Origin: Gymnopus androsaceus JB14
Lineage: Eukaryota; Basidiomycota; Agaricomycetes; Agaricales; Omphalotaceae
DNA: 64,000 nucleotides
Reading direction: 5' to 3'
NCBI GenBank assembly: GCA_009733575.1
Contig: ML769475.1
Location: 155,162 to 219,161 of the forward strand
Part shown: positions 1 through 64,000 of the stretch, piece after piece
Layout: the number at the start of each line of letters is the position of its first letter
How positions within the stretch are numbered: position 1 is the stretch's first letter
Program-made: the position numbers and the translations under genes
The notes under the pieces: generated by a model
What the model was told of the DNA's origin: nothing
The model's input: the letters and a program-made list of their open reading frames with translations, nothing else
Databases searched by the model: none

Positions 1-2072
1 TTCTGCATCCTAACCGCACTCTCACGCTACCGCTCTCCAGGAAAGAAATCGGGGGAGGTCAAAATGATAAGGAACAATGATATTGTAGAGGCACATCAGG
101 TACGTCTTTATGACACACAATAATTGGGGTCCTTTACGAGTATCTTTCGCTAGTGGGATGCGTCCAGTAACAGCTGGCAGAAGATCGGAGATGTCGTCGA
201 TGCTGTTGGCCAGGGCAGAAAGCAGTTGTATCAAGGCAAAGAATACGATTATGTCTTTGACGTGGATATCCAAGATGGGGTTCCTCCGTTAAAACTGCCT
301 TCAACGTTACAGGTGAGCGATGTCAATACTTCACTGGCTGTCTTGGCTCTAATGATCTTTCTTTTCCCTAGAAAACCCTTTTGCTGCTGCTCAAAGGTTC
401 CTTCACGCCAATGAGCTTCCGCTCACCTATGTCGACGAGGTTGTGAATTTCATCGAGAAAAACACTGCTGGCATCAATCTAGGCTCCAACGAAGACTATG
501 TAGACCCATTTACAGGTACGCGTTACCCATATTGCCGTGCATCAATTCAAGTCTTGTGCCTAACTCTTTATAGGTACCTCAAGATATCGAAGCAGCGCTA
601 ATTCAGCACCGGCTCCATCTTCAGCATCCTCAGCATACGTGGATCCTTACACTGGCGCTTCAAGATACACCGGTAATTCAGCTGCCACCTCAGCCCCTTC
701 AACACCCTCTTCTGCGTTTATGGATCCTTTTACTGGGGCTTCCCGATATTCTGGCGCTCCCCAAACTGCACCCAATCCTCCTCCTTCTGCTACAGTGTCA
801 CGAATTCCAGTGGTAAGCGATATCGCTTTGCTGGCAATCCTCAGACATTTTTCACATTGTATCTTTCTTTCCAGGCGGCGTGGAACCTTTACAAACCTGC
901 TAACGTTCCTTCCATGAGTCACAAGACTTTTGAAATCGATGGTAGGCTACGGGATGAGATAGTGAGTTTCTTCCTCGCATTCATCCAAACGTATCGTGCT
1001 GAAAAGAGAAGTCTACATCGTCACTCGCTCTATATCCCCAAGAAATTGCTTCTTTTGAAGACACATTCGCCTACCTCACTCAAGCCACAGACCCCAAATC
1101 CCAGCGCCCAAAACCTGCTGTACCCACTGCTTCAAACGTCGAAGCTATCATTCAAGTACTCGAACGATGGCCTTCAGCGTCTCTTTACCCAGGTACATTT
1201 GCTCTACAACCTTCTTTCGGTAACAGCTCTGATCGTGTTTTTGATCTAGTTGTGGATCTCAGTCGACTGGTAGCAGCATTTTGTGCAGGGGCTTTCGAGA
1301 CTTCTGCTCTTAAGAGTCGTTTCTTACAAGCTATTCTCGCAGCAGGAGAATGGTCCTCGCCCTGGACTGCTCCACTATTGAAGTCCAGAGAGATCAATAT
1401 CACGTTGGCGCTTAAGACGATGGCGAATATGTTTCAGGAGAGTACGAATGTTGATGGAACATGGGTTAACGATGTGCGTTTTTTTGGTGTATTTTTTTTC
1501 GAATACGACCGCTCACGATGACCTTTTGGTTTAGATTTTGGTTGCTCTGAGCCAATTACCGTATGAACTTTTATTGAAAGCCCAGCGTACCTGTCTAGCT
1601 ACGATTCTTTTCAAGTACGTGCCATTGATGATGTTCTCTGCCTGGGCCGGCTTTGACAACACTCCGTAGCATGTCTTGCACGCAACTTCGCTCTGCGTTC
1701 GACATTCCTCAGCGTCAACAATTTTTCGAGCTGTCTCTAGGGGTAAGTGACGCCTTCCTGAATATACATGTTGAATACTAAACGTACTCGTCTTTTTTAG
1801 ATTTTGAGAAACGAGACGGCAGATTCGGAAACAGTTTACCGTGCGCTGTTCGCTGTGGGAAACACTGTCAGTGGAAGATTTTCAGTCCGTTTTTTTCCAA
1901 GTTCTCGCTCAGACCTATCTCTTTTTAGTTACATGCCCTGAAAACAAGCGGAACGTCGCTGGAGCCAACTCAAATTCAAACTATACGCGACACCCTTCCC
2001 TTACTGTCTCAAAACTTTGCAAGCGAGGCTCGAGTTCAAGAGCTCGCCGCCGAAGTCGCAGCCTTGTTGTAA
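1..2072 (+). CDS. DOA1: Doa1/PLAA ubiquitin-binding protein, C-terminal part (PFU + PUL domains)
   Basis: This is the 3' part of the Cdc48/p97 cofactor Doa1 (Ufd3, Lub1; PLAA in animals), which acts in ubiquitin homeostasis and sorting. The N-terminal WD40 propeller must lie left of the window. The first exon seen encodes KSGEVKMIRNNDIVEAHQ, ending at a donor at 109. The PFU domain follows (KEYDYVFDVDIQDG, then NPFAAAQRFLHANELPLTYV). Next come three linker repeats of the type VDPFTG/VDPYTGASRY/MDPFTGASRY. The PUL armadillo domain begins near 876 (AAWNLYKPANVPSM) and continues through VVDLSRLVAAFCAG and LVALSQLPYELLLKAQR to a stop at 2070-2072. At least eight introns interrupt this part. One base seems to be missing at about 298-302: the reading LPFNVTENPF needs CCTTTC where CCTTC is present. 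I read this as an assembly indel because everything downstream is conserved. Confidence 0.9.
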
Positions 2073-2129
2073 CATATACATACTATACACTGCATGCATA
2101 CAAAACCATTTCCTGTTCACCCCACTCTA

Positions 2130-2449
2130 CTGAAAAAGGTGTTACACATGTTTCCTAAAACCTACATCGTACATATCTACTCATCTCTTTCCTCCTTTGG
2201 GTTTCGGTTGGGTACATAGGGCAGCATGGCATTTTTGACAATTTTCTCCTCTTCATAGACATACACAGTCCTTAGTTTTAAGATATACATATAACAGTGA
2301 TACGGGCTCGATGGATGTAGGTACCTAGTTGAAAAGGACATTGGCATTGCGAAGTCACAAATCAAAAGACGAAATAGTCAGAGTACAGAACGAAAACGAG
2401 GATGGTATACTATCAACATACTGCACGAATACTTCCCCCTCCTCAAATT
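2130..2449. repeat. Left copy of a ~320 bp inverted repeat
   Basis: This stretch reappears in reverse complement at 7602-7918. Shared blocks include the run around GGTGTTACACATGTTTCCTA, the run around TTTGGGTTTCGGTTGGGTAC, and the outer block GTATTCGTGCAGTATGTTGA on the opposite strand. By eye the two copies are roughly 90% identical with short indels. Neither copy has a convincing ORF. The two copies enclose about 5.15 kb containing two secreted-protein genes. They could be terminal repeats of a large element, inverted solo LTRs, or copied 3' flanking sequence. Confidence 0.85.
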
Positions 2450-2777
2450 GCGAGGGTATGTAGCTCCCATTCGACCTTTACATCCATCGATGAGATACTT
2501 GACAGCATTCCTCTTCACAGCTCTGGTATCCGAATCCTGCGAACCCCATGGGTGAGCAGTCTACAAAATTGCCGTCTACGGATTCATCACCTAGTACTCA
2601 ACGCGTGATGTGATTAGCGAAAGTAACTCGAACGAGAGTGTGAGACGAATCCAGAGCTCAGAAAATATATTATATGAATGATGTACACATATGAAACAAC
2701 AAATTCGTAAAACCTAGAGAGAGAACGAAAACTCAGCCATATTATACAAAAAAGCGTAATACCAGTAAGTGGATCCA

Positions 2778-4032
2778 TCAATTCTTGGCGAAACCATAAG
2801 AATCGGTAACGACAAGGTTGTTTTGCGCATCACCATAGTTATCGGCAGTGGATATGTCGGGGACATCGTAGTACTGAAAGACAAGGTTTAGGGTCACTAC
2901 GCTTGTTTAAGACAAGAGTAGGGTGCTTACCAGAGAGCAAGTATAAGTGACGGGAGCATCAGACACAACAGCCCTCCAAATGTTGAAATACTTGCAAGTA
3001 TTTCCATTCGAATCAGCAGCAAGGTTATTGCAAAGGGTGGCACATGCATTGAAGTCGAACTGGGCGAGGAAGTAGAAGGTCTATTGAACAATCAGTGGAA
3101 AATTCGAATGAAAGCGATGAGCAATAACTTACCAAGTAGCTTGGAGCGTTGTTGGCTCCTGGAAGGGGCCCAGAACCGACCTGGGTATAGCCAGAGGGTG
3201 TGGCGCCGATTATAGGTCCAGTTGACTTGGCGTATGCGACGCTGTCTTGGATGTAGTTGGTGTTCCCAGATTCGAGCTGCTGGCCTCCAAAGTTGGTTTT
3301 TTCGGAAGCGGGGTGATACGTCGCCATAAAGAGCGCATTTCAGGTTGGACTGTTCGGAGAATACATAGTCCAATAATGGTTGTTCATTTCGTAATACATG
3401 TTCACATACACTGTTAGATATATAATGGTCAGTTTCGGAACGTAGAAAAAAAAAAACAAGTGTGTTACTGACCGCATTCAGGTACGCTATCGCAAAATTG
3501 AAAGCAGTCTTCGACACTCTGAGGATACACACTAGTGTCGTTAGAGACGAGCTTGTAAGTCAAATAGTAGCTGCCCTCGATTGCTGCGTCGCGGTCATTG
3601 GTGTCGTCGGGGTCGTAGGATCCTGATCCAGAAAAGACCGTCCAATACCCATCATCTGAGCTAGAGTCTCTACGTGTAAGATCACGACGAGAGGTGGTCG
3701 CTGTCGGAATCGTAGCATTGACCAGAGTCCCATTATCAGCAGTCATTGCGGGAGCAGGGACCGGTTGATACGGAGCAGCATCTGCAGATGCACCACCCTT
3801 CTGGTAGACTTGAGTAGCAGCCGCCATGATAGCGGCTACGTCGGTGACGGTGCTATTGTCGGCGGAGGAGTCAGTGGCATTGGTGTCGGTCGTATCGCGG
3901 AGTATGATGCTCGCGGATTCTGAGAAGTGAAAATAAATAAAAGGCTTGTAAAGACAAAAGTCGAGTAAAGAGCTTACCTGAAAATGAGACTGCAAGAGCA
4001 GAAATGGTGATGAGGCGAGAGAAAGAGAACAT
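2778..4032 (-). CDS. Secreted fruit-body-specific-type protein, short paralogue
   Basis: The start MFSFSRLITISALAVSFS is a signal peptide followed at once by an intron. The mature part has a variable Ser/Thr-rich region with a dibasic TSRRDLTRRD segment, then the conserved core: NDRDAAIEGSYYLTYKLVSN, a Cys pair in EDCFQFCDSVPECG, EKTNFGGQQLE, a GPLPGANNAPSYL block, ACATLCNN, CKYFNIWRAV and TYTCSLYYDV. It ends NNLVVTDSYGFAKN, stop at 2778-2780. Five introns were read. The gene at 21893-23592 is a clear paralogue with the same order, but continues for about 170 residues past the matching VTDSRGYAR motif; this copy lacks that module. It resembles what I recall as 'fruit-body specific protein a'; the function is unknown. 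A TATA box lies about 70 bp upstream of the ATG. Confidence 0.82.
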
Positions 4033-4101
4033 GCTTGTAGTAGTACTTAGTAGGGATGTTAGCTAGGGAGCTTGTCGAAATCATCGAGAAAGTTCACGCG
4101 G

Positions 4102-4109
4102 CTTTTATA
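4102..4109 (-). promoter_or_regulatory. TATA box of the short secreted-protein gene
   Basis: The minus strand reads TATAAAAG about 70 bp upstream of the ATG at 4032. The paralogue (21841) and the Gly/His-rich gene (6306) have the same box at a similar distance, which supports it. Confidence 0.6.
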
Positions 4110-4827
4110 CGCAGGAAGCCACAGCCATAGGACTCGATACTCTCCAGTCTCGAAAGCTAAACAGCTCCTATGGCTTCCGCATAGCATTCGTGTCTAAGAA
4201 CCATGCTTGGGAGCCATCGATTCTGGGACTCGGAGAAGAGGCTGTTCCGTCGAGTCTCGGAGCTCGATCCACTGACTGTCAGCGGGGATCTGCAGGTCTT
4301 GTACCTGAAACTAAATCGAAGAAGTACTAACTACTGGAGATGTCAATGCGGACGAAAACAGAAAGAGGTCAAAGCTGTATTTCGCAACCACGTGTCCCTC
4401 GCTTTTTCACTATTGCCATCAGCATCACCAAAACTCTATTTGTATTGCACTCCTTAATGCTAGAAAGACGTACCCAAAAAAAAATAAGCTGGGCATGATT
4501 CGAAACGATCAAGCAATCGCTGAAAACGACCCTATTCATTTTTTAAAAAGCCACCCTATTCATGTTTTTCATGATCAATGAAACAGGCAGTCCGCCAAAT
4601 ATAAGATCCGAGAAAAGGCTGGTAGCGCTGGTCTCTCAAATCGAACAGCCTCAACAATTGTGAAGACATCTGAACCAGGAAAAGCCTAAAGGCCCTGTGG
4701 CCCTACCATACAAATTTAGGGCCGATCGGCCCTACATAGGCCCTACAAGTCTGGGCGCCAAAAGTCCGATCGATAGGTGAGCTCGGAAGTAAAGTATCAC
4801 TTATGGCTCTCTTACGGACGCCGGCCC

Positions 4828-4925
4828 GGGCGGCCACTGCGCGTGGTGCGTTGAGGGAACTACGTTCCCCAAACCCCTCCTTTCGCTGCCGCGAGCCACT
4901 GCGTGGTGCCTCCGCTGCGCGGCTT
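4828..4925 (+). repeat. GC-rich ~100 bp direct repeat, copy 1
   Basis: This copy starts CGGCCACTGCG, contains GGGAACTACGTTCCCC and CGCTGCCGCGAGC, and ends CACTGCGTGGTGC...GCTGCGCGG. The same ordered motifs recur at 5009-5110. Each copy is internally near-palindromic (CCACTGCGTGG, GGGAACTACGTTCCC). Confidence 0.7.
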
Positions 4926-5008
4926 CCCTTTCTTTCTCTCATTTTCCGTCCAAAATATCCAAGTTAAGTAATAAACTATAATTATTGACTCTGATTGCGG
5001 CGCGCCGC

Positions 5009-5110
5009 GACGGCCACTGCGTGGAGCACTGGGAGGAAACTACGTTTCCCCCAGACCCCCTTCCTAACGCTGCCGCGAGCCCACTGCGTGGTGCTTGCGC
5101 TGCGCGGGCC
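5009..5110 (+). repeat. GC-rich ~100 bp direct repeat, copy 2
   Basis: This is the second copy of the 4828-4925 motif, offset by 181 bp: CGGCCACTGCGTGG, GAAACTACGTTTCCCC, CGCTGCCGCGAGCCCACTG and GCTGCGCGGGCC. The complementary changes in the GGGAACTACGTTCCC versus GGAAACTACGTTTCC stem keep the local palindrome intact. Confidence 0.7.
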
Positions 5111-5223
5111 TTTGCTTGCTTTCCTCCTCGACTTAATCGGCGGGAACGGCGGACCGGCGATGAAGATGATCGAGACGATGGGGGCAGGGCCCTAGCTGGG
5201 AACTAATTTTAGGGCCTTTCCTA

Positions 5224-6299
5224 GTACAGAGGTTTAATGGAACAATTGGAGGACCTTCAAACATGAACTGAGTGCAAGCGGCCCACCGCAGTGAAGATCA
5301 ACAAAGAAGGCGTAGAACGAAATAGACAATGTACTCTCCTGTACTAGTTCTCTTTCCCTTGGACTTGTAGTTATAGTGGCGGGTTGATATGGAAATGACC
5401 CAGGTTTTTCACCTATTCGAAATCGCCTCGGTAAAATAGATTGCAATTATCCGGAGCCATCGAATGCTACTACTTACAAGCTTCTATTTCTCGTCCAATT
5501 TATAACATATCTGAATCGAGTCAAAGGAAAATATCTTCAGAGAGGATATAAGCACTGCAGACAGCCAGAGATCTCCGCACGTCGATTATGACAACACGCG
5601 ACGCCGAAGGGATGTATCAGTTTCTTGAACCAGGATTATTCCATTTTTGTGTTGTTCCGATGAGGTAGCTTTAATGAAAATAGCCTAGGCGCCTGCATGG
5701 CGGAGCAACACATCGACCTCATGAAATCTATCCATTCCAGATACCTCTTTGCCACTCCTCATTAACAACACCACAGAGGCGCATCAGTGCATCTTCAAGC
5801 TCGGAACCGAGTGTTAAGCACTTACAGAGCAGCTTAATCCTCTTATGTACTGATATCGTCGCCAAGGAGCATTCTTCGACTTCGACAATGAAGACAAAAA
5901 GTTAGAAGGTGGAGCCAGTGGGCAGACCCAAAGCAGTTTTTCACGGTATGATACTTGGCACAGCCGCCGCAGGAAGGCTACGCACAATCTAAACTGCAAT
6001 GACAGCAAAGCGGCTTATGTACAAATACAGTAATACGATTTCCAAAACGGGCTGCAGTCGGGACGCAGGGGTGCAAGTATTAAATAAACTTATTTACTGC
6101 AAAATTGGCGAATATAGGTGCAGAGGCGTCGTCTGTAGCCAAAACAATGGAATGCCTCAATAATTGAGATGAGCTTCAATTTGGCTACGCTACTCATTTT
6201 GACCGGCTCATTCGACCGTGTGTTTAGATTTCTCTTGGGTGGCGTACCTTTGGTGCATACAACACACTTTCTCCAAACTTGTTTGCCTTTACGCTGGTA
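5224..6299. other. Intergenic stretch without recognisable genes
   Basis: Only short unconvincing ORFs occur here. I see no family motif, repeat pair or RNA gene. The last part is the upstream region of the Gly/His-rich gene. Confidence 0.5.
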
Positions 6300-6305
6300 A
6301 GATGC

Positions 6306-6312
6306 TATAAAA
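6306..6312 (+). promoter_or_regulatory. TATA box of the Gly/His-rich secreted-protein gene
   Basis: TATAAAA lies 94 bp upstream of the ATG at 6400, in the sequence GCTATAAAAGAGG. Confidence 0.55.
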
Positions 6313-6399
6313 GAGGAGGATATTCAGCTAGTGTCTCTCCAAGCACCCAGCTTCCGATACATTTCATCCGATACACTATACAGCCTGCTTCTCAACAAG

Positions 6400-7395
6400 A
6401 TGCGATTTTCTGTAGCTCAAGCCATGGCTCTTCTTGCGCTTTTGACCACTGCTCATGGTCTAAACATCAACAGATTCATCGAGGTTGGTGTTTTGTTTTT
6501 ATTCATGAGGAGCGAGCTGCTAATCGTTGAATAAATCTAGTCTGGCGATATTGCCATCCGAGCTGAAGACAAGTTCCCGGGTGGTGAGGGAGGCTTCGGC
6601 GGCGGTTTTGGGGGCCACAGAGGCGAAGCATGATCATGACGGCCATAGGGGTGGACACAACCGTGATGGCCACAGAGGTGGACACCGTGATGATCATGGT
6701 GCGCTCATTTCCTCCAACTAGATGAGTCTGCGGATATCGCTAAATCATAACATTGCAGGACATGGAAGACACGGTGCTCACGATCACTTCCGTCGCGATG
6801 AGGACGTAGATGATGGGTTCAGGGAGAGTTCATCAGCCTGGGGTACATCGACGAAGATTGAGGACGATGGAGGCTTTGGGGGTCGTGGTATGTCTTGCAT
6901 ATTATAAAGATCTCTACAATGAACACCAACGACACTGTAGGTGGCTTTGGTGAAGGGGGCTTTGGCAGAGGAAGAGACCATGACAGGTTTCCGGGAGGGT
7001 TCGGTGAGCACAGAGTTGGACATCTTCTTTGCGAGAATGGAAGACTGAAGATATAATATCAGGACATGGCTTCGGTGGCTACCGCCGCGCTGAAGAGTCG
7101 GAAGACAAGTTTCCAGGAGGCTTCGGAGGCTTCGGTGGACACAGAGACCACCACAGGGGAGGACACGACCACGACCATGGTAGTACGTGAATTCTTGTTT
7201 GAATCTTTACGAGAGTGAAAGACTAAAAATATTGTCTCAGGACACGGACATCATTTCGGGGGTTATCGTCGCGCTGAAGAGTCGGAAGACAAGTTCCCTG
7301 GAGGCTTTGGTGGATTCGGTGGGCACAGAGACCACCACAGGGGTGATGACCACAGGCACGGCTTCTTTCCCTTTCCCTTTGCTCGCGAGGAGTGA
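6400..7395 (+). CDS. Secreted Gly/His/Phe-rich modular repeat protein
   Basis: The start MRFSVAQAMALLALLTTAHG is a signal peptide. After exon 1 the protein is built from exon-sized modules of the form RAEESEDKFPGGFGGFGGHR followed by His/Asp-rich HDHDGHRGG-type spacers. The modules lie in exons at about 6541-6699, 6760-6888, 6940-7003, 7063-7180 and 7241-7395, and the end is FFPFPFAREE. The introns between modules are phase 1, so modules can be gained or lost without breaking the frame. The composition suggests a wall or extracellular-matrix protein, perhaps metal-binding through histidines, but no function is established. In exon 2 the frame breaks at about 6627-6632 (GGHRGE, then HDHDGHRGG one base out), giving a stop at 6632-6634. 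This is a 1-nt insertion, either a real lesion or a sequencing error. Confidence 0.75.
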
Positions 7396-7601
7396 AGAAG
7401 CAGCTGAATAGCTGGGAACCCTTTTCATTGATCTCTCCTTTTTCAATCATCTTGTACAATAGTCGCCTCGAAAGCGAAGTGAACGTCTATATAAACCACA
7501 TAATGAGATATGTATTATTCAGAGAGATAAACAAACGCCTTACTGAAATCCATGGGAGAAATGATAATCGTTACAAGTTGGACGAAACAAAATTCCTGGG
7601 G

Positions 7602-7918
7602 TAATTGGAGGGGGAACTATTCGTGCAGTATGTTGATAATACCATCTTCGTTTTCGTTCTGTCCTCTGCCTATTTCGTCTCTTGATTTATGACTTAGCAA
7701 TGCCAATGTCCTTTTGACTAGGTACCTACATCCATCGAGCCCGTATCACTGTTATATGTATATCTCAAAAAACTAAGGACTGTGTATGTCTATAAGAGGA
7801 GAAAATGTCAAAAATGCCATGCTGCCCTATGTACCCAACCGAAACCCAAAGGAGGAAAGAGATGAGTAGATATGTACGATGTGGTATTAGGAAACATGTG
7901 TGTAACACCTTTTTGAGT
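7602..7918. repeat. Right copy of the ~320 bp inverted repeat
   Basis: Reverse-complement partner of 2130-2449. It begins about 207 bp after the stop of the Gly/His-rich gene and ends about 115 bp before the 3' end of the MFS gene. Small indels and substitutions separate the copies. Confidence 0.85.
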
Positions 7919-8033
7919 ATCGCTGTACAGTAAAATATTCATCGCAAAAATCTTATAACCGTCGTAATTCCCTATCATCAGTTCTTCTGCTAATAACACT
8001 GCGTTCCGAACTGGGTCGTACTAACATCAGGTT

Positions 8034-10040
8034 TCAGGACCTTGCGGTCCTCCTCTCCAAAACACGGTAACCTGTACCCAAAGAGCTTACTAGGAGTGTC
8101 AGTCCTGTAAACATTATGAGAGGGCCCTGCAACGAACAAATTGCATTCAGATGTAATTGGACGTCGACACGACAGTGTCATAGAACTTACATAACCCTCA
8201 AACCCATACGCGGCCGCATGCGATTTATTCGTCAAGTACCACGGATGAAGTAATCCTGATGCAATCGGAGCAGATAAAACGTTTCCAATACCCCGGCCTG
8301 TTGTTCATTATTAGTATCCCTATTACATTGTTAGATATGGGGAGGAATCTTACCTGCTACAAAGATACCCATGAGCGTTGACGCCTGCCGAGGATCATCT
8401 CCATCCGCTGTAGCCACGAATCGAGGCCACAATGCACTCCAGCTCTGTGCGAGGAAGCCATAGACACAGGCAAACGTGAGGAGGGGAGCAAGGCTCTCAG
8501 TGAATCCCCAGAGGAAGAACACGGAGAGAGCAGAGCCGAGGGATGATAACAGGATAGACCATCGGACATCAAGTAGGTCGGAGAGCCATCCGAGGAAGAC
8601 GAGACCTGGGACCGAGGCACCTATTCAAGCGGTGAGATTCTGGTATGGTATTAGCCCTTGAACTCACCATTGATAAAGGCAAGTGCAAGAGTTCCCGAGG
8701 TGGTTCCAAGTTTGAGATCCGAAGCGAACGCTGAGACAGAAATGAGACCACTGGAGGCCTGAAATAATTGATATACGCACTTGGAAGATACAGGGAAGGC
8801 AGGAAACTTCCTAATCCTTGAAGTATGTTTGCCGCAAACAGAATCCAGAAGGGACTGTACGTCAGAAATCTGGTATTGATCGCTCGCACGTCTACGACTT
8901 GTGCGACCGGGAGCCGAGGCTTGAGAAACGGTAAACAAGGGATCGAAAAGACGAGGAAAGCGACAGCCTAGGAATAGAAGATGCGGGGTTACAGTGAGCT
9001 ACTAAACTATCAAAAAATCTCACGTACTAGGGAAAGCAAGGTAGTTTTCCGACCGTATTTGTTGAGCAGGTTTTCAACGAGGAAAGGAGTTATCACTCCT
9101 CCTACACCTACGAAAGTCATTAATGCTTGTCCAAACAAAGCATGTGTAGTATACCTGTGCCAGAGAATATAACTCCGTTTGCCTGAACATCGAAATTCTG
9201 GATCAGAGAAGGTATCAAAAGAAGCGGGGAAGGCTTACCAGGCCTTTCTTCTTTGAGAACCACTCGAAAAGATAGGTTGACATTGGGAAATAGAGTAAAC
9301 CTGTCCAAATGAGTCTTCCTATCGTACCAGGAGCATCTAGATGGACCTACTTCCACCCAATGAATACATTATACCCTGCGTGATGATCAACTGCCAAATC
9401 TTCGTCGAGAACGCTGCTCCAACCAACCCCGACACGCAAAGCACAACACCCAAAATCATCGCGTTTCGTTTGTGCCAAGGGTATCTATTGATGACAAGTA
9501 GAACGATTGGGGAAGTGAGATACAGTAAGCCACTTGACAGTGATCCGACGAGGGCCAGCGAGGTGGATGAGTCATTTTTGAAGGTCGGGTCTGTCGTATA
9601 GAAATTGAGGAAGACTCCGTAGGAGAAGGGGAATGACCTTTGTACAGGTCAAGTCCAGGGATTGCATCAACTGGTCAAGGAACATACCAAACTAAGAGTT
9701 CGATAAACCATGCGCTGAAAAGGTAGGCCCAAGCATGGAATCCACCATCCTAGATTTCCCATTCATTAGTTCAATGTAGTAAGAAGCCCCTAGACTTGGT
9801 CATCGTACCATCGGCGGCAGGGAAACTGCATTTTCTGGTTCATTTTCGAGTATCGCGCCTTGAGAATGGGTCGAAGTATGTGATACAGGCCTACTGAGTT
9901 CGATTTCGGGTCTTTTTCTGCGTGCGTGAGATCAGGATTAGAAGTACCGAGTCCAAGATTCTAACTTACCGATCATTCACGATAGCAGAACTGGATGCAC
10001 CAAGAGGAGCGAGTTCGATGCTAGAGGATGAGTAGTTCAT
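8034..10040 (-). CDS. Major facilitator superfamily transporter, monocarboxylate-transporter-like
   Basis: The start is MNYSSSSIELAPLG. A cytoplasmic N-terminus leads into PPMDGGFHAWAYLFSAWF, the typical first-helix region of fungal MCT-like MFS proteins, followed by PFSYGVFLNFYTTDP. Later helices include SLALVGSLSSGLLYLTSPIV, AMILGVVLCVSGLVGAAFST, the central-loop segment YLFEWFSKKKGLASGVIFSG, GVGGVITPFLVENLLNKYG, and SPFWILFAANILQGLGSFLP. The last helix is PLIMFTGLTLLVSSLGTGYR, giving about twelve membrane spans in all. The tail RVLERRTARS ends at 8034-8036. About ten short introns were read. The substrate cannot be told from sequence. The next gene starts divergently 136 bp away at 10176, so the two may share a promoter region. 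Confidence 0.85.
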
Positions 10041-10175
10041 TGTCAAAGTGGAAGGAGAGTTTTTCACTGGTGAATGACTCGTTGGCGATGAATGATCGGC
10101 CTCGGCCAAATGAGCGCGATGAGGCGCTTATGTATTCCTTACCTTTTCAGGTAACCGTCACGATCAGAATCCGAT

Positions 10176-10963
10176 ATGCTCGTCGCGAAAGTTTACATTC
10201 TTCGACATGGGGAAACAAACGAAAACAGAGCACATATCATCCAAGGTCAACTAGATACGCTGCTCAATGAGGCTGGAAGGAAGCAGGCAGAAATGGCTGT
10301 AGATCTTTTCAGGGATGTGGACCTTGATTTCGCTTTAACCAGCGATCTGCAGAGAGCAGTAGAGGTGAGTTTACTGGTAAGTTACAGTGAGGGTTCTGAA
10401 GCTAAAATAACGTTCAGACTACTGAGATTATCTTGAAAGACCATCCTAAACGCGACAGCATTACACTGGTTAAAGATAAGAATCTTCGAGAACGTGCAAG
10501 TCATTATCTATTTCTCGATGTAGGTTTTGGCTGACTTGCCATAAATTCAAAGTGCTTTGGGAAACTAGAAGGACTTCCCATTTCAGCTAAACGAGCACAA
10601 ACTGGGCTAGATGAGACAGCAGAAAATATCCAGATATTCTTGAATCGCGCTTTGACTTGGTGGGATACGCAAATAGTCGATGGTTTGACCAAAGCTCCAG
10701 GCAAGAAACCTCATCAAGTTTTGGTTGTCTCACATGGAGGCTTCATCAGTGCTTTGGTGAAGAATCTAATATCGAGCGGTAGAGTCAAAGCAGAAGCAGA
10801 GATAACGAATTGGATTTGTTTTAATGTGTCTGTCACGACGATAGAGGTGGAGGAGAATTCAGAGGCAAGGCTGGTGAGGTACTCGGATGTGCAGCACTTG
10901 AAGGTGGATGAGCTCGTATCATACAACGCTGACGTAGTAAAGGCAGCAGAAGGGCTTCTGTAG
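10176..10963 (+). CDS. Histidine phosphatase (phosphoglycerate mutase / TIGAR-like)
   Basis: The N-terminus MLVAKVYILRHGETNENR holds the catalytic RHG motif with the phosphorylated histidine. NEAGRKQAEMA and TSDLQRAVE follow, then LRERCFGKLEG, the second conserved block of the family. The second catalytic histidine is in QVLVVSHGGFISALV. This order fits the TIGAR/fructose-2,6-bisphosphatase-like branch of small histidine phosphatases; the substrate is uncertain. Exons are 10176-10364, 10418-10495 and 10553-10963. Intron 2 has a GC donor (CGT|GCAAGT), and splicing there restores the conserved RERCFG motif. An adjacent GT in GTGCAAGT would break the frame, so a GC-AG intron is the better reading. 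Confidence 0.88.
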
Positions 10964-11105
10964 AGGGCGCTTACCTCCGATCGGAGCCACGCAGCGCCCG
11001 GTATTTTTCTTGGCACTGCATCGCCTTTTTTAGACTTTTGAATTGTCTCTCAACAGCTTTTCGCATATATACGCTCATTCCTTTATTGAATTCTATCTTC
11101 GCCAT

Positions 11106-13236
11106 ATGTCTCCCCCTCCTTCGGAAAGAACTTCCCTTTTGCCCAATGGCGACCGCAGAAATTTCTCAGAGTCTGATGGGTCTTTCCTTCATCGAACTTC
11201 AGCTCTTTTCAAGGCAGAAGGACAACCTTCCTATTACGATTCCATCAAATTCTTCATTTTGGGGTCATGGATCAATATCCTCCTCATTTTCATACCTTTG
11301 AGCATCATTGCTCACAACCTCAACTTGGATGCTGCGCTGCGATTCTCATTCAGTTTCCTTGCCATTGTCCCATTGGCTTCGGTGAGGAGAGAATAATTCT
11401 CAAATGTTCTGTTTCACTGATCAGATTCACCTTTAGCTTTTGGGAACTGCAACCGACCAAATGTCGATAAAGCTCGGTCAGACTCTTGCTGGATTATTGA
11501 ACGCCTCGTTTGGAAACGCAGTGGAGATTATTGTCGGCATTGCTGCTCTCATGCAAGGCTCGTGCTGTCACGCCTTGGCATCCAATTTTATCTAACTTTA
11601 TCTTCTAGATCAGCTTGTTATCGTTCAGAACTCTGTGCGTTCCCCCCCTATCAATTCGCATCCTACTCGGAGCCTCATCCCATCTCTCTCAGCTACTAGG
11701 ATCCATACTGTCCAACATCCTCCTTGTTCTTGGATGCTCTTTCCTTGCTGGTTTGTGGGCCCTCATGCGTTAATGGTCTTAGCAGTTGACGTCCTTTTGC
11801 AGCTGGATTCAAATATCCGGAGAGTAATTTTCAAGTTACCGCCGCTCAAGCGTGAGTTCCAACGTCACCTTTTTCGCCTTGTTATTTACCTCTTGGCTCT
11901 ATCAGATCGAGTTCGGTATGCTGCCGTATTGCTTTTCAAGGATTCTTGTTAATATAGAACATCTAGTTGATGACGTTGGCCTGCATAACGCTCATCATCC
12001 CAGCTGCTTACAACAGCGTCAAGAGTCCACATGGAAGTTTGTTTGCTGACCCTCTCAACACAACCACTGCCATAGGTGCTGCTGGTTCTACTTCCTTATC
12101 GTTCAATTCCTCACAACCCGATATAGATCCAGAGAGGATCAGCGGTTTATTGACCATCTCCAGAGGAACTGCAGTCTTGCTTCTTGGAGTTTACGTGGCG
12201 TATCTTTACTTCCAGGTTCGTGCTTATACCAACGGCACGAGTCTGTTGCTTACGCTCCTCCACTGTAGCTCAAGTCTCATGCGTATCTTTTCCAAGCCGA
12301 GACGGAAAACGAAGAGGAGGAAGTGCCCAAGATGAACATTGCTGCTGCATCCATCTCGTATGTCTTGACCTTCTCTGTAGCTTCTTATACCTGATCGTGC
12401 TTGAACAGACTTCTTACCGTAACTGTTATAACTGCCTTCTGCGCCGACTACTGTGAGTGAGAATCGCCTTCCGCGATGAATTATTATTCATCCGACGACA
12501 GTGGTCGCTTCCATTGAGGAATTCGCCGACCGATACCACATCCCAAACCTTTTATCGGACTGATCTTGCTACCCATTGTGGTACGTGCCATACGATATCA
12601 TTTGTTTGACGCTCATGTATACATTCCATCTTTTCAGGCCAATGCTGCAGAGCACGTCACATCTGTTTGGATGGCGCTTAAAGGTCAAATGGAGCTTACT
12701 ATTGGTATCTGTGTTGGTTCTTCAATCGTGAGTGTTTGAATTGTGCGAACTAGCTATCGAACTGTCAGTTGACATCTTCTTTCTCTGTATAGCAAATTGC
12801 CGCCTTTGTGATTCCACTTTTGGTGGTTATTGGATGGATGTAAGTGACGACGTTTCACAACCTGCAGTATGTGATATTGACCGACATGTTGAACAGCTCG
12901 AATCACGAACTTACCTTGTTCTTTGCCAACTTTGAGGTATGCTCTGGTATATTCAACGAAGAAGGATATTCGAGCTGATCTGTTTCTCCGACAGACAATC
13001 ACATTCTTCGCATCTGTTTTCCTGGTCAATACACTAATTCAGTTGGTTTCTTCTTTTCCGTCGCTTCGACCACGAAATTGACCCTCCTCTTAATAGGGAT
13101 GGCAAATCGAACTATCATGGAGGGTTTGATGCTCATTACGCTCTATCTGGTTATCGCACTTGCTTGTACGTCGTGCTCCTTCTCGACTTTGCGTGCATGC
13201 TGATCAAGTTCTTTCCTTCTAGTCTGGGTGACCTAA
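11106..13236 (+). CDS. VCX1: Vacuolar Ca2+/H+ antiporter (CAX/VCX1 family)
   Basis: This antiporter uses the vacuolar proton gradient to load Ca2+. The start [16 protein letters not shown] is followed by [19 protein letters not shown]. The first cation-binding alpha-repeat is [20 protein letters not shown], and [20 protein letters not shown] follows. An acidic loop ENEEEEVPK precedes the second half, with the second repeat [20 protein letters not shown] and [20 protein letters not shown]. It ends LVIALAFWVT at 13234-13236. About a dozen introns include a 10-nt micro-exon (11906-11915) and a probable GC-AG intron after MQ in the first repeat. Two 1-nt indels interrupt conserved sequence: one base missing near 12545 ([12 protein letters not shown]) and one extra near 13117 (SNYMEGLMLI). 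The strong conservation on both sides argues for assembly errors. Confidence 0.9.
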
Positions 13237-13458
13237 TTTGCTCGTTCGCTACGCAAAGTCTATACTATCTTCCCTCCTACTAAGTACATATTGTTGATGC
13301 CGCGCGCTACCCAATGTCATCCGCCTCTCGCGTTCGCCGCGTATATACCTACTGCTTAATTTATCTTCACACATACATACTCGTTCGCGCCTATATCTTT
13401 CCCTTGCTGTATATGTAGTAATCATTCTGGACTCGAGGATCAAAGTTGTCCATATGTA

Positions 13459-13645
13459 TTCACTACGGTTGTGGGTTTTCATACAGTTTATTAACTTTGT
13501 TCGAAAGAAAGCCTTACAGAGCAATTTTCGCGTCGCATAAATTCGGATGGACAGAGAATATCCTATCCATCGGCGTCAGGAACTCCTATAATTTTCACTA
13601 CGGTTGTCGATTTCCATATACGTAATTTATCAACTTCGTCCAGAA
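13459..13645 (+). repeat. Pair of ~45 bp diverged direct repeats
   Basis: TTCACTACGGTTGTGGGTTTTC...ACTTTGTTCG at about 13459 recurs as TTCACTACGGTTGTCGATTTCC...ACTTCGTCCA at about 13596. Both lie downstream of VCX1 in a ~1.3 kb non-coding interval that otherwise shows nothing I can name. Confidence 0.5.
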
Positions 13646-14606
13646 AAGATATACATGTACTGAGTAAAAACAAAATAAATATTGAGACCCGTAGGTCTAC
13701 CACTCCGGAAAAGCGTGTCATCCTTGTGCAGGGGCCATGCTACTATTCTAGTCCTAGAAGTGCAATCGCAAATGTCCGTATCATAAAAGTTCTGCAAATA
13801 TCAACCAATGGGCTTCGTTTTTTGAACTTAAGCTGTACATTCCCTAAAGTATGTAATTCCCGAGTTTGACGATTTTAGGTGAACGTTGAGTCCAGCCAGC
13901 ACTGAGCCGAGAAGAGGTCAAAATTTGGCGGGCAATGCAATCGCGTTTTGGCAGGCGTCGGCAATCCCCGAAGCTGCACTTTCACCTCTCTTTCCTTGCT
14001 TGAGAACGTTCAACTTCAATTAAAACTGCCGGATAATCTTCGAACACCCTAATTAGTCTATATAAATGTCCTGTCCAAGCCTCAAAAGTACAAAAAAATT
14101 GTTCACCTCTACCGGGCATAAAAAGCCCAAAACAGTGAGATTTTCAAACTTCGCAAAAATGCTGAATATTTTCTTGCTCTCATCTCGCCCATATAAATAG
14201 ACTGACCTTTAGAGTACATTTATAAGAGCTTATATTAAAAGTCTGAAAGGGAGCGGACTCGAAATGCATTCAGACGAAAGAGATTTATTGTCGGATTGCA
14301 CTTCTAGTACCGATTGCATTACTAGTGCATCAATAGTAATCTTCTCTGTATCGTTCCAATTTTTTCGTATGTCACCCCGAAGGGGACATTATTATGCTGA
14401 ATGAGAATCATGCTCGTGAACAGCGTTTTGATTGTACGCAGCTCACAGGCGCCCATGCGCGCGCAAAGTGCTAGGACCACGTGATCCGATATATGACGCG
14501 GACGCGGTTTTGTAAAGAATTCGTCTTTCTTCTTTCCTTCTTTCCTCCATCTTCTCGGTGTCGGCCACTTCATCTCCTCCCAGTCAAGGTCGATCTACCG
14601 ACCAAG

Positions 14607-17600
14607 ATGCAGGCACAAGCGAATCGTACCGAGACCAAAGCTATATCTTCCACGCAGAGTCTTGCCGCTGTGCAGACGCTGATCAAGGCTGGTTTGGGCT
14701 GTATCACCTACATGAGGGATCTTCTGCCGCAAGACAACTTTACAGAAAGTAAGTCATTGTCTTGTTTCAATCTGTGTAGGATCTGCTCATCGTGATATAA
14801 TTCATAGGTCATTTTACCACCAGCGACGATTCATTAATGTCAGAGTCGCAAGCACCGGCGTCCAAGTCCACGTTCACGTCGCCAGTAACCGGTAAGAAGA
14901 CTGTCAATGGATTCAAAATAATGGTAAGCACCGAAAATCGTTCATAGAAGTGACGCTGACTGACCTTTTTCCATAGACGATGACTCGCGGCTACACGGAT
15001 GAAGCTGATAGGATTTTGAATTATCTGGTGCGTTCATCGAATCCTGACTTTTTTGTGCAGCTTGTTCTAATCTCGATATCTCTGGTATACAGGAATACGG
15101 TATCTTCGATGCTCTGCAAAAGCAGTACCTCAAGAGTTTTGTATTTGCTATATATCTCGTGCGTGCCACTCGATCTCATTACATGGAATTGAACGCTCAT
15201 GAATGCATTTCCGTTTTCAGGACAGCAAAGACCCGAACAAGTCAGTATATACCGCATATATGCTGCTTTCCTTGCCGTTCTGACTCGATTTCAGTATTGT
15301 CGAAGCATACACTTTCAATTTTCAGGTATCTCCTGATCTCCCTTCCTCCTTCTCTCTTTTGCTCATCGTAGTATTGGCGATAGTACCACACGATACCGGG
15401 AACGGACATGATCATTCCAGTGATGAGCCTCGGTGACGATCTCAAGCGTATGTCTTTGCAAGGAAATGACCCTGTCGTGGAAGCAGCAAAGAGAGGTACA
15501 GTTCCGACCCTCAAAGATGTCAAGCGAAGCGTCAAGGTACATTCATGTCGTTCTCGATTCTTCTCTGTTCTGATCAATTCTCACTGCTACAGACACTCCT
15601 CAAGACGTTGATCAGTTCGATGCACCAGATGGACGTTCTTCCTAGTAAGCAGAAGTCATTCTCCGCTACCAAGAACTGCTAAATACCCTTTGTCCAGAGC
15701 GCCGCTACGCCACCTTCAAGGTCTTCTACACTGACGATACTCCATCCGAGTACGAGCCTCCGCATTTCAAACCTGGTGATTATGAACGAGACAAGTGGTA
15801 TTTCTCTACACATGAAACGCACGAGGTACCCGATACATGGAACCTAGGGAATCTCAATGCAGGATGGCACGAGTGAGGATCTACGATCTCTTGAAAATCT
15901 TTTCCTAATGCTCATGGTCTCCCTACCTACCTGCAGAGTGGATGTTAGCGTCAGCTCCATTGCAACATACCTCCCTTCCTCGACAGAGCACGATAATCGG
16001 GCTTTTGGTGGACCGTTCAACCAGAGGCTATACCACCTCCCGCGCTCACTCCCGCCGAAGAGATCGCGCATCGCACCGAGGAAATCAAGAAGCACGCTCT
16101 CGATGCAGAAACTAGGCGCGTTATCTGGGCTGCCGAATCCGAACCAAGAGCAGAGGACGAAACGCACGCAAATAGCACGAAATCGGATTATCTAGACATT
16201 CGAAAGCCGATTGGTATCAGGGAAGACGATGGTACTATACGTCCTCTACCCTCCAAGGACGCCGAAGAAGCACTCGAAGAACGACACTTTTTTGGCGTTT
16301 CACAGCACGTACCACGAGGACTCAGGGATATCCAAAATCCTAACGATTGTAGGCCAGTCTCGGACTTTCCGCAAACTCAAATAGTCAATGACTCCGACGT
16401 TGACGAGAGCGAGTTTGGAGAAGCCTGGCAACAGATTCCTGGACGAGAGTTGAGGCGGCAGGTATCGGATACGTTCTCTATGCGCGGATCGTCGAGTGGA
16501 GACAGTATGTTGGAGACGCCTACCCCATGTCCAACTAAAAGAAGCCGTCAAGTGGTTCCTCAGTCTCCGGTAACTGGCTCGCCAATGTCATCGTTGAGCT
16601 CTGTATCGCGTACTCCAGGGCGTATGGTCTCCGTTGAGATGAAGGCGCCAGATGAAGAAGCCAAGGAGAGAGAAACCGATGAGTTGATGAAAAAGTTGGC
16701 TCTCAGTCATGATGGCGGGGTAGACGCTATCGAGGACGAGGAAATGCTAGGTCAGTATTTTAACCAAATTTGGATATCATATACTTATCCTTCCACAGAT
16801 CTCGAAACACAAATCGTCGACAGTATTAATCTTCCGTTGACCAGAACACCGACACTTAACTCGCCAGATCCCATTCAATCTTTCGACTCCAACAAAGCCC
16901 CTTCGCCAGCTCGCATAAATGAAATGGCCGTCTCTTCACCTGTGGCTCCTAGTCCTGCTCCTGCGCCGAAAACTCGAGGAGACGAGGAAGTGGTAGAGTG
17001 TGAATGTGGAATTCAAGTAAGATATTGCTACAATTTTCCCATCCTTTCCAAGCTAATTCAAACGTTTCTTAGGAGGAGGACGAATCTTGTGCTTGTGAGG
17101 GTGGCTGCGGAAAGTGGTACCACATCTGGTATGAACGCTGAATCGTTTTCTTAACGCCCGCCTGTTCTCAAATGTCTTGTACAGGTGCATGGGCTATCAT
17201 TCCGCAACGGACCAAAGGCTTCCTCAAAACTTTATCTGCTTCGACTGTCGCGTCCGTGCTGATCCTTCCTGGGAGCTCATCAAGGTGGAATTGTATTCGA
17301 CTTTGATTGTGAAATTTCGAGAACTGGCCTCCTTCAGGTTCGTCTGAGATTCCTCTAGTGAAAATTGAAACTGACCGTCTTCATTAGACGTGCTATCAAG
17401 ATTGCTGAGAAGAATAGTCCGTTGACAGCAGTGGAGTTTGCGAAAGCTATGGGTGAGTTTTTGGTTTAATACGGTCCATTTAGCGGGATACTTAAAAAGG
17501 CGGTAGGATGTGAAAATACACAAGCACGCCAGCTCATGAAACGGTTGGAGACGGAAGGTATGTGCGAAAAATAATATATCTGATTGTATCTTCTAACCCG

Positions 17601-18141
17601 TCTATGGTCTTCTAGGTTTCATCTCAGAGGAAACTACGATCACGGACGAACTTGGATTGATGCAGACGCAGACTCGCTCGAAAAGCGTGAAGGGGAAGGG
17701 GAAGGGAAAGGCTAAGACGAAGCCGCGACGAGGGCTAAAGCAGAAGTTTGTGTTCAACTGGCGATCTATTCGCACACAAGAGTACAAGGATTACTTCGAC
17801 CCAAGTGACGAGGTACAGAATCGGTTGCTCGGGATCCCCCAAACGGTTCGTTCCTTTGTATCCTCTGGGATGTATCTAACCGGAGATGATCGCAGAGAGC
17901 CAGCCTCAAAGCGCGGAAAGCTGCACCAATGCTTCCTCCGTCGCTTCCTCCGTCTGACCCTCCTCAACCATCGCCCGAACCCTTCCCTCAAACTCAATCC
18001 GCACAGACTCAGTCTCAGACTCAAGATGACCCCGAATTTTTCGCTATGAACTTGAAGCGCCCTGCTGACACTGGTGATAGCCCCAGGCCGAGGAAGAAGG
18101 TCAAGATATCTATTGCCCATGGTGTTGATCTGGCGGAATAG
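14607..18141 (+). CDS. HOP1: Meiotic HORMA-domain chromosome-axis protein Hop1
   Basis: Hop1 coats meiotic chromosome axes and recruits the Mec1/Tel1-Mek1 pathway to favour recombination between homologues. The HORMA domain starts near residue 15 (SLAAVQTLIKAGLGCITYMR) and includes TRGYTDEADRILNYLEYGIF, QKQYLKSFVFAIYLDSKDPN, YTFNFQ and RRYATFKVFYTDDTP. A long Ser/Thr/Pro-rich middle follows. Then comes a PHD-type zinc finger with its Cys/His ligands in VECECGI, ESCACEGGCGKWYHIWCMGY and NFICFDC. After it is a winged-helix-like segment (AVEFAKAMGCENTQARQLMK). The basic C-terminus (RKKVKISIAHGVDLAE) may carry the closure motif. An apparent in-frame TAG at 15372-15381 disappears if the acceptor is GATAG before YHTIPGTD. 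A 1-nt frame change near 16000 separates STEHDN from QPEAIPPPALTP and is probably an assembly indel. Confidence 0.9.
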
Positions 18142-18848
18142 GATAGGACCAATTCGGACGCTGTTTTCTCGCTTCCTATTGCAATTTGTACTGTTGTGCT
18201 TTCGTTTCTCGCTGTTCTGCTACTATCACTTTCGATGGAAGGATTCTCGCTTGTTGTACATTATTAGGATCACTGTAACATCTCACTCTTCGCTCAAGTT
18301 GCCCCACAACGAATACTCTGGAACCGTCAGGACTTGGACCATGCCATGTAATAGAACTTCGATAGACAATCCTCGTGTACCTTACTCCGCATTATCACCA
18401 CAATTACTTGCAATGCATATCTGGTATTTTCAAATCCGCATAGTGCATTGACAAGAATTCATATTATCATCACCGTAATCGATTATACTAGGCTGGTAGA
18501 GAGTGCTTTAGGTGTATACTATGTATGTGTGTCGGTCGTTGTAGTAGTAAAATGCGATAGGTAATACAGAAGTATTGTCCGGGGTCGTAGTCGATGAGAC
18601 AAGGCATTAATTAACGATACAAAGTTCCAGAGGAACTGATGAAAATGGTGGCGCAAGCGGAAAAGAGATACGTCTAGTTGCGTATCTTTCTATGAAATTA
18701 GTTGACCTGACGAAGCATATTGTATGGTCACTTACCTCAGGTGAGATTGCTCCCTGTACGCAGGGAGCCATCCGATGTCACGGAAGCGGAGGTCACGGTA
18801 GCAACCTGCTCAGAAAGCATAGTGTCAGAAAGAATTCTCCAGAAACAT
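18142..18848. other. Intergenic interval between convergent genes
   Basis: This is the shared 3' region of HOP1 and the minus-strand zinc-binding gene. I see no repeats, RNA genes or credible ORFs. Confidence 0.5.
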
Positions 18849-19936
18849 TCAAGAAATACCAAGCACCTCGACTGCCTTGCTCAGCTTTGGCACCCCACTT
18901 TGGACGTACTGGCATCTCCGTTTGTGCGTCTCCCAGAATCCAGGGTAATAGTCGAAACGTTTGTCCAAGCAGACCTGTTTCAAACATCCTCGACAGAACA
19001 CGGTCTTGGGCGTGAGCTTCGAAGCGTCGCTCCATGGATCCGCTTGAAGTTTCGCTATGCGGGTCTGAATGGAGTCTCCCCGACAAGGAAGCTTCTTGTA
19101 GGGATGTATTCGATCTGGAACAGGTTCTTTCTTGACGGGAACACGAAAAGTGGAAGTGAAAGTTATCATAGGAGCGGGTGGCGGCGGTTCTACTTTTGCC
19201 TTTGCCTTTTTTCTAGCGGGAATAGTGATGGTAATGGGACGGAGAGGTGGAGCTGGAAGTGAAACTGAAGCTGGAGCTGGAGCTGGAGTAGAAGCTGGAG
19301 TAGAAGGTCTGGATACAGCTGGAGTACTGCTACTGTGGCGCTGACTGGAGCGAAGCACTCGTGTGACCGGAAGTTCTACATGGCTGGGCCTTTGTGTCGC
19401 GACTAGTCAATAATAATCTGCATTAAAAGCCACTAGACTTACCTGGGCGGCGGTAGAGGGTCTTTGGGAACACAAACAGGCCATGCCAGCTTATTCACTT
19501 CCCCTTCCATGTCATATATATCATCGATCGTACAAGCTTTCCCATCCATCCTAGCAATCGCGTCCCTTTGAAGGAGATTTACGCGGAGTATACGGAATGA
19601 AGTCTTTCTATAATGTTTTATGATCGCGTTTATCGACTCTATGGCCGAGTGGCTAATCAGGGCAAGTAAGTATTGTTTCGCAGAATAAATACGACATAAA
19701 TCGTACCCATCAGTCACTGATTTGAAGCAGAATGCTTCTGACATAGCTGAGGGAGAGCTGGTATCCAGATTTTGGTCTGAGCACTTGGCCATGATACGTC
19801 GTAACTTTGGTGGCGTTGTCATTGTACACTGGCCATCGGCAGAGCCGTTTCCATTAGAAGTCGAGGTGAATGAGTCGTCAGAATCTAACTTTCTCTTTCG
19901 AGGAACTATCGCGTCCTGTAAAAGAGTATGCGACAT
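18849..19936 (-). CDS. Hypothetical protein with C-terminal Cys/His zinc-binding domain
   Basis: Two exons (19936-19443 and 19389-18849) are joined by a 53-bp intron. The N-terminal half starts MSHTLLQDAIVPRKRKLDSD, a basic, nuclear-looking region. A ~100-residue segment with no domain I can name follows. The middle is low-complexity Pro/Ala/Ser (STPASTPAPAPASVS) with a basic patch PARKKAKAKVE. The end carries FCRGCLKQVCLDKRFDYYPG and WETHKRRC, a C-x2-C...H-x3-C pattern. I know this pattern as a frequent uncharacterised zinc-binding domain of agaricomycete proteins. It ends KLSKAVEVLGIS. It is convergent with HOP1. DNA or RNA binding is plausible but not shown. Confidence 0.7.
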
Positions 19937-20242
19937 GACAAGAAATGGACCGAGAAAAACCAAGAAACGGAGCGAAGCAAGAAATTTGATACTTACAGTA
20001 GCTATTTATTCAATGCTTTGTCAGCGTTTCAAAGGCGCCGCGCCGTGCTTTCCATAAAAGAGTACACGAGTCTTTCCTCTACACCCAAAACCTCTTCTCC
20101 AAGTGCTGAGTTCTACCTACAAATTCTTCGAGAACTTTCAGCAGAATTTATTTTGAGGTTGACAAAAGGTCACTCCAAAAGCTTTTGCCTCTCACTGTCT
20201 CAGGCCGTAGCTCTACTTATCACTGCGGTGCCTCCTCTAGAT

Positions 20243-20680
20243 TGTAAGTAATTATAGAATGCTTCTATCTGCAAGCATCTAGCTTCTTGTGTGCCTCTCT
20301 AGTACACGGAACTTCAATATCGGTGCGGAATATCGAGTTGTAGATTTCATGAGCAAGAGGAACACATCTAATCCTTCACGTAGTAATGTGGAGCAACGAC
20401 TCGAATACAGTGCAGCAAAATAGCACTAGACTCCTGAGTCACCACTGGGCGGTTGGACACCTGTGGAATGCAGATGTGATCTTGTTTGTAAGTAATCATC
20501 ATGATCCTAGAATTCGCAAGCAACTAGCTTCTTGTGCGCCTCTCTAGTACACGGAAAGTTGTAAATCTCCTGAGTACTCAGAACACATCTACTCCTTCAC
20601 GAAGTAATTCGGAGTGAAGGACCGACTCGGATACAGTGCACCAAACTAGTATTGACTCCTGATTCGTCCTGGTTTCTCTA
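20243..20680 (+). repeat. Tandem duplication of a ~240 bp non-coding unit
   Basis: TAGCTTCTTGTGTGCCTCTC...AGTACACGG at about 20280 recurs at about 20524. The downstream blocks GAACACATCTA.TCCTTCACG.AGTAAT and CGACTCG.ATACAGTGCA also recur with the same ~244 bp offset. The units are diverged and hold no ORF. Confidence 0.7.
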
Positions 20681-20883
20681 CTATCCAGAACCACCTCGTG
20701 TGTTCATTGGGCATTTCATCCGCCCTAACAGCTACCGTTTTTCCGCAGAAAGCCTCCCCTAGAAGGGCATGATGCGGAAGGCTTTCATCGACGTCGGGTT
20801 AGGTGTATGTCCGGTCGAAGACAGGCAGAATGTTAGCTAGGTGACCTTGCCTTGCCTTGCCTTGAACAAAATGAAAAGTCGTT

Positions 20884-21306
20884 TTGTTAGGGCAGAATGT
20901 ATCAGAGAGTAAGTTTAGAGCTCAGCTTACTACCCTTTGGACGACTTCATTTAATCAAGTTACTCCTAGTTCTTCTCGTCTTGCCCCAGAGAGGGTATTT
21001 GCCAAGAAACGCGATGACAAAAACAGCGAACATCTGCCGATAATTAGCTCGGTTGGGCTATATAAAATTTGGTACGTGCATCCTGAGCATGCTCCGAAGA
21101 CGTCGAGGTACGCGGCGATATTGGCAGTATGGGTTTTCCCTCCGAGTCATGAAAGAGCTGTACAGAACCAAAGATTCTCTAAAGTGAAATGTCACCAGTC
21201 TATCAAGTGCCAAAGGGGATTGTTGGGCCTCAAGAACACTACGTACGGATTTGCATTGTTCGAAAGGGGATCCAGGTCAGGGCAGCAGCAGTCTATTCGG
21301 AAATAG
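20884..21306 (+). other. Unassigned open reading frame in intergenic DNA
   Basis: A 140-codon frame with no signal peptide, membrane helix or motif I recognise. Its composition is not clearly coding and no splice signals suggest a larger gene. It is recorded only because it is the longest frame between 20.0 and 21.9 kb; it is probably chance. Confidence 0.12.
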
Positions 21307-21840
21307 ATGCGTGTGCGTTTTGTGCCGGATTAACTACTTTCTGAAGCTAATGCAGGTCTCGAGCGCAATTTCTTCCAGTTTTGGATATTATCTACCCTGG
21401 ATCCACCTGCTTCGACCTGACTAGCGCCTCATCAACACAGTAATGAGGACTTCAACTGTCGAGCTTCTTCGCCGCGTAATCAATTATCCCCTCTCATCAC
21501 AGATATCAACTGCTTGGTAGCCTGAGTCTGATAGGAACACTTCAAGATTCCAACGTTCGAAGACCCTACTAGATTACTTCAGTAAGTTCTCAGCCGGGGA
21601 TAGCTCATCGTTCTCGATGTCAAAAATAATTAATTAACAAATTTTAGACATAGTCGACTTTGACTTCATTTTCAATCGCTGCACCGCTTCAAGATCTAAA
21701 AGTTCCTGGCTTCGCTGACGGTTAGACGTCCCAAACACGTCGAGGGTAACGGATGTTCAGCATTCATTGTTCCGTGCGGACAGTCGGCACCAGGCCGGCA
21801 CTAGAACAACGCGTCACAATAATTGGACAATTCCAAGAGC

Positions 21841-21847
21841 TATAAAA
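21841..21847 (+). promoter_or_regulatory. TATA box of the long secreted-protein gene
   Basis: TATAAAA lies 52 bp upstream of the ATG at 21893, inside GAGCTATAAAAGCAGCG, matching the box of the paralogue. Confidence 0.6.
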
Positions 21848-21892
21848 GCAGCGAAGATCCCTGAGAGAAAGCAGCAAGAAAAGTCTCTCACA

Positions 21893-23592
21893 ATGTTCTC
21901 AGTATCTCGTCTTCTAGCTTTTGCTGGCCTTGCGATCTCTCTCGCAGGTAAGCCTTTTCCGCAGAATTGTATCCTCTCATTCTCATGTTGCCTGTACAGA
22001 GTGTTCCATCGTCGCTCCTGCGCTTCAGGGTGTTCCCGCTACCTCTAGTGACCCATCTGACTTCAATGGGACCACCACGGACACCTCTAGTATCGTATCG
22101 ACCGCTCAGCAAGTCGACCAGAAGGCCGGAGCAACTTCAGATGCTCCACCAGACCAACCAGCTGCCAACACCACTATTACTGCTGTCGACGGAGATCTTG
22201 TCAACCAGACGGTTCCGACCACCACGTCCTCCCGCCGTGGCCTCACACGCAGAGGCAACGATAACTATATACAGATCTTTGAGGGAACAGGAACCGGACC
22301 CAACGACCGCGATGCAGCAATCGAAGGGACTGCGTACTTGACTTACACTGTCGTCAGCAACGCCACATACGACATTGATGACTGTCTTGATTACTGTGAC
22401 AGCGTAGAGGATTGTGGTCAGTAGTTCAACAGCCTAATTTCGTTTCTCGGTGTGAAACTGACATTTCACAGTTTTTGCCAACTTGTACTACGAGTTCGAG
22501 AATCCTTTGTTGGATTTGGTCTTCTCCCAACAATCCAACTTGAAATGCGCAGTTTACTCCGACATTCATAATGCTACTGAAAAGACCAACTTTGGAGGTC
22601 AACAGCTCTATCCCGCTCCTGCTCCTCTCAACTACATCCAACAGAGTACTGGATGGGCCGCTAAATCCCTCGTGGAGCCCGCCACACCTCCTGGCTATCA
22701 AAAAATATTTGGACCTCTCGACGGAGCCAACAATGCTCCAGGCTACATGGTAAGTTTTGTGTACTTTCAGAAGTTGGATTTTCCATTCTGACCCTCCCTT
22801 CCAGGGTTTCGCCTTCCTTGACCAGTACGATGTCGATGCGTGTGCGGCCCTCTGTAACACTCGTGGTGCTGATCCAGTAGGCGGAGCATGCCAGTTCTTC
22901 AACATCTGGAGGGCTCTTGTCGACGGAATTCCTACCACTTATACTTGCTCTATGGTACGTATTCTCTTAATCAATCGCTTTAGCAGGGATGCTCACTCAC
23001 TTATTTACAGTACTATCTCGTCGCTGACGCATCCACAGCCGTTAACTTTGGTCAAGGCGACCTTCTCGTCACCGATTCCCGAGGTTACGCGCGCGAAAAT
23101 TCTGTTGTTGACGGCGGCTTCGAGGGATTCACATGTGGCGCGGGTGAGGACTTTTGCTTCGCTGCCAGCTACGCCAACTGGGAGGGTACTACTCCTAATG
23201 GCGGAAGCTTGGATGCTTCCATCTTCGACTACGTACCTTACGCACGCACCGGGCATTCTGTTGCGCTTCTGGGCTCAGCTTTCGGCGAAGACCCTCTTTT
23301 GGGAACCCTCGCTCCGGCTTCCCCGATAGCGACAGAGGCTGGTGTAAGCTACACTCTTCAATTCTTCCTCTCCACCTCCTATTCTGGCCAGGACGCTGAA
23401 GGCGCTGCTAGCGTGGAGATTGTCTGGAATGGAAACACTGTAGACACCATTAAACCGGGTTTCCAGGCCCAGTGGGTTCCACATCAGTACACCGTTGTTG
23501 CACAAGGAAGCGATGTGCTCCAATTCGTCGGTAGCCCTGCCCCCGCGTACGCGTTCATTGACGATGTAGCTCTGTTCCCACTTACATCTTGA
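21893..23592 (+). CDS. Secreted fruit-body-specific-type protein, long paralogue
   Basis: The signal peptide MFSVSRLLAFAGLAISLAGK-like start is split by an intron at 21948. Exons are about 21893-21947, 22000-22416, 22472-22749, 22805-22954 and 23011-23592. The core matches the paralogue at 2778-4032: NDRDAAIEGTAYLTYTVVSN, DCLDYCDSVEDCG, EKTNFGGQQLY, GPLDGANNAPGYM, ACAALCNTRGADPVGGACQF and TYTCSMYYLV. A TSSRRGLTRRG dibasic stretch separates the variable propeptide-like region from the core. Beyond VTDSRGYAR it continues into a ~170-residue extension with EDFCFAASYANWEGTTPNGG, SVEIVWNGNTVDTIKPGFQ and a final AYAFIDDVALFPLTS. That ending looks like a beta-sandwich of galactose-binding or CBM type. 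Function is unknown; a wall or matrix protein of differentiated hyphae is likely. No frame disruption was seen. Confidence 0.85.
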
Positions 23593-23948
23593 TCACTTCA
23601 TCAACTGTCTTTTTTAACCTTCATTTACTTTGGAATATGTATGTATTTCTTACACTCCCGGGCTTAGTTTAGCAGTAGTACTGGGTAATGGATAACTTGA
23701 ATTTATTTAAATTTGCAAGTAGCTTGGACCCTCTATGAGGTTGTCGATAAGGATTTCACTCAGAATATCAATCTCTATAAGAGGGCGGGTTACCAGCAAG
23801 AATTGATTAAGATGACGATTTATAAATATGTACATCAACAGAGCGGAATAAATATATGCACAAGAAGCAAAAATAAAGATACAGTAAATAGGAGATGAGC
23901 ATGTCAAACGCCCAGATAGCGAGAATCGGAGATCAAGCAGTATGGCCA

Positions 23949-23984
23949 GGCGCGCAGCTCTGGATTCGCGCAGCTCTGGATTTC
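23949..23984 (+). repeat. Short perfect tandem repeat (2 x ~17 bp)
   Basis: The unit CGCGCAGCTCTGGATT occurs twice in immediate succession in the region downstream of the long secreted-protein gene. The surrounding 23593-24116 interval is otherwise AT-rich and featureless. Confidence 0.6.
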
Positions 23985-24116
23985 AATTTTCTTTCTTGTA
24001 GGTTCTTCTCGATTCTTCTAGTATTTGACTCTATAAACATTCACAATCTAAATGTAAGTATATAATTTGTAGATCCTTCAAGATATAGTGTTAGTTACCT
24101 GGAAGAGACAGGGAGA

Positions 24117-25019
24117 TCACTCAGTACGGAGACGCTTCTTAGATGGCTCGGAGGAAGCATCACCAGTGGTACTGAAGTATTCCATCTTGGCCGTAGGATC
24201 GGTCTTGATGGTCTTACCGCCCTCGGACCATCCAGCGGGGCAAACTTCACCATACTTGTCCTAAAATAGAACGGTCAATAAGGCTCAAACTGTGAATTAC
24301 ATACATATAGCTTACAGTGAATTGGAAAGCCTTGACGAGACGAAGAGTCTCCTCAACAGAGCGGACCGACAGGAAGGTCGTTCACCTGTGATTTGCCTGT
24401 CCAATGTCAATTACTTTGTTTGAGTACCTCAACGGTCGCGTAAACACCCACCTAAGAATACCTTTGGGGTCAATGATAAAGAGACCGCGTAGAGCGATAC
24501 CCTCATCCTCAAGAAGGACGCCATAGTCGCGTGCAATACTCATGCTGCGGTCGGCAAGCAAAGGAAGCTTCAGGTCGGGGCCGAGACCACCCTCCTTTCT
24601 GTTTTGCGAGGCCCAGGCAAAGTGAGAGTACTGAGAATCAGTGGAAGTGGCTACAAGATTTAAAGTGAGCGCAGCTATTTGAAATGAGTTGGATAAAAGC
24701 TCGTACCGATAACGACCGTGTCAATGTTCTTGAACTCTTCCAGGGCATCGTTGAAGGCGAGAATCTCAGTGGGGCAGACGAAAGTAAAGTCCCTAGAAGC
24801 AGATATGGATTACTGTTTCACAATGAAGCTTGGGCACTAACATGGGGTAGAAAAAGAGAACGACCCTGAGGTGCACGCCGCGTAAGTCTTAATCCCATAT
24901 TCAGAGCTGTAAGCTCACCATTTTCCGATGAAATCCGAGAGCGAAATGTCCTGGAAAAGACCCTCAACAACGGCAGTGGACTTGAACGCAGGGGCAGGTC
25001 TTTGTACGAGAGCGACCAT
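24117..25019 (-). CDS. TSA1: Typical 2-Cys peroxiredoxin
   Basis: A thioredoxin-dependent peroxidase that reduces H2O2 and organic peroxides, probably cytosolic. The start is [20 protein letters not shown]. The peroxidatic cysteine is in [15 protein letters not shown], split from VVLFFYPM by an intron. DPKGILR and [17 protein letters not shown] follow, and the resolving cysteine is in [11 protein letters not shown]. Both eukaryotic hyperoxidation-sensitivity motifs are present, GGLG (in [19 protein letters not shown]) and a C-terminal YF (KMEYFSTT). The length is normal for the family. Two extra bases near 24364 and 24385 shift the frame within about 20 bp of a highly conserved block. This is an assembly problem more probably than a dead gene. 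Confidence 0.92.
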
Positions 25020-26096
25020 TGGTGGATAACAAAGAAGATGAAAGATGAAAAAAATTTTTGGTCGCGTTACGCCTAAATTACGAGCACGTGTGCTTACTCA
25101 GTCTATCATGACTCATTGTATTCTTGAGCGCTCTACTCCGCAACCAGTGCTTCCTTACCCTCCGATGAATTATCAGAGCTCATCAGGATCATTCATCGTG
25201 AGATCAATAAAGACCAGACTTACTAACGAGTCGTTATCCCCGCTGCCTCCCTCATCCAATCACCGTCTATCTCGTACTGCCTTCTGTGCGGAGAGGCGCG
25301 CCTCCATCCAAAGCGCGCAACCATGTTGAAACGCCTCGGCATATTTTCCTACGGTGCGGGTATCCCCGCCCTTCGCCAAGACCATGTCCCTGTTCTGAGT
25401 ACGGGATCATAGACCACTCAGTTCATGAAGGAAAGTGGATCAGAGTAACTTCAATATTACACCTAACTCTCCGTCTATCTCCTCTGGGTCGAGCCCCTGA
25501 GAGCCCCTGTGTTCTGCAGGGCGGAATATCATGATCATATTCTGTGACTGCAGCGAGATCTGACCGTCTGCTCGTGCTCTTGCAACCCACCTGCACCGTT
25601 TTTTTACAGGCATTCCAATGTTTTGTCCGGTACGCTCACTCTGGCTCTAGCAATACTATCCATCACCTTGTCTTTAGTGCCCATACCCGACCTAAATTCT
25701 TGGCCAATTCATGTCGCCTTCCACAGGCACTATCATGGGAGCTGTCGTTGGCTGTGGTTGGTACGGTTCCTGCTATTAGGTGAAATTTGTATGTCGAAAC
25801 AAACGCTGACAGTTTTCAAGCCAACCAGCGCTCACGCGTCCCCTTTCTGTTACTGTTACAACTACGCAGACATGGATCTAAATAACCTCTAGGATATATC
25901 TAGGGATATACCGTCCCCATCAACATCAGGGAATCGGAATTCCGTCCTTTGTACGATACTATCATCTATTCTAGTCGATTCAGTGAATTGGTTCATTCCA
26001 TCTCTGTATGCGAGATATATGAGATTACTTTTGCAATAAACGAATCCTACTGTACATCGGTATTACTATCAGACGCACTCGTAAGCTAGTAAGAGT
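25020..26096. other. Intergenic region upstream of the peroxiredoxin gene
   Basis: Short overlapping ORFs only. I see no protein motif, repeat or structural RNA. The part next to 25019 is the peroxiredoxin promoter region. Confidence 0.5.
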
Positions 26097-27462
26097 TTAA
26101 TCCTCATAAGCAGGAGGGGCTATCAAATCGCTGGGTTCCTGTGATTGGGTTGCAACAGGCATCTGAGATGAGCCCCCTCCAACTTCCAAACTTGATCTAG
26201 GCAAGCCTCCAGACGACTGTCTTACCGCCTTCGAATCTCTTACCTTCCCTCCTATCGAAGAACGTAATGCTGTGCTCTTGCCAATACCCGACCCTTGCCC
26301 TATACCCTCCTCGACAATCGCTGCTACGTGGGAGTGCTCATCCAGGTGTACGTCTGGACTGCTAAGTATCGATGCTCTCGAGCCCGTACCGTTAACAACC
26401 TGGAACTTGCGTTCGCCGTCCATAGCGGAGCTGAAACTCGAAAGCCGGTGATCATTAAAGTAGCCATCTGTAGAGGCGGGATGACCACTAGCGGTGCTAT
26501 GCACGGTGCCTGAAGATATCGGGCGAGAGGAACTGTCTGGTGTGACAGGAGGAGAGACAGAACCCTGCATGGTTCCCGCAGTGGTAGGTCTCATCCCCAT
26601 GTCAGGTGATAGCGGAAGAGCATTGGATAGAGTGGGTAATGCTCCTACGAGACCATAATCGTATGGCTTAGGCTCCACATCATCGAGTGCGAATCTTTTC
26701 TTGCTTGAAGAATTTGTGACGGTATATATGTCCTTGTCAAAGATATCATCCCATCGTCTTCGCCGCCTCATGATGAAGCACCAGACCAAGACTAATACAG
26801 CAATCAAGGCAAGTGCTCCACCTAGTGCTCCGCCTATTATGGCCCCGAGGTGACTGGACGAGGAAGAAGTGCTGGAACCGCCAGTTTCATTGGCCAGGAA
26901 ACCTGTAGAAGTAGAAGTGACAATAAAAGATGAAGGAGGTAACGTCGAGGTGAGGGTGACCATTTGAGCGGTGACTTGTCCATTAGCAAGTGTAGAAGTT
27001 GACTGGAATGTGATTGTTGAAGGAGGAGGTGTAGTGACGGACAGGACGGTAACCGTAGAAGGTGTCGGGGCCGGTGTAGTATTAATGACAGTACAAGACG
27101 ATCCAAATAACGTCGAAAACTGAGTTATAGTATTGAAAATGGTTGTTACACCTGGTACTTGAGTCGTAGTCACTCCACCTATCGTTGGGATATCAGTAAT
27201 AACAGCATTCGCAATGAATAGATAGCGCACCTCCGATAGTTGTTGTTCCGATTGTGGAAGTGCCCGTGGATATGCATACTGATGTTCCCAGCGTCGTGGA
27301 GAGAGGAGATGGTGTGGAGAATGCAGCACAGAACGTGCTCACTATTGGACTCGGTGTTCCAGGTAGTGTGGTGGTTTCAACAGAAAATGTTGTGGACACG
27401 GTAGTAGAAGTGACCAGCTGAGTGTCAGTACTAGTCGGACTGCTCGTGCATGATGTGGACAT
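26097..27462 (-). CDS. Ser/Thr-rich single-pass membrane protein
   Basis: The N-terminal region (MSTSCTSSPTSTDTQLVTST) and about 220 following residues are almost pure Ser/Thr/Val/Pro with a few cysteines, as in heavily O-mannosylated ectodomains. One membrane helix follows a poly-Ser stretch (HLGAIIGGALGGALALIAVL) and ends in RRRRRW. The cytoplasmic tail of about 220 residues contains DIFDKDIYTV, SSKKRFALDD and a C-terminal DLIAPPAYED. The PPAY motif resembles a WW-domain/Rsp5 recognition site. The layout recalls fungal wall-stress sensors (Mid2/Wsc style), but no obvious signal peptide precedes the Ser/Thr region, so orientation rests on the basic stop-transfer. One intron lies near 27180-27235. 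Sensor function is inference. Confidence 0.72.
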
Positions 27463-28027
27463 CGTTTGTGAGCTTGGACGATGGACTGAGTGTTACGGAC
27501 AAGTTATGAGAAGAGATACGTGTCTTGGTATCTCGAACCTCACCGCAGAGGACCCGCCAATCGATAAACTCGAACAAGCCAGAACCGCAAGGTCGAGGCA
27601 AGGACGAGGCACATTTATATATCCCGCAAGAAACGGTGGTTTTTGACCGCCAAGAGTCAACTGAATTGAAACTTGCACGTCGGATCCAAAACTTGTCCGA
27701 AACTACAGCAGTCCCAAAATATTCAAGAAATTACCGAAGTCTTTTGGGATAGCCATGGTCTCTTTTGAAAATTGAGATGCATTGAACCCTGATGATGGTG
27801 AGAAGTAAGATGCGGCGAAATCTCACGCGTCAAAGCGAAACAAAAAGCATTTCTATTTTGTGCAGCGAAGAAAAACAGGTCCTATAATAATGAGTGTCGA
27901 TGGCTTCTTGAGCCTGAAAACCGATGGGTCCAAATAAAAACGCCGAGAAAAACGAAGTAGTGAAATATATGTATAACCAAACGACAATCCATCCGTCCAG
28001 AAGACAGCTTAACAAGTGGTAGAAATC
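27463..28027. other. Intergenic interval
   Basis: Promoter region of the Ser/Thr-rich gene and 3' region of the DUF6534 gene. Nothing else was recognised. Confidence 0.4.
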
Positions 28028-29453
28028 CTATACATCATATTCACCCTTCTTGATTGACTCGGCATCGACATTACTGTTCGAGTCGCTCCCAGGGCTCAGA
28101 GGGTTCTAAACAATGGACTAGGCTAAGTGATTCGTGTGATTTGGACCAAATGAAAGATACTCACAGAAGTTTTGTATGAGACAGTGGTCGGGTTGGCTTG
28201 GTGAAAGTCATCGTCCATGTGAACGATGGTACGATGTACCTCTGAAGAGATTGTCAGAAATGCGGCACATCAGGTGATCTGGAAGAAAGACTGACGAATT
28301 CCATCGATTGTAACTGTGGGGTTGACCCGACCAGTCCGCTTGTCATCATCCGTGTTCGTGGTGATATCATCTTTGCTGGAGGACTTCCTCATGTTGACAT
28401 TCGCGAGCAAAGTCAAGACGTAGATACGTCCTAGAATGAAGGCGAACATAGTCTCGACTGAGAGAAGAACAGGTGAGACGCGAAAGCACACGAAACGAAC
28501 TGCACTTACTGTTACTAGCGGTGTTGACCAAGAAACTAATGAGGACACAAAAGGCGACGATAGAGGTGGCAGATCCTGTCTGGATCGATTGACGAATCAA
28601 ACGCTTGATCAAACTGCGTATATATGTAAGCTAGAAGGCGAGCAGGACAAAGCAAAGGGACACACCTTTCGGTTGCCGAGAACGAGGTTTTCATGGTATA
28701 CAACTGCATGATAAGGGCGATGGAAATAGCAATATCTGTAGGATTGTTCAACTTTCAAACAAAAATATGAGCTGGTAGGGATCAAGTTACCTGCAACAGT
28801 GGTCGTTGTCATCCACATAATGACGGGAATTCTACCCTTGTAACGTTCGCTATAGTCGGCGTAGATTGTTAACACAGTCGCAGTGGCTTCTGCGGTGCCA
28901 AGCTATACCGGAATCGATCAATACCAATATAATTCGATGAGTAGCTATATCGACTAACCGCGCAAAGGATAAAGACGAAGAGAACTGAGACAATGATCCA
29001 GTTACGAGTCAAAGTGAAATATCTGGCAGCCATGAAACTCTGGACAAGGACGGCAGTCACTCCGGTAGTTGCGAGATATAGACCGACAGGCCAGTATTGC
29101 TTCTTAATGAAAGCTTCGTCTCCCCAGTGCGTAACAGAGTTCTACGCAAGAATCGTTAGGCAAAGCGAAAAGTAAACATGAGAAGGGATCGTACCAGATA
29201 AACATCTGCATAATCTGCGGCGAGGGAGACAGTGTCACAAATCACAACGCAGGCAACGTAGGACTTGAGAAAGAGACTATCTCGACGGAAGTTCTTGAAG
29301 TAGTAGTAAGCTTCCCTAATAACGATTGCGAACAACACTGAACCGATCCAGGTGCCTATGAGAATGGTGCTAAAGAACTAGACATTAGCTTGTGAAGTTG
29401 AACATCCAGAGAATCAAGGCCACTTGCCCGAGAACGTCGTCGTATTGGCCCAT
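28028..29453 (-). CDS. Multi-pass membrane protein of the basidiomycete DUF6534 type
   Basis: The start is MGQYDDVLGQ, then FFSTILIGTWIGSVLFAIVI. About seven hydrophobic helices follow, including YVACVVICDTVSLAADYADV, AFIKKQYWPVGLYLATTGVT, AARYFTLTRNWIIVSVLFVF and DIAISIALIMQLYTMKTSFS. The region LIKRLIRQSIQTGSATSIVA and the last helix MFAFILGRIYVLTLLANVNM match the C-terminal DUF6534 region as I know it. The hydrophilic tail (RKSSSKDDITTNTDDDKRTG) ends GEYDV at 28028-28030. Eight or more introns. Function is unknown; the topology resembles the 7-TM families greatly expanded in mushrooms. No frame damage was noticed. Confidence 0.8.
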
Positions 29454-30495
29454 GGTTGTGATACGATGAAGGAATGGACTGGGAAGAAGAGACTGCGGAA
29501 GTACACCACGGAAACTTGACAAAAAAGTCGGTTTTAATGCTGGACGATACTTAGGAGGCCTTATAGGAGGCTTTGAAATCCGGAATTTTTAATGTCCATA
29601 GGAGATCAATCGAGACGTATCGGTCGAGCAGAACTCCCACAGAACTCCACATTCTGAGACCAATGAGATCTGAAAAGTAGCAGAGGTAGCATCGCCTGCG
29701 ATTCTATTACTAGTATTAGTTATCTATAGGACTTCAGAAGCTTCAGTGAAGGTCGGGTTGAGATCTGGAAGTTTCTGACATTTCTGCTCGGATGGCCCGC
29801 ACCATCCGTCGATCAACGGAAACAAGTTTTTTTTGTCTGTTGACCAGCCTCCGCAATCGTCCAAGATGTCAACTTTGCCTGCCTCGATTTTTCCTTTTTC
29901 CCTCCGATCACAAATAATGCCTGTAGACTTCTCCTCTCGATAATTCTTTCTGCAGAAGGACCATTTGTCCCCATTTGTGTCGTTTGCGGATTACCGGCAC
30001 GAAGTACTTGTGAGCTATCCTGGGCATCTGTCGAAGGAACGACGATAAAGAGGTTTATTGAACTAAAAGTACTACAAAGATGGAAAGCATAATTAGTGAA
30101 AGGATAGCGAACGGTATATACCTCCACCACCGCCAACGAAAGCACAAGATGGTCTGGGGTAAAGCCGATCTGAAGCATCAAGAGTAACGAACAGGCAGTT
30201 AACTGCCTAACTAGACAAGCGACAGTCTGGCTCTGTACTTGTGTAGTTCTGGAGGGGTAGTACGATACGCATTCAACACAAATAAGAGTACCAGCGATAT
30301 CATCAGGAGGCGCACAAATGCGATCTATGGGCGCAGGTCTGTCTGACAGCACTGGTAGTGTTTGAGCCGCAGGGAGGCTAGCACCAGTATTGGAGACTAG
30401 TCACCTAGGAAGGACCGAGTAGCAGAAAAGGCCTTAGCAAGAGTCTGCAATAGACAACAATGCCGAGTATTCCAATGGGACTCGCGCGAAATCAT
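29454..30495. other. Intergenic region with one unassigned minus-strand frame
   Basis: A 179-codon minus-strand frame (30352-29813) contains a hydrophobic piece (GFTPDHLVLSLAVVEVYTVR) but no family signature and no convincing splice pattern. It could be a decayed membrane-protein gene or chance. No repeats were seen. Confidence 0.25.
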
Positions 30496-33400
30496 CTAAT
30501 AGACAGTGACACCGGACTGAGTGCCTGTGTACTGAGACTTCATATCGTCCATGTCGGCAGCCTCGTCTTGGTTCTTGTAGTCGTACTGAGAGATGCTACC
30601 CAGGTCCGTGCCAGTAACAGAAGAGGATCCAAACGAAGATCGACGCCTCAAGCGGTCACTTTGAGAAAAGGTCAGATTGTTGGCGCGATCACCCCCTGTG
30701 GTACTGCCAACGACGCTGCTGTTATCGGTAACGCTGGGGCCAGCATCCTGCGAGATAATGGAAGAAGCGTAGCTGCCGTAAGTGCTGCGCTTAGCACCAG
30801 TTCCACGAGGAACGTTGGCACTGAAAGGTCCAGTGGCAGTGAACATGGGCACGCCAGAAGAGTACGTCGCTTGCGAGCGAAGGGATTGGACGTCGGACGG
30901 AATGTAACCAAGAGCATCGTGGGTACGATAGAAGCTGGCGTCGAAGCGACTGGGAGTTCCTGAGCGACGTCCTAATAGAATTGAAAAGATGAGTATATGG
31001 CATCGAACGAAACATACGAGAACGACTTGCCGTCAGACATCAGTCCTGCTGCACCTCCACTTTGGCTACTCAAATAATCCCTCGCGTTAATTTCGTGTCG
31101 ACGGAACTGATCCATAGATTTTCCAAGAGACCGCCTGGGCTTGCTAAACTGAATCATACTGGGTTGCAGGTTACTGAGAGGGCCCTCGACCAAGGTACCC
31201 TTCTCCTTGTAGTGTGTGAGCAAATAATGCCACAAAGGATGCTATGATCAAATAAGCATCTGGAGGATTAAAACGAGAAAAGAAAACCCACCTTGCTCAG
31301 CACCTTGGGATTCCCAAGAATAACAGTACCGTACTTGGCTCGAGTGAGCGCGACATTCAAACGCCTAGGGTCGTTCAAGAAACCTATACCCTGATGCTCA
31401 TTACTCCGGACACAACTGAGGATAATGTAATCCTTCTCTCGTCCTTGGAATGCATCTACACTGGCAACTTCGATTTCCTTGTAGAGATCCTTCTTCAAAG
31501 AGCCGTTGAACTGCATGTAGTTGACAATGTAGGAACGTTGGCCTTCATAGGGAGTAACGACGCCGATCTGGCTGGGAACGACGCCGGACTTGAAGAACTT
31601 GGTGACAATCTTCTCAACGTTTGAAGCTTCAGTCCTAAAGCATATCATTAGTGAGAGCCGAGACCTAGATACAAGACTTGCTAACCTGTTCAGGAACGAA
31701 GTTCCACTGCTCGAAATTTCCTCCTGGCCCAGATTTTGATAAAAGAACATTGGAGTATCGGGAGCCGGCCAGGGGAAGTCAACGTTCTTCCTCAGACGTT
31801 CAGGGGCCGTGACACCGTTCTGCAGAGTACCTTCGTAGAACATGTTCGATGGAAACTCTGAAAGGCACGGGTGCATACGGTACTGAACCTGCAAACGGAT
31901 CGGCCTGTTACCCAGAACGACTAGACGCTCGAAGAGAGACTGGGTAAGACCAGCACGAGCAGCTTTCTTGTTCATGATGACCGGACCGAGTTGCTGGTGG
32001 TCGCCGACGAGGACAACTTGCTTGCATCCGAGGACCAGAGGAATCATACATTCTATACCGAGAGTCATCAAACTGTTGGAACTAGAAAAAATCGATTGCA
32101 CTGACCTGGCTCGGCAGCCTGAGTTGCTTCATCAATCAAGACCGTCCTAAACTTCAACTTGCTCAATCTCGGATCCCCAGCGCCAACACATGTGCAGCAA
32201 ATAACATCCGCAGCACTCAAAATCTCCTTTTCGCATTGCCTAATCAACGTCTTATATTTCCTCTCATCATTGCTGCTCAGCTCTCCCTGTTCGTTCTTCA
32301 ACATGATAAGCTTTTGCAGCTCGACATGGGTCGTGCTGTTTGTTACTTGCTGATGAAGAGTAAGGAAACTGACGCTCGAGTCTAGAGCTTCGCGAGACTT
32401 GGCTGTGAGACGAACGACTTTGAGACCCGTGGCGTGGATCTTTTCTGTGAGCTGGTCAACCGCGACGTTGGATGGGGCACAGACGAGAACCTGGTCTGGG
32501 TTCATTTTCGCCAAGTGGTAGACGATTGATGCAGAGGTGACAGTCTTTCCGGTACCGGGAGGACCTTGGATGAGACTGATGGGCTTCTGGAGAACACTCT
32601 TGACAGCGAACATCTGAGAGTGATTGAGTTCGGGAAGACCGGGAGCGGAGAAACGCTTCGGCATCTGGGTTCGCAATGTCTGAGGTTCAAGCTCGTGCCC
32701 GAGCAGTTTGTGGTACTACGACCGAGATCAGTCCTGCAGCTAACATACAGAGAACCGGAGACTTACGATGTAACCACTAACACTTTTCTCGTCAACAGCA
32801 AAAGTCTTCATGGCCAGCTGCATCCTATCGAAACTGGTCGACTTCCACACAAAGTCGGCAGCAAAGTTGTGTGTACAAGTCTGAAGGCACTCCTTCAGTC
32901 CTACGCAGTTCAAGGCCGACTTCGTCCGATACATCTTTCAGAGGGACTGATTAGTAGCAACACAAAAGACAACCTCGAACGTTACGCACTGTTGGGAATC
33001 TTGATAACATGCCCGACGCCTTCCCAGGCCTTGTGCAATTCACCGTTGTATCTCAACCTCAGCTCGTCACCCACGGCCAACCTAACCTCGCCACTCTCCA
33101 ATTTCGGAAGACAAAACCACGCAACCCGTTTTTGATTCAGACCCAGATCCCAACGAACGACAATGTCGGTCTGAGTCTGACTCTCCTTGAGCCTCTTGTC
33201 GTAATCAGCCTCAATTTTAACCAGAGGTCCAAATATGTTTTGGTACTGGTATGCATCCTCGTACCGCAAGATGATAGGAAGAGGGTCATCATCAACACCG
33301 GGCTTTTCCAAGTCTTCGAGGGTGGCGTTTGCATTTTCGCGCCAAAGATCTTCGAGACGGTTGATTTGGGAGAAGGAAATTTGACGGGAACGAAGCTGTT

Positions 33401-34160
33401 CAGTCTCGGTAGGGGGCTTGACGAGCCAGGAGAGGAAAGATCTGTCGTCGATGAGCGGAGCCCACAATGCGGCGTTCCACTGGATTTCCTTGGAGATTGC
33501 TGCACAAGGTTGTCTAAGATGGATTAGCTTAGTATAATTAGCACTTTAATTATAGCATACCTGCACAGCAGAACAACAACAGTATCGCTCTTGGCTGGGA
33601 TGAAACCAAGCATAAAGACATTTTTGCTGCCACAATTGTAGCACTCTGGGGTTGTTTCTCCCAGCGGACTTTCCGCGTGTAGAATTACCTCCTTATGCTT
33701 TGCGCGAACAAGATGATTCACGATGTGTCGAAGCAGAAGTGTTTCCTCGCGAGTTGCAGAACCATTTGGAGCAAACGAGGCATTTTACGACGGATGACGG
33801 AGAATGAATACCACAGTAGCTTTGAATATCGGTTAGAAATGATTGGACTAGGTCCAAAAGCAAAATAAATAAATAAACTAACCTGCAAGCGTGTGGCGGC
33901 AGATCCATAGCTCCTTCGTCCTTTAAATCGTCCAAAACTGCATCGAAATCTTCATCCAAGCCGCTCCGCACAGAATGAGTGTGGTTATGGCCATTAGTGG
34001 TCGGAGAACGATTCTCGGAGAGAGAAAGGCTGGAAAGGTCGACCGACTCGGAAGCGTTATCCTGAGTATTGGCGGTGTAGATCGAAGAAGTATCGTCTAC
34101 GATACCCATTCCTCCATAAGAAGAGGCAGAATCATACTGAAAATTATCGAAAGAATCCAT
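30496..34160 (-). CDS. UPF1: UPF1 (NAM7) RNA helicase of nonsense-mediated decay
   Basis: UPF1 is the central ATP-dependent helicase of nonsense-mediated mRNA decay. The start is [19 protein letters not shown]. The Cys/His-rich CH domain (UPF2 binding) shows [59 protein letters not shown] and LLCRQPCA. The 1B/stalk region has [20 protein letters not shown]. Superfamily-1 motifs follow in order: QGPPGTGKT (I), [11 protein letters not shown] (Ia), [11 protein letters not shown] (II), [14 protein letters not shown] (III), [16 protein letters not shown] (IV), [20 protein letters not shown] (V) and [11 protein letters not shown] (VI). The Ser/Gly/Gln-rich C-terminus ends [12 protein letters not shown]. 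Two single extra bases (about 32877 and 33726-33728) break the frame inside conserved blocks. A separate copy of the CH exon at 49949-50158 lacks the second one. Confidence 0.95.
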
Positions 34161-34301
34161 GATGAATGTAAGAGAGTAAGCGAAACAAAATATTCGACAG
34201 CTGATGACTACTCGAGCGCTGCCGAGTCCCGATGAATGAACTTCCAAAAACGGAAATTTTTCCGCTAACTAGTTTCTGTGCCTTTTTACGATGATAATAG
34301 T

Positions 34302-36033
34302 CTATTGGTCGGGAGGCGAACCCTCATCCTCGACTTCAGAGTCTTCATAATCGTAAACTTGTGGTTCACCTATCCATTCCTCATCTTCCCATGTCCACAC
34401 ATTATCTTCCTCCATCTCTCGTTCCCGAGTCTCCTGCTCCATATCATCAGGACTCTCAATCCTTCCAAAATCCCATACATCCATAAACGTAGCGTCATTT
34501 CTATTACTAGCACTAACACACCATCGGCCTTCGAAAGCGACTTGCCAGACGCCGGTTATTCTTGTAAGAAGGTCGCGCATGACGGGAACAGCAGGACCAT
34601 CTGAACCACTTGCTTTTAGATCATCTTGCGACTGAGAGGAAAACGCAGCATTAAGATTCCGCAAATCCCAAACTTTCAAAGTCCCATCGCTCCCACTAAC
34701 AACTTTCCACTCGTCATGCTGGAAGCATGTAATAGCACCTGTATGGGCCGCCAAGACACCTTTCAGCAACTCGTTCGAGTTTCCTGATGGCGTAGTGGGT
34801 ACAGTGTCATCTGTTAGAGTCGGGAAGCGAGCATCCCATACCCGCAAGGTGCTATCTGCAGCAGCAGATACCAAGAACGATGGTGAAATACCCAAGAGAC
34901 CAACGAGACTTGTATGGCCGGACAGAACGTGTAGACAATCTCCGGTAGTGAGAGACCACAAACGAACAGTACCGTCCATCGAGCCTGAAGCAACACGTCC
35001 CATCCTTCGACATCCCATCCCGCAGATCAAGCACAACGGAATAAACCTTTTGTATATGTCCAGTAAGAGTGTGTACCAGACGTCCAGTAGGAATATCCCA
35101 GACCCGAACTGTACAGTCGTATGACCCCGATACAGCCGTCCTGCCCCTAGCTGCGAGTCCACGTACAGCATGGGTATGCTCAGAGAGAAGATTCAGATGG
35201 TACGGGTTCACCGATGGATCTGGTGGGTCTGAATTCTGCACAGACTGTGACATCGGTAACCTCGAATCAAACTCCCTCTCTCCGCGTTTCGGTAGCTTCC
35301 AAATCCTCAGGGTATGGTCTCTGCTCCCACTGATGATAACAGTGTGTTTCGGCCACTTTTCTCGCTTTCCAGTCTCTGGATGGGTAATCCACTCTGGCTT
35401 GACGATGGTGAGACATCGAACGGTGCTCGTATGTCCTCCAAAGACATGCAGACATCGTCCTTCTCGTAAATCCCATATCCGGACTGTACGATCTGTGCTT
35501 CCAGAAACTAAGAGGTCTCCATGCACTGCGAGCGCCCACACACCTCCCTCATGCCCTTCCAAACTCTGCAGTAAGCGTCCCGTGGTAGGAGAATAAACAC
35601 CAATAGATTGATCATCGGAAGCGCTGATGATTCGATTCTGAGAGAATAAAAGACACGTTACGACGCTATGCCCATGCACAGGGAACGAGATATGTTTAGG
35701 CGATGGATTCGAGATCCAGCGCGTAAGAGTGAGGTATCTCGACTTGAACAAGACTTTATAAGGATGTGCAAGTGGGAGAACACCTTTCCCACTGACGATG
35801 GCTTTCCGCCGATGCTTCATCAGCATCTTGCAAAAGTTTGCTTCACTTTCGCCCACGAACCATAAACCTTTGCGAATGAGGAGATCCCGCCAGAGGATCT
35901 CGTCACCTTCGATTGTTGCTCTCCAAGCTTTGCAGACCATACAAGCCCTGCCTACTTCCTGTAAGGTCAGATATCCAAGGATTCGAGAAAGACTGGGGAG
36001 GTCCAGCGAAAGACCGGGATTGTCGAGATCCAT
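34302..36033 (-). CDS. CDC4: F-box/WD40 SCF substrate receptor (Cdc4/Fbw7 type)
   Basis: This would be the substrate-recognition subunit of an SCF ubiquitin ligase. The F-box spans roughly residues 8-52 (LPSLSRILGYLTLQEVGRAC, ending ILWRDLLIRKGLWF). WD40 blades follow: VVTCLLFSQNRIISASDDQS, VWALAVHGDLLVSGSTDRTV, HTVIISGSRDHTLRIWKLP, AVRGLAARGRTAVSGSYDCT, GRVASGSMDGTVRLWSL, FLVSAAADSTLRVWDARF and WKVVSGSDGTLKVWDLRN. The tail is acidic (WTWEDEEWIGEPQVYDYEDS). The order F-box then blades, with an RCLHVFGGH repeat and an insert before the fourth blade, fits Cdc4; Met30-like members are less likely. One 1-nt frame change lies near 35000 between LDLRDGMSK and GRVASGSMDG. It is encoded 141 bp from the UPF1 start on the same strand. 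Confidence 0.85.
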
Positions 36034-36691
36034 AATGAAAGTAGGAGAGAAAGAAGTGTTAGTGTAGAATCAATGACTTGATCGAGCTACACATTATAAG
36101 TAGTGGAGGAAAGACACTGCTCCATTGTCCTCGGCACTGAATGGTCTGACAGTGAAATTGAGATGAATCGATATGATTAGAGTACTAATGATACAGCAAA
36201 CGGCCCCTAGATATCCCAAATTATACATGCAAGCAGTGTCCGAGGCGTAGAATACTCGAGAGAATTATGCAAGATGAGCGTATATGTATATCATAAACAG
36301 GTCGTCAGTCAATGTCGGAAAAAGTCGATTTGGGAGATCAGGTCTGACCTACACCTACACTGCTGCACGGTTCCCCACGAAATTATCCGTATTTTAAATA
36401 TGAAGAATATCTCATCAAAGTCGACTTTTTTTTCAGGAGTGAGCAGGCACCGATTGTTGATAAATTCTCATACTCTGGCCTCCGCGAAAATTTTCAAGAA
36501 AATATGCGAATTTCTTCAGTGTGATGCGACATCTCTCTCCGCACACAGAGCACGTTCCGGCCTCTCCCCTGTCCCTCCTGCTCATCCCGTTTATTTTCGA
36601 TTGTACAATTGGCCCATAAAAACGGTTCGAAAATGTGTATAATTGCTGTATATAGAATGTATTACTACGATACAATTAGCGACACTAATTA
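36034..36691. other. Intergenic region upstream of CDC4
   Basis: AT-rich, only short frames, no recognised feature. The segment next to 36033 is the CDC4 promoter region. Confidence 0.4.
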
Positions 36692-38948
36692 TTAGAACCC
36701 GTGAATTATTGCTAAACATTCAATAGAGACAAAATCAGCAGTCAGTTGACGAAAACTGGATGGCAAACATACCGGGACAGGATGTAAAAGGCTCCTCAAT
36801 CCTGCAGGAGGGCTACTTGCAGACCGTTGAGGCCACTGAGGCACACCACCTTGACCACCTGCCGGAATACATATAAGAATTAGCGAGACAATGTGATGAA
36901 TGGTGTCAAAATACAGACCGTTCGAGTTTTGCGAATCCGGCTGAGGGGAGGGCGCATGATATCCAGGGAACGCATAGCCTTGATGACCATAGGATAGCGC
37001 GGGGGTGTTTGACCGCATACTGGCTAACGGTGAGCCTGTCGCTGGGTTGTTTGACTGCGGGCTGGCAAACAGTGTCCCTGTAAGAACGGAATAAAATAAT
37101 GATTTATTGCACTGCGTTACTGTCAGAATGGGTAAACGTACCATTAAGAGAAACATTCGAACGTTGAGCCAAGAGCGCGGCTAGATTTCCTGCGACATTG
37201 AGATGTTCATTTCAGAATATCGCAGGTGTTCATTGACCAACACACCATTTCCCGACATTGAGCTACCATAAGACTGCGGCACTGGAGTACTAGCAGCGGC
37301 AGTAGAGTTTGACTGGGTATTCTGGCGAGGGATGAGAGGAATGGTGTCGTTTGGAAAGAGCGTCCATTCTTCTTTAGCTAGCTCTGCATAATAGCTGTGA
37401 TACATCGGTGAGCAGAAAAATGCAAGCAGAGGTAAGGTACACTCACTCGCACCACTCCTTTGTTATAAAACTCTTGCCCCATCCTTTTGGATCCCACGAT
37501 TCTACTCCCTCAGCGGAGACAACTCTCTTCCCGTCAAGCTTGGCTTTCAAGAACCGGTCGAAATCCCCCCAAAACGCTTTGAGGTCGGCATCCTCTTTTT
37601 CTTCCTCCTCATCCTCGGAACCATCATTAGATGCAGCTTCGAAGTTGTCGCTTTTCTTGCGTCGTTTCTTGGACTGCTTTTTCCTTCCACTCTCCACTGA
37701 AGGCTTCTGTGGTTGTTGGAGGAGTGCTTGACGACCACGGAGGAATGCACGCTGGGGATTCCACATGAGCTAAGAACAAACATTGATAAACGATATACCG
37801 CTGTGAGCATTCGTGCGACTTGTTGAACTCCCATGGGCTCAGTCGTTTTGATCAGTGCATTCAACACTATCTCAGTTGCGTCCGTTACTCCGACAGCAGT
37901 TGATTGATCAAGCGTTGTGATGACCCACTGTATGGCAAATCAGTAAACGATACGAAAAGAGCTGAAAACATTACTTGTTCTTTGAGAATCCTTTTGGCGT
38001 AACTTGCATCCTTTCGAGCTTTTGCCTCTATGGTCTGACGGAAAACACTATTCTCATTAGCAAAAAAAGCTGTGTATGAGTTTGTCTGCGAGTGCTTCTT
38101 CAAGTACGTCTGTCATAAAGCATCAGTGAAGATGGGTTGCATCAACAGACGATGTGTACTCACCATGATGTCCCGAACAAGGGCATCGTTCTGATAGCTG
38201 TGTCGAGCGGGGTCAAGAATAACATATTTCGCTGCCGCCCGAAGATCAGTCTGCAAAAAATAAGTCACGCTGAACGAGCAGATGAGGGAAAAAAATCACA
38301 GACCTTTTGCGCGACAGTAAGGGGTGTCGATTGAGTAACATTTTTTTGGATTTTGTCAATGTGTTGCTTCATTCCCTCATTATCCGCTCGAAGTGCAGCC
38401 AGCTCCTCATGCGTTTTGAACTCATAGCCTGCGAGTGAAATCAGTGCCGCTGTGAGCGACAGGTTCATTGATCCATCGAAATACTGCAGCCGTTTATTAG
38501 AGTTGTAACTACAAATCAAACGTAAAGAAAACTTACTTGGGCGAAGTTAGCCAGCTGGTCACGGCCTGCAGCGTTGAGTTTGAGTTGCCCGGAAACTGCG
38601 TGGCTGATCAACAGTGAGTCTGGCGGATTATTTTGTGGGTTATTTGACCCTCCTGTGGATCCACTGGTGAGAAATCATCTTGAAATACGCCGCTCTCATC
38701 CATCTGAACACGGAGGTTGAAAACAGGAAGAAAACTTTTACTTCCGCACTTTCTCACCTTTGATCGATGCCGAACCAACACCGCCGCCAGCTGCCCGCTG
38801 CACGCATTCAGTCTTCCAGTTCTTCACATGAAGCTCTTGAGCCAACCGGCACACAAAGCTATTGAGAATTTCGGTATTGAGTTTAGTATGATTGAAGGAA
38901 ACCTCACATTTATCACCACTATTATTCAACCTAGACAAGCTTGTAAGT
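36692..38948 (-). CDS. Hypothetical coiled-coil/basic protein, possibly transposon-associated
   Basis: Reading down the minus strand, exons encode KCEVSFNHTKLNTEILNSFV, DSLLISHAVSGQLKLNAAGR, FDGSMNLSLTAALISLAGYE with a helical KTHEELAALRADNEGMKQHI, DLRAAAKYVILDPARHSYQN and SYTAFFANENSVFRQTIEAK. A basic then acidic patch follows (GRKKQSKKRRKKSDNFEAAS, then DEEEEKEDADLKAFWGDFDR), then KEEWTLFPNDTIPLIPR and a Gln/Ser/Pro-rich tail. I do not recognise a family. No ATG is clear: the first exon begins at a splice acceptor near 38948, so an upstream exon is missing from my reading. Its orientation and closeness to the transposase-like gene suggest it may be a second gene, or the 3' exons, of the same element. 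The 3' end is uncertain within about 30 bp. Confidence 0.5.
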
Positions 38949-39133
38949 AGCCTTGAACAATGTGAGCGATATCATTGAGCCAACGAGTGCTTTGAATCGG
39001 GAGTTGCAACGTTGACGTGGTTGAGAGAAGGAAAGACAACTGTGAGAACAATATACTTTCAGGTTGTCCATATAAGGACATTGAAATATCAGGACAATAT
39101 TCATTGCGCTGCTTGAAGATACATTTATTGAAT

Positions 39134-42100
39134 TTAAGTATTTCTATACGGATACGTGGGATCTCGATAATACGAGTGTCCATCTTGTTGGTGAGGTGGG
39201 TTGTTGGCAAGGTCATGAGATATCTGACCGGTCGATAGCGAATGTTGATATGCCAAAGGGTAATTCATACCGTTACCGTGGGTGTTGTAATGAGGGAGGC
39301 GATTAGAGGTACCGACAGTTGAATCACTTTGAGATTCAGAGCTGTAACGGTTGGCATGAGCTTGGGGTGCATACTGCGGAAGCAGACGAGGTCCTTGCGA
39401 GCCTGAACCATAATGACCGCTGTCATGATAAGTCTGCTGCTCGTGAATGGCGACCCCGGAAACATGTGAGCATGAGATAAAGGTTGCAAAGTTTGAGATG
39501 TCGAAGGTTGAGCAGGGGTCGCGCTACTAGCGGCAATGTGGGGACGAAGGCTCGATGGAATTCGATTCTGTGGGGTTACCACTGGACGCTCTTCTTGGGT
39601 GGAACAGATGCTTTGGATGCAGCCAAGTCCACTTTGGCTTTCTGTTTACGAGCATCAATTTCTTTTCGCACAGACTCACCAATAATTTGTTCGCGATCTA
39701 AAGGATGATAGGTCTGCGAAAGGCCTTCAGATACGCTGCACTGCGCATCTGAGCTGTATTGACGATGAGGGAGTCGCTGTTCACATGCTCCACTCGCAAT
39801 TCCTTCTCTTTGCTTTCCTCGCGTTCCTTCATGACCGTAGCAGTGCGCTTCACTGGGCACCCGTTATCAGAGCAGTTGTGCTGAATGTTCACAACGCATT
39901 GGATATCCTACCGATGTATATGTCAATTCTTATCGATTGACAGCCGCAAATAATACTTACTTGAGGGCGTACAAGCTGATACTCGGTTGTGAGCTCGATT
40001 TCACGCATTCCATAACGGGAATGCCACTCTCCGGTAATTGCTCTGCGGACTGTTACAAAGCTTGCCATCCCCTTGTGTTCGGCATCAGACCTGACAACCT
40101 GCCCAATCTCAACAATTCGTCCAACAGTGGGGATTACAGTGGAATTGCCTGTGGATCGATTCCAGACAATCCAGTTCTGTATGAACGCTTCATCGCCACT
40201 CTGAAGAAATACACTGTTGTACGTGCGACACATCAGAGAGTTATCAAGCTCATTTTGGAAGGGATTTTTCTTTGCAAATATGGTTTGTGAAAGTGGTGCA
40301 GGGGCCGTAGGAACACCAGCGACAGATCCTGGAAGCAAACAAGATAAGGTCCAGTCAGGAATCTCTAAGTGTTTTAACGCACCGGTTAATGGTCCACCAT
40401 AGGTAAGCATACCAGAATCCTCCTCGACTTCATCATGCCCTCGACCAAGCAGTTTCACATCAAAATTCAGGATTGTTAGCAAAGCTAGCGCATCCTTAGA
40501 GGCCGATTTCCAGAATATTGGGTCCGTGAATTGCAAAGGATTTTCCAATAATCGCTCATAGATGGTTTTCAACGGTTTGTTTTTTGAAGCAACTGGTGCA
40601 GGAGACAAAGTTGGCTCCAGTTGCATAGGTTTTGTCCAGAAAACTCCGCCATTGAGCAAGTGGCGGACCCGATTGCTGCGAGCCATAGCATGTGCTATAT
40701 CCTTTGATGGTGCATGTCGATTACTGTGTACACTCCTGCTGCGTATAATGGCATTGTAGGACTCGAAGCTTTCTGTCGCAAAAAGCATTGCTGGTCCAAA
40801 GCGGCGAATGTGGTCTGGGAGATGAAGTAGAACATGGAATTTTGGCTTATTGAACCATCGCGGAGTAAGACGACAGGTGGCGTCAAGGAAATAGTCAATA
40901 GTCTTTTCAAGCTCGATCTGTTTCATTAGTATATAGATTAGTATGGCATTTTTGAATAAAGCAGACACAACTTACAATGTATTCGTCTACGTCATGTATC
41001 TGAGGTTGCCATACCAAGGTCACAAGTGCACTCAGAGCTTTCCATACCTCGAGTTGGTCATTAGTGATAAGCCCTTCCAACACAAAGGGTGCGGCTTGGG
41101 CAATCGCACGGAAATCACGACCTGTCAGTGAACCAGCGTAATTGACTAAGGTTTTACCATCCAGTGGAGAGAGTCCGAGACCCCATGTATTGAAAGAAGA
41201 CAAACGGGCAATGAGGATTGGTTGGTCCGTTTTGTTTTTCGTCCGACTGACAGCATCTCGCCAAAAGTACTTGACTACTCCAAGAAGGATTACATGCAGG
41301 ACTTCAACTGGAGTGTCTTGATGAGGATCGAGACCTTAAGGTCAATTGCGTCAATGTGATACATTCTAGATTTAAATAAAAACTTACTACGGATGCGCCA
41401 TACGGGACTAGTGGTATGAGCAGGAAATGTGAGCTTCAACTTCATAATTTCACGTTCCTTTTGATCTTTTGAATAGACCCTTCTTAGTGGCGATGGCCTG
41501 GAGTTGTTCGATAAAAACGGCTTGGTATGTGTCTTTAACACCTGATCTGGTCTTCCTCCGCTTGAACTCTGCACCTCCACCAACACGAGATGCTTCTATA
41601 AACTGTGAGCGGAGCTCTCTGCGAGTCAAATCTCTGGTTCGAGCCACACCACGCTACATGAAAGAAATTATTAGTTAAGTTTCGCATGTGAACTCAATAC
41701 TTGTACCTTCATGAAGTCCGAAACTCTTGTTATCATATCCTTCATCGACTCTGGTGCTGCTTTTTTACGCCCTTTCCCTTTCTGACTGGATGCCGAGTCC
41801 ACTGAGGCATCGGAATTGTTGCCATCGATCTCATCTGGCCCAGCATCATCATCCTCAACCTTTCCTGAGACCCCACAAACTCGACAGAATAGCCGTCCTC
41901 GGAAACCAATATGACATGCGAACTCACTTTGCATGGGATTGTCTCCAAGCATTGCGAGAACGGAGGGTATCACTAGAACTAGATCGTTCAGGTAAGAGTC
42001 CCATGCCCATATACCTTCGGTTTGTGATTTTCTGACCAAAATATCAACGTGTTGTAGTAAATAAATCATAGAGGAAACTTACTCAAGCTGCTCAACAATC

Positions 42101-45100
42101 CCATCCAGCATTTCAAGTGGAGCGGCTGTATTGGAGGTACAGAGGAAATGAACATTGGTTTCCTGGCTAGCAAGATGACGAGGTAACCCAGCAGCAGTGA
42201 ATAAGAAAGAATTGTGCTTGTTCCACTTTTTTGATACATTTCCGGAAGTATCGTCAGCAGTATAGCCAGATAGGAAAGGCCACTACACATTTGCCATGGG
42301 ATTTCTGTCGCCAGCGATTGCCAACAGATGGGTCGGTTGTGTTCCAATCCTCATATTCATCGGGAGACACCTCTTCATCTGAGAAATAGATAAGGACCAA
42401 GAGTGCAGCAAAATACTACAAATGCGTACCAGAAATCTTACATGGATTGACAATGTTAAACTGTTCATATGACTCCTTCAGCTGATTGAAGCAGAGTAGG
42501 AGCTCTGATTCAGCGACTTCAATCTCACGGTAAGTTTGAACTGCCCAACTTAACCCGCCATCTTCAAGATTGACTACTTTCATAGGCCAGGCCTTGGTGA
42601 GCACCTTCCCATGACGTTTAAACCATCTGGATGGCATACACACGGTCTTGCCATCAGCAAGTAGTGCCGGTTCTAGCGTGAAGAAGTCCTGACCGGCAGC
42701 AAAGTGCACAGGAGTCAGGAGATCGGGATCCAACTCGTTGAGCCACCGTTTTGCCTGGTAGGCCTCTGCGAGATTTTTATCTGTATCTTCAGGGAGGAAG
42801 TTCAGATGTGATTGAACATTCGCGTTTGACATTTCCTGGAGAAAATGAGAAACTAAGTATATCCTCAAATTGAACTGATTTTTACCTGTGCAATGATACC
42901 AGCCATGTCATTCACATAGTAAACATGGCCCAGTTTTCCGTCATACCTATGGGTCTGGATTCCACACATTTTTTGAAGCTCTTTGTCGATATCATCCATA
43001 GTGCGGTCAGAAGGTAAGTTGGGTACACCGAGAGCTACCATAGCCCAATGGATGGCAATATTTTGCTTGCGTGAAAATGCACATTGTGGAATGTGGCGAA
43101 GAATGTCAAGAACACAAGTCTAAAGCAACCATTGGGACGATGAAGTATTGCAAAGGAAACAACTCACCTCACAATCTGGCCATGGAAAATAAGTTGAATC
43201 AGGGTTGGTACTCACTTTCTCCCACCTTTGGGAAAACAGATTCGCATATCTCGCATCTATTTAGAAATAAGAACATACTATGCAGAGGAACATGCCAATA
43301 AACGTACCGAGGTAGTCCTCTGGTTTGTCAATGTCACTCTGTTCTGCATCATCATCATCATCAGAATAATGATCATCAAATTCAAGTATTCTTCCAGCGT
43401 TGAAATAAAGGCTGGTGGCAGTTGCTGTTCTGGCTCTGTGGATCCTTCTTGCTGCCATGCTGTATTGAAGGCATCCATATCAATATCAGGCATTGTCGGT
43501 GAATTAGATTGTGACTCTGGTGCTTTATCGAAGGATGTTTGCACTGTTGTTTGTGGTTTTGCGGAGGCCAAAATAGAAGCTAGTATGCCATGTATGTTGA
43601 CACGAGTTGTTGAGCTATATTCTCCTTCAGTTTGTCTTGATTGTGATTGAGACTATTCCTTAACTGCAGCGCGGTGACGGTGACTGTTTTCATGTCATTG
43701 TATATTCCTGGGTAAATGTGCATTGTTGGCGACACAGGCATCAAGACAGGGAAGACACTGGAATTTCCCATTCTCGGTAGGATGCAGCCTGTATCCTATG
43801 GATGAGATCAGTTTTTGCATTCCTGCATAATGTCGGAATTAAATGATACACTTACGTTCAGGATGTTTGGAAGGAAACTGAGCCCTAGGCGTGAAATGAG
43901 TGCTGGATGCGTTGAACGCTATAGACAACTTGTAAGATAGCAGTAAATTCAAACATGTCATGGACAAGCTTACATGGTGTGGTATCTGCTGGTGGAGCGC
44001 CTCCAAGAACCCTGGTTCGTATTTGGAGAGTCATAAGCTCCCCAATGCCTATAGCATAAAGCAGTTCATCATCCTGCAAAGGGAGGATCCACATCAGCGC
44101 TATGACCATGTATGTGCGACGGTCAGTTGGATTGCTGATCAGACGGCGGCGGCATAACTCGAGTTTAACATGCTGAACTGTTGTCTTGTCATTGATATCT
44201 TGAGAGCGTGAATGAGTATATAGGAAGCAAAGACAAAAGTATTGGACTTACTAAGTTTTTGCATTTTGAATGCACCTGCAACAAAAATCTGAATGGGTTC
44301 GCTGAATGGATTGCCTGCAAGGCACAATAGCAGAGCTTGTATACACTGCTGAAATTAGCTAGCAGGAGTGTTACATACAGCAAAAGTACATACAGTTCTT
44401 CAACTGAGAGTAAGGATCCAGGAAGAAATTGAACATATTACAGGCCAACCAGCTCATGATAACTTCAACTGCAAGGGTATGGGTCCATGAGATGATTGTA
44501 CTTGCAGCAGCATAGATAGGTTGCCAGTAAGGGAAGACAGTAAAAAGAATTACAGCGAGCAAACTGTATAGTGCCAGAATCCAGTACAAGAAGTTGTGCA
44601 AGCGACAATATTCAATCCTGCAGATGCATCGTATCTCATACGATAACTGGTGATACCAGGAACGTTGACCCCTCTGAGCAATGAGACGAAGTATCGGTGT
44701 ATCACGTCTCAAACCTTTTGGGTTGCCTATGATGGCACAGAAGAAAAAAAGTTTTAGCGCGCGTGCAGATAACACTTGCACTACCACCTCCTGACTGCGG
44801 ATTGCTTCCTTGCAGTTGAGTTTGTTGTTGGAGAATATATTTATTTCGAATGTACGGTACGCAAACTTGGGTGTGTATCTAAAACGCAGGTTGAATCCAC
44901 CAAATGATATCCTGACATACACTATTGGCAAGTTCGAGATGTTGCTCCGCTTTCTTCTGAGCAGCACGAGCCTCCTCTAGTTCCAGCCTGGCAGCACTGA
45001 GCGCCTCCGCTGTTTTCTTCTGTAGGGCTTCAATTCCAACAAGCCATTCACGTTCCCTCAGGTCGGATGGATTGAGTAACTCAAGAGCCTTCTGAAGAGC

Positions 45101-45863
45101 ATCTCGTGTTTGTTGCAGGCAGACCTTCTGTCAAAAGTTCTTGGCAGTGAGCTCTTCGTTCTCCTTCCACTCCTGTCTGAGGCAGTTGTTGAGTTGTTTG
45201 CGTTGTTCAAACAACCATGCAGCGCAGGGACAGGCTGTATGTGAGTGAGGACAAAAGTCTACAGGTGAACTGAGCTTTGAAGAATAGAAGGCAAAAGACA
45301 TATCATGCACCTGTAATTTCTACCTTTGGGTCCTCCTCCAGTTCAACGGTAGAATCTACGTTGATTTGATCTACATAGTAACATTGAGACAGATAGGGAA
45401 GACTGAGAGCATGCACTCACAAATTGAATATGTTGGAAGAACTTGAGAAGGCAACTCAGGTGGGCTTGAGTCGTACAATTCCGGCTTCTGAGATTCCGCC
45501 TCGAACTCTTGTTGGTTGATATCCGAGGCACCATCATCAAAGTTTGCGGGATTTTTGAATAAAGATGAATCTAGGCCTCTCAAGGCAAAAAGGTCCTCAA
45601 AGAACTCCTGGCTGCCTACATTATCGTCGATAACACCTGAGTTTGCAATGCTAAGTAGAATGAGTGTATGTGTTTGACAAGTAAGAAGGAACATACTGTT
45701 CATTTGCCTCCATACTGGCCAAGGCACTCGAGCGAGGAGGAAGCAAGGTCAAATCCATATCATGTTGCTGGCTGAGCAACGTGTCGTAACGGTGTTTCTT
45801 GGTGGGAGTAAGGAGCTGAGAAGGTTCGTAATCGTCATCTGACTCCCCTCCTGAATCTGCCAT
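39134..45863 (-). pseudogene. Large degenerate transposase-like gene of an abundant agaricomycete family
   Basis: The probable start is MADSGGESDDDYEPSQLLTP (45863). A coiled coil (EREWLVGIEALQKKTAEALS) precedes the conserved core. Core exons include ARYANLFSQRWEKVSTNPDS, MAGIIAQ, EMSNANVQSHLNFLPEDTDK and MLGDNPMQSEFACHIGFRGR with FCRVCGVSG. They continue with TPVEVLHVILLGVVKYFWRD, LSPLDGKTLVNYAGSLTGRD, PKFHVLLHLPDHIRRFGPAM, ATESFESYNAIIRSRSVHSN and QHNCSDNGCPVKR...NTAQMRSAA. I know this architecture as very repetitive in mushroom genomes and interpret it as a DNA-transposon protein, perhaps related to the KDZ group; that placement is not proven. Damage includes an in-frame stop at 45131-45133 and frame breaks near 43400, 41470, 39715 and 39580. 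Terminal repeats were not found. Exon borders in 43.2-45.2 kb are unclear. Confidence 0.7.
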
Positions 45864-46206
45864 GTAATCCCACTGAAACAGCGCGTTCAGCTTTCGGTGA
45901 TTCATCTGGCTTGCAAGCACAGTGGCCGGACTTAGCACGTTTTTGCTTTTATTCTGTGGGCAGCGAGCCTTAAATATTTCGCGAATTACCACTGAATTAT
46001 TTCGCAGATTGTGACTCTAAGATTTTATCCAAACTGTTTTAGAAATTCTTCAAACTGTGAGATTATGTCAGAAAATGGGTGAGTAATTTTTCGTACTCAA
46101 GACTTCTGCGAAAATTTGGGTACAATATGAGAAATTATTCAAATCCGACCTTTGCAAACTTTTCCAAACTCATCTTCTCAAAAATTGTGAAACTTCGGTG
46201 CAGCAG

Positions 46207-46360
46207 AGTATAAGCACTGATCAGGTGGTCAGGCAAAACCCATACTGATCAGCCTGATCAATGTGATAAATTCACATATAACCTCTATCAGTACTGACCA
46301 GCCTGACGGACACTGATCAGGCTGATCAGGGTGGTCAGCAGTGATCAGTAGTGATTAGTG
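46207..46360. repeat. TGATCAG-type short palindromic repeats, left cluster
   Basis: About a dozen copies or near copies of CTGATCAG / TGACCAGCCTG occur in 150 bp, for example CTGATCAGCCTGATCA and CTGATCAGGCTGATCAGG. A matching cluster lies on the other side of the pogo element (48121-48530), as subterminal repeats of an older element split by a pogo insertion would. Confidence 0.7.
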
Positions 46361-46638
46361 AGAATCAAGATATAAAACAAAGAATACTTCAACTTCATTG
46401 ATACTACGCACTACATAGTAGCCCCGTCGCACTTCATACTAGTATTATTCTTCATTAAGTTGGGTATAGTATAGTTATTTACATCTATGTACTTAAAGCT
46501 ATAGTACATTAGTCTATAGTAGTGTAGTATAGCATGCTAACATTAGTTGTAACATCCGCGGTTCGAATCCAAGTCCTTTGCCGCTCAAGCAACCAGACTA
46601 GTGCGAGCTCCAACTGCGTCATGTTGTCTATAATATTA

Positions 46639-46663
46639 CAGTCGAACCTCTCTTAACGCATAC
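46639..46663 (+). repeat. Left terminal inverted repeat of the pogo-type element
   Basis: Starts CAGTCGAACCTCTCTTAACG directly after TA and is the reverse complement of the right end apart from one base. Confidence 0.9.
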
Positions 46664-46813
46664 CCCTTTGTCATGGCCTAAAGGTATGCATTATTAGAGG
46701 TTATGCATATAGAGAGACTCCCTTTTTTTCGGGTAAAAACCACCACCAAACTGTTCTTTTTGCATTCTAAGTGTAGTACGACAACATTTGTATGATATAA
46801 TAACACATGTATA

Positions 46814-47746
46814 CTATTTTTTATGGAAGAAATCTGTAATTGACGCATTTACCATTGAACAAGTTGCTTCAAATTGCGTTTCACGTCCGAAAATTTCCAA
46901 GAGACTCTCAAGCTTCCTTGCAAAAGGATCATCCATCTCAGAAATGAATTTCTGCATGGTCGCAGCAGCTTCGAGAGCCTCACGGCGGCTTGGAAAAGCA
47001 CTTAAAAATGCATCATCATCCTTGTCATCATCACTGCCATAAATCTCGCTGTTTTCATGTGCTTCTCGTGAATGCATGACGGCCTCAAAGATAGCCTGGT
47101 CTGTGCTGTCATCCAGCATGCTCCGTTCAGAATCAGGGTTCAGCAATGACTCGATGGTCATCCGGTTACCTTTCTGCAGAGCACCTGTCATTTGAAGAGC
47201 ATCTAGCGGGTATTTAGGATCGAAGTGTTTTGCTGTCTTTGACTGGTTTTTGCCATTGGCATGATACCAATCAAGAATTTCGATGCGCTGAGCTATGGTT
47301 GCATTCTCCTTGTGAGTGAAAACAGGTGCGGGATCGGACTTTGAGTTCTTTTGTGCTTTGGCAGGTTGATCAATCTCCTTCTTTTCAGGCCCTATTTCAG
47401 GTGTTTCGGTGCAATTCTGTGGAATCAATTCAAAAAAAACCTACGTATGCTTTCGTTTTTTAGACACAGTTCCTTTCCCAGCGGCAGCAGTAAGACAATT
47501 GACCATGTCCCTTTTGATTTCATCAAGCCTTCCCAATCCTCGTTCATAGTTGGAGGCTTGCTCAAGCTCGTCAATCACTTGCTCCTCATTCATTGTATTT
47601 GCCACAGTGTCAAGCCAGTTCTCCTCTTCCTCCGTTACCGCTTCCCTCCTTTTGAGCTTGGCTTCAACTCTCTGACGCCTTTCTGCCACTTCACTTTGGA
47701 TTTTGGCAAGTCCTTTCTTCAGGACGTCCAACGGATTTGGAACCAT
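46814..47746 (-). pseudogene. pogo/Tigger transposase remnant (DDE core deleted)
   Basis: Two adjacent frames appear to be one ancestral protein. The upstream frame (47746-47441) starts MVPNPLDVLKKGLAKIQSEV and is a coiled coil with EENWLDTVANTMNEEQVIDE and ASNYERGLGRLD. The downstream frame (47428-46814) has the CENP-B-like HTH, NATIAQRIEILDWYHANGKN then QSKTAKHFDPKYP. It then jumps into the C-terminal tail typical of these transposases (MQKFISEMDDPFARKLESLL, then ...FGRE...ITDFF). The HTH runs into NRMTIESLLNPDSERSMLDD, so the DDE catalytic domain has been deleted. A frame change separates the two halves. Confidence 0.75.
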
Positions 47747-48054
47747 GATGAGTGTATGACTTATCCAGTGCTCAGGGCTAGAAATTTGAGACAATTTGGC
47801 TTAGATTCAGCTAGAAAATTCGAGAAAATTCGAAGTAAATTCATAGAAATAATGCCAAGCTGATGAATATCAAGTGATTAAATTGGGCGGACACATCTCC
47901 CCCAAAAAGTATGCATTATGCGACTCAGGTCCCCCCAAAAATTGTATGAGTTATGCCTTATTGGAGGGTTATGCCTTATTGGACCTATTTACCCACAAAC
48001 CAACCCGGTCTTTAAGAAAATGTATGACATATGAGAGGTTATGCCTTTATGGAG

Positions 48055-48079
48055 GTATGCGTTAAGAGAGGTTTGACTG
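48055..48079 (-). repeat. Right terminal inverted repeat of the pogo-type element
   Basis: On the minus strand it reads CAGTCAAACCTCTCTTAACG, matching the left end with a single G/A difference. The flanking TA is 48080-48081. Confidence 0.9.
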
Positions 48080-48120
48080 TATAGGTATGTATACCGAATA
48101 TATAACCATTCAAATTTTGG

Positions 48121-48530
48121 CTGATCAGTCCTGATGAAGCTTGACAACATCGCACCAGCTTCTACCAGACGTGACCGGAAATCTCGATAGAACTAAGTGT
48201 ATGTACAGTATGGGAGATTTGACATATGCTGGTTTTACTGACCCCGCCTTGTCATCATCTTCACCACTCTTCACCATCGACACTGCTGGATTTAGACCTC
48301 AGATTTGTGCCGCGTTGCTGCCCATCTGCCCCAGACTCAGCTCCAGCATCCTAGTTATCATAATTTTGTTAAATTCCACCTAATACAACTGTATATGATA
48401 CACAGAATTATAGTACCTAAGGGTGTTCACTGACCAGCACTGATCCAGCCTGATGAGACCTGATCTCCGTTCCAGCCTAACTTGACCAAACCTGATCACT
48501 CGGTCAGGTTGCGTCAGACCTGATCAGGCA
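48121..48530. repeat. TGATCAG-type short repeats, right cluster
   Basis: CTGATCAGTCCTGATGA at 48121 and a denser group at 48430-48530 (CTGACCAGCACTGATCCAGCC, ACCTGATCAGGCA) mirror the left cluster. The middle, 48140-48420, has no gene I can support. Confidence 0.6.
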
Positions 48531-48906
48531 AAATGTGGGAATAAACAATTTAAAGCATAGGCAGTAAAAGAGTTATGATTGAACGTTTGACCTCTCTTGG
48601 GCCCAGAGGCAAACGAGTGAAGTACATACTGAAGTACTACTTGTTTATATACTTGTTAAGAGTTCATATGTCATAAGTATCAAGTATCATAAGTGGATAT
48701 CATGAGAAGTAATGATATCACATCGTTGCAAGAGATTACACCATAGTGGGTACTAAGGGTAAATAATCCATAGTTAGAATGAGTGATGTCAGTGATAATG
48801 ATACTTCTGTAGAGTTGCCGAATCCAGCTTGCAAAACTGAATTTATCAAATTCCAACACAAAACGACTTTTTCCGACACACTGTCAGTCAAAAAGCAACC
48901 TGGCTT

Positions 48907-49926
48907 TTACAACGCAGTACAACTGGACTTGAACACAGGAGCGTGGTGGATGGCTTCTTCATCTTCATCATATTCCTCCTCCTCTGCTTCCTCATCCTCC
49001 TCATCATACTGAGAAGCACTTTGCACAGATTCCCGTGTAGGCTCGGGAGAAGCAAAGCTAGAAGTCATTGACCGGTTCCTACTAAGAGCAACGGGGACAG
49101 TTGGAGGCGAATGTGGAGGAGGGGGAGTAGCATATCGAGGGAGAGACTCTTTTGGCCTTTGGAGAATGAATCCCCGGAGCCCAGCAGCCTTCTCACCCTG
49201 TCGCCCGAACCCATAGCTTGACTTGTCGGTGCTCCTGATGGATCCAAACTCTGAAGCCAACTTGGGCTTCTCATTGTTTCCACTATAGGTGTTGTGTATG
49301 AACGCAGGTGATGCGTTGACAAAGACTGGGCGAGGGTCGTGGATAGTAGGGAGGACGGCCTTGGATTCCGAACGCCATGAGGTGATGGAACGTTTGGTTT
49401 TGGCGGATTCACGGAAGATGAGGCCAATGAGCATGTTCAAACAGCCCAGGCTAAAGAGGAAGAAGGCGGAAACGAGCGTGAACTCGTCGACGTGATGAGA
49501 CAAAATCTGGGCGCCGATCCTACAGGAAAACAGTCAGAAAAAATTAAACTGTGCGTGGAAGGCAACGTACAAGCACTGGAAGATACCCAACGCGCCAGTG
49601 CCAAAGCCAGATCCAAGAACCGGGAAGAAGTGGTCAAAGAAGGACATTGGCCAGCTGCACTCGGATACTACAAGAACGATTAGAACAAGGCAAAGGGAAA
49701 CCTCAACACATACAGATAAGAATGACAGTCTGAAAGATGATCAAACGACTGGCCACGACGGACCAGAAAATTCCGGCGGGTTGGTTGGGGACAGTGCTTC
49801 CACTAAGCAACTTATTAGATACGAAGAGTTAGGGAATTAGAACGGAACATACGCAATATAATCCATGTTCATCGCAGCCATGGTAGCATTGTTGTCGCCT
49901 TTGTGAGTCTCGTAGTAGTTGACAGC
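48907..49926 (-). CDS. DUF7598-type membrane protein, 5'-truncated
   Basis: Four exons were read: [20 protein letters not shown] (49926 downward), [20 protein letters not shown] with [29 protein letters not shown] with [13 protein letters not shown], then [20 protein letters not shown] with [20 protein letters not shown]. The cytoplasmic tail has proline-rich ([18 protein letters not shown]) and acidic ([16 protein letters not shown]) parts and ends FKSSCTAL at 48907. The helix set matches the basidiomycete DUF7598 family as I know it, but the expected N-terminal exon with the first membrane helix is absent. Upstream of the first acceptor the sequence changes after about 20 bp into an antisense copy of a UPF1 exon, so the gene has lost its promoter and start. 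Two in-frame Met codons in exon 1 could be used instead. Confidence 0.75.
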
Positions 49927-49948
49927 CTTAATGCATTAATGTTCGTCA

Positions 49949-50158
49949 TTTGGTTCTGCAACTCGCGAGGAAACACTTCTGCTTCGCACATCGTGAATCA
50001 TCTTGTTCGCGCAAAGCATAAGGAGGTAATTCTACACGCGGAAAGTCCTCTCGGAGAAACAACCCCAGAGTGCTACAATTGTGGCAGCAAAAATGTCTTT
50101 ATGCTTGGTTTCATTCCAGCCAAGAGCGATACTGTTGTTGTTCTGTTGTGCAGGTATG
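49949..50158 (+). pseudogene. Stray copy of the UPF1 CH-domain exon
   Basis: About 210 bp are nearly identical (a handful of substitutions by eye) to the UPF1 CH-domain exon at 33570-33770 (minus strand), ending at the same GTGCAG|GTATG exon/donor boundary. It encodes [40 protein letters not shown] and DTVVVLLC in one open frame. The resident gene has one extra base here. No other UPF1 exon accompanies it. It lies head-to-head with the truncated DUF7598 gene at a rearrangement breakpoint. Confidence 0.88.
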
Positions 50159-50171
50159 GGTATGTGTACAG

Positions 50172-50825
50172 ACACAATACGACTCGGACTTTCAGGAGAC
50201 CTTGGCAAGTATGCAACCGATTTATGGCACGTTTCAATCCCGATGTTTCTCTTCTATCATCTTTCATTCTTTTTTCGTCCGTGCGTTCCCCATTGGTCAT
50301 CTCAAAATTATATGGGTAACATTGAGCGGCGTAAGCGCTTCGACGTTCTGAACGCTGGCTGCACTTTGAAGCTACTACTTAATCTGTTAATTGAGAATCG
50401 GATGCACAGATTGAGATTGTTGCGTCCTTTTTTTTGGAAAGGCTTGGGGTTCATTCCTTGGCGTTCTTTGCTTTCTTACTTGATCTATCCGGTATGACCT
50501 ATAATTAGTTTCCATTGGCGTATTGGGATTGGACACATTGACAGGCAGATTGACTCATTTAATCATGTAAGTAGGGCCAATGCAACTGCAAGAGGAAGCG
50601 ACGGAATCTTTCGATCCTGTCATTCGCGGATAAGATTTTCATAGGAGATTCCCCAGGAGACATACTTCGTTAGCTTGACTCTAATTGAAGATCTACCGGC
50701 GTAGGAATCGGATACATCGAGGCGGCGAGCACATCCAATGTAACTTTTTATGTCACATAGGGGTTGTATAGGGGTCTCAACCAGCAAGTCAAAGTGACTT
50801 TGAAAGCTCACTCCAATTGTGGCTA
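50172..50825 (+). repeat. ~650 bp direct repeat, copy 1
   Basis: Begins ACACAATACGACTCGGACTT directly after the UPF1 exon copy. The same ordered sequence recurs at 50973-51619 with an offset of about 801 bp and roughly 90% identity, with indels. Short frames in it (for example [20 protein letters not shown]) exist in both copies, but no family is recognised. Confidence 0.85.
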
Positions 50826-50972
50826 GATGAATGCGAATCCAAATTGGTTCGTGGTTGATTCAGGTTTGGTTCAGCCTAGTTCTTTTTTGATCATAATCAT
50901 CTGAGTCGGAAACGAAGGTCTGAATCGGACATGAAATTCGCTAGAGATAAACTGAAAGATGGTATGTGCTGT

Positions 50973-51619
50973 ACACAATACGACTCGGACTTTCAGGAGA
51001 CCTTGGCAAGTATGCAACCGATTTATGGCACGTTTCGATCTCGATGTTTCTCTTCTGTCATCTTTCATTCTTTTTTCGTCAGTCCGTTCCCCATTGCCCA
51101 TCTCAAAATCATATGGGTAACACTGGGTGGTGCAAGGGCTTCAACATTCTGAACGCTGGCTGCACTTCGAAGCTACTACTTAATCTGCTGAACCTGGCGC
51201 CGTCTGTTGACCAAGACTCAGATGCACAGATTAGTGTATGCTTTTTGTTTGGAAAGGCCTGGGGTTCATTCCTTGGCGTTCTTTGCTTTCCTACTTGATC
51301 TATCCGATCTGACCTATAATTGGTTTGCATTGGCGTATTGGATTGGACACATTAACGGGCAGACTGACTTATGTAATCTTGTAAGTAGCGCCAATGCAAC
51401 TGCCAGTGCAAGAGGAAGCGAGCAAGTCGGAATTTTCCGATCCTGTTATTCCCGGATAAGATTTTCATAGGACACATACTTCGTTAGCTTGAAATTGAAG
51501 ATCTACTGGCGTAGGAATCGGATACATCGAGGCAGGCACATCCAATGTAACATCGTGAATGTCACATAGGGGCAACAAGCAAGTCAAAGTGACTTTGAAA
51601 GCTCATTCCGATTGTGGCT
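50973..51619 (+). repeat. ~650 bp direct repeat, copy 2
   Basis: Second copy of 50172-50825. It ends in CAAGTCAAAGTGACTTTGAAAGCTC followed by ATTGTGGCTGGACATG. It is followed by about 100 bp and then the promoter of the micro-exon gene. Confidence 0.85.
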
Positions 51620-51740
51620 GGACATGCTACGGAATCCTGCTAGTGAAGGCCACACTTCGCTTCAATTTCGCTTTGCCTACGACTGGCTGCGGAAAGATTG
51701 CACCCTTCAACCCCGAGACGCGTTTCGGGAAGTAAAATGA

Positions 51741-51750
51741 GTATATATAA
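51741..51750 (+). promoter_or_regulatory. TATA-like box of the micro-exon gene
   Basis: GTATATATAA lies about 90 bp upstream of the ATG at 51836, the same spacing as at the other secreted-protein genes of the window. Confidence 0.5.
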
Positions 51751-51835
51751 TGGCCTTTTAACTGTGAGTTCGCTTCGACGATTCTCCCCAGCTCAATCTA
51801 CTCAGCACCTCGTTATCTACTACGTTCCATTGATC

Positions 51836-52431
51836 ATGCAGCTCAAATTTATCTCCCTCATTATCGCAGGTTTCGCGATTGCATTCGCTTCAGCCAGCCC
51901 TCTTCCCCGTATGTTTCTTTCTCTGTTCAGTTACGACCCTTTGTCGCTAATAACTTATTTTTCTCTCTCTCTACATAGAAACTGGTGGTATGTACTAATA
52001 CGTTCTATTACTTGGTTGATGCTGCTGATACTTTGTCTTAGTAGACAGTGGTATGTAACATGTTTTATTAATTGCGCACTACTAATGTACTGATTTTGCT
52101 CCCTAGCCAGCAACGGTATGTAATATGCTTTATTTCTTGGTTGCTGCTGATACTTATTGCTTGCTCACTACTAATATCTTACTATTTGTTCCTCAGATGC
52201 TGGTATGTAATATCCTTGTTTCTTGCTCATTGTTCAACACTGATACTTTGTCTTCTTCTTTCCTAGGTGGTATGTAATATCCTCTATTAATAGTACTGAC
52301 TACTAATACATTGTTATTTTGCTTCCCAGCTTTAGGTATATCATATGTTTTACTTCTTGCTCACTGCTGATGCTTTGTCTTTCTGGACCCTAGGAGCTCT
52401 TCTGGGAAACCTGATTCAAATCAACAGATAG
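51836..52431 (+). CDS. Small secreted peptide encoded mostly by 3-9 nt micro-exons
   Basis: Exon 1 (from 51836) encodes a clear signal peptide, MQLKFISLIIAGFAIAFASA, then SPLP, and ends in phase 1 before GTATGT. Consecutive short introns, each GTATRT...CTRAY...YAG, separate six micro-exons: AAACTGGTG, ACAGTG (or TAGACAGTG), CCAGCAACG, ATGCTG, GTG and CTTTAG. The final exon starts GAGCTCTTCTGGG and has its stop at 52429-52431. Every micro-exon is a multiple of 3, so all junctions are phase 1 and the spliced frame stays open (QTG-DS-ASN-DA-G-AL, then GALLGNLIQINR). The product is about 49 residues, about 25 after signal cleavage. No homologue is recognised. The third intron looks like two units fused after loss of a micro-exon. 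Splicing is inferred from consensus only. Confidence 0.72.
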
Positions 52432-52582
52432 CAGATGAACCATATGTCAATAAAGTAGTTATGCAGAACAAATGTAATACATACGCTGGTTGTCAGGAAC
52501 CATAACCTGTGAAAACACTTGAGTAATCTGCTCCCTTCAAGCTGGTAAATATTCACCCCCATACCTTGAGTTCTCTTTCAAG

Positions 52583-53140
52583 GTAGTGATAACTCTCATC
52601 TGGGAAGTAGTATATATCTACTACCCCTCCTGTCACTCCTCTGCGCTCCATGTGGGGAGTAGTGATTAACTACTACCTCCCTCCTTCTAGGGGGGTAGCA
52701 GTTATTTACTATGTCCCTTTGTCTCATCTGGGACTATTACTTTGGGTAGTAATTAATTACTACCTCCTCAACTCCATCTTGAAGAGGAAGTAGTAAATAT
52801 CTACTACTCCTCCTGCGAGACCTCCCTGAGCTTCATTTTGTTTGCCAAGAAGTAGTAAATATCTACTACCCCTCCCGTCACTCTGTCTTGTCTGGGGCAG
52901 TAGATAATTACCACACCTCCCTAAGCTTCATCTCATCTGGGAAGTAGTAAATATCTACTACCCCTCCCATCACTCTGTCTCGTCTGGGCTGGTAGATAAT
53001 TACTACTAACTCCTTAAGCTTTGTCTTGTCTGGGGTAGTAGTACTTATCTACTCCTCCACACAAGATGGAGGTAGTAGTTATTTACCCACTGCTCACCCT
53101 TCAGCATTCTCTGGAGGACTAGTAGCTATTTACTACATCC
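52583..53140. repeat. Palindromic minisatellite (AGTAGTAAATATCTACTAC family)
   Basis: About ten units with a period near 55-65 bp repeat the near-perfect palindrome GTAGTAAATATCTACTAC, followed by a CCCCTCC.TCACTCTGTCTYGTCTGGG spacer. Variants include GTAGTAATTAATTACTACC and GTAGTTATTTAC. Single-stranded DNA of this region would form a series of hairpins. It fills the space between the micro-exon gene and the gypsy fragment. Confidence 0.8.
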
Positions 53141-53697
53141 CTGTCCGTAGAGTTCGGAGCATTGTGACTTGCTTCCTCATCCTCATCTTCCGACTGGTCA
53201 GAATCTCGTTCTACGAAATCTTCACTTAAGTCATTGATGTCTAGATCATACTCATCGTCCACAGGTTCCTTTAAGTTCGGAATAGCGTCAAATGCCAAAT
53301 CTCTACCCACTTCCTCACTTTCCATCATGTGGTCCAGTTGCCTCGGTGTGAGGTCAATAAGGTCATGAATGTTCCGCGGGAGTTCAATAGGTTCGTATTG
53401 AGCGTGATGTGGTAGCACCCTGAAGGCGCCTACTTTCTCTTTTAGGACTGCTCCATTCATCTCGGCAAGGATGTAAGATCCTCCGCGCGTTCGACGAATC
53501 ACCACAAGTGGTCCTTTATACCTCGGCTGCAGTTTACGATTAAGAGACTTCTCAATCATAGTGTTCCTTACTTGAACTAGCTGGCCAGGTTTAAAATCAT
53601 ACTCCTTAATGGTATGACCATATTCCTTCTCGAAACGCCTGAGTTCTCGGCGTTTGTTCTCATCCACACGAGAGATCATATCACGGATATGAACTCG
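53119..53697 (-). pseudogene. Ty3/gypsy pol fragment (integrase C-terminus)
   Basis: The minus strand encodes HIRDMISRVDENKRRELRRF, EKEYGHTIKEYDFKPGQLVQ, VRNTMIEKSLNRKLQPRYKG and GAFRVLPHHAQYEPIELPRN, then an acidic tail. This is the end of a gypsy polyprotein. Neither LTR nor upstream pol is present. Its left border merges into the palindromic minisatellite. Its right border abuts the first intron of the second micro-exon array, so it replaced that array's 5' exon. Confidence 0.85.
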
Positions 53698-55160
53698 ATG
53701 GTGATATGTACTAATACATTTTATTACTTGGTTGATGCTGCTGATACTTTGTCTTAGTAGACAGTGGTATGTAACATGTTTTATTAATTGCACACTACTA
53801 ATGTACTGATTTTGCTCCCCAGTTTTCGGTATGTAATATGCTTTATTTCTTGCTCACTGCTGATATTCTTCCTACTCCCTAGATGGTGGTATGTAATATG
53901 TTTTATTAATTGCTTACTATGTATTGATTTTGCTCCCCAGTCAGCGGTATGTAATATGCTTTATTTCTTGGTTGCTGCTGATACTTTGTCTTCTTATTCC
54001 CTACTAGAAGGTATGCAATATGCTATATTACATTTTTGCTTGCTACTAATTTGTTGTTTTTGCTTACCAGAGATTGGTATGTGATACACTTTATTCTTCA
54101 ACCAGGATTGCTGCTCATACTTTGTCTTTCTATTCCCTAGATGGTATGTACTATGCTTTATTAAATACTTGCTCGCTACTAATATGTTGTTTGTTTCACT
54201 ACCCAGCCACTAGTGTGTAATATATTTTATTTCTTGCTTGCTGCTAATACTTTGTCTTCCTATTCCCTAGGCAAAGGTATGTAATATTCTTTATTAATTG
54301 CCTGCTGCTAATACATTGGTTTTTTTTTGCTCCCCAGCTATTGGTATGTAATATGCCATATTTCCTGCTCAATGCTGATACTTTGTCTTTCTACTTATTC
54401 CCTAGATGGTATGCAATATGCTTTATTACTTGCTCACTACTGATACCTTGTCATTTGTTCCCCAGATGCCCATATGTAATATCCTTGTTTCTTGCTCATT
54501 GCTGATACTTTGTTTTTCCTCTTCCCCAGTTCGTAGTATGTAATATGCTTTATCAATTACTCACTACTGATACATTATTCTTTTGCTTCCAGCTGCTGGT
54601 ATGTCATATGCTTTAGTTCTTGCTCACTGCTGATGCTTTGTCTTTCTGGACTCTAGGATCTGGTATGTAACACTTTCTATAACTTGCTTGCTATCAATAA
54701 TAGACTATTGTTTGTTTTTGCTCCATAGTTTCTGGTATGTAATATGCTATATTTCCTGCTCACCACTGATACTTTGTCTTTCTATTCCCTAGATAGTATG
54801 CAATATGCTTTATTACTTGCTCACTACTGATACCTTGTTATTTGTTCCCCAGATGCCCGTATGTAATATCCTTGTTCCTTGCTCATTGCTGATACTTTGT
54901 TTTCCCTCTTCCCTAGTTGATGGTATGTAATATGCTTTATTAATTACTTGCTACTAATACATTGTTCTTTTGTTCCCTAGATATAGGTATATCATATGTT
55001 TTACTTCTTGCTCACTGCTGATACTTTGTCTTTCTGGACCCTAGTAGCTGGTATGTAATACTTTCTATGACTTGCTTGCTACTAATAGTACATTGTTTTT
55101 TTTTGCTCCATAGTTGGTAGTATGTAATACACTATATTTCCTACTCACTGCTGATACTTT

Positions 55161-55347
55161 TGTTAGGTAACGAGATAGCACGGTCGGTACAACCCCGGTA
55201 GGACTCAATGGGGAGGGAATCAATGGGGGGAAAAGGGAAGTAAGATTACTTGATTGAGTGTAACTACATGTATTATATACTGAAGGAATAGGAGGTATAT
55301 GCGACGTGCGGAGCGGCCGGACAACCAGCAGCCAGGTATTTCCAACA
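55161..55347 (-). repeat. 3' LTR of the gag-only retrotransposon (187 bp)
   Basis: Matches 56614-56785 except for a ~15 bp extra segment (GTCGGTACAACCCCG) and a few substitutions. Confidence 0.88.
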
Positions 55348-55438
55348 CTCCCACTTGTACGGTCGCGTAGCAATCATAACCGAAAGGCAATAATAAACAA
55401 AAATAAAATAAACATACAAGCCAGCTCCCACTGAATTT

Positions 55439-56302
55439 CTAAAATGGTAGCAACTCATTTGCACTGAATGGCATCTCTGCCGAAAGGACGTGGGTATTGA
55501 TAGGTGTCAAAGCAGCACCAGCGAGAACTTGATTCTCAGGGCAGGAGGACTGGTAGTGACCGCGTTTTCCGCATTTGAAACATGTAATATCGGCGAGTGG
55601 GTGACGGGGATAATTGCGGGGTGTGCGTGTAGCTAATGCGGCAGCACTGTTCAGAGTATCTTCATCATCTGAGCTGGAATCGGCATCGACAAAGTTCTGC
55701 AGGCGGGCAGTAACATAAGTGATGTCCCCTGACTGGGGATCTCCATCGAGCAAGGTGATGACAGGTTTATATGATGGAGGAAGGGATGACAGAATGCAAG
55801 CAATGACCAGAGTGGGTGAGATCATCTCACTGAGGCTTTCGAGGAGGTCTCCATGTTGGCGGATGGTTTTGATGTGCGTTTCAATTGTGACATAGTCCTT
55901 CTTCCGAGTGTGCATCATCTTCCAATAGATTGATGTAAGCGAGCCAAGTCCTTTCACAATGTGGTAGTTCCGAAGTTTCTCCACCATGGCAAGAGGGTCA
56001 TTGTCAATACCCTTGATGTGCACATACTGGTCGGCATCTAGGCTTTCAACAATAATTGATGCCGCGAGGTCTCTCTTCATCTTCCAAGCCTTCCACACCT
56101 TTTCATTCCTTCCCGAGGTTGGTTTGGGTTCCTTCTCTACTCCAATCAAATCCACATCTAGTCCAGCACTTTCCTTGGTCCACCTCTCGATGAACCCAAG
56201 AACTTCTTTCCTTCTCAACTCGGCTCTTCTCTGGATCAGCCAATTCCCAAATAGGTCTTCTCCCTGATTGTCCTTCAAAACAATTATATGAGGGTTGGAC
56301 AT
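55439..56302 (-). CDS. Gag-like protein of the copia-type element
   Basis: The probable start is MSNPHIIVLKDNQGEDLFGN; an open frame continues further upstream to 56437. The body matches the copia-type gag (UBN2-like) fold: WKAWKMKRDLAASIIVESLD, AMVEKLRNYHIVKGLGSLTS, IYWKMMHTRKKDYVTIETHI and ILSSLPPSYKPVITLLDGDP. A CCHC zinc knuckle, CFKCGKRGHYQSSC, lies near the C-terminus. The frame is intact over about 288 codons, a sign that the element is young. Confidence 0.85.
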   Translation of the reverse strand: MSNPHIIVLKDNQGEDLFGNWLIQRRAELRRKEVLGFIERWTKESAGLDVDLIGVEKEPKPTSGRNEKVWKAWKMKRDLAASIIVESLDADQYVHIKGIDNDPLAMVEKLRNYHIVKGLGSLTSIYWKMMHTRKKDYVTIETHIKTIRQHGDLLESLSEMISPTLVIACILSSLPPSYKPVITLLDGDPQSGDITYVTARLQNFVDADSSSDDEDTLNSAAALATRTPRNYPRHPLADITCFKCGKRGHYQSSCPENQVLAGAALTPINTHVLSAEMPFSANELLPF

Positions 56303-56613
56303 GGCGAATCGAATAGCAACGGTGGTACAGTCAAACGAGGCTCCCACTGGAACCGGCAAATCGGGGAGGACACGGGCGCTTTCAGATACGGTGCAGACAC
56401 GGCTTTCGAGTACGGCAGATTGGGTTTGGTTTGGCAATCAATGATAAGTGACTTTGGCCTCACTTGGGCAGGTACTGGCTTCGGCCCCAGTGGCAGTCAA
56501 CGCAACGGTAACGAGTACTGGCTTTGGCCCCAGTGGCAGCAACGAATAGGAGTAAGAAGAGAGTGAGTAACAACAGTGATGGGTGGTAGCTCTAGAGGCC
56601 CAGTCTCATAATC

Positions 56614-56785
56614 TGTTAGGTAACGAGATGGCACGGTAGGACTCAATGGGGAGGGAATCGATGGGGGGAAAAGGGAAGTAAGATTACTTGATTGAGTGTA
56701 ACTACATGTATTATATACTGAAGGAATAGGAGGTATATGCGATGTGCGGAGCGGCCGGACAACCAGCGGCCAGGTATTTCCAACA
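56614..56785 (-). repeat. 5' LTR of the gag-only retrotransposon (172 bp)
   Basis: Partner of 55161-55347. On the element's own strand it runs TGTTGGAAATACC ... TTACCTAACA. Confidence 0.88.
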
Positions 56786-56988
56786 ACTTTGTCTTTCTAT
56801 TGCCTAGATAGTATGTAGTATGCTTTATTGCTTGCTCACTACTAATATCTTGTTATTTGTTCCCCAGAAATTAGTATGTAATATCCTTGTTCCTTTGCTC
56901 ACTGTTGATACTTTCCTCTTCCCTAGTTGGTGGCAACCGGTATGTAGAAATTTAAGCACCCTTATCATGATTGGGGGGGGGGAAGGGG

Positions 56989-57350
56989 TGTTGGAATATC
57001 AAAGGTAAATATATCTTATTGAACTATACACGGAACACTTTCTTGTAGTCTCCACTTGTTTGTATCACCATCCCATGCACTCCACTGTTATTGTCTCGCA
57101 GAATCCACTCAGTCTCTCGCTGTATCCACTTGCTCTCTCATAGTACCCACTTTACTGTATGGACAGTAGCCACAAGTATTCACGCAGTAGCCACCTGCCC
57201 GATATATCATTTGTACTTAGGACTGTATATAAGCTTAGGTACCATACCCTGTAATACCACTGTCATCCCCCATCAATCTGTGTGATCCTACTACTAAGTC
57301 CTGTGTGGACTTACTGCTGCTAATTCCTATTTAGGAACACAACTCTAATA
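56989..57350 (+). mobile_element. Candidate copia-type LTR with adjoining primer site (truncated element)
   Basis: A TGTTGGAATATC start is typical of copia LTRs. About 350 bp later GGTTATGGACCCCGGCC resembles a half-tRNA-iMet primer site (GGTTATGAGCCC). The sequence between is T/C-rich with CACTCTCTCGCTGTATCCAC-like runs and a TATATAAG box near 57225. Only about 200 bp of possible leader follow before a different element starts. The partner LTR is not in the window. Confidence 0.5.
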
Positions 57351-59229
57351 GGTTATGGACCCCGGCCTTAACCATTGATGCATCATATTGCCGTAACTCT
57401 TGTTCATGCCACCCAGGCCAAATCCTCCACCACTATGAACTTGACAGGAGATAAAATCATCAGAACAAGCACCACCACCAGTAACTCGACAATGATCCAT
57501 TGCATTGGAACAAGCCAGCTCATCAATGATACGCCAATTTTTCGGCTAAGGCTAGAACTGCGCAGAACCAATAATCCTAGGTTCTGTTAGTAACAAAACA
57601 TGGTCAATAAGAGAACTATAGTGAGCCCGAGCTGATAGTTAAAATCTACCAAGGACCTATTCTACCCAAGAGGTTGCAGAGTAACGGTACGCGCAATGGT
57701 ACCATACTTAACTTTGTGAATGCGCCTCGATCAAAGTCCTATGCGCGGTATGGTGTAGCGAGGCAAGCTTGCTGGATAACAAGTTGCTGACCGAGGCAGA
57801 TAAACGAGCCCACATACCAGTTATACTAGGCTAGGTCATCAAAGGATATACCCAAGGGATTGAAGTCTTAACGAGGCATTGCTTCTGCAATCAGCTCACC
57901 GAGGAGTCTAAACGACACTCAAGTTTATTAAACGAAGCAAGGTGGACCAAGATGAGGAAGTACCCTAACAGGTGCCCTCAAAGTTGACGCTCGCTGGAAA
58001 GCACCCAGGCAGATAGCCGTGGCAGTCCAACGCGGCCACATGACCCACTTGCTGTAGCTACTTCTAGAGCACGGAAGGACCAAGGAGTGTTTCTATCCGA
58101 GCCTCAGCGTTTTACCAAGATCCATATGCTACCAGGCATCTAGACTCGAGACCGCGCGGAACTAGGGATAATAACCAGTCTCCCATTGACAAGGAAAAAC
58201 ATAGAAATACTTCCGAGGGCTGTTCTGCTAAAGGAACTGGCGAGCCTTGTAAAAAGGCAAATGACTTGAGTCAATTCGGACCAAAAACCCAAAAGTCGAC
58301 CCAATCGAGGAAGACAAACGAACGAGGCAGGAAAACGTCGAGGCAAAACCATAGTATACACGCATATATGGACATTATTTATCTTTTCTATTTTACTTAC
58401 TCTGTTTCATCCTATCTCGCTCAGTTTATCTCATTTTCCTATTTTCATATATCTCGCTCAGTATATAAGGGTAGCTATTCTATCTCGGAATGACAAGTTA
58501 GACTTGATACCTGAAACGCAGTTCTATCTTAGGACCTGTAGTGATTTGTACACGCTCAGACGCATCTGCATCGTCCTCTACAACCTTTGAAACGGGTGGC
58601 CTTCTTGTAACCTCGATAATACTGAGGCTGTTCATTCTACTTCCCAGCTATTAAGTCGAGCATTCCTGGTTTTCATCTCGAAGAGAGGTCACATCAGTCT
58701 TAGGACCGCAGGTGGAGCCTAACGTGCACACCTCGACAAGCCCGTTATTGATTAGGAAAGGTCTTGGACCCAAGTGTCGGCTTGGTCTAGTTTTAGGGAG
58801 GAAGCTTCTCGGAGTGTTACCTAGCTTTACCAACAGATTCTACCCCTTGCCTGCTCTTCGCTGAGTGTGTTAAAAACGCCTACTTGAGTGACTTGCGCGG
58901 CGGTCATATAAGCTTGTTAGGATACGCAAAGTTGTTTGTTGAGTCGGTGTACTTGACCCGTGCTTTGGTGTTTGCTTTCCCCTCGATTAGTTCAGCGCGT
59001 TGTCGTACATTAGTTGGCTTTTCAAAACCTCCCTCCAAATATAAAACCTTGTTCATCGCGCACTATCTGTGTCAACTGTCAAGTGCTTTTCTCTTTGAAT
59101 CAATTAGTAGTCGAGGGAACCTTTGACAACCTCCTTCCTCGCATTAAATTAAACCTTTTAGATTGTATCTGATTGGGGTGATTGTTGTTTGGTTGGTTTT
59201 CATACCCAGCACAAATCTAACTCATCATC

Positions 59230-59247
59230 TGGAGCCCACCGCGAGGG
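59230..59247 (+). other. Candidate primer-binding site of the gypsy element
   Basis: TGGAGCCCACCGCGAGGG begins with TGG, complementary to a tRNA 3' CCA end, and lies between the LTR-like region and gag. The tRNA was not identified. Confidence 0.4.
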
Positions 59248-59449
59248 AGCTACTTTTGATTGAAAAATTATTAAGCACAAGTAACTGTTGTTCAGTCAGT
59301 GCGCTAAAAAGGATTCGCCGTTGCAGTCAAAATTTCTGGCTCATCGCATAATCCACCAGCTGGTAGAAGTACACGCAACTCCTAGCGAACAGCCACTACC
59401 GCCGATAGAAAATCCCGACGCGCTACTGAAAAGGAAGTCCAAAGGTATC

Positions 59450-61231
59450 CTTTGTACCCACAGCCACCCTATCCGCAGACGCCCGAGGACAGAACTACAG
59501 CGAGAGTAGCACCGCGAGCTCCTCGTTCAACTAGAACTTTGCCGTCAACTAGACCTTCACCTGTACCCGAGGAAGAGCGTAACAGCCCATCCTTAGTGAC
59601 TATAGAGGAAGTTCTTGCTAGCCGAGCAGAATCATCTACGAGTCGAGCCCCTGCGTTCACCAAAAGGGAATTCATCTCGGAATAGATTATCAGACGAATC
59701 GTCAGACGACGAAGAGTTTCAGACACCTATCATCGAGACAAGACCCACCGAGCAAGTCCCACAAAGACAAACTCAAACCCCTCAAGCTACAAGAATGTCT
59801 ATACCTACGACAATCAGTAACATTAAAGTTCAGCTCACGCCGGGAGCCGTGCTTGAACTTCAAAATGACAAGCTCCCAAGTATTCATAAAAAGGCCCCGC
59901 CCGAGTTCAACGGTGATAAACCCGAGAATTTGTTGGCATGGCTAGCCGCTTGTGAAGCACTCTTTGCGTTGAATAAAATCACGGAGGATACTGCTAAAAA
60001 GTTCCTTGCTGTGAGTTGGATGTCATACGCGACACAGCTCGAATGGAAGGACAATCCGATCGTGACTAGTGCAACGACTACATGGGAAGACTTCCAACAA
60101 ATGTTGAAGAAAGGCTACCCTGAGACTGCGAGTGAAGAAATAGGATCGAAACAGAGAATCGAGAAGTTAGTAAAGAGTGTTGGAACCATATATAGGAACG
60201 AGTTGCAGAAGATCCAGAAGTTCATAAGGGCTTTCAGTATCGAAGCAAATAAACTCATGAGTGGACCTCAGCCTGTACTCTCGAATAACGAGGCAGTACG
60301 ATGGTTCCTCACGGCGTTCGATGGTTCTTTCGTGAATACTATTCTCGACAAAGCTGAAGTAGATCCGAAGAATAAGGTTGATCGAAGAGAAGATGATCCT
60401 TTCACTTTGAAGGAAATCATTGAATCTGCCGAAAAACAAGCAAGATTGTGGAAGGGTTATTCTACGTCGTTGATCTCGACAAGCGAACCTGCTGTCGCGG
60501 CCACGGTGTACAACCCTGACGTAGTCACAGGGAATGCAAAGGTCAAAGGAGAACCTGACGATGAATGGGGGAGGAAAGTCTCTCTTTCGAAGGATCGTCA
60601 CGACGTGGAAATAAAACACCATGATCAAAAGCTCTCCGCGATCGAGCAATCTCTGGCAGCGTTAAAAAATAGCGTCGAGTCGATAGCTAGAGGAGCACCC
60701 AGTTCATCACGGGCGCCCTCCTACCCACAGCAATCCTCGTCTAGCTCTTACTTACCGCGGCCAACTAGCAAACCATCATCGTTTACTCCGGCTAAGTCTA
60801 CGGCTATTGGAGACATGATGTGTTACTTCTGTCGAGAAAAGGGGCATGGAGTCAGGACGTGTCCGAGCATTGAAGATCTAAAGTCCAAGGGAATTCTAGT
60901 CATGAAAGATGGCACGAATCAGATGATGCTCAAGGATGGAGGATATATGCCTCGGGACGACGACGAAATGTCGCGGAAGGACAAAGTCCTTCAAATCGCC
61001 AGACAGAGAGGGTGGATGGTCGAAGACCAGTCTAGTTACTTCTTTGAAGAACCAGACAATCCGCTTCCCGAGGAAGTATTTTATCAGGAGCCTGCTGAAG
61101 GTTCTCAAGGCGTTAACCTGGACGCCTTCAGTAAGCACCTGTTTAATTTCTTCCTGAACAAATCCGAGAGTGAAGAGAATGATAAAATGATTGGGAAAGA
61201 TGCGGCTGACGCTTGGTCGAAAAACTACTAA
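59450..61231 (+). CDS. Gypsy Gag polyprotein (one frame change near its N-terminus)
   Basis: The N-terminal part (YPQPPYPQTPEDRTTARVAP, NSPSLVTIEEVLASRAESS) is in a different frame from the body, with a 1-nt change near 59670. The body then runs open to 61231: KKAPPEFNGDKPENLLAWLA, VSWMSYATQLEWKDNPI and WEDFQQMLKKGYPETASEE form the capsid-like region. Ser/Pro-rich linkers follow, then a CCHC knuckle CYFCREKGHGVRTCPS. The C-terminal part is acidic and ends GKDAADAWSKNY. Confidence 0.82.
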
Positions 61232-63908
61232 GCTCGATGAAGGTTTCCACCGAACGGGAAAAACCTAGTAGGATGGGTAAGAAACCGGAGGGCACGACTA
61301 CGCAAATAAAACCCACATCTCGTAAAATGGAAGTTGTTATTCCAAAACCCAAAAATTTTAATCGAGAGGTATACAAGCCTTTCGATCTTGACGCTAAGGA
61401 AAAATCAAGTGAGGCAACGAGAAAAGAAAAGACTAAAGTGGCACCGAAGCAAGTACGCTTTGAGACTTCTCCAAGTGACTCTGAAGATGAAAGCGAGGCA
61501 GAGGTTTCAACACCTGGCACCGCGGTACCATCGAAGGAACAAGTTGAAAAGGCTGCGCAACCAGCTACTAGACCCTTCGACAGTATAAAACCACTTACAG
61601 TTACTCCTATTCCGAGGGACTTACCTAAAGGTGTGCTCCCTGCCCCGCGACAAAGTACGAATCCCAGTAAACCACCGAATCAAACCTTAAAGAAAAATGA
61701 CGGCCCAGCATATAAGCTGCAGAGCCCTAATTACTGACCTGGTTTGGTTGAGGAGGTTGCTGATCGGATTCTTTCAACCCAATCTCAGTCACGACTGGCG
61801 AGATGTTTGAACTCTCTCCTCAGTTGAAAAAGCTGATGATTAGGAAGAACCGCAACTCTCAAGTTCCGATTCAGAAAGCCAGTCAGTTCCTTTACGAAGT
61901 ACCCAACCCAGATGATGTTTCATTGAGGAAGGATAGGTTCACTGATCTGCCCGATGCAACTATGCCTCTAGCAGCCCAGTGGATCGACATTACTGATATG
62001 GCTCTGGGTGAAATCGAAGTCTTAGAAGAGGATGAAGGCGGTTTAGCAAAAGGATCCTTGCTCGTCAATCAAACAGTCTTAGAGTTATTGATGAAAAAGG
62101 AAATAAGCACTATAATGTGTTCTGAGTCTTTGGGGCAAGAAAATATAAACCTGTCGCGATAAAAGTCCGACCAGTTAAAACTGAATTGCCCGAGGAATAC
62201 AGAGTGCACAGGGATATCAAAGGAGGTCCACTTAAGGATTTACCGGAGCTTCCTACTCATCCTTGACCATTTGTTCCCACTGGAAAGTTCACGCAGGAAA
62301 GGAAGGAAATTTTTGACAAAAATCATAACGAGGGATTCCTCTGGGAAGAGGAGTTAGCCTTGTTTCACAATATAATGATGGATCAGGAGTCAGGTTTTGC
62401 ATGGTGTGCCGAGGAAGGAGGATCGTTAAAACACGAGTACTTTCCACCGGTTAAAATGCCTGTAATCCCTCATGAACCCTATGTCAAGAAAAACATTCCG
62501 ATTCCACCAGGAATTTTCGAAGAAGTGTGTCATATTCTCAAAGACAAAATTGATGCGGGGGTATATGAGCCTTTGACGTCGTCTTATCAAACCAAGTGGT
62601 TTTGTGTCACTAAGAAAGACGGGAAAAGTTTACGAATTGTACACAGTCTCGAACCTCTTAACAAAATCACTATCCAATTTTCAGGAGTGCCCCCAGTCAC
62701 CACGGACATCGCAAGACCTTTTGCAGGAAGAGCATGTGGTGGTACCCTGGACGTGTTGGTTGGTTATGATGAATGGGATTTGCACATGTTGTCGCAAGAC
62801 TACACTGCGTTCCAGACACCATTCGGAACGTACCGATTGGTAAAACTACCAATGGGTTGGACAAATTCTGTACCCATCTTCCACGATGACATGACTTATA
62901 TATACACGAAACAAGATTGTGACTGGAGTTACCAGACCATATCTCAATGATGTTCCTATCCGAGGTCCAGCTACTAGGTATGAATTACCAGGAGGTGGCT
63001 ATTAGACTATACCAGAGAATCCAAGGATTCGACGGTTTGTTCGGGAACATGCTTTGAACGTGAATAGGATTATCCAAAGGTTCAAATACGTTGGTGGAAC
63101 CTTTTCTGGACCAAAAGCATTTTTGTGCTGTAAAGAAACAACTGCAGTTGGTCACAGATGCTCTTACGAGGGAAGATTGCCCGAGGAGAGTCAGGTCGAG
63201 ACTATTCTAACGTGGCCGAGATGTAAAAGCAAATCTGATGTTAGGGCATTCCTCGGAACTGCAAGTCAGCTACGCATGTTCATAAAGAATTTTGCTAAGC
63301 TAGCAGCACCTTTGACGCGATTAACTGGAAACGATCCATGGGAATGGGGAATTGAACACGATATGGCAATGGACCTCATAAAAGAAGGTATCAAAAATGC
63401 TCCATGTTTAAGACCTATTAACTATGATTGGGATGTTTATCTCGTAGTGGACACGTCTGTACATGGCAGTCAGGATGGTATATCTATCAAGTTGACCCTA
63501 ATGATGAGACAAAAGTCTACTTCTGTTACTTTGGGTCAAGCACTCTCAATGAAAGAGAGCTCGTTTCTTGCAGTCTAAACGTGAACTATACGGATTAAAG
63601 ATTGCTTTACAAGCAAGCTACTATCAACTCTATGGGTGCAGGCGGTTAACAGTTTGTACAGATGCTAAATACATCAAGGGTATGCTAGACAACCCGAGCT
63701 GTGGACCCAATGCTACCATTAATCGCTGGATCGAGGAATATGCAAGTACCATTTCGATCTAGTCCATGTTAAAGGGAAAGAAAACAATCTCGCTGATGGT
63801 TTATCTCGCCGAGCCTATGGAGGAAAAATGTCGAAAAGACAACCTCCTAATGAGGACAATTTCGCAGACGAGGATGATGGTGAACCTGCACCTGTAGCAG
63901 CCAGCTGA
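61213..63908 (+). pseudogene. Gypsy Pol remnant (protease region, reverse transcriptase, RNase H)
   Basis: Successive frames encode a basic/acidic linker (61213-61737), a protease-region segment (61803-62160: EMFELSPQLKKLMIRKNRNS, LLVNQTVLELLMKKEI) and reverse transcriptase (62360-62990: WFCVTKKDGKSLRIVHSLEP, QTPFGTYRLVKLPMGWTNSV). The thumb/connection is DVRAFLGTASQLRMFIKNFA, and RNase H has RELYGLKIALQASYYQLYGC, VCTDAKYIKGML and VKGKENNLADGLSRRAYGG. The catalytic YxDD box reads YLND. Stops follow SPNY, ELPGGGY and others, with several frame changes. The copy is dead. Confidence 0.82.
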
Positions 63909-64000
63909 TCAGATCCCAGTAGGGGAGTAGCCCAAAGCTGGGATTGATCAGCTTGGGCAAGTTGCCACAGGCAAGATATAGGCCAACTCGCAGGTCAAAT

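Follow-up and report, generated by a model that had tools for sequence, protein, structure and literature searches.

Positions 51836–52431 of the window (the whole 64,000-nucleotide stretch of Gymnopus androsaceus DNA analysed here) hold a short predicted gene on the plus strand. A signal-peptide-like exon is followed by seven predicted introns of 70, 57, 56, 81, 64, 60 and 58 nt, which are separated by only 9, 6, 9, 6, 3 and 6 nt, the anatomy that the original prediction had described. The features of the gene are as follows.

51742..51750, plus: TATA-like box TATATATAA, from the sequence; by alignment also present in the copies on contigs C150 and C230
51836..51908, plus: exon 1, MQLKFISLIIAGFAIAFASASPLP plus one base, phase 1; signal peptide recognised by eye
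51909..51978, plus: intron 1, 70 nt
51979..51987, plus: micro-exon AAACTGGTG, 9 nt
52045..52050, plus: micro-exon ACAGTG, 6 nt (other acceptors: 9 or 2 nt)
52107..52115, plus: micro-exon CCAGCAACG, 9 nt (downstream acceptor: 5 nt)
52197..52202, plus: micro-exon ATGCTG, 6 nt
52267..52269, plus: micro-exon GTG, 3 nt
52330..52335, plus: micro-exon CTTTAG, 6 nt, then donor GTATAT
52394..52431, plus: last exon, with TAG at its end
52449..52454, plus: AATAAA, possible polyadenylation signal, by eye

The spliced coding sequence is predicted to be 150 nt long and to read MQLKFISLIIAGFAIAFASASPLPQTGDSASNDAGALGALLGNLIQINR before the stop. It had been claimed that all junctions are in phase 1, that the micro-exons are multiples of three and that the frame is open to a stop. 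With upstream acceptors this is borne out, every junction of the gene being in phase 1 and the frame open down to the TAG. At ACAGTG, an AG 3 nt upstream would give an in-frame exon of 9 nt and a downstream AG one of 2 nt; we took the upstream YAG there and at CCAGCAACG, where a looser parse gives 2 and 5 nt. The donor of the last intron, GTATAT, is weak. Read unspliced, the gene runs for 85 codons into intron 3; we rejected this reading as a conserved open reading frame, since in the C150 copy it meets a stop (by eye) where intron 1 ends.

Just 3' of the gene, at 52600–53150, lies a minisatellite-like stretch with units of about 46 or 92 bp and a core like GTAGTAATTATCTACTAC. The window also contains a UPF1-like gene; of its 1067 matches, the 120 listed include genes from Laccaria, Agrocybe, Agaricus, Fomitopsis, Crucibulum and Pluteus with 91–92% identity.

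A second, larger array, absent from the original prediction, lies at 53.7–55.16 kb and resumes at 56.79 kb.

53697..55160, plus: second array, 5'-truncated and without exon 1; 22 micro-exons of 3 or 6 nt
55161..56785, strand not assigned: LTR element lying within an intron of the array, its ends and duplication recognised by eye
56786..56940, plus: remainder of the second array past the insertion (ATA and AAATTA, followed by a 13-nt spacer)

One donor of this array, after 54471, is broken by a change of GT to AT. The inserted element has TG...CA ends and a 5-bp duplication (ACTTT), LTR parts of 152 nt that are 98% identical, and a minus-strand open reading frame for a copia-type gag-like protein with a zinc-knuckle. 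Its length of 1.6 kb leaves no room for a full pol, and it is probably a non-autonomous element that was inserted in an intron of the array. Judged by its sequence, the second array is a decayed paralogue split by this element.

Splice grammar and family members on three contigs

We parsed the arrays with a strict grammar (GTRYGT donor, YTRAY branch site, YAG acceptor, introns of 45–90 nt and exons of 3–12 nt). The gene in the window contains a chain of 6 introns, and chains reach 23 introns in its paralogues. The window has 7 chains in total, every one of them within the gene or the second array. When the remaining window sequence was dinucleotide-shuffled, 28 of 30 shuffles were without even a two-intron chain, and the other 2 had one of two introns. 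The micro-exon chains are far beyond chance.

Across the window and the loci L009, L011 and L012, the strict grammar yields 87 gaps between introns, and no chain outside the arrays. With exons of 1–12 nt allowed and ties given to the upstream acceptor, 87/87 gaps are multiples of three; with ties given to the downstream acceptor, 82/87 are, the other five being 2, 5, 2, 2 and 5 nt. These gaps are not independent, because units are duplicated and the arrays are related. If ten lengths were independent and all lengths from 3 to 12 nt equally likely, the chance of such multiples of three would be about 1e-4. A looser parse adds three spacers that break the rule (8, 5 and 13 nt), each in a copy without an intact exon 1.

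The 118 introns that we extracted, a few end introns being left out, measure 52–81 nt, and their lengths fill all three classes modulo three (64, 37 and 17). The extraction pattern requires the AG end and limits positions +1 to +4, so the counts at those places are partly by construction. With the decayed array excluded, +5 is G in 94/97 introns and +6 is T in 92/97, and a branch motif is found in 95/97. The longest array has 37 introns, and in the last 29 of them, one of which lacks a motif, the branch site switches back and forth between CTGAY and CTAAY; the alternation is less regular in the other arrays. This alternation suggests that the duplication unit was probably two introns with two micro-exons, and later six. 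The array units are clear tandem repeats, with a higher-order period of 387 bp.

We searched the fungus's own genome (83 Mb, 934 contigs) by a similarity search that skips very common words and scores the best candidates only. The 35 matches listed are all on C93, which carries the window, or on C150 or C230; when the C230 copy served as query, the matches were on the same three contigs. A pattern search gave 17 matches, again on these contigs only, and its backward control gave 0. The claim of a secreted-peptide gene made of consecutive micro-exons thereby gains support at the family level, as the architecture recurs on three contigs. The predicted gene in the window is the short member of its family.

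A search with exon 1 recovered the gene in the window, a single copy on C150, another on C230, and a doubtful match on C50. The latter (C50:30827-30898) encodes a signal peptide 50% like that of the family, with an E value of 0.056. This match lies in a predicted gene for a secreted Gly-Gln-repeat protein (L046 4200-4900, minus strand), which we rejected as a relative since micro-exons are absent by eye.

The minus-strand copy on C150 combines exon 1 with 30 micro-exons: 23 of 6 nt, 6 of 3 nt and a single one of 9 nt. Among the 6-nt exons is one that can also be read as 18 nt. The plus-strand copy on the same contig has a truncated exon 1 and carries 38 micro-exons, two of them 8 and 5 nt long. 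Separate 3' pieces on C150 end in AGGCTG / ATTCAAATGATG / CC TGA, a stop reached with the phase unchanged. The C230 copy has exon 1 and 14 micro-exons up to the contig end. No long member is assembled whole: the 5' and 3' ends on C150 lie in inverted pieces beside an N run, and the C230 copy is cut by the contig end. At about 51–69 kb of C150 (L009, L010, L011), two inverted arms flank about 12 kb of N, their best blocks matching at 96% over 1850 bases and 98% over 795 bases; in each arm the 3' end is inverted beside the 5' part, which may reflect a palindrome, an assembly problem or a withheld stretch of sequence. A spliced, intronless copy was not found in a genome search with 156 nt of joined exons, an empty answer that is uninformative.

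We notice that the introns resemble one another, as would be expected if introner-like elements, mobile intron copies, had been repeatedly inserted in one short exon. Near-identical introns dispersed through many genes were not seen in the genome search, which is not complete proof; the matches stay on C93, C150 and C230, and the 387-bp period indicates that exons and introns were duplicated together. An origin from introners is therefore extremely improbable.

Divergence between copies and reading frame

Gap runs lying wholly within introns number 10, 12 and 13 in three pairwise array alignments; 7, 9 and 12 of these have lengths that are not divisible by three. Exon length is unchanged in 21/21, 22/22 and 29/30 homologous exon pairs; the single exception is a mis-paired end exon. 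Two gap runs, 16 and 19 nt long, involve an exon, the C150 micro-exon that can be read as 6 or 18 nt. Exon lengths that stay multiples of three while the introns pick up indels favour the micro-exon reading put forward in the original prediction.

With sites treated as independent, the C150 minus-strand copy and the second array of the window differ at 46/114 exon sites and 101/947 sites of the intron body (p = 5e-14; 42/108 exon sites without one poorly aligned pair). The plus-strand copy and the second array differ at 40/120 and 102/934 sites (p = 2e-9), and the two C150 copies at 16/164 and 49/1289, or at 12/156 exon sites without the mis-paired exon (p = 0.03). Micro-exon divergence is two to four times that of the flanking introns. 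Standard positive selection was considered as the cause of this fast change but is not supported by dN/dS, since dN is close to dS (0.56 and 0.52, 0.46 and 0.29, 0.08 and 0.10 in three pairs). Synonymous and non-synonymous micro-exon sites both lie about two- to three-and-a-half-fold above intron divergence; the introns may evolve more slowly under splicing needs or through exchange from unit to unit.

Between the window and C150, exon 1 differs at 4/73 sites and the upstream region at 70/371. Donors changed at 1/173 positions between the C150 copies, compared with 49/1289 in the intron body (p = 0.024), and branch sites are not slower (8/145). Where residues changed between a C150 copy and the window array, their hydropathy is still correlated (r = 0.40, p = 0.023).

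In the phase-1 frame, no internal stop occurs in any of the six arrays translated (6/6). One of the other two frames is stopped in every array, and one is open in the C150 3' piece and the C230 copy. That phase 1 is open is weak evidence, since most exons end in G or A after a T and stops are rare anyway. A micro-exon that ends at a donor leaves a split codon starting mostly with G or A and a preceding codon ending mostly with T, which limits the choice of residues. This donor constraint would explain products rich in Ala, Gly, Val, Asp, Ser, Thr and Asn.

In the phase-1 products, the hydrophobic moment peaks at 100 degrees in the C150 minus-strand copy, 99 in the plus-strand copy, 100 in the C150 3' piece and 99 in the second array of the window. 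When exon order was shuffled, the p values in the same order were 0.002, 0.001, 0.045 and 0.001 on the Kyte-Doolittle scale and 0.016, 0.008, 0.123 and 0.001 on the Eisenberg scale. A significant helical period is thus present in 4/5 long arrays tested and in the phase-1 frame only, although the two long C150 copies are close relatives and the independent cases number about 3. In phases 0 and 2, no shuffle gave p below 0.05 (lowest 0.053), and one also peaks at 99 degrees (p = 0.40). The C230 array shows no helical period (p = 0.27 and 0.29). For the short gene in the window, where residues alone were shuffled, the moment peaks at 104 degrees (p = 0.04). A helical period significant in the phase-1 frame alone, with the conserved TATA box and exon 1, is in line with the micro-exon gene that had been proposed.

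The exons of the six-intron unit (6, 6, 6, 6, 6 and 3 nt) add up to 33 nt, or 11 residues, which matches three helical turns. With the 11-residue period held in four C150 units, 1.9% of the 720 within-unit exon orders reach the observed moment. The three C150 products each have a peak of residue identity at lag 11 (13/49, 14/56 and 5/12 positions); this peak is lacking in the window array (4 positions, lag 7 giving 5) and in C230 (0). Eleven-residue (hendecad) helical repeats occur in apolipoproteins, LEA proteins and type I antifreeze peptides. The predicted C150 products are like them in the 11-residue period and in a moment near 98–100 degrees, but here the micro-exon lengths set the period, and the products are glycine-rich, with uncertain helix strength.

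A non-coding tandem satellite, the decayed relic of one intron pair with chance splice-like motifs, would fit the clear repeat units, the decayed and transposon-hit second array, and branch positions that change no more slowly than the intron body. It would not account for a maintained frame, a frame-specific helical period, slow donors between the C150 copies, or the conservation of exon 1 and the TATA box, and we regard it as very improbable. The whole array might instead leave as one composite intron, or by nested stwintron-like splicing, with a product of exon 1 plus the last exon and micro-exons that never code. Since all junctions are in phase 1, that jump is also in frame; yet lengths in multiples of three and a helical period specific to phase 1 are unexpected for discarded spacers, so that this kind of splicing is improbable.

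Variable inclusion or skipping of symmetric micro-exons could also make the locus a combinatorial gene that yields a cloud of related, in-frame peptides, as variable micro-exon inclusion has been proposed to do for the micro-exon genes (MEGs) of schistosomes. The exon-1-bearing copies (6, 30 and 14 micro-exons) agree with this, 50/50 of their micro-exons being multiples of three with upstream acceptors. However, the helical period depends on exon order and would be blurred by free skipping, and the intron signals are strong throughout. We consider free combination rather unlikely.

Proposed mechanism and known micro-exon systems

On the reading that we prefer, with a probability of roughly 0.8, the window locus probably belongs, as a live gene, to a small secreted-peptide family built of tandem introns and phase-1 micro-exons. 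We infer splicing, secretion and the mechanism of array growth from sequence features. A member of the family would consist of a signal-peptide exon, tandem introns of about 58 nt split by symmetric micro-exons of 3, 6 or 9 nt, and a short stop-bearing exon. Intron definition would remove every intron, probably one after another. Fungal introns of this length, about 58 nt, are naturally recognised across the intron. An exon of 3–6 nt seems too small for factors on both sides, so the introns are probably removed in sequence, and every join would create the exon side of the next donor. The joined micro-exons would give a short peptide with hydrophobic residues at a helical period, and in the C150 members each six-intron unit would add one 11-residue repeat. 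Arrays would grow by tandem duplication of intron plus micro-exon units, in which intron homology feeds unequal exchange and symmetric exons hold each gain or loss in frame.

We lean slightly towards a further view, in which the intron array itself is the coding unit. Tens of exons of 3–9 nt, each overlapping its own splice signals, would be joined serially, perhaps variably, to write an amphipathic peptide of 11-residue repeats, and two-residue modules would be added, lost and shuffled in frame, driven by intron homology. Tentatively, the product might be a secreted amphipathic peptide that is active at surfaces or membranes and is changing rapidly.

If transcripts confirm this splicing, the spliceosome takes at least 30 introns, 3–9 nt apart, out of one short mRNA, and neighbouring 3' and 5' splice sites would probably be too close for simultaneous binding. 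The family would then offer a natural test bed for intron definition, splicing order and the lower limit of exon size. Genes of this kind are likely missed by the usual gene finders.

Protein similarity searches with the family products, by a method that needs shared 5-residue words, found no homologue, including none outside the Gymnopus androsaceus genome. A Pfam search with six products gave no match above the cut-off, and a PDB search with one product gave no match; LPXTG-anchor scores in Pfam (E = 0.024 and 0.24) are below the cut-off and were taken as chance. In the open-licence literature, surveyed mostly at title level and with preprints excluded, no fungal micro-exon array was found. 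Trichoderma Xlr2 has a functional microexon, the first to be described in a filamentous fungus according to the abstract of its report (PMC11121469). It differs in being a single microexon with a switch role in a transcription factor rather than an array in a secreted-peptide gene.

The original prediction had compared the locus with schistosome MEGs, and the comparison stands as an analogy; a sequence relation was not found, and the introns here are tiny rather than long. Excerpts of one account of these genes describe a signal peptide followed by many tiny exons, mostly multiples of three, and secreted, diverse products, with 10–20 exons, mostly of 15 bp (3 or 6 to 81), and introns of 0.1–5 kb (PMC10526429). 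The fungal family is alike in its very short exons, mostly in multiples of three; by eye, its exon 1 looks like a signal peptide in three loci. It differs in exons mostly of 6 nt, in introns of about 58 nt, all 118 of them within 52–81 nt and none as long as 0.1–5 kb, in tandem repetition, and in kingdom.

Aphid bicycle proteins contain paired CYC motifs, which are absent here, as the phase-1 products of the six arrays are without cysteine. As far as the excerpted account goes, bicycle genes have many small internal exons, nearly all starting from codon position 2, and about 17 exons on average; their products are putative effectors of very divergent sequence, and the aphid megacycle gene contains over 100 microexons (PMC9168663). 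By that account, the exon number of the fungal array alone is no record. The likeness lies in small exons of one phase, all junctions being in phase 1 in the three exon-1-bearing fungal copies. The difference lies in the organism, an insect, and in fungal exons of 3–9 nt in tandem repeats with predicted mature peptides that lack cysteine. We conclude that the family arrays, as predicted, are true micro-exon genes, for which membership among schistosome MEGs or aphid bicycle genes is not established but to which both are analogous. If true, this would be an independent fungal origin of the micro-exon design known in secreted proteins of parasites and gall insects.
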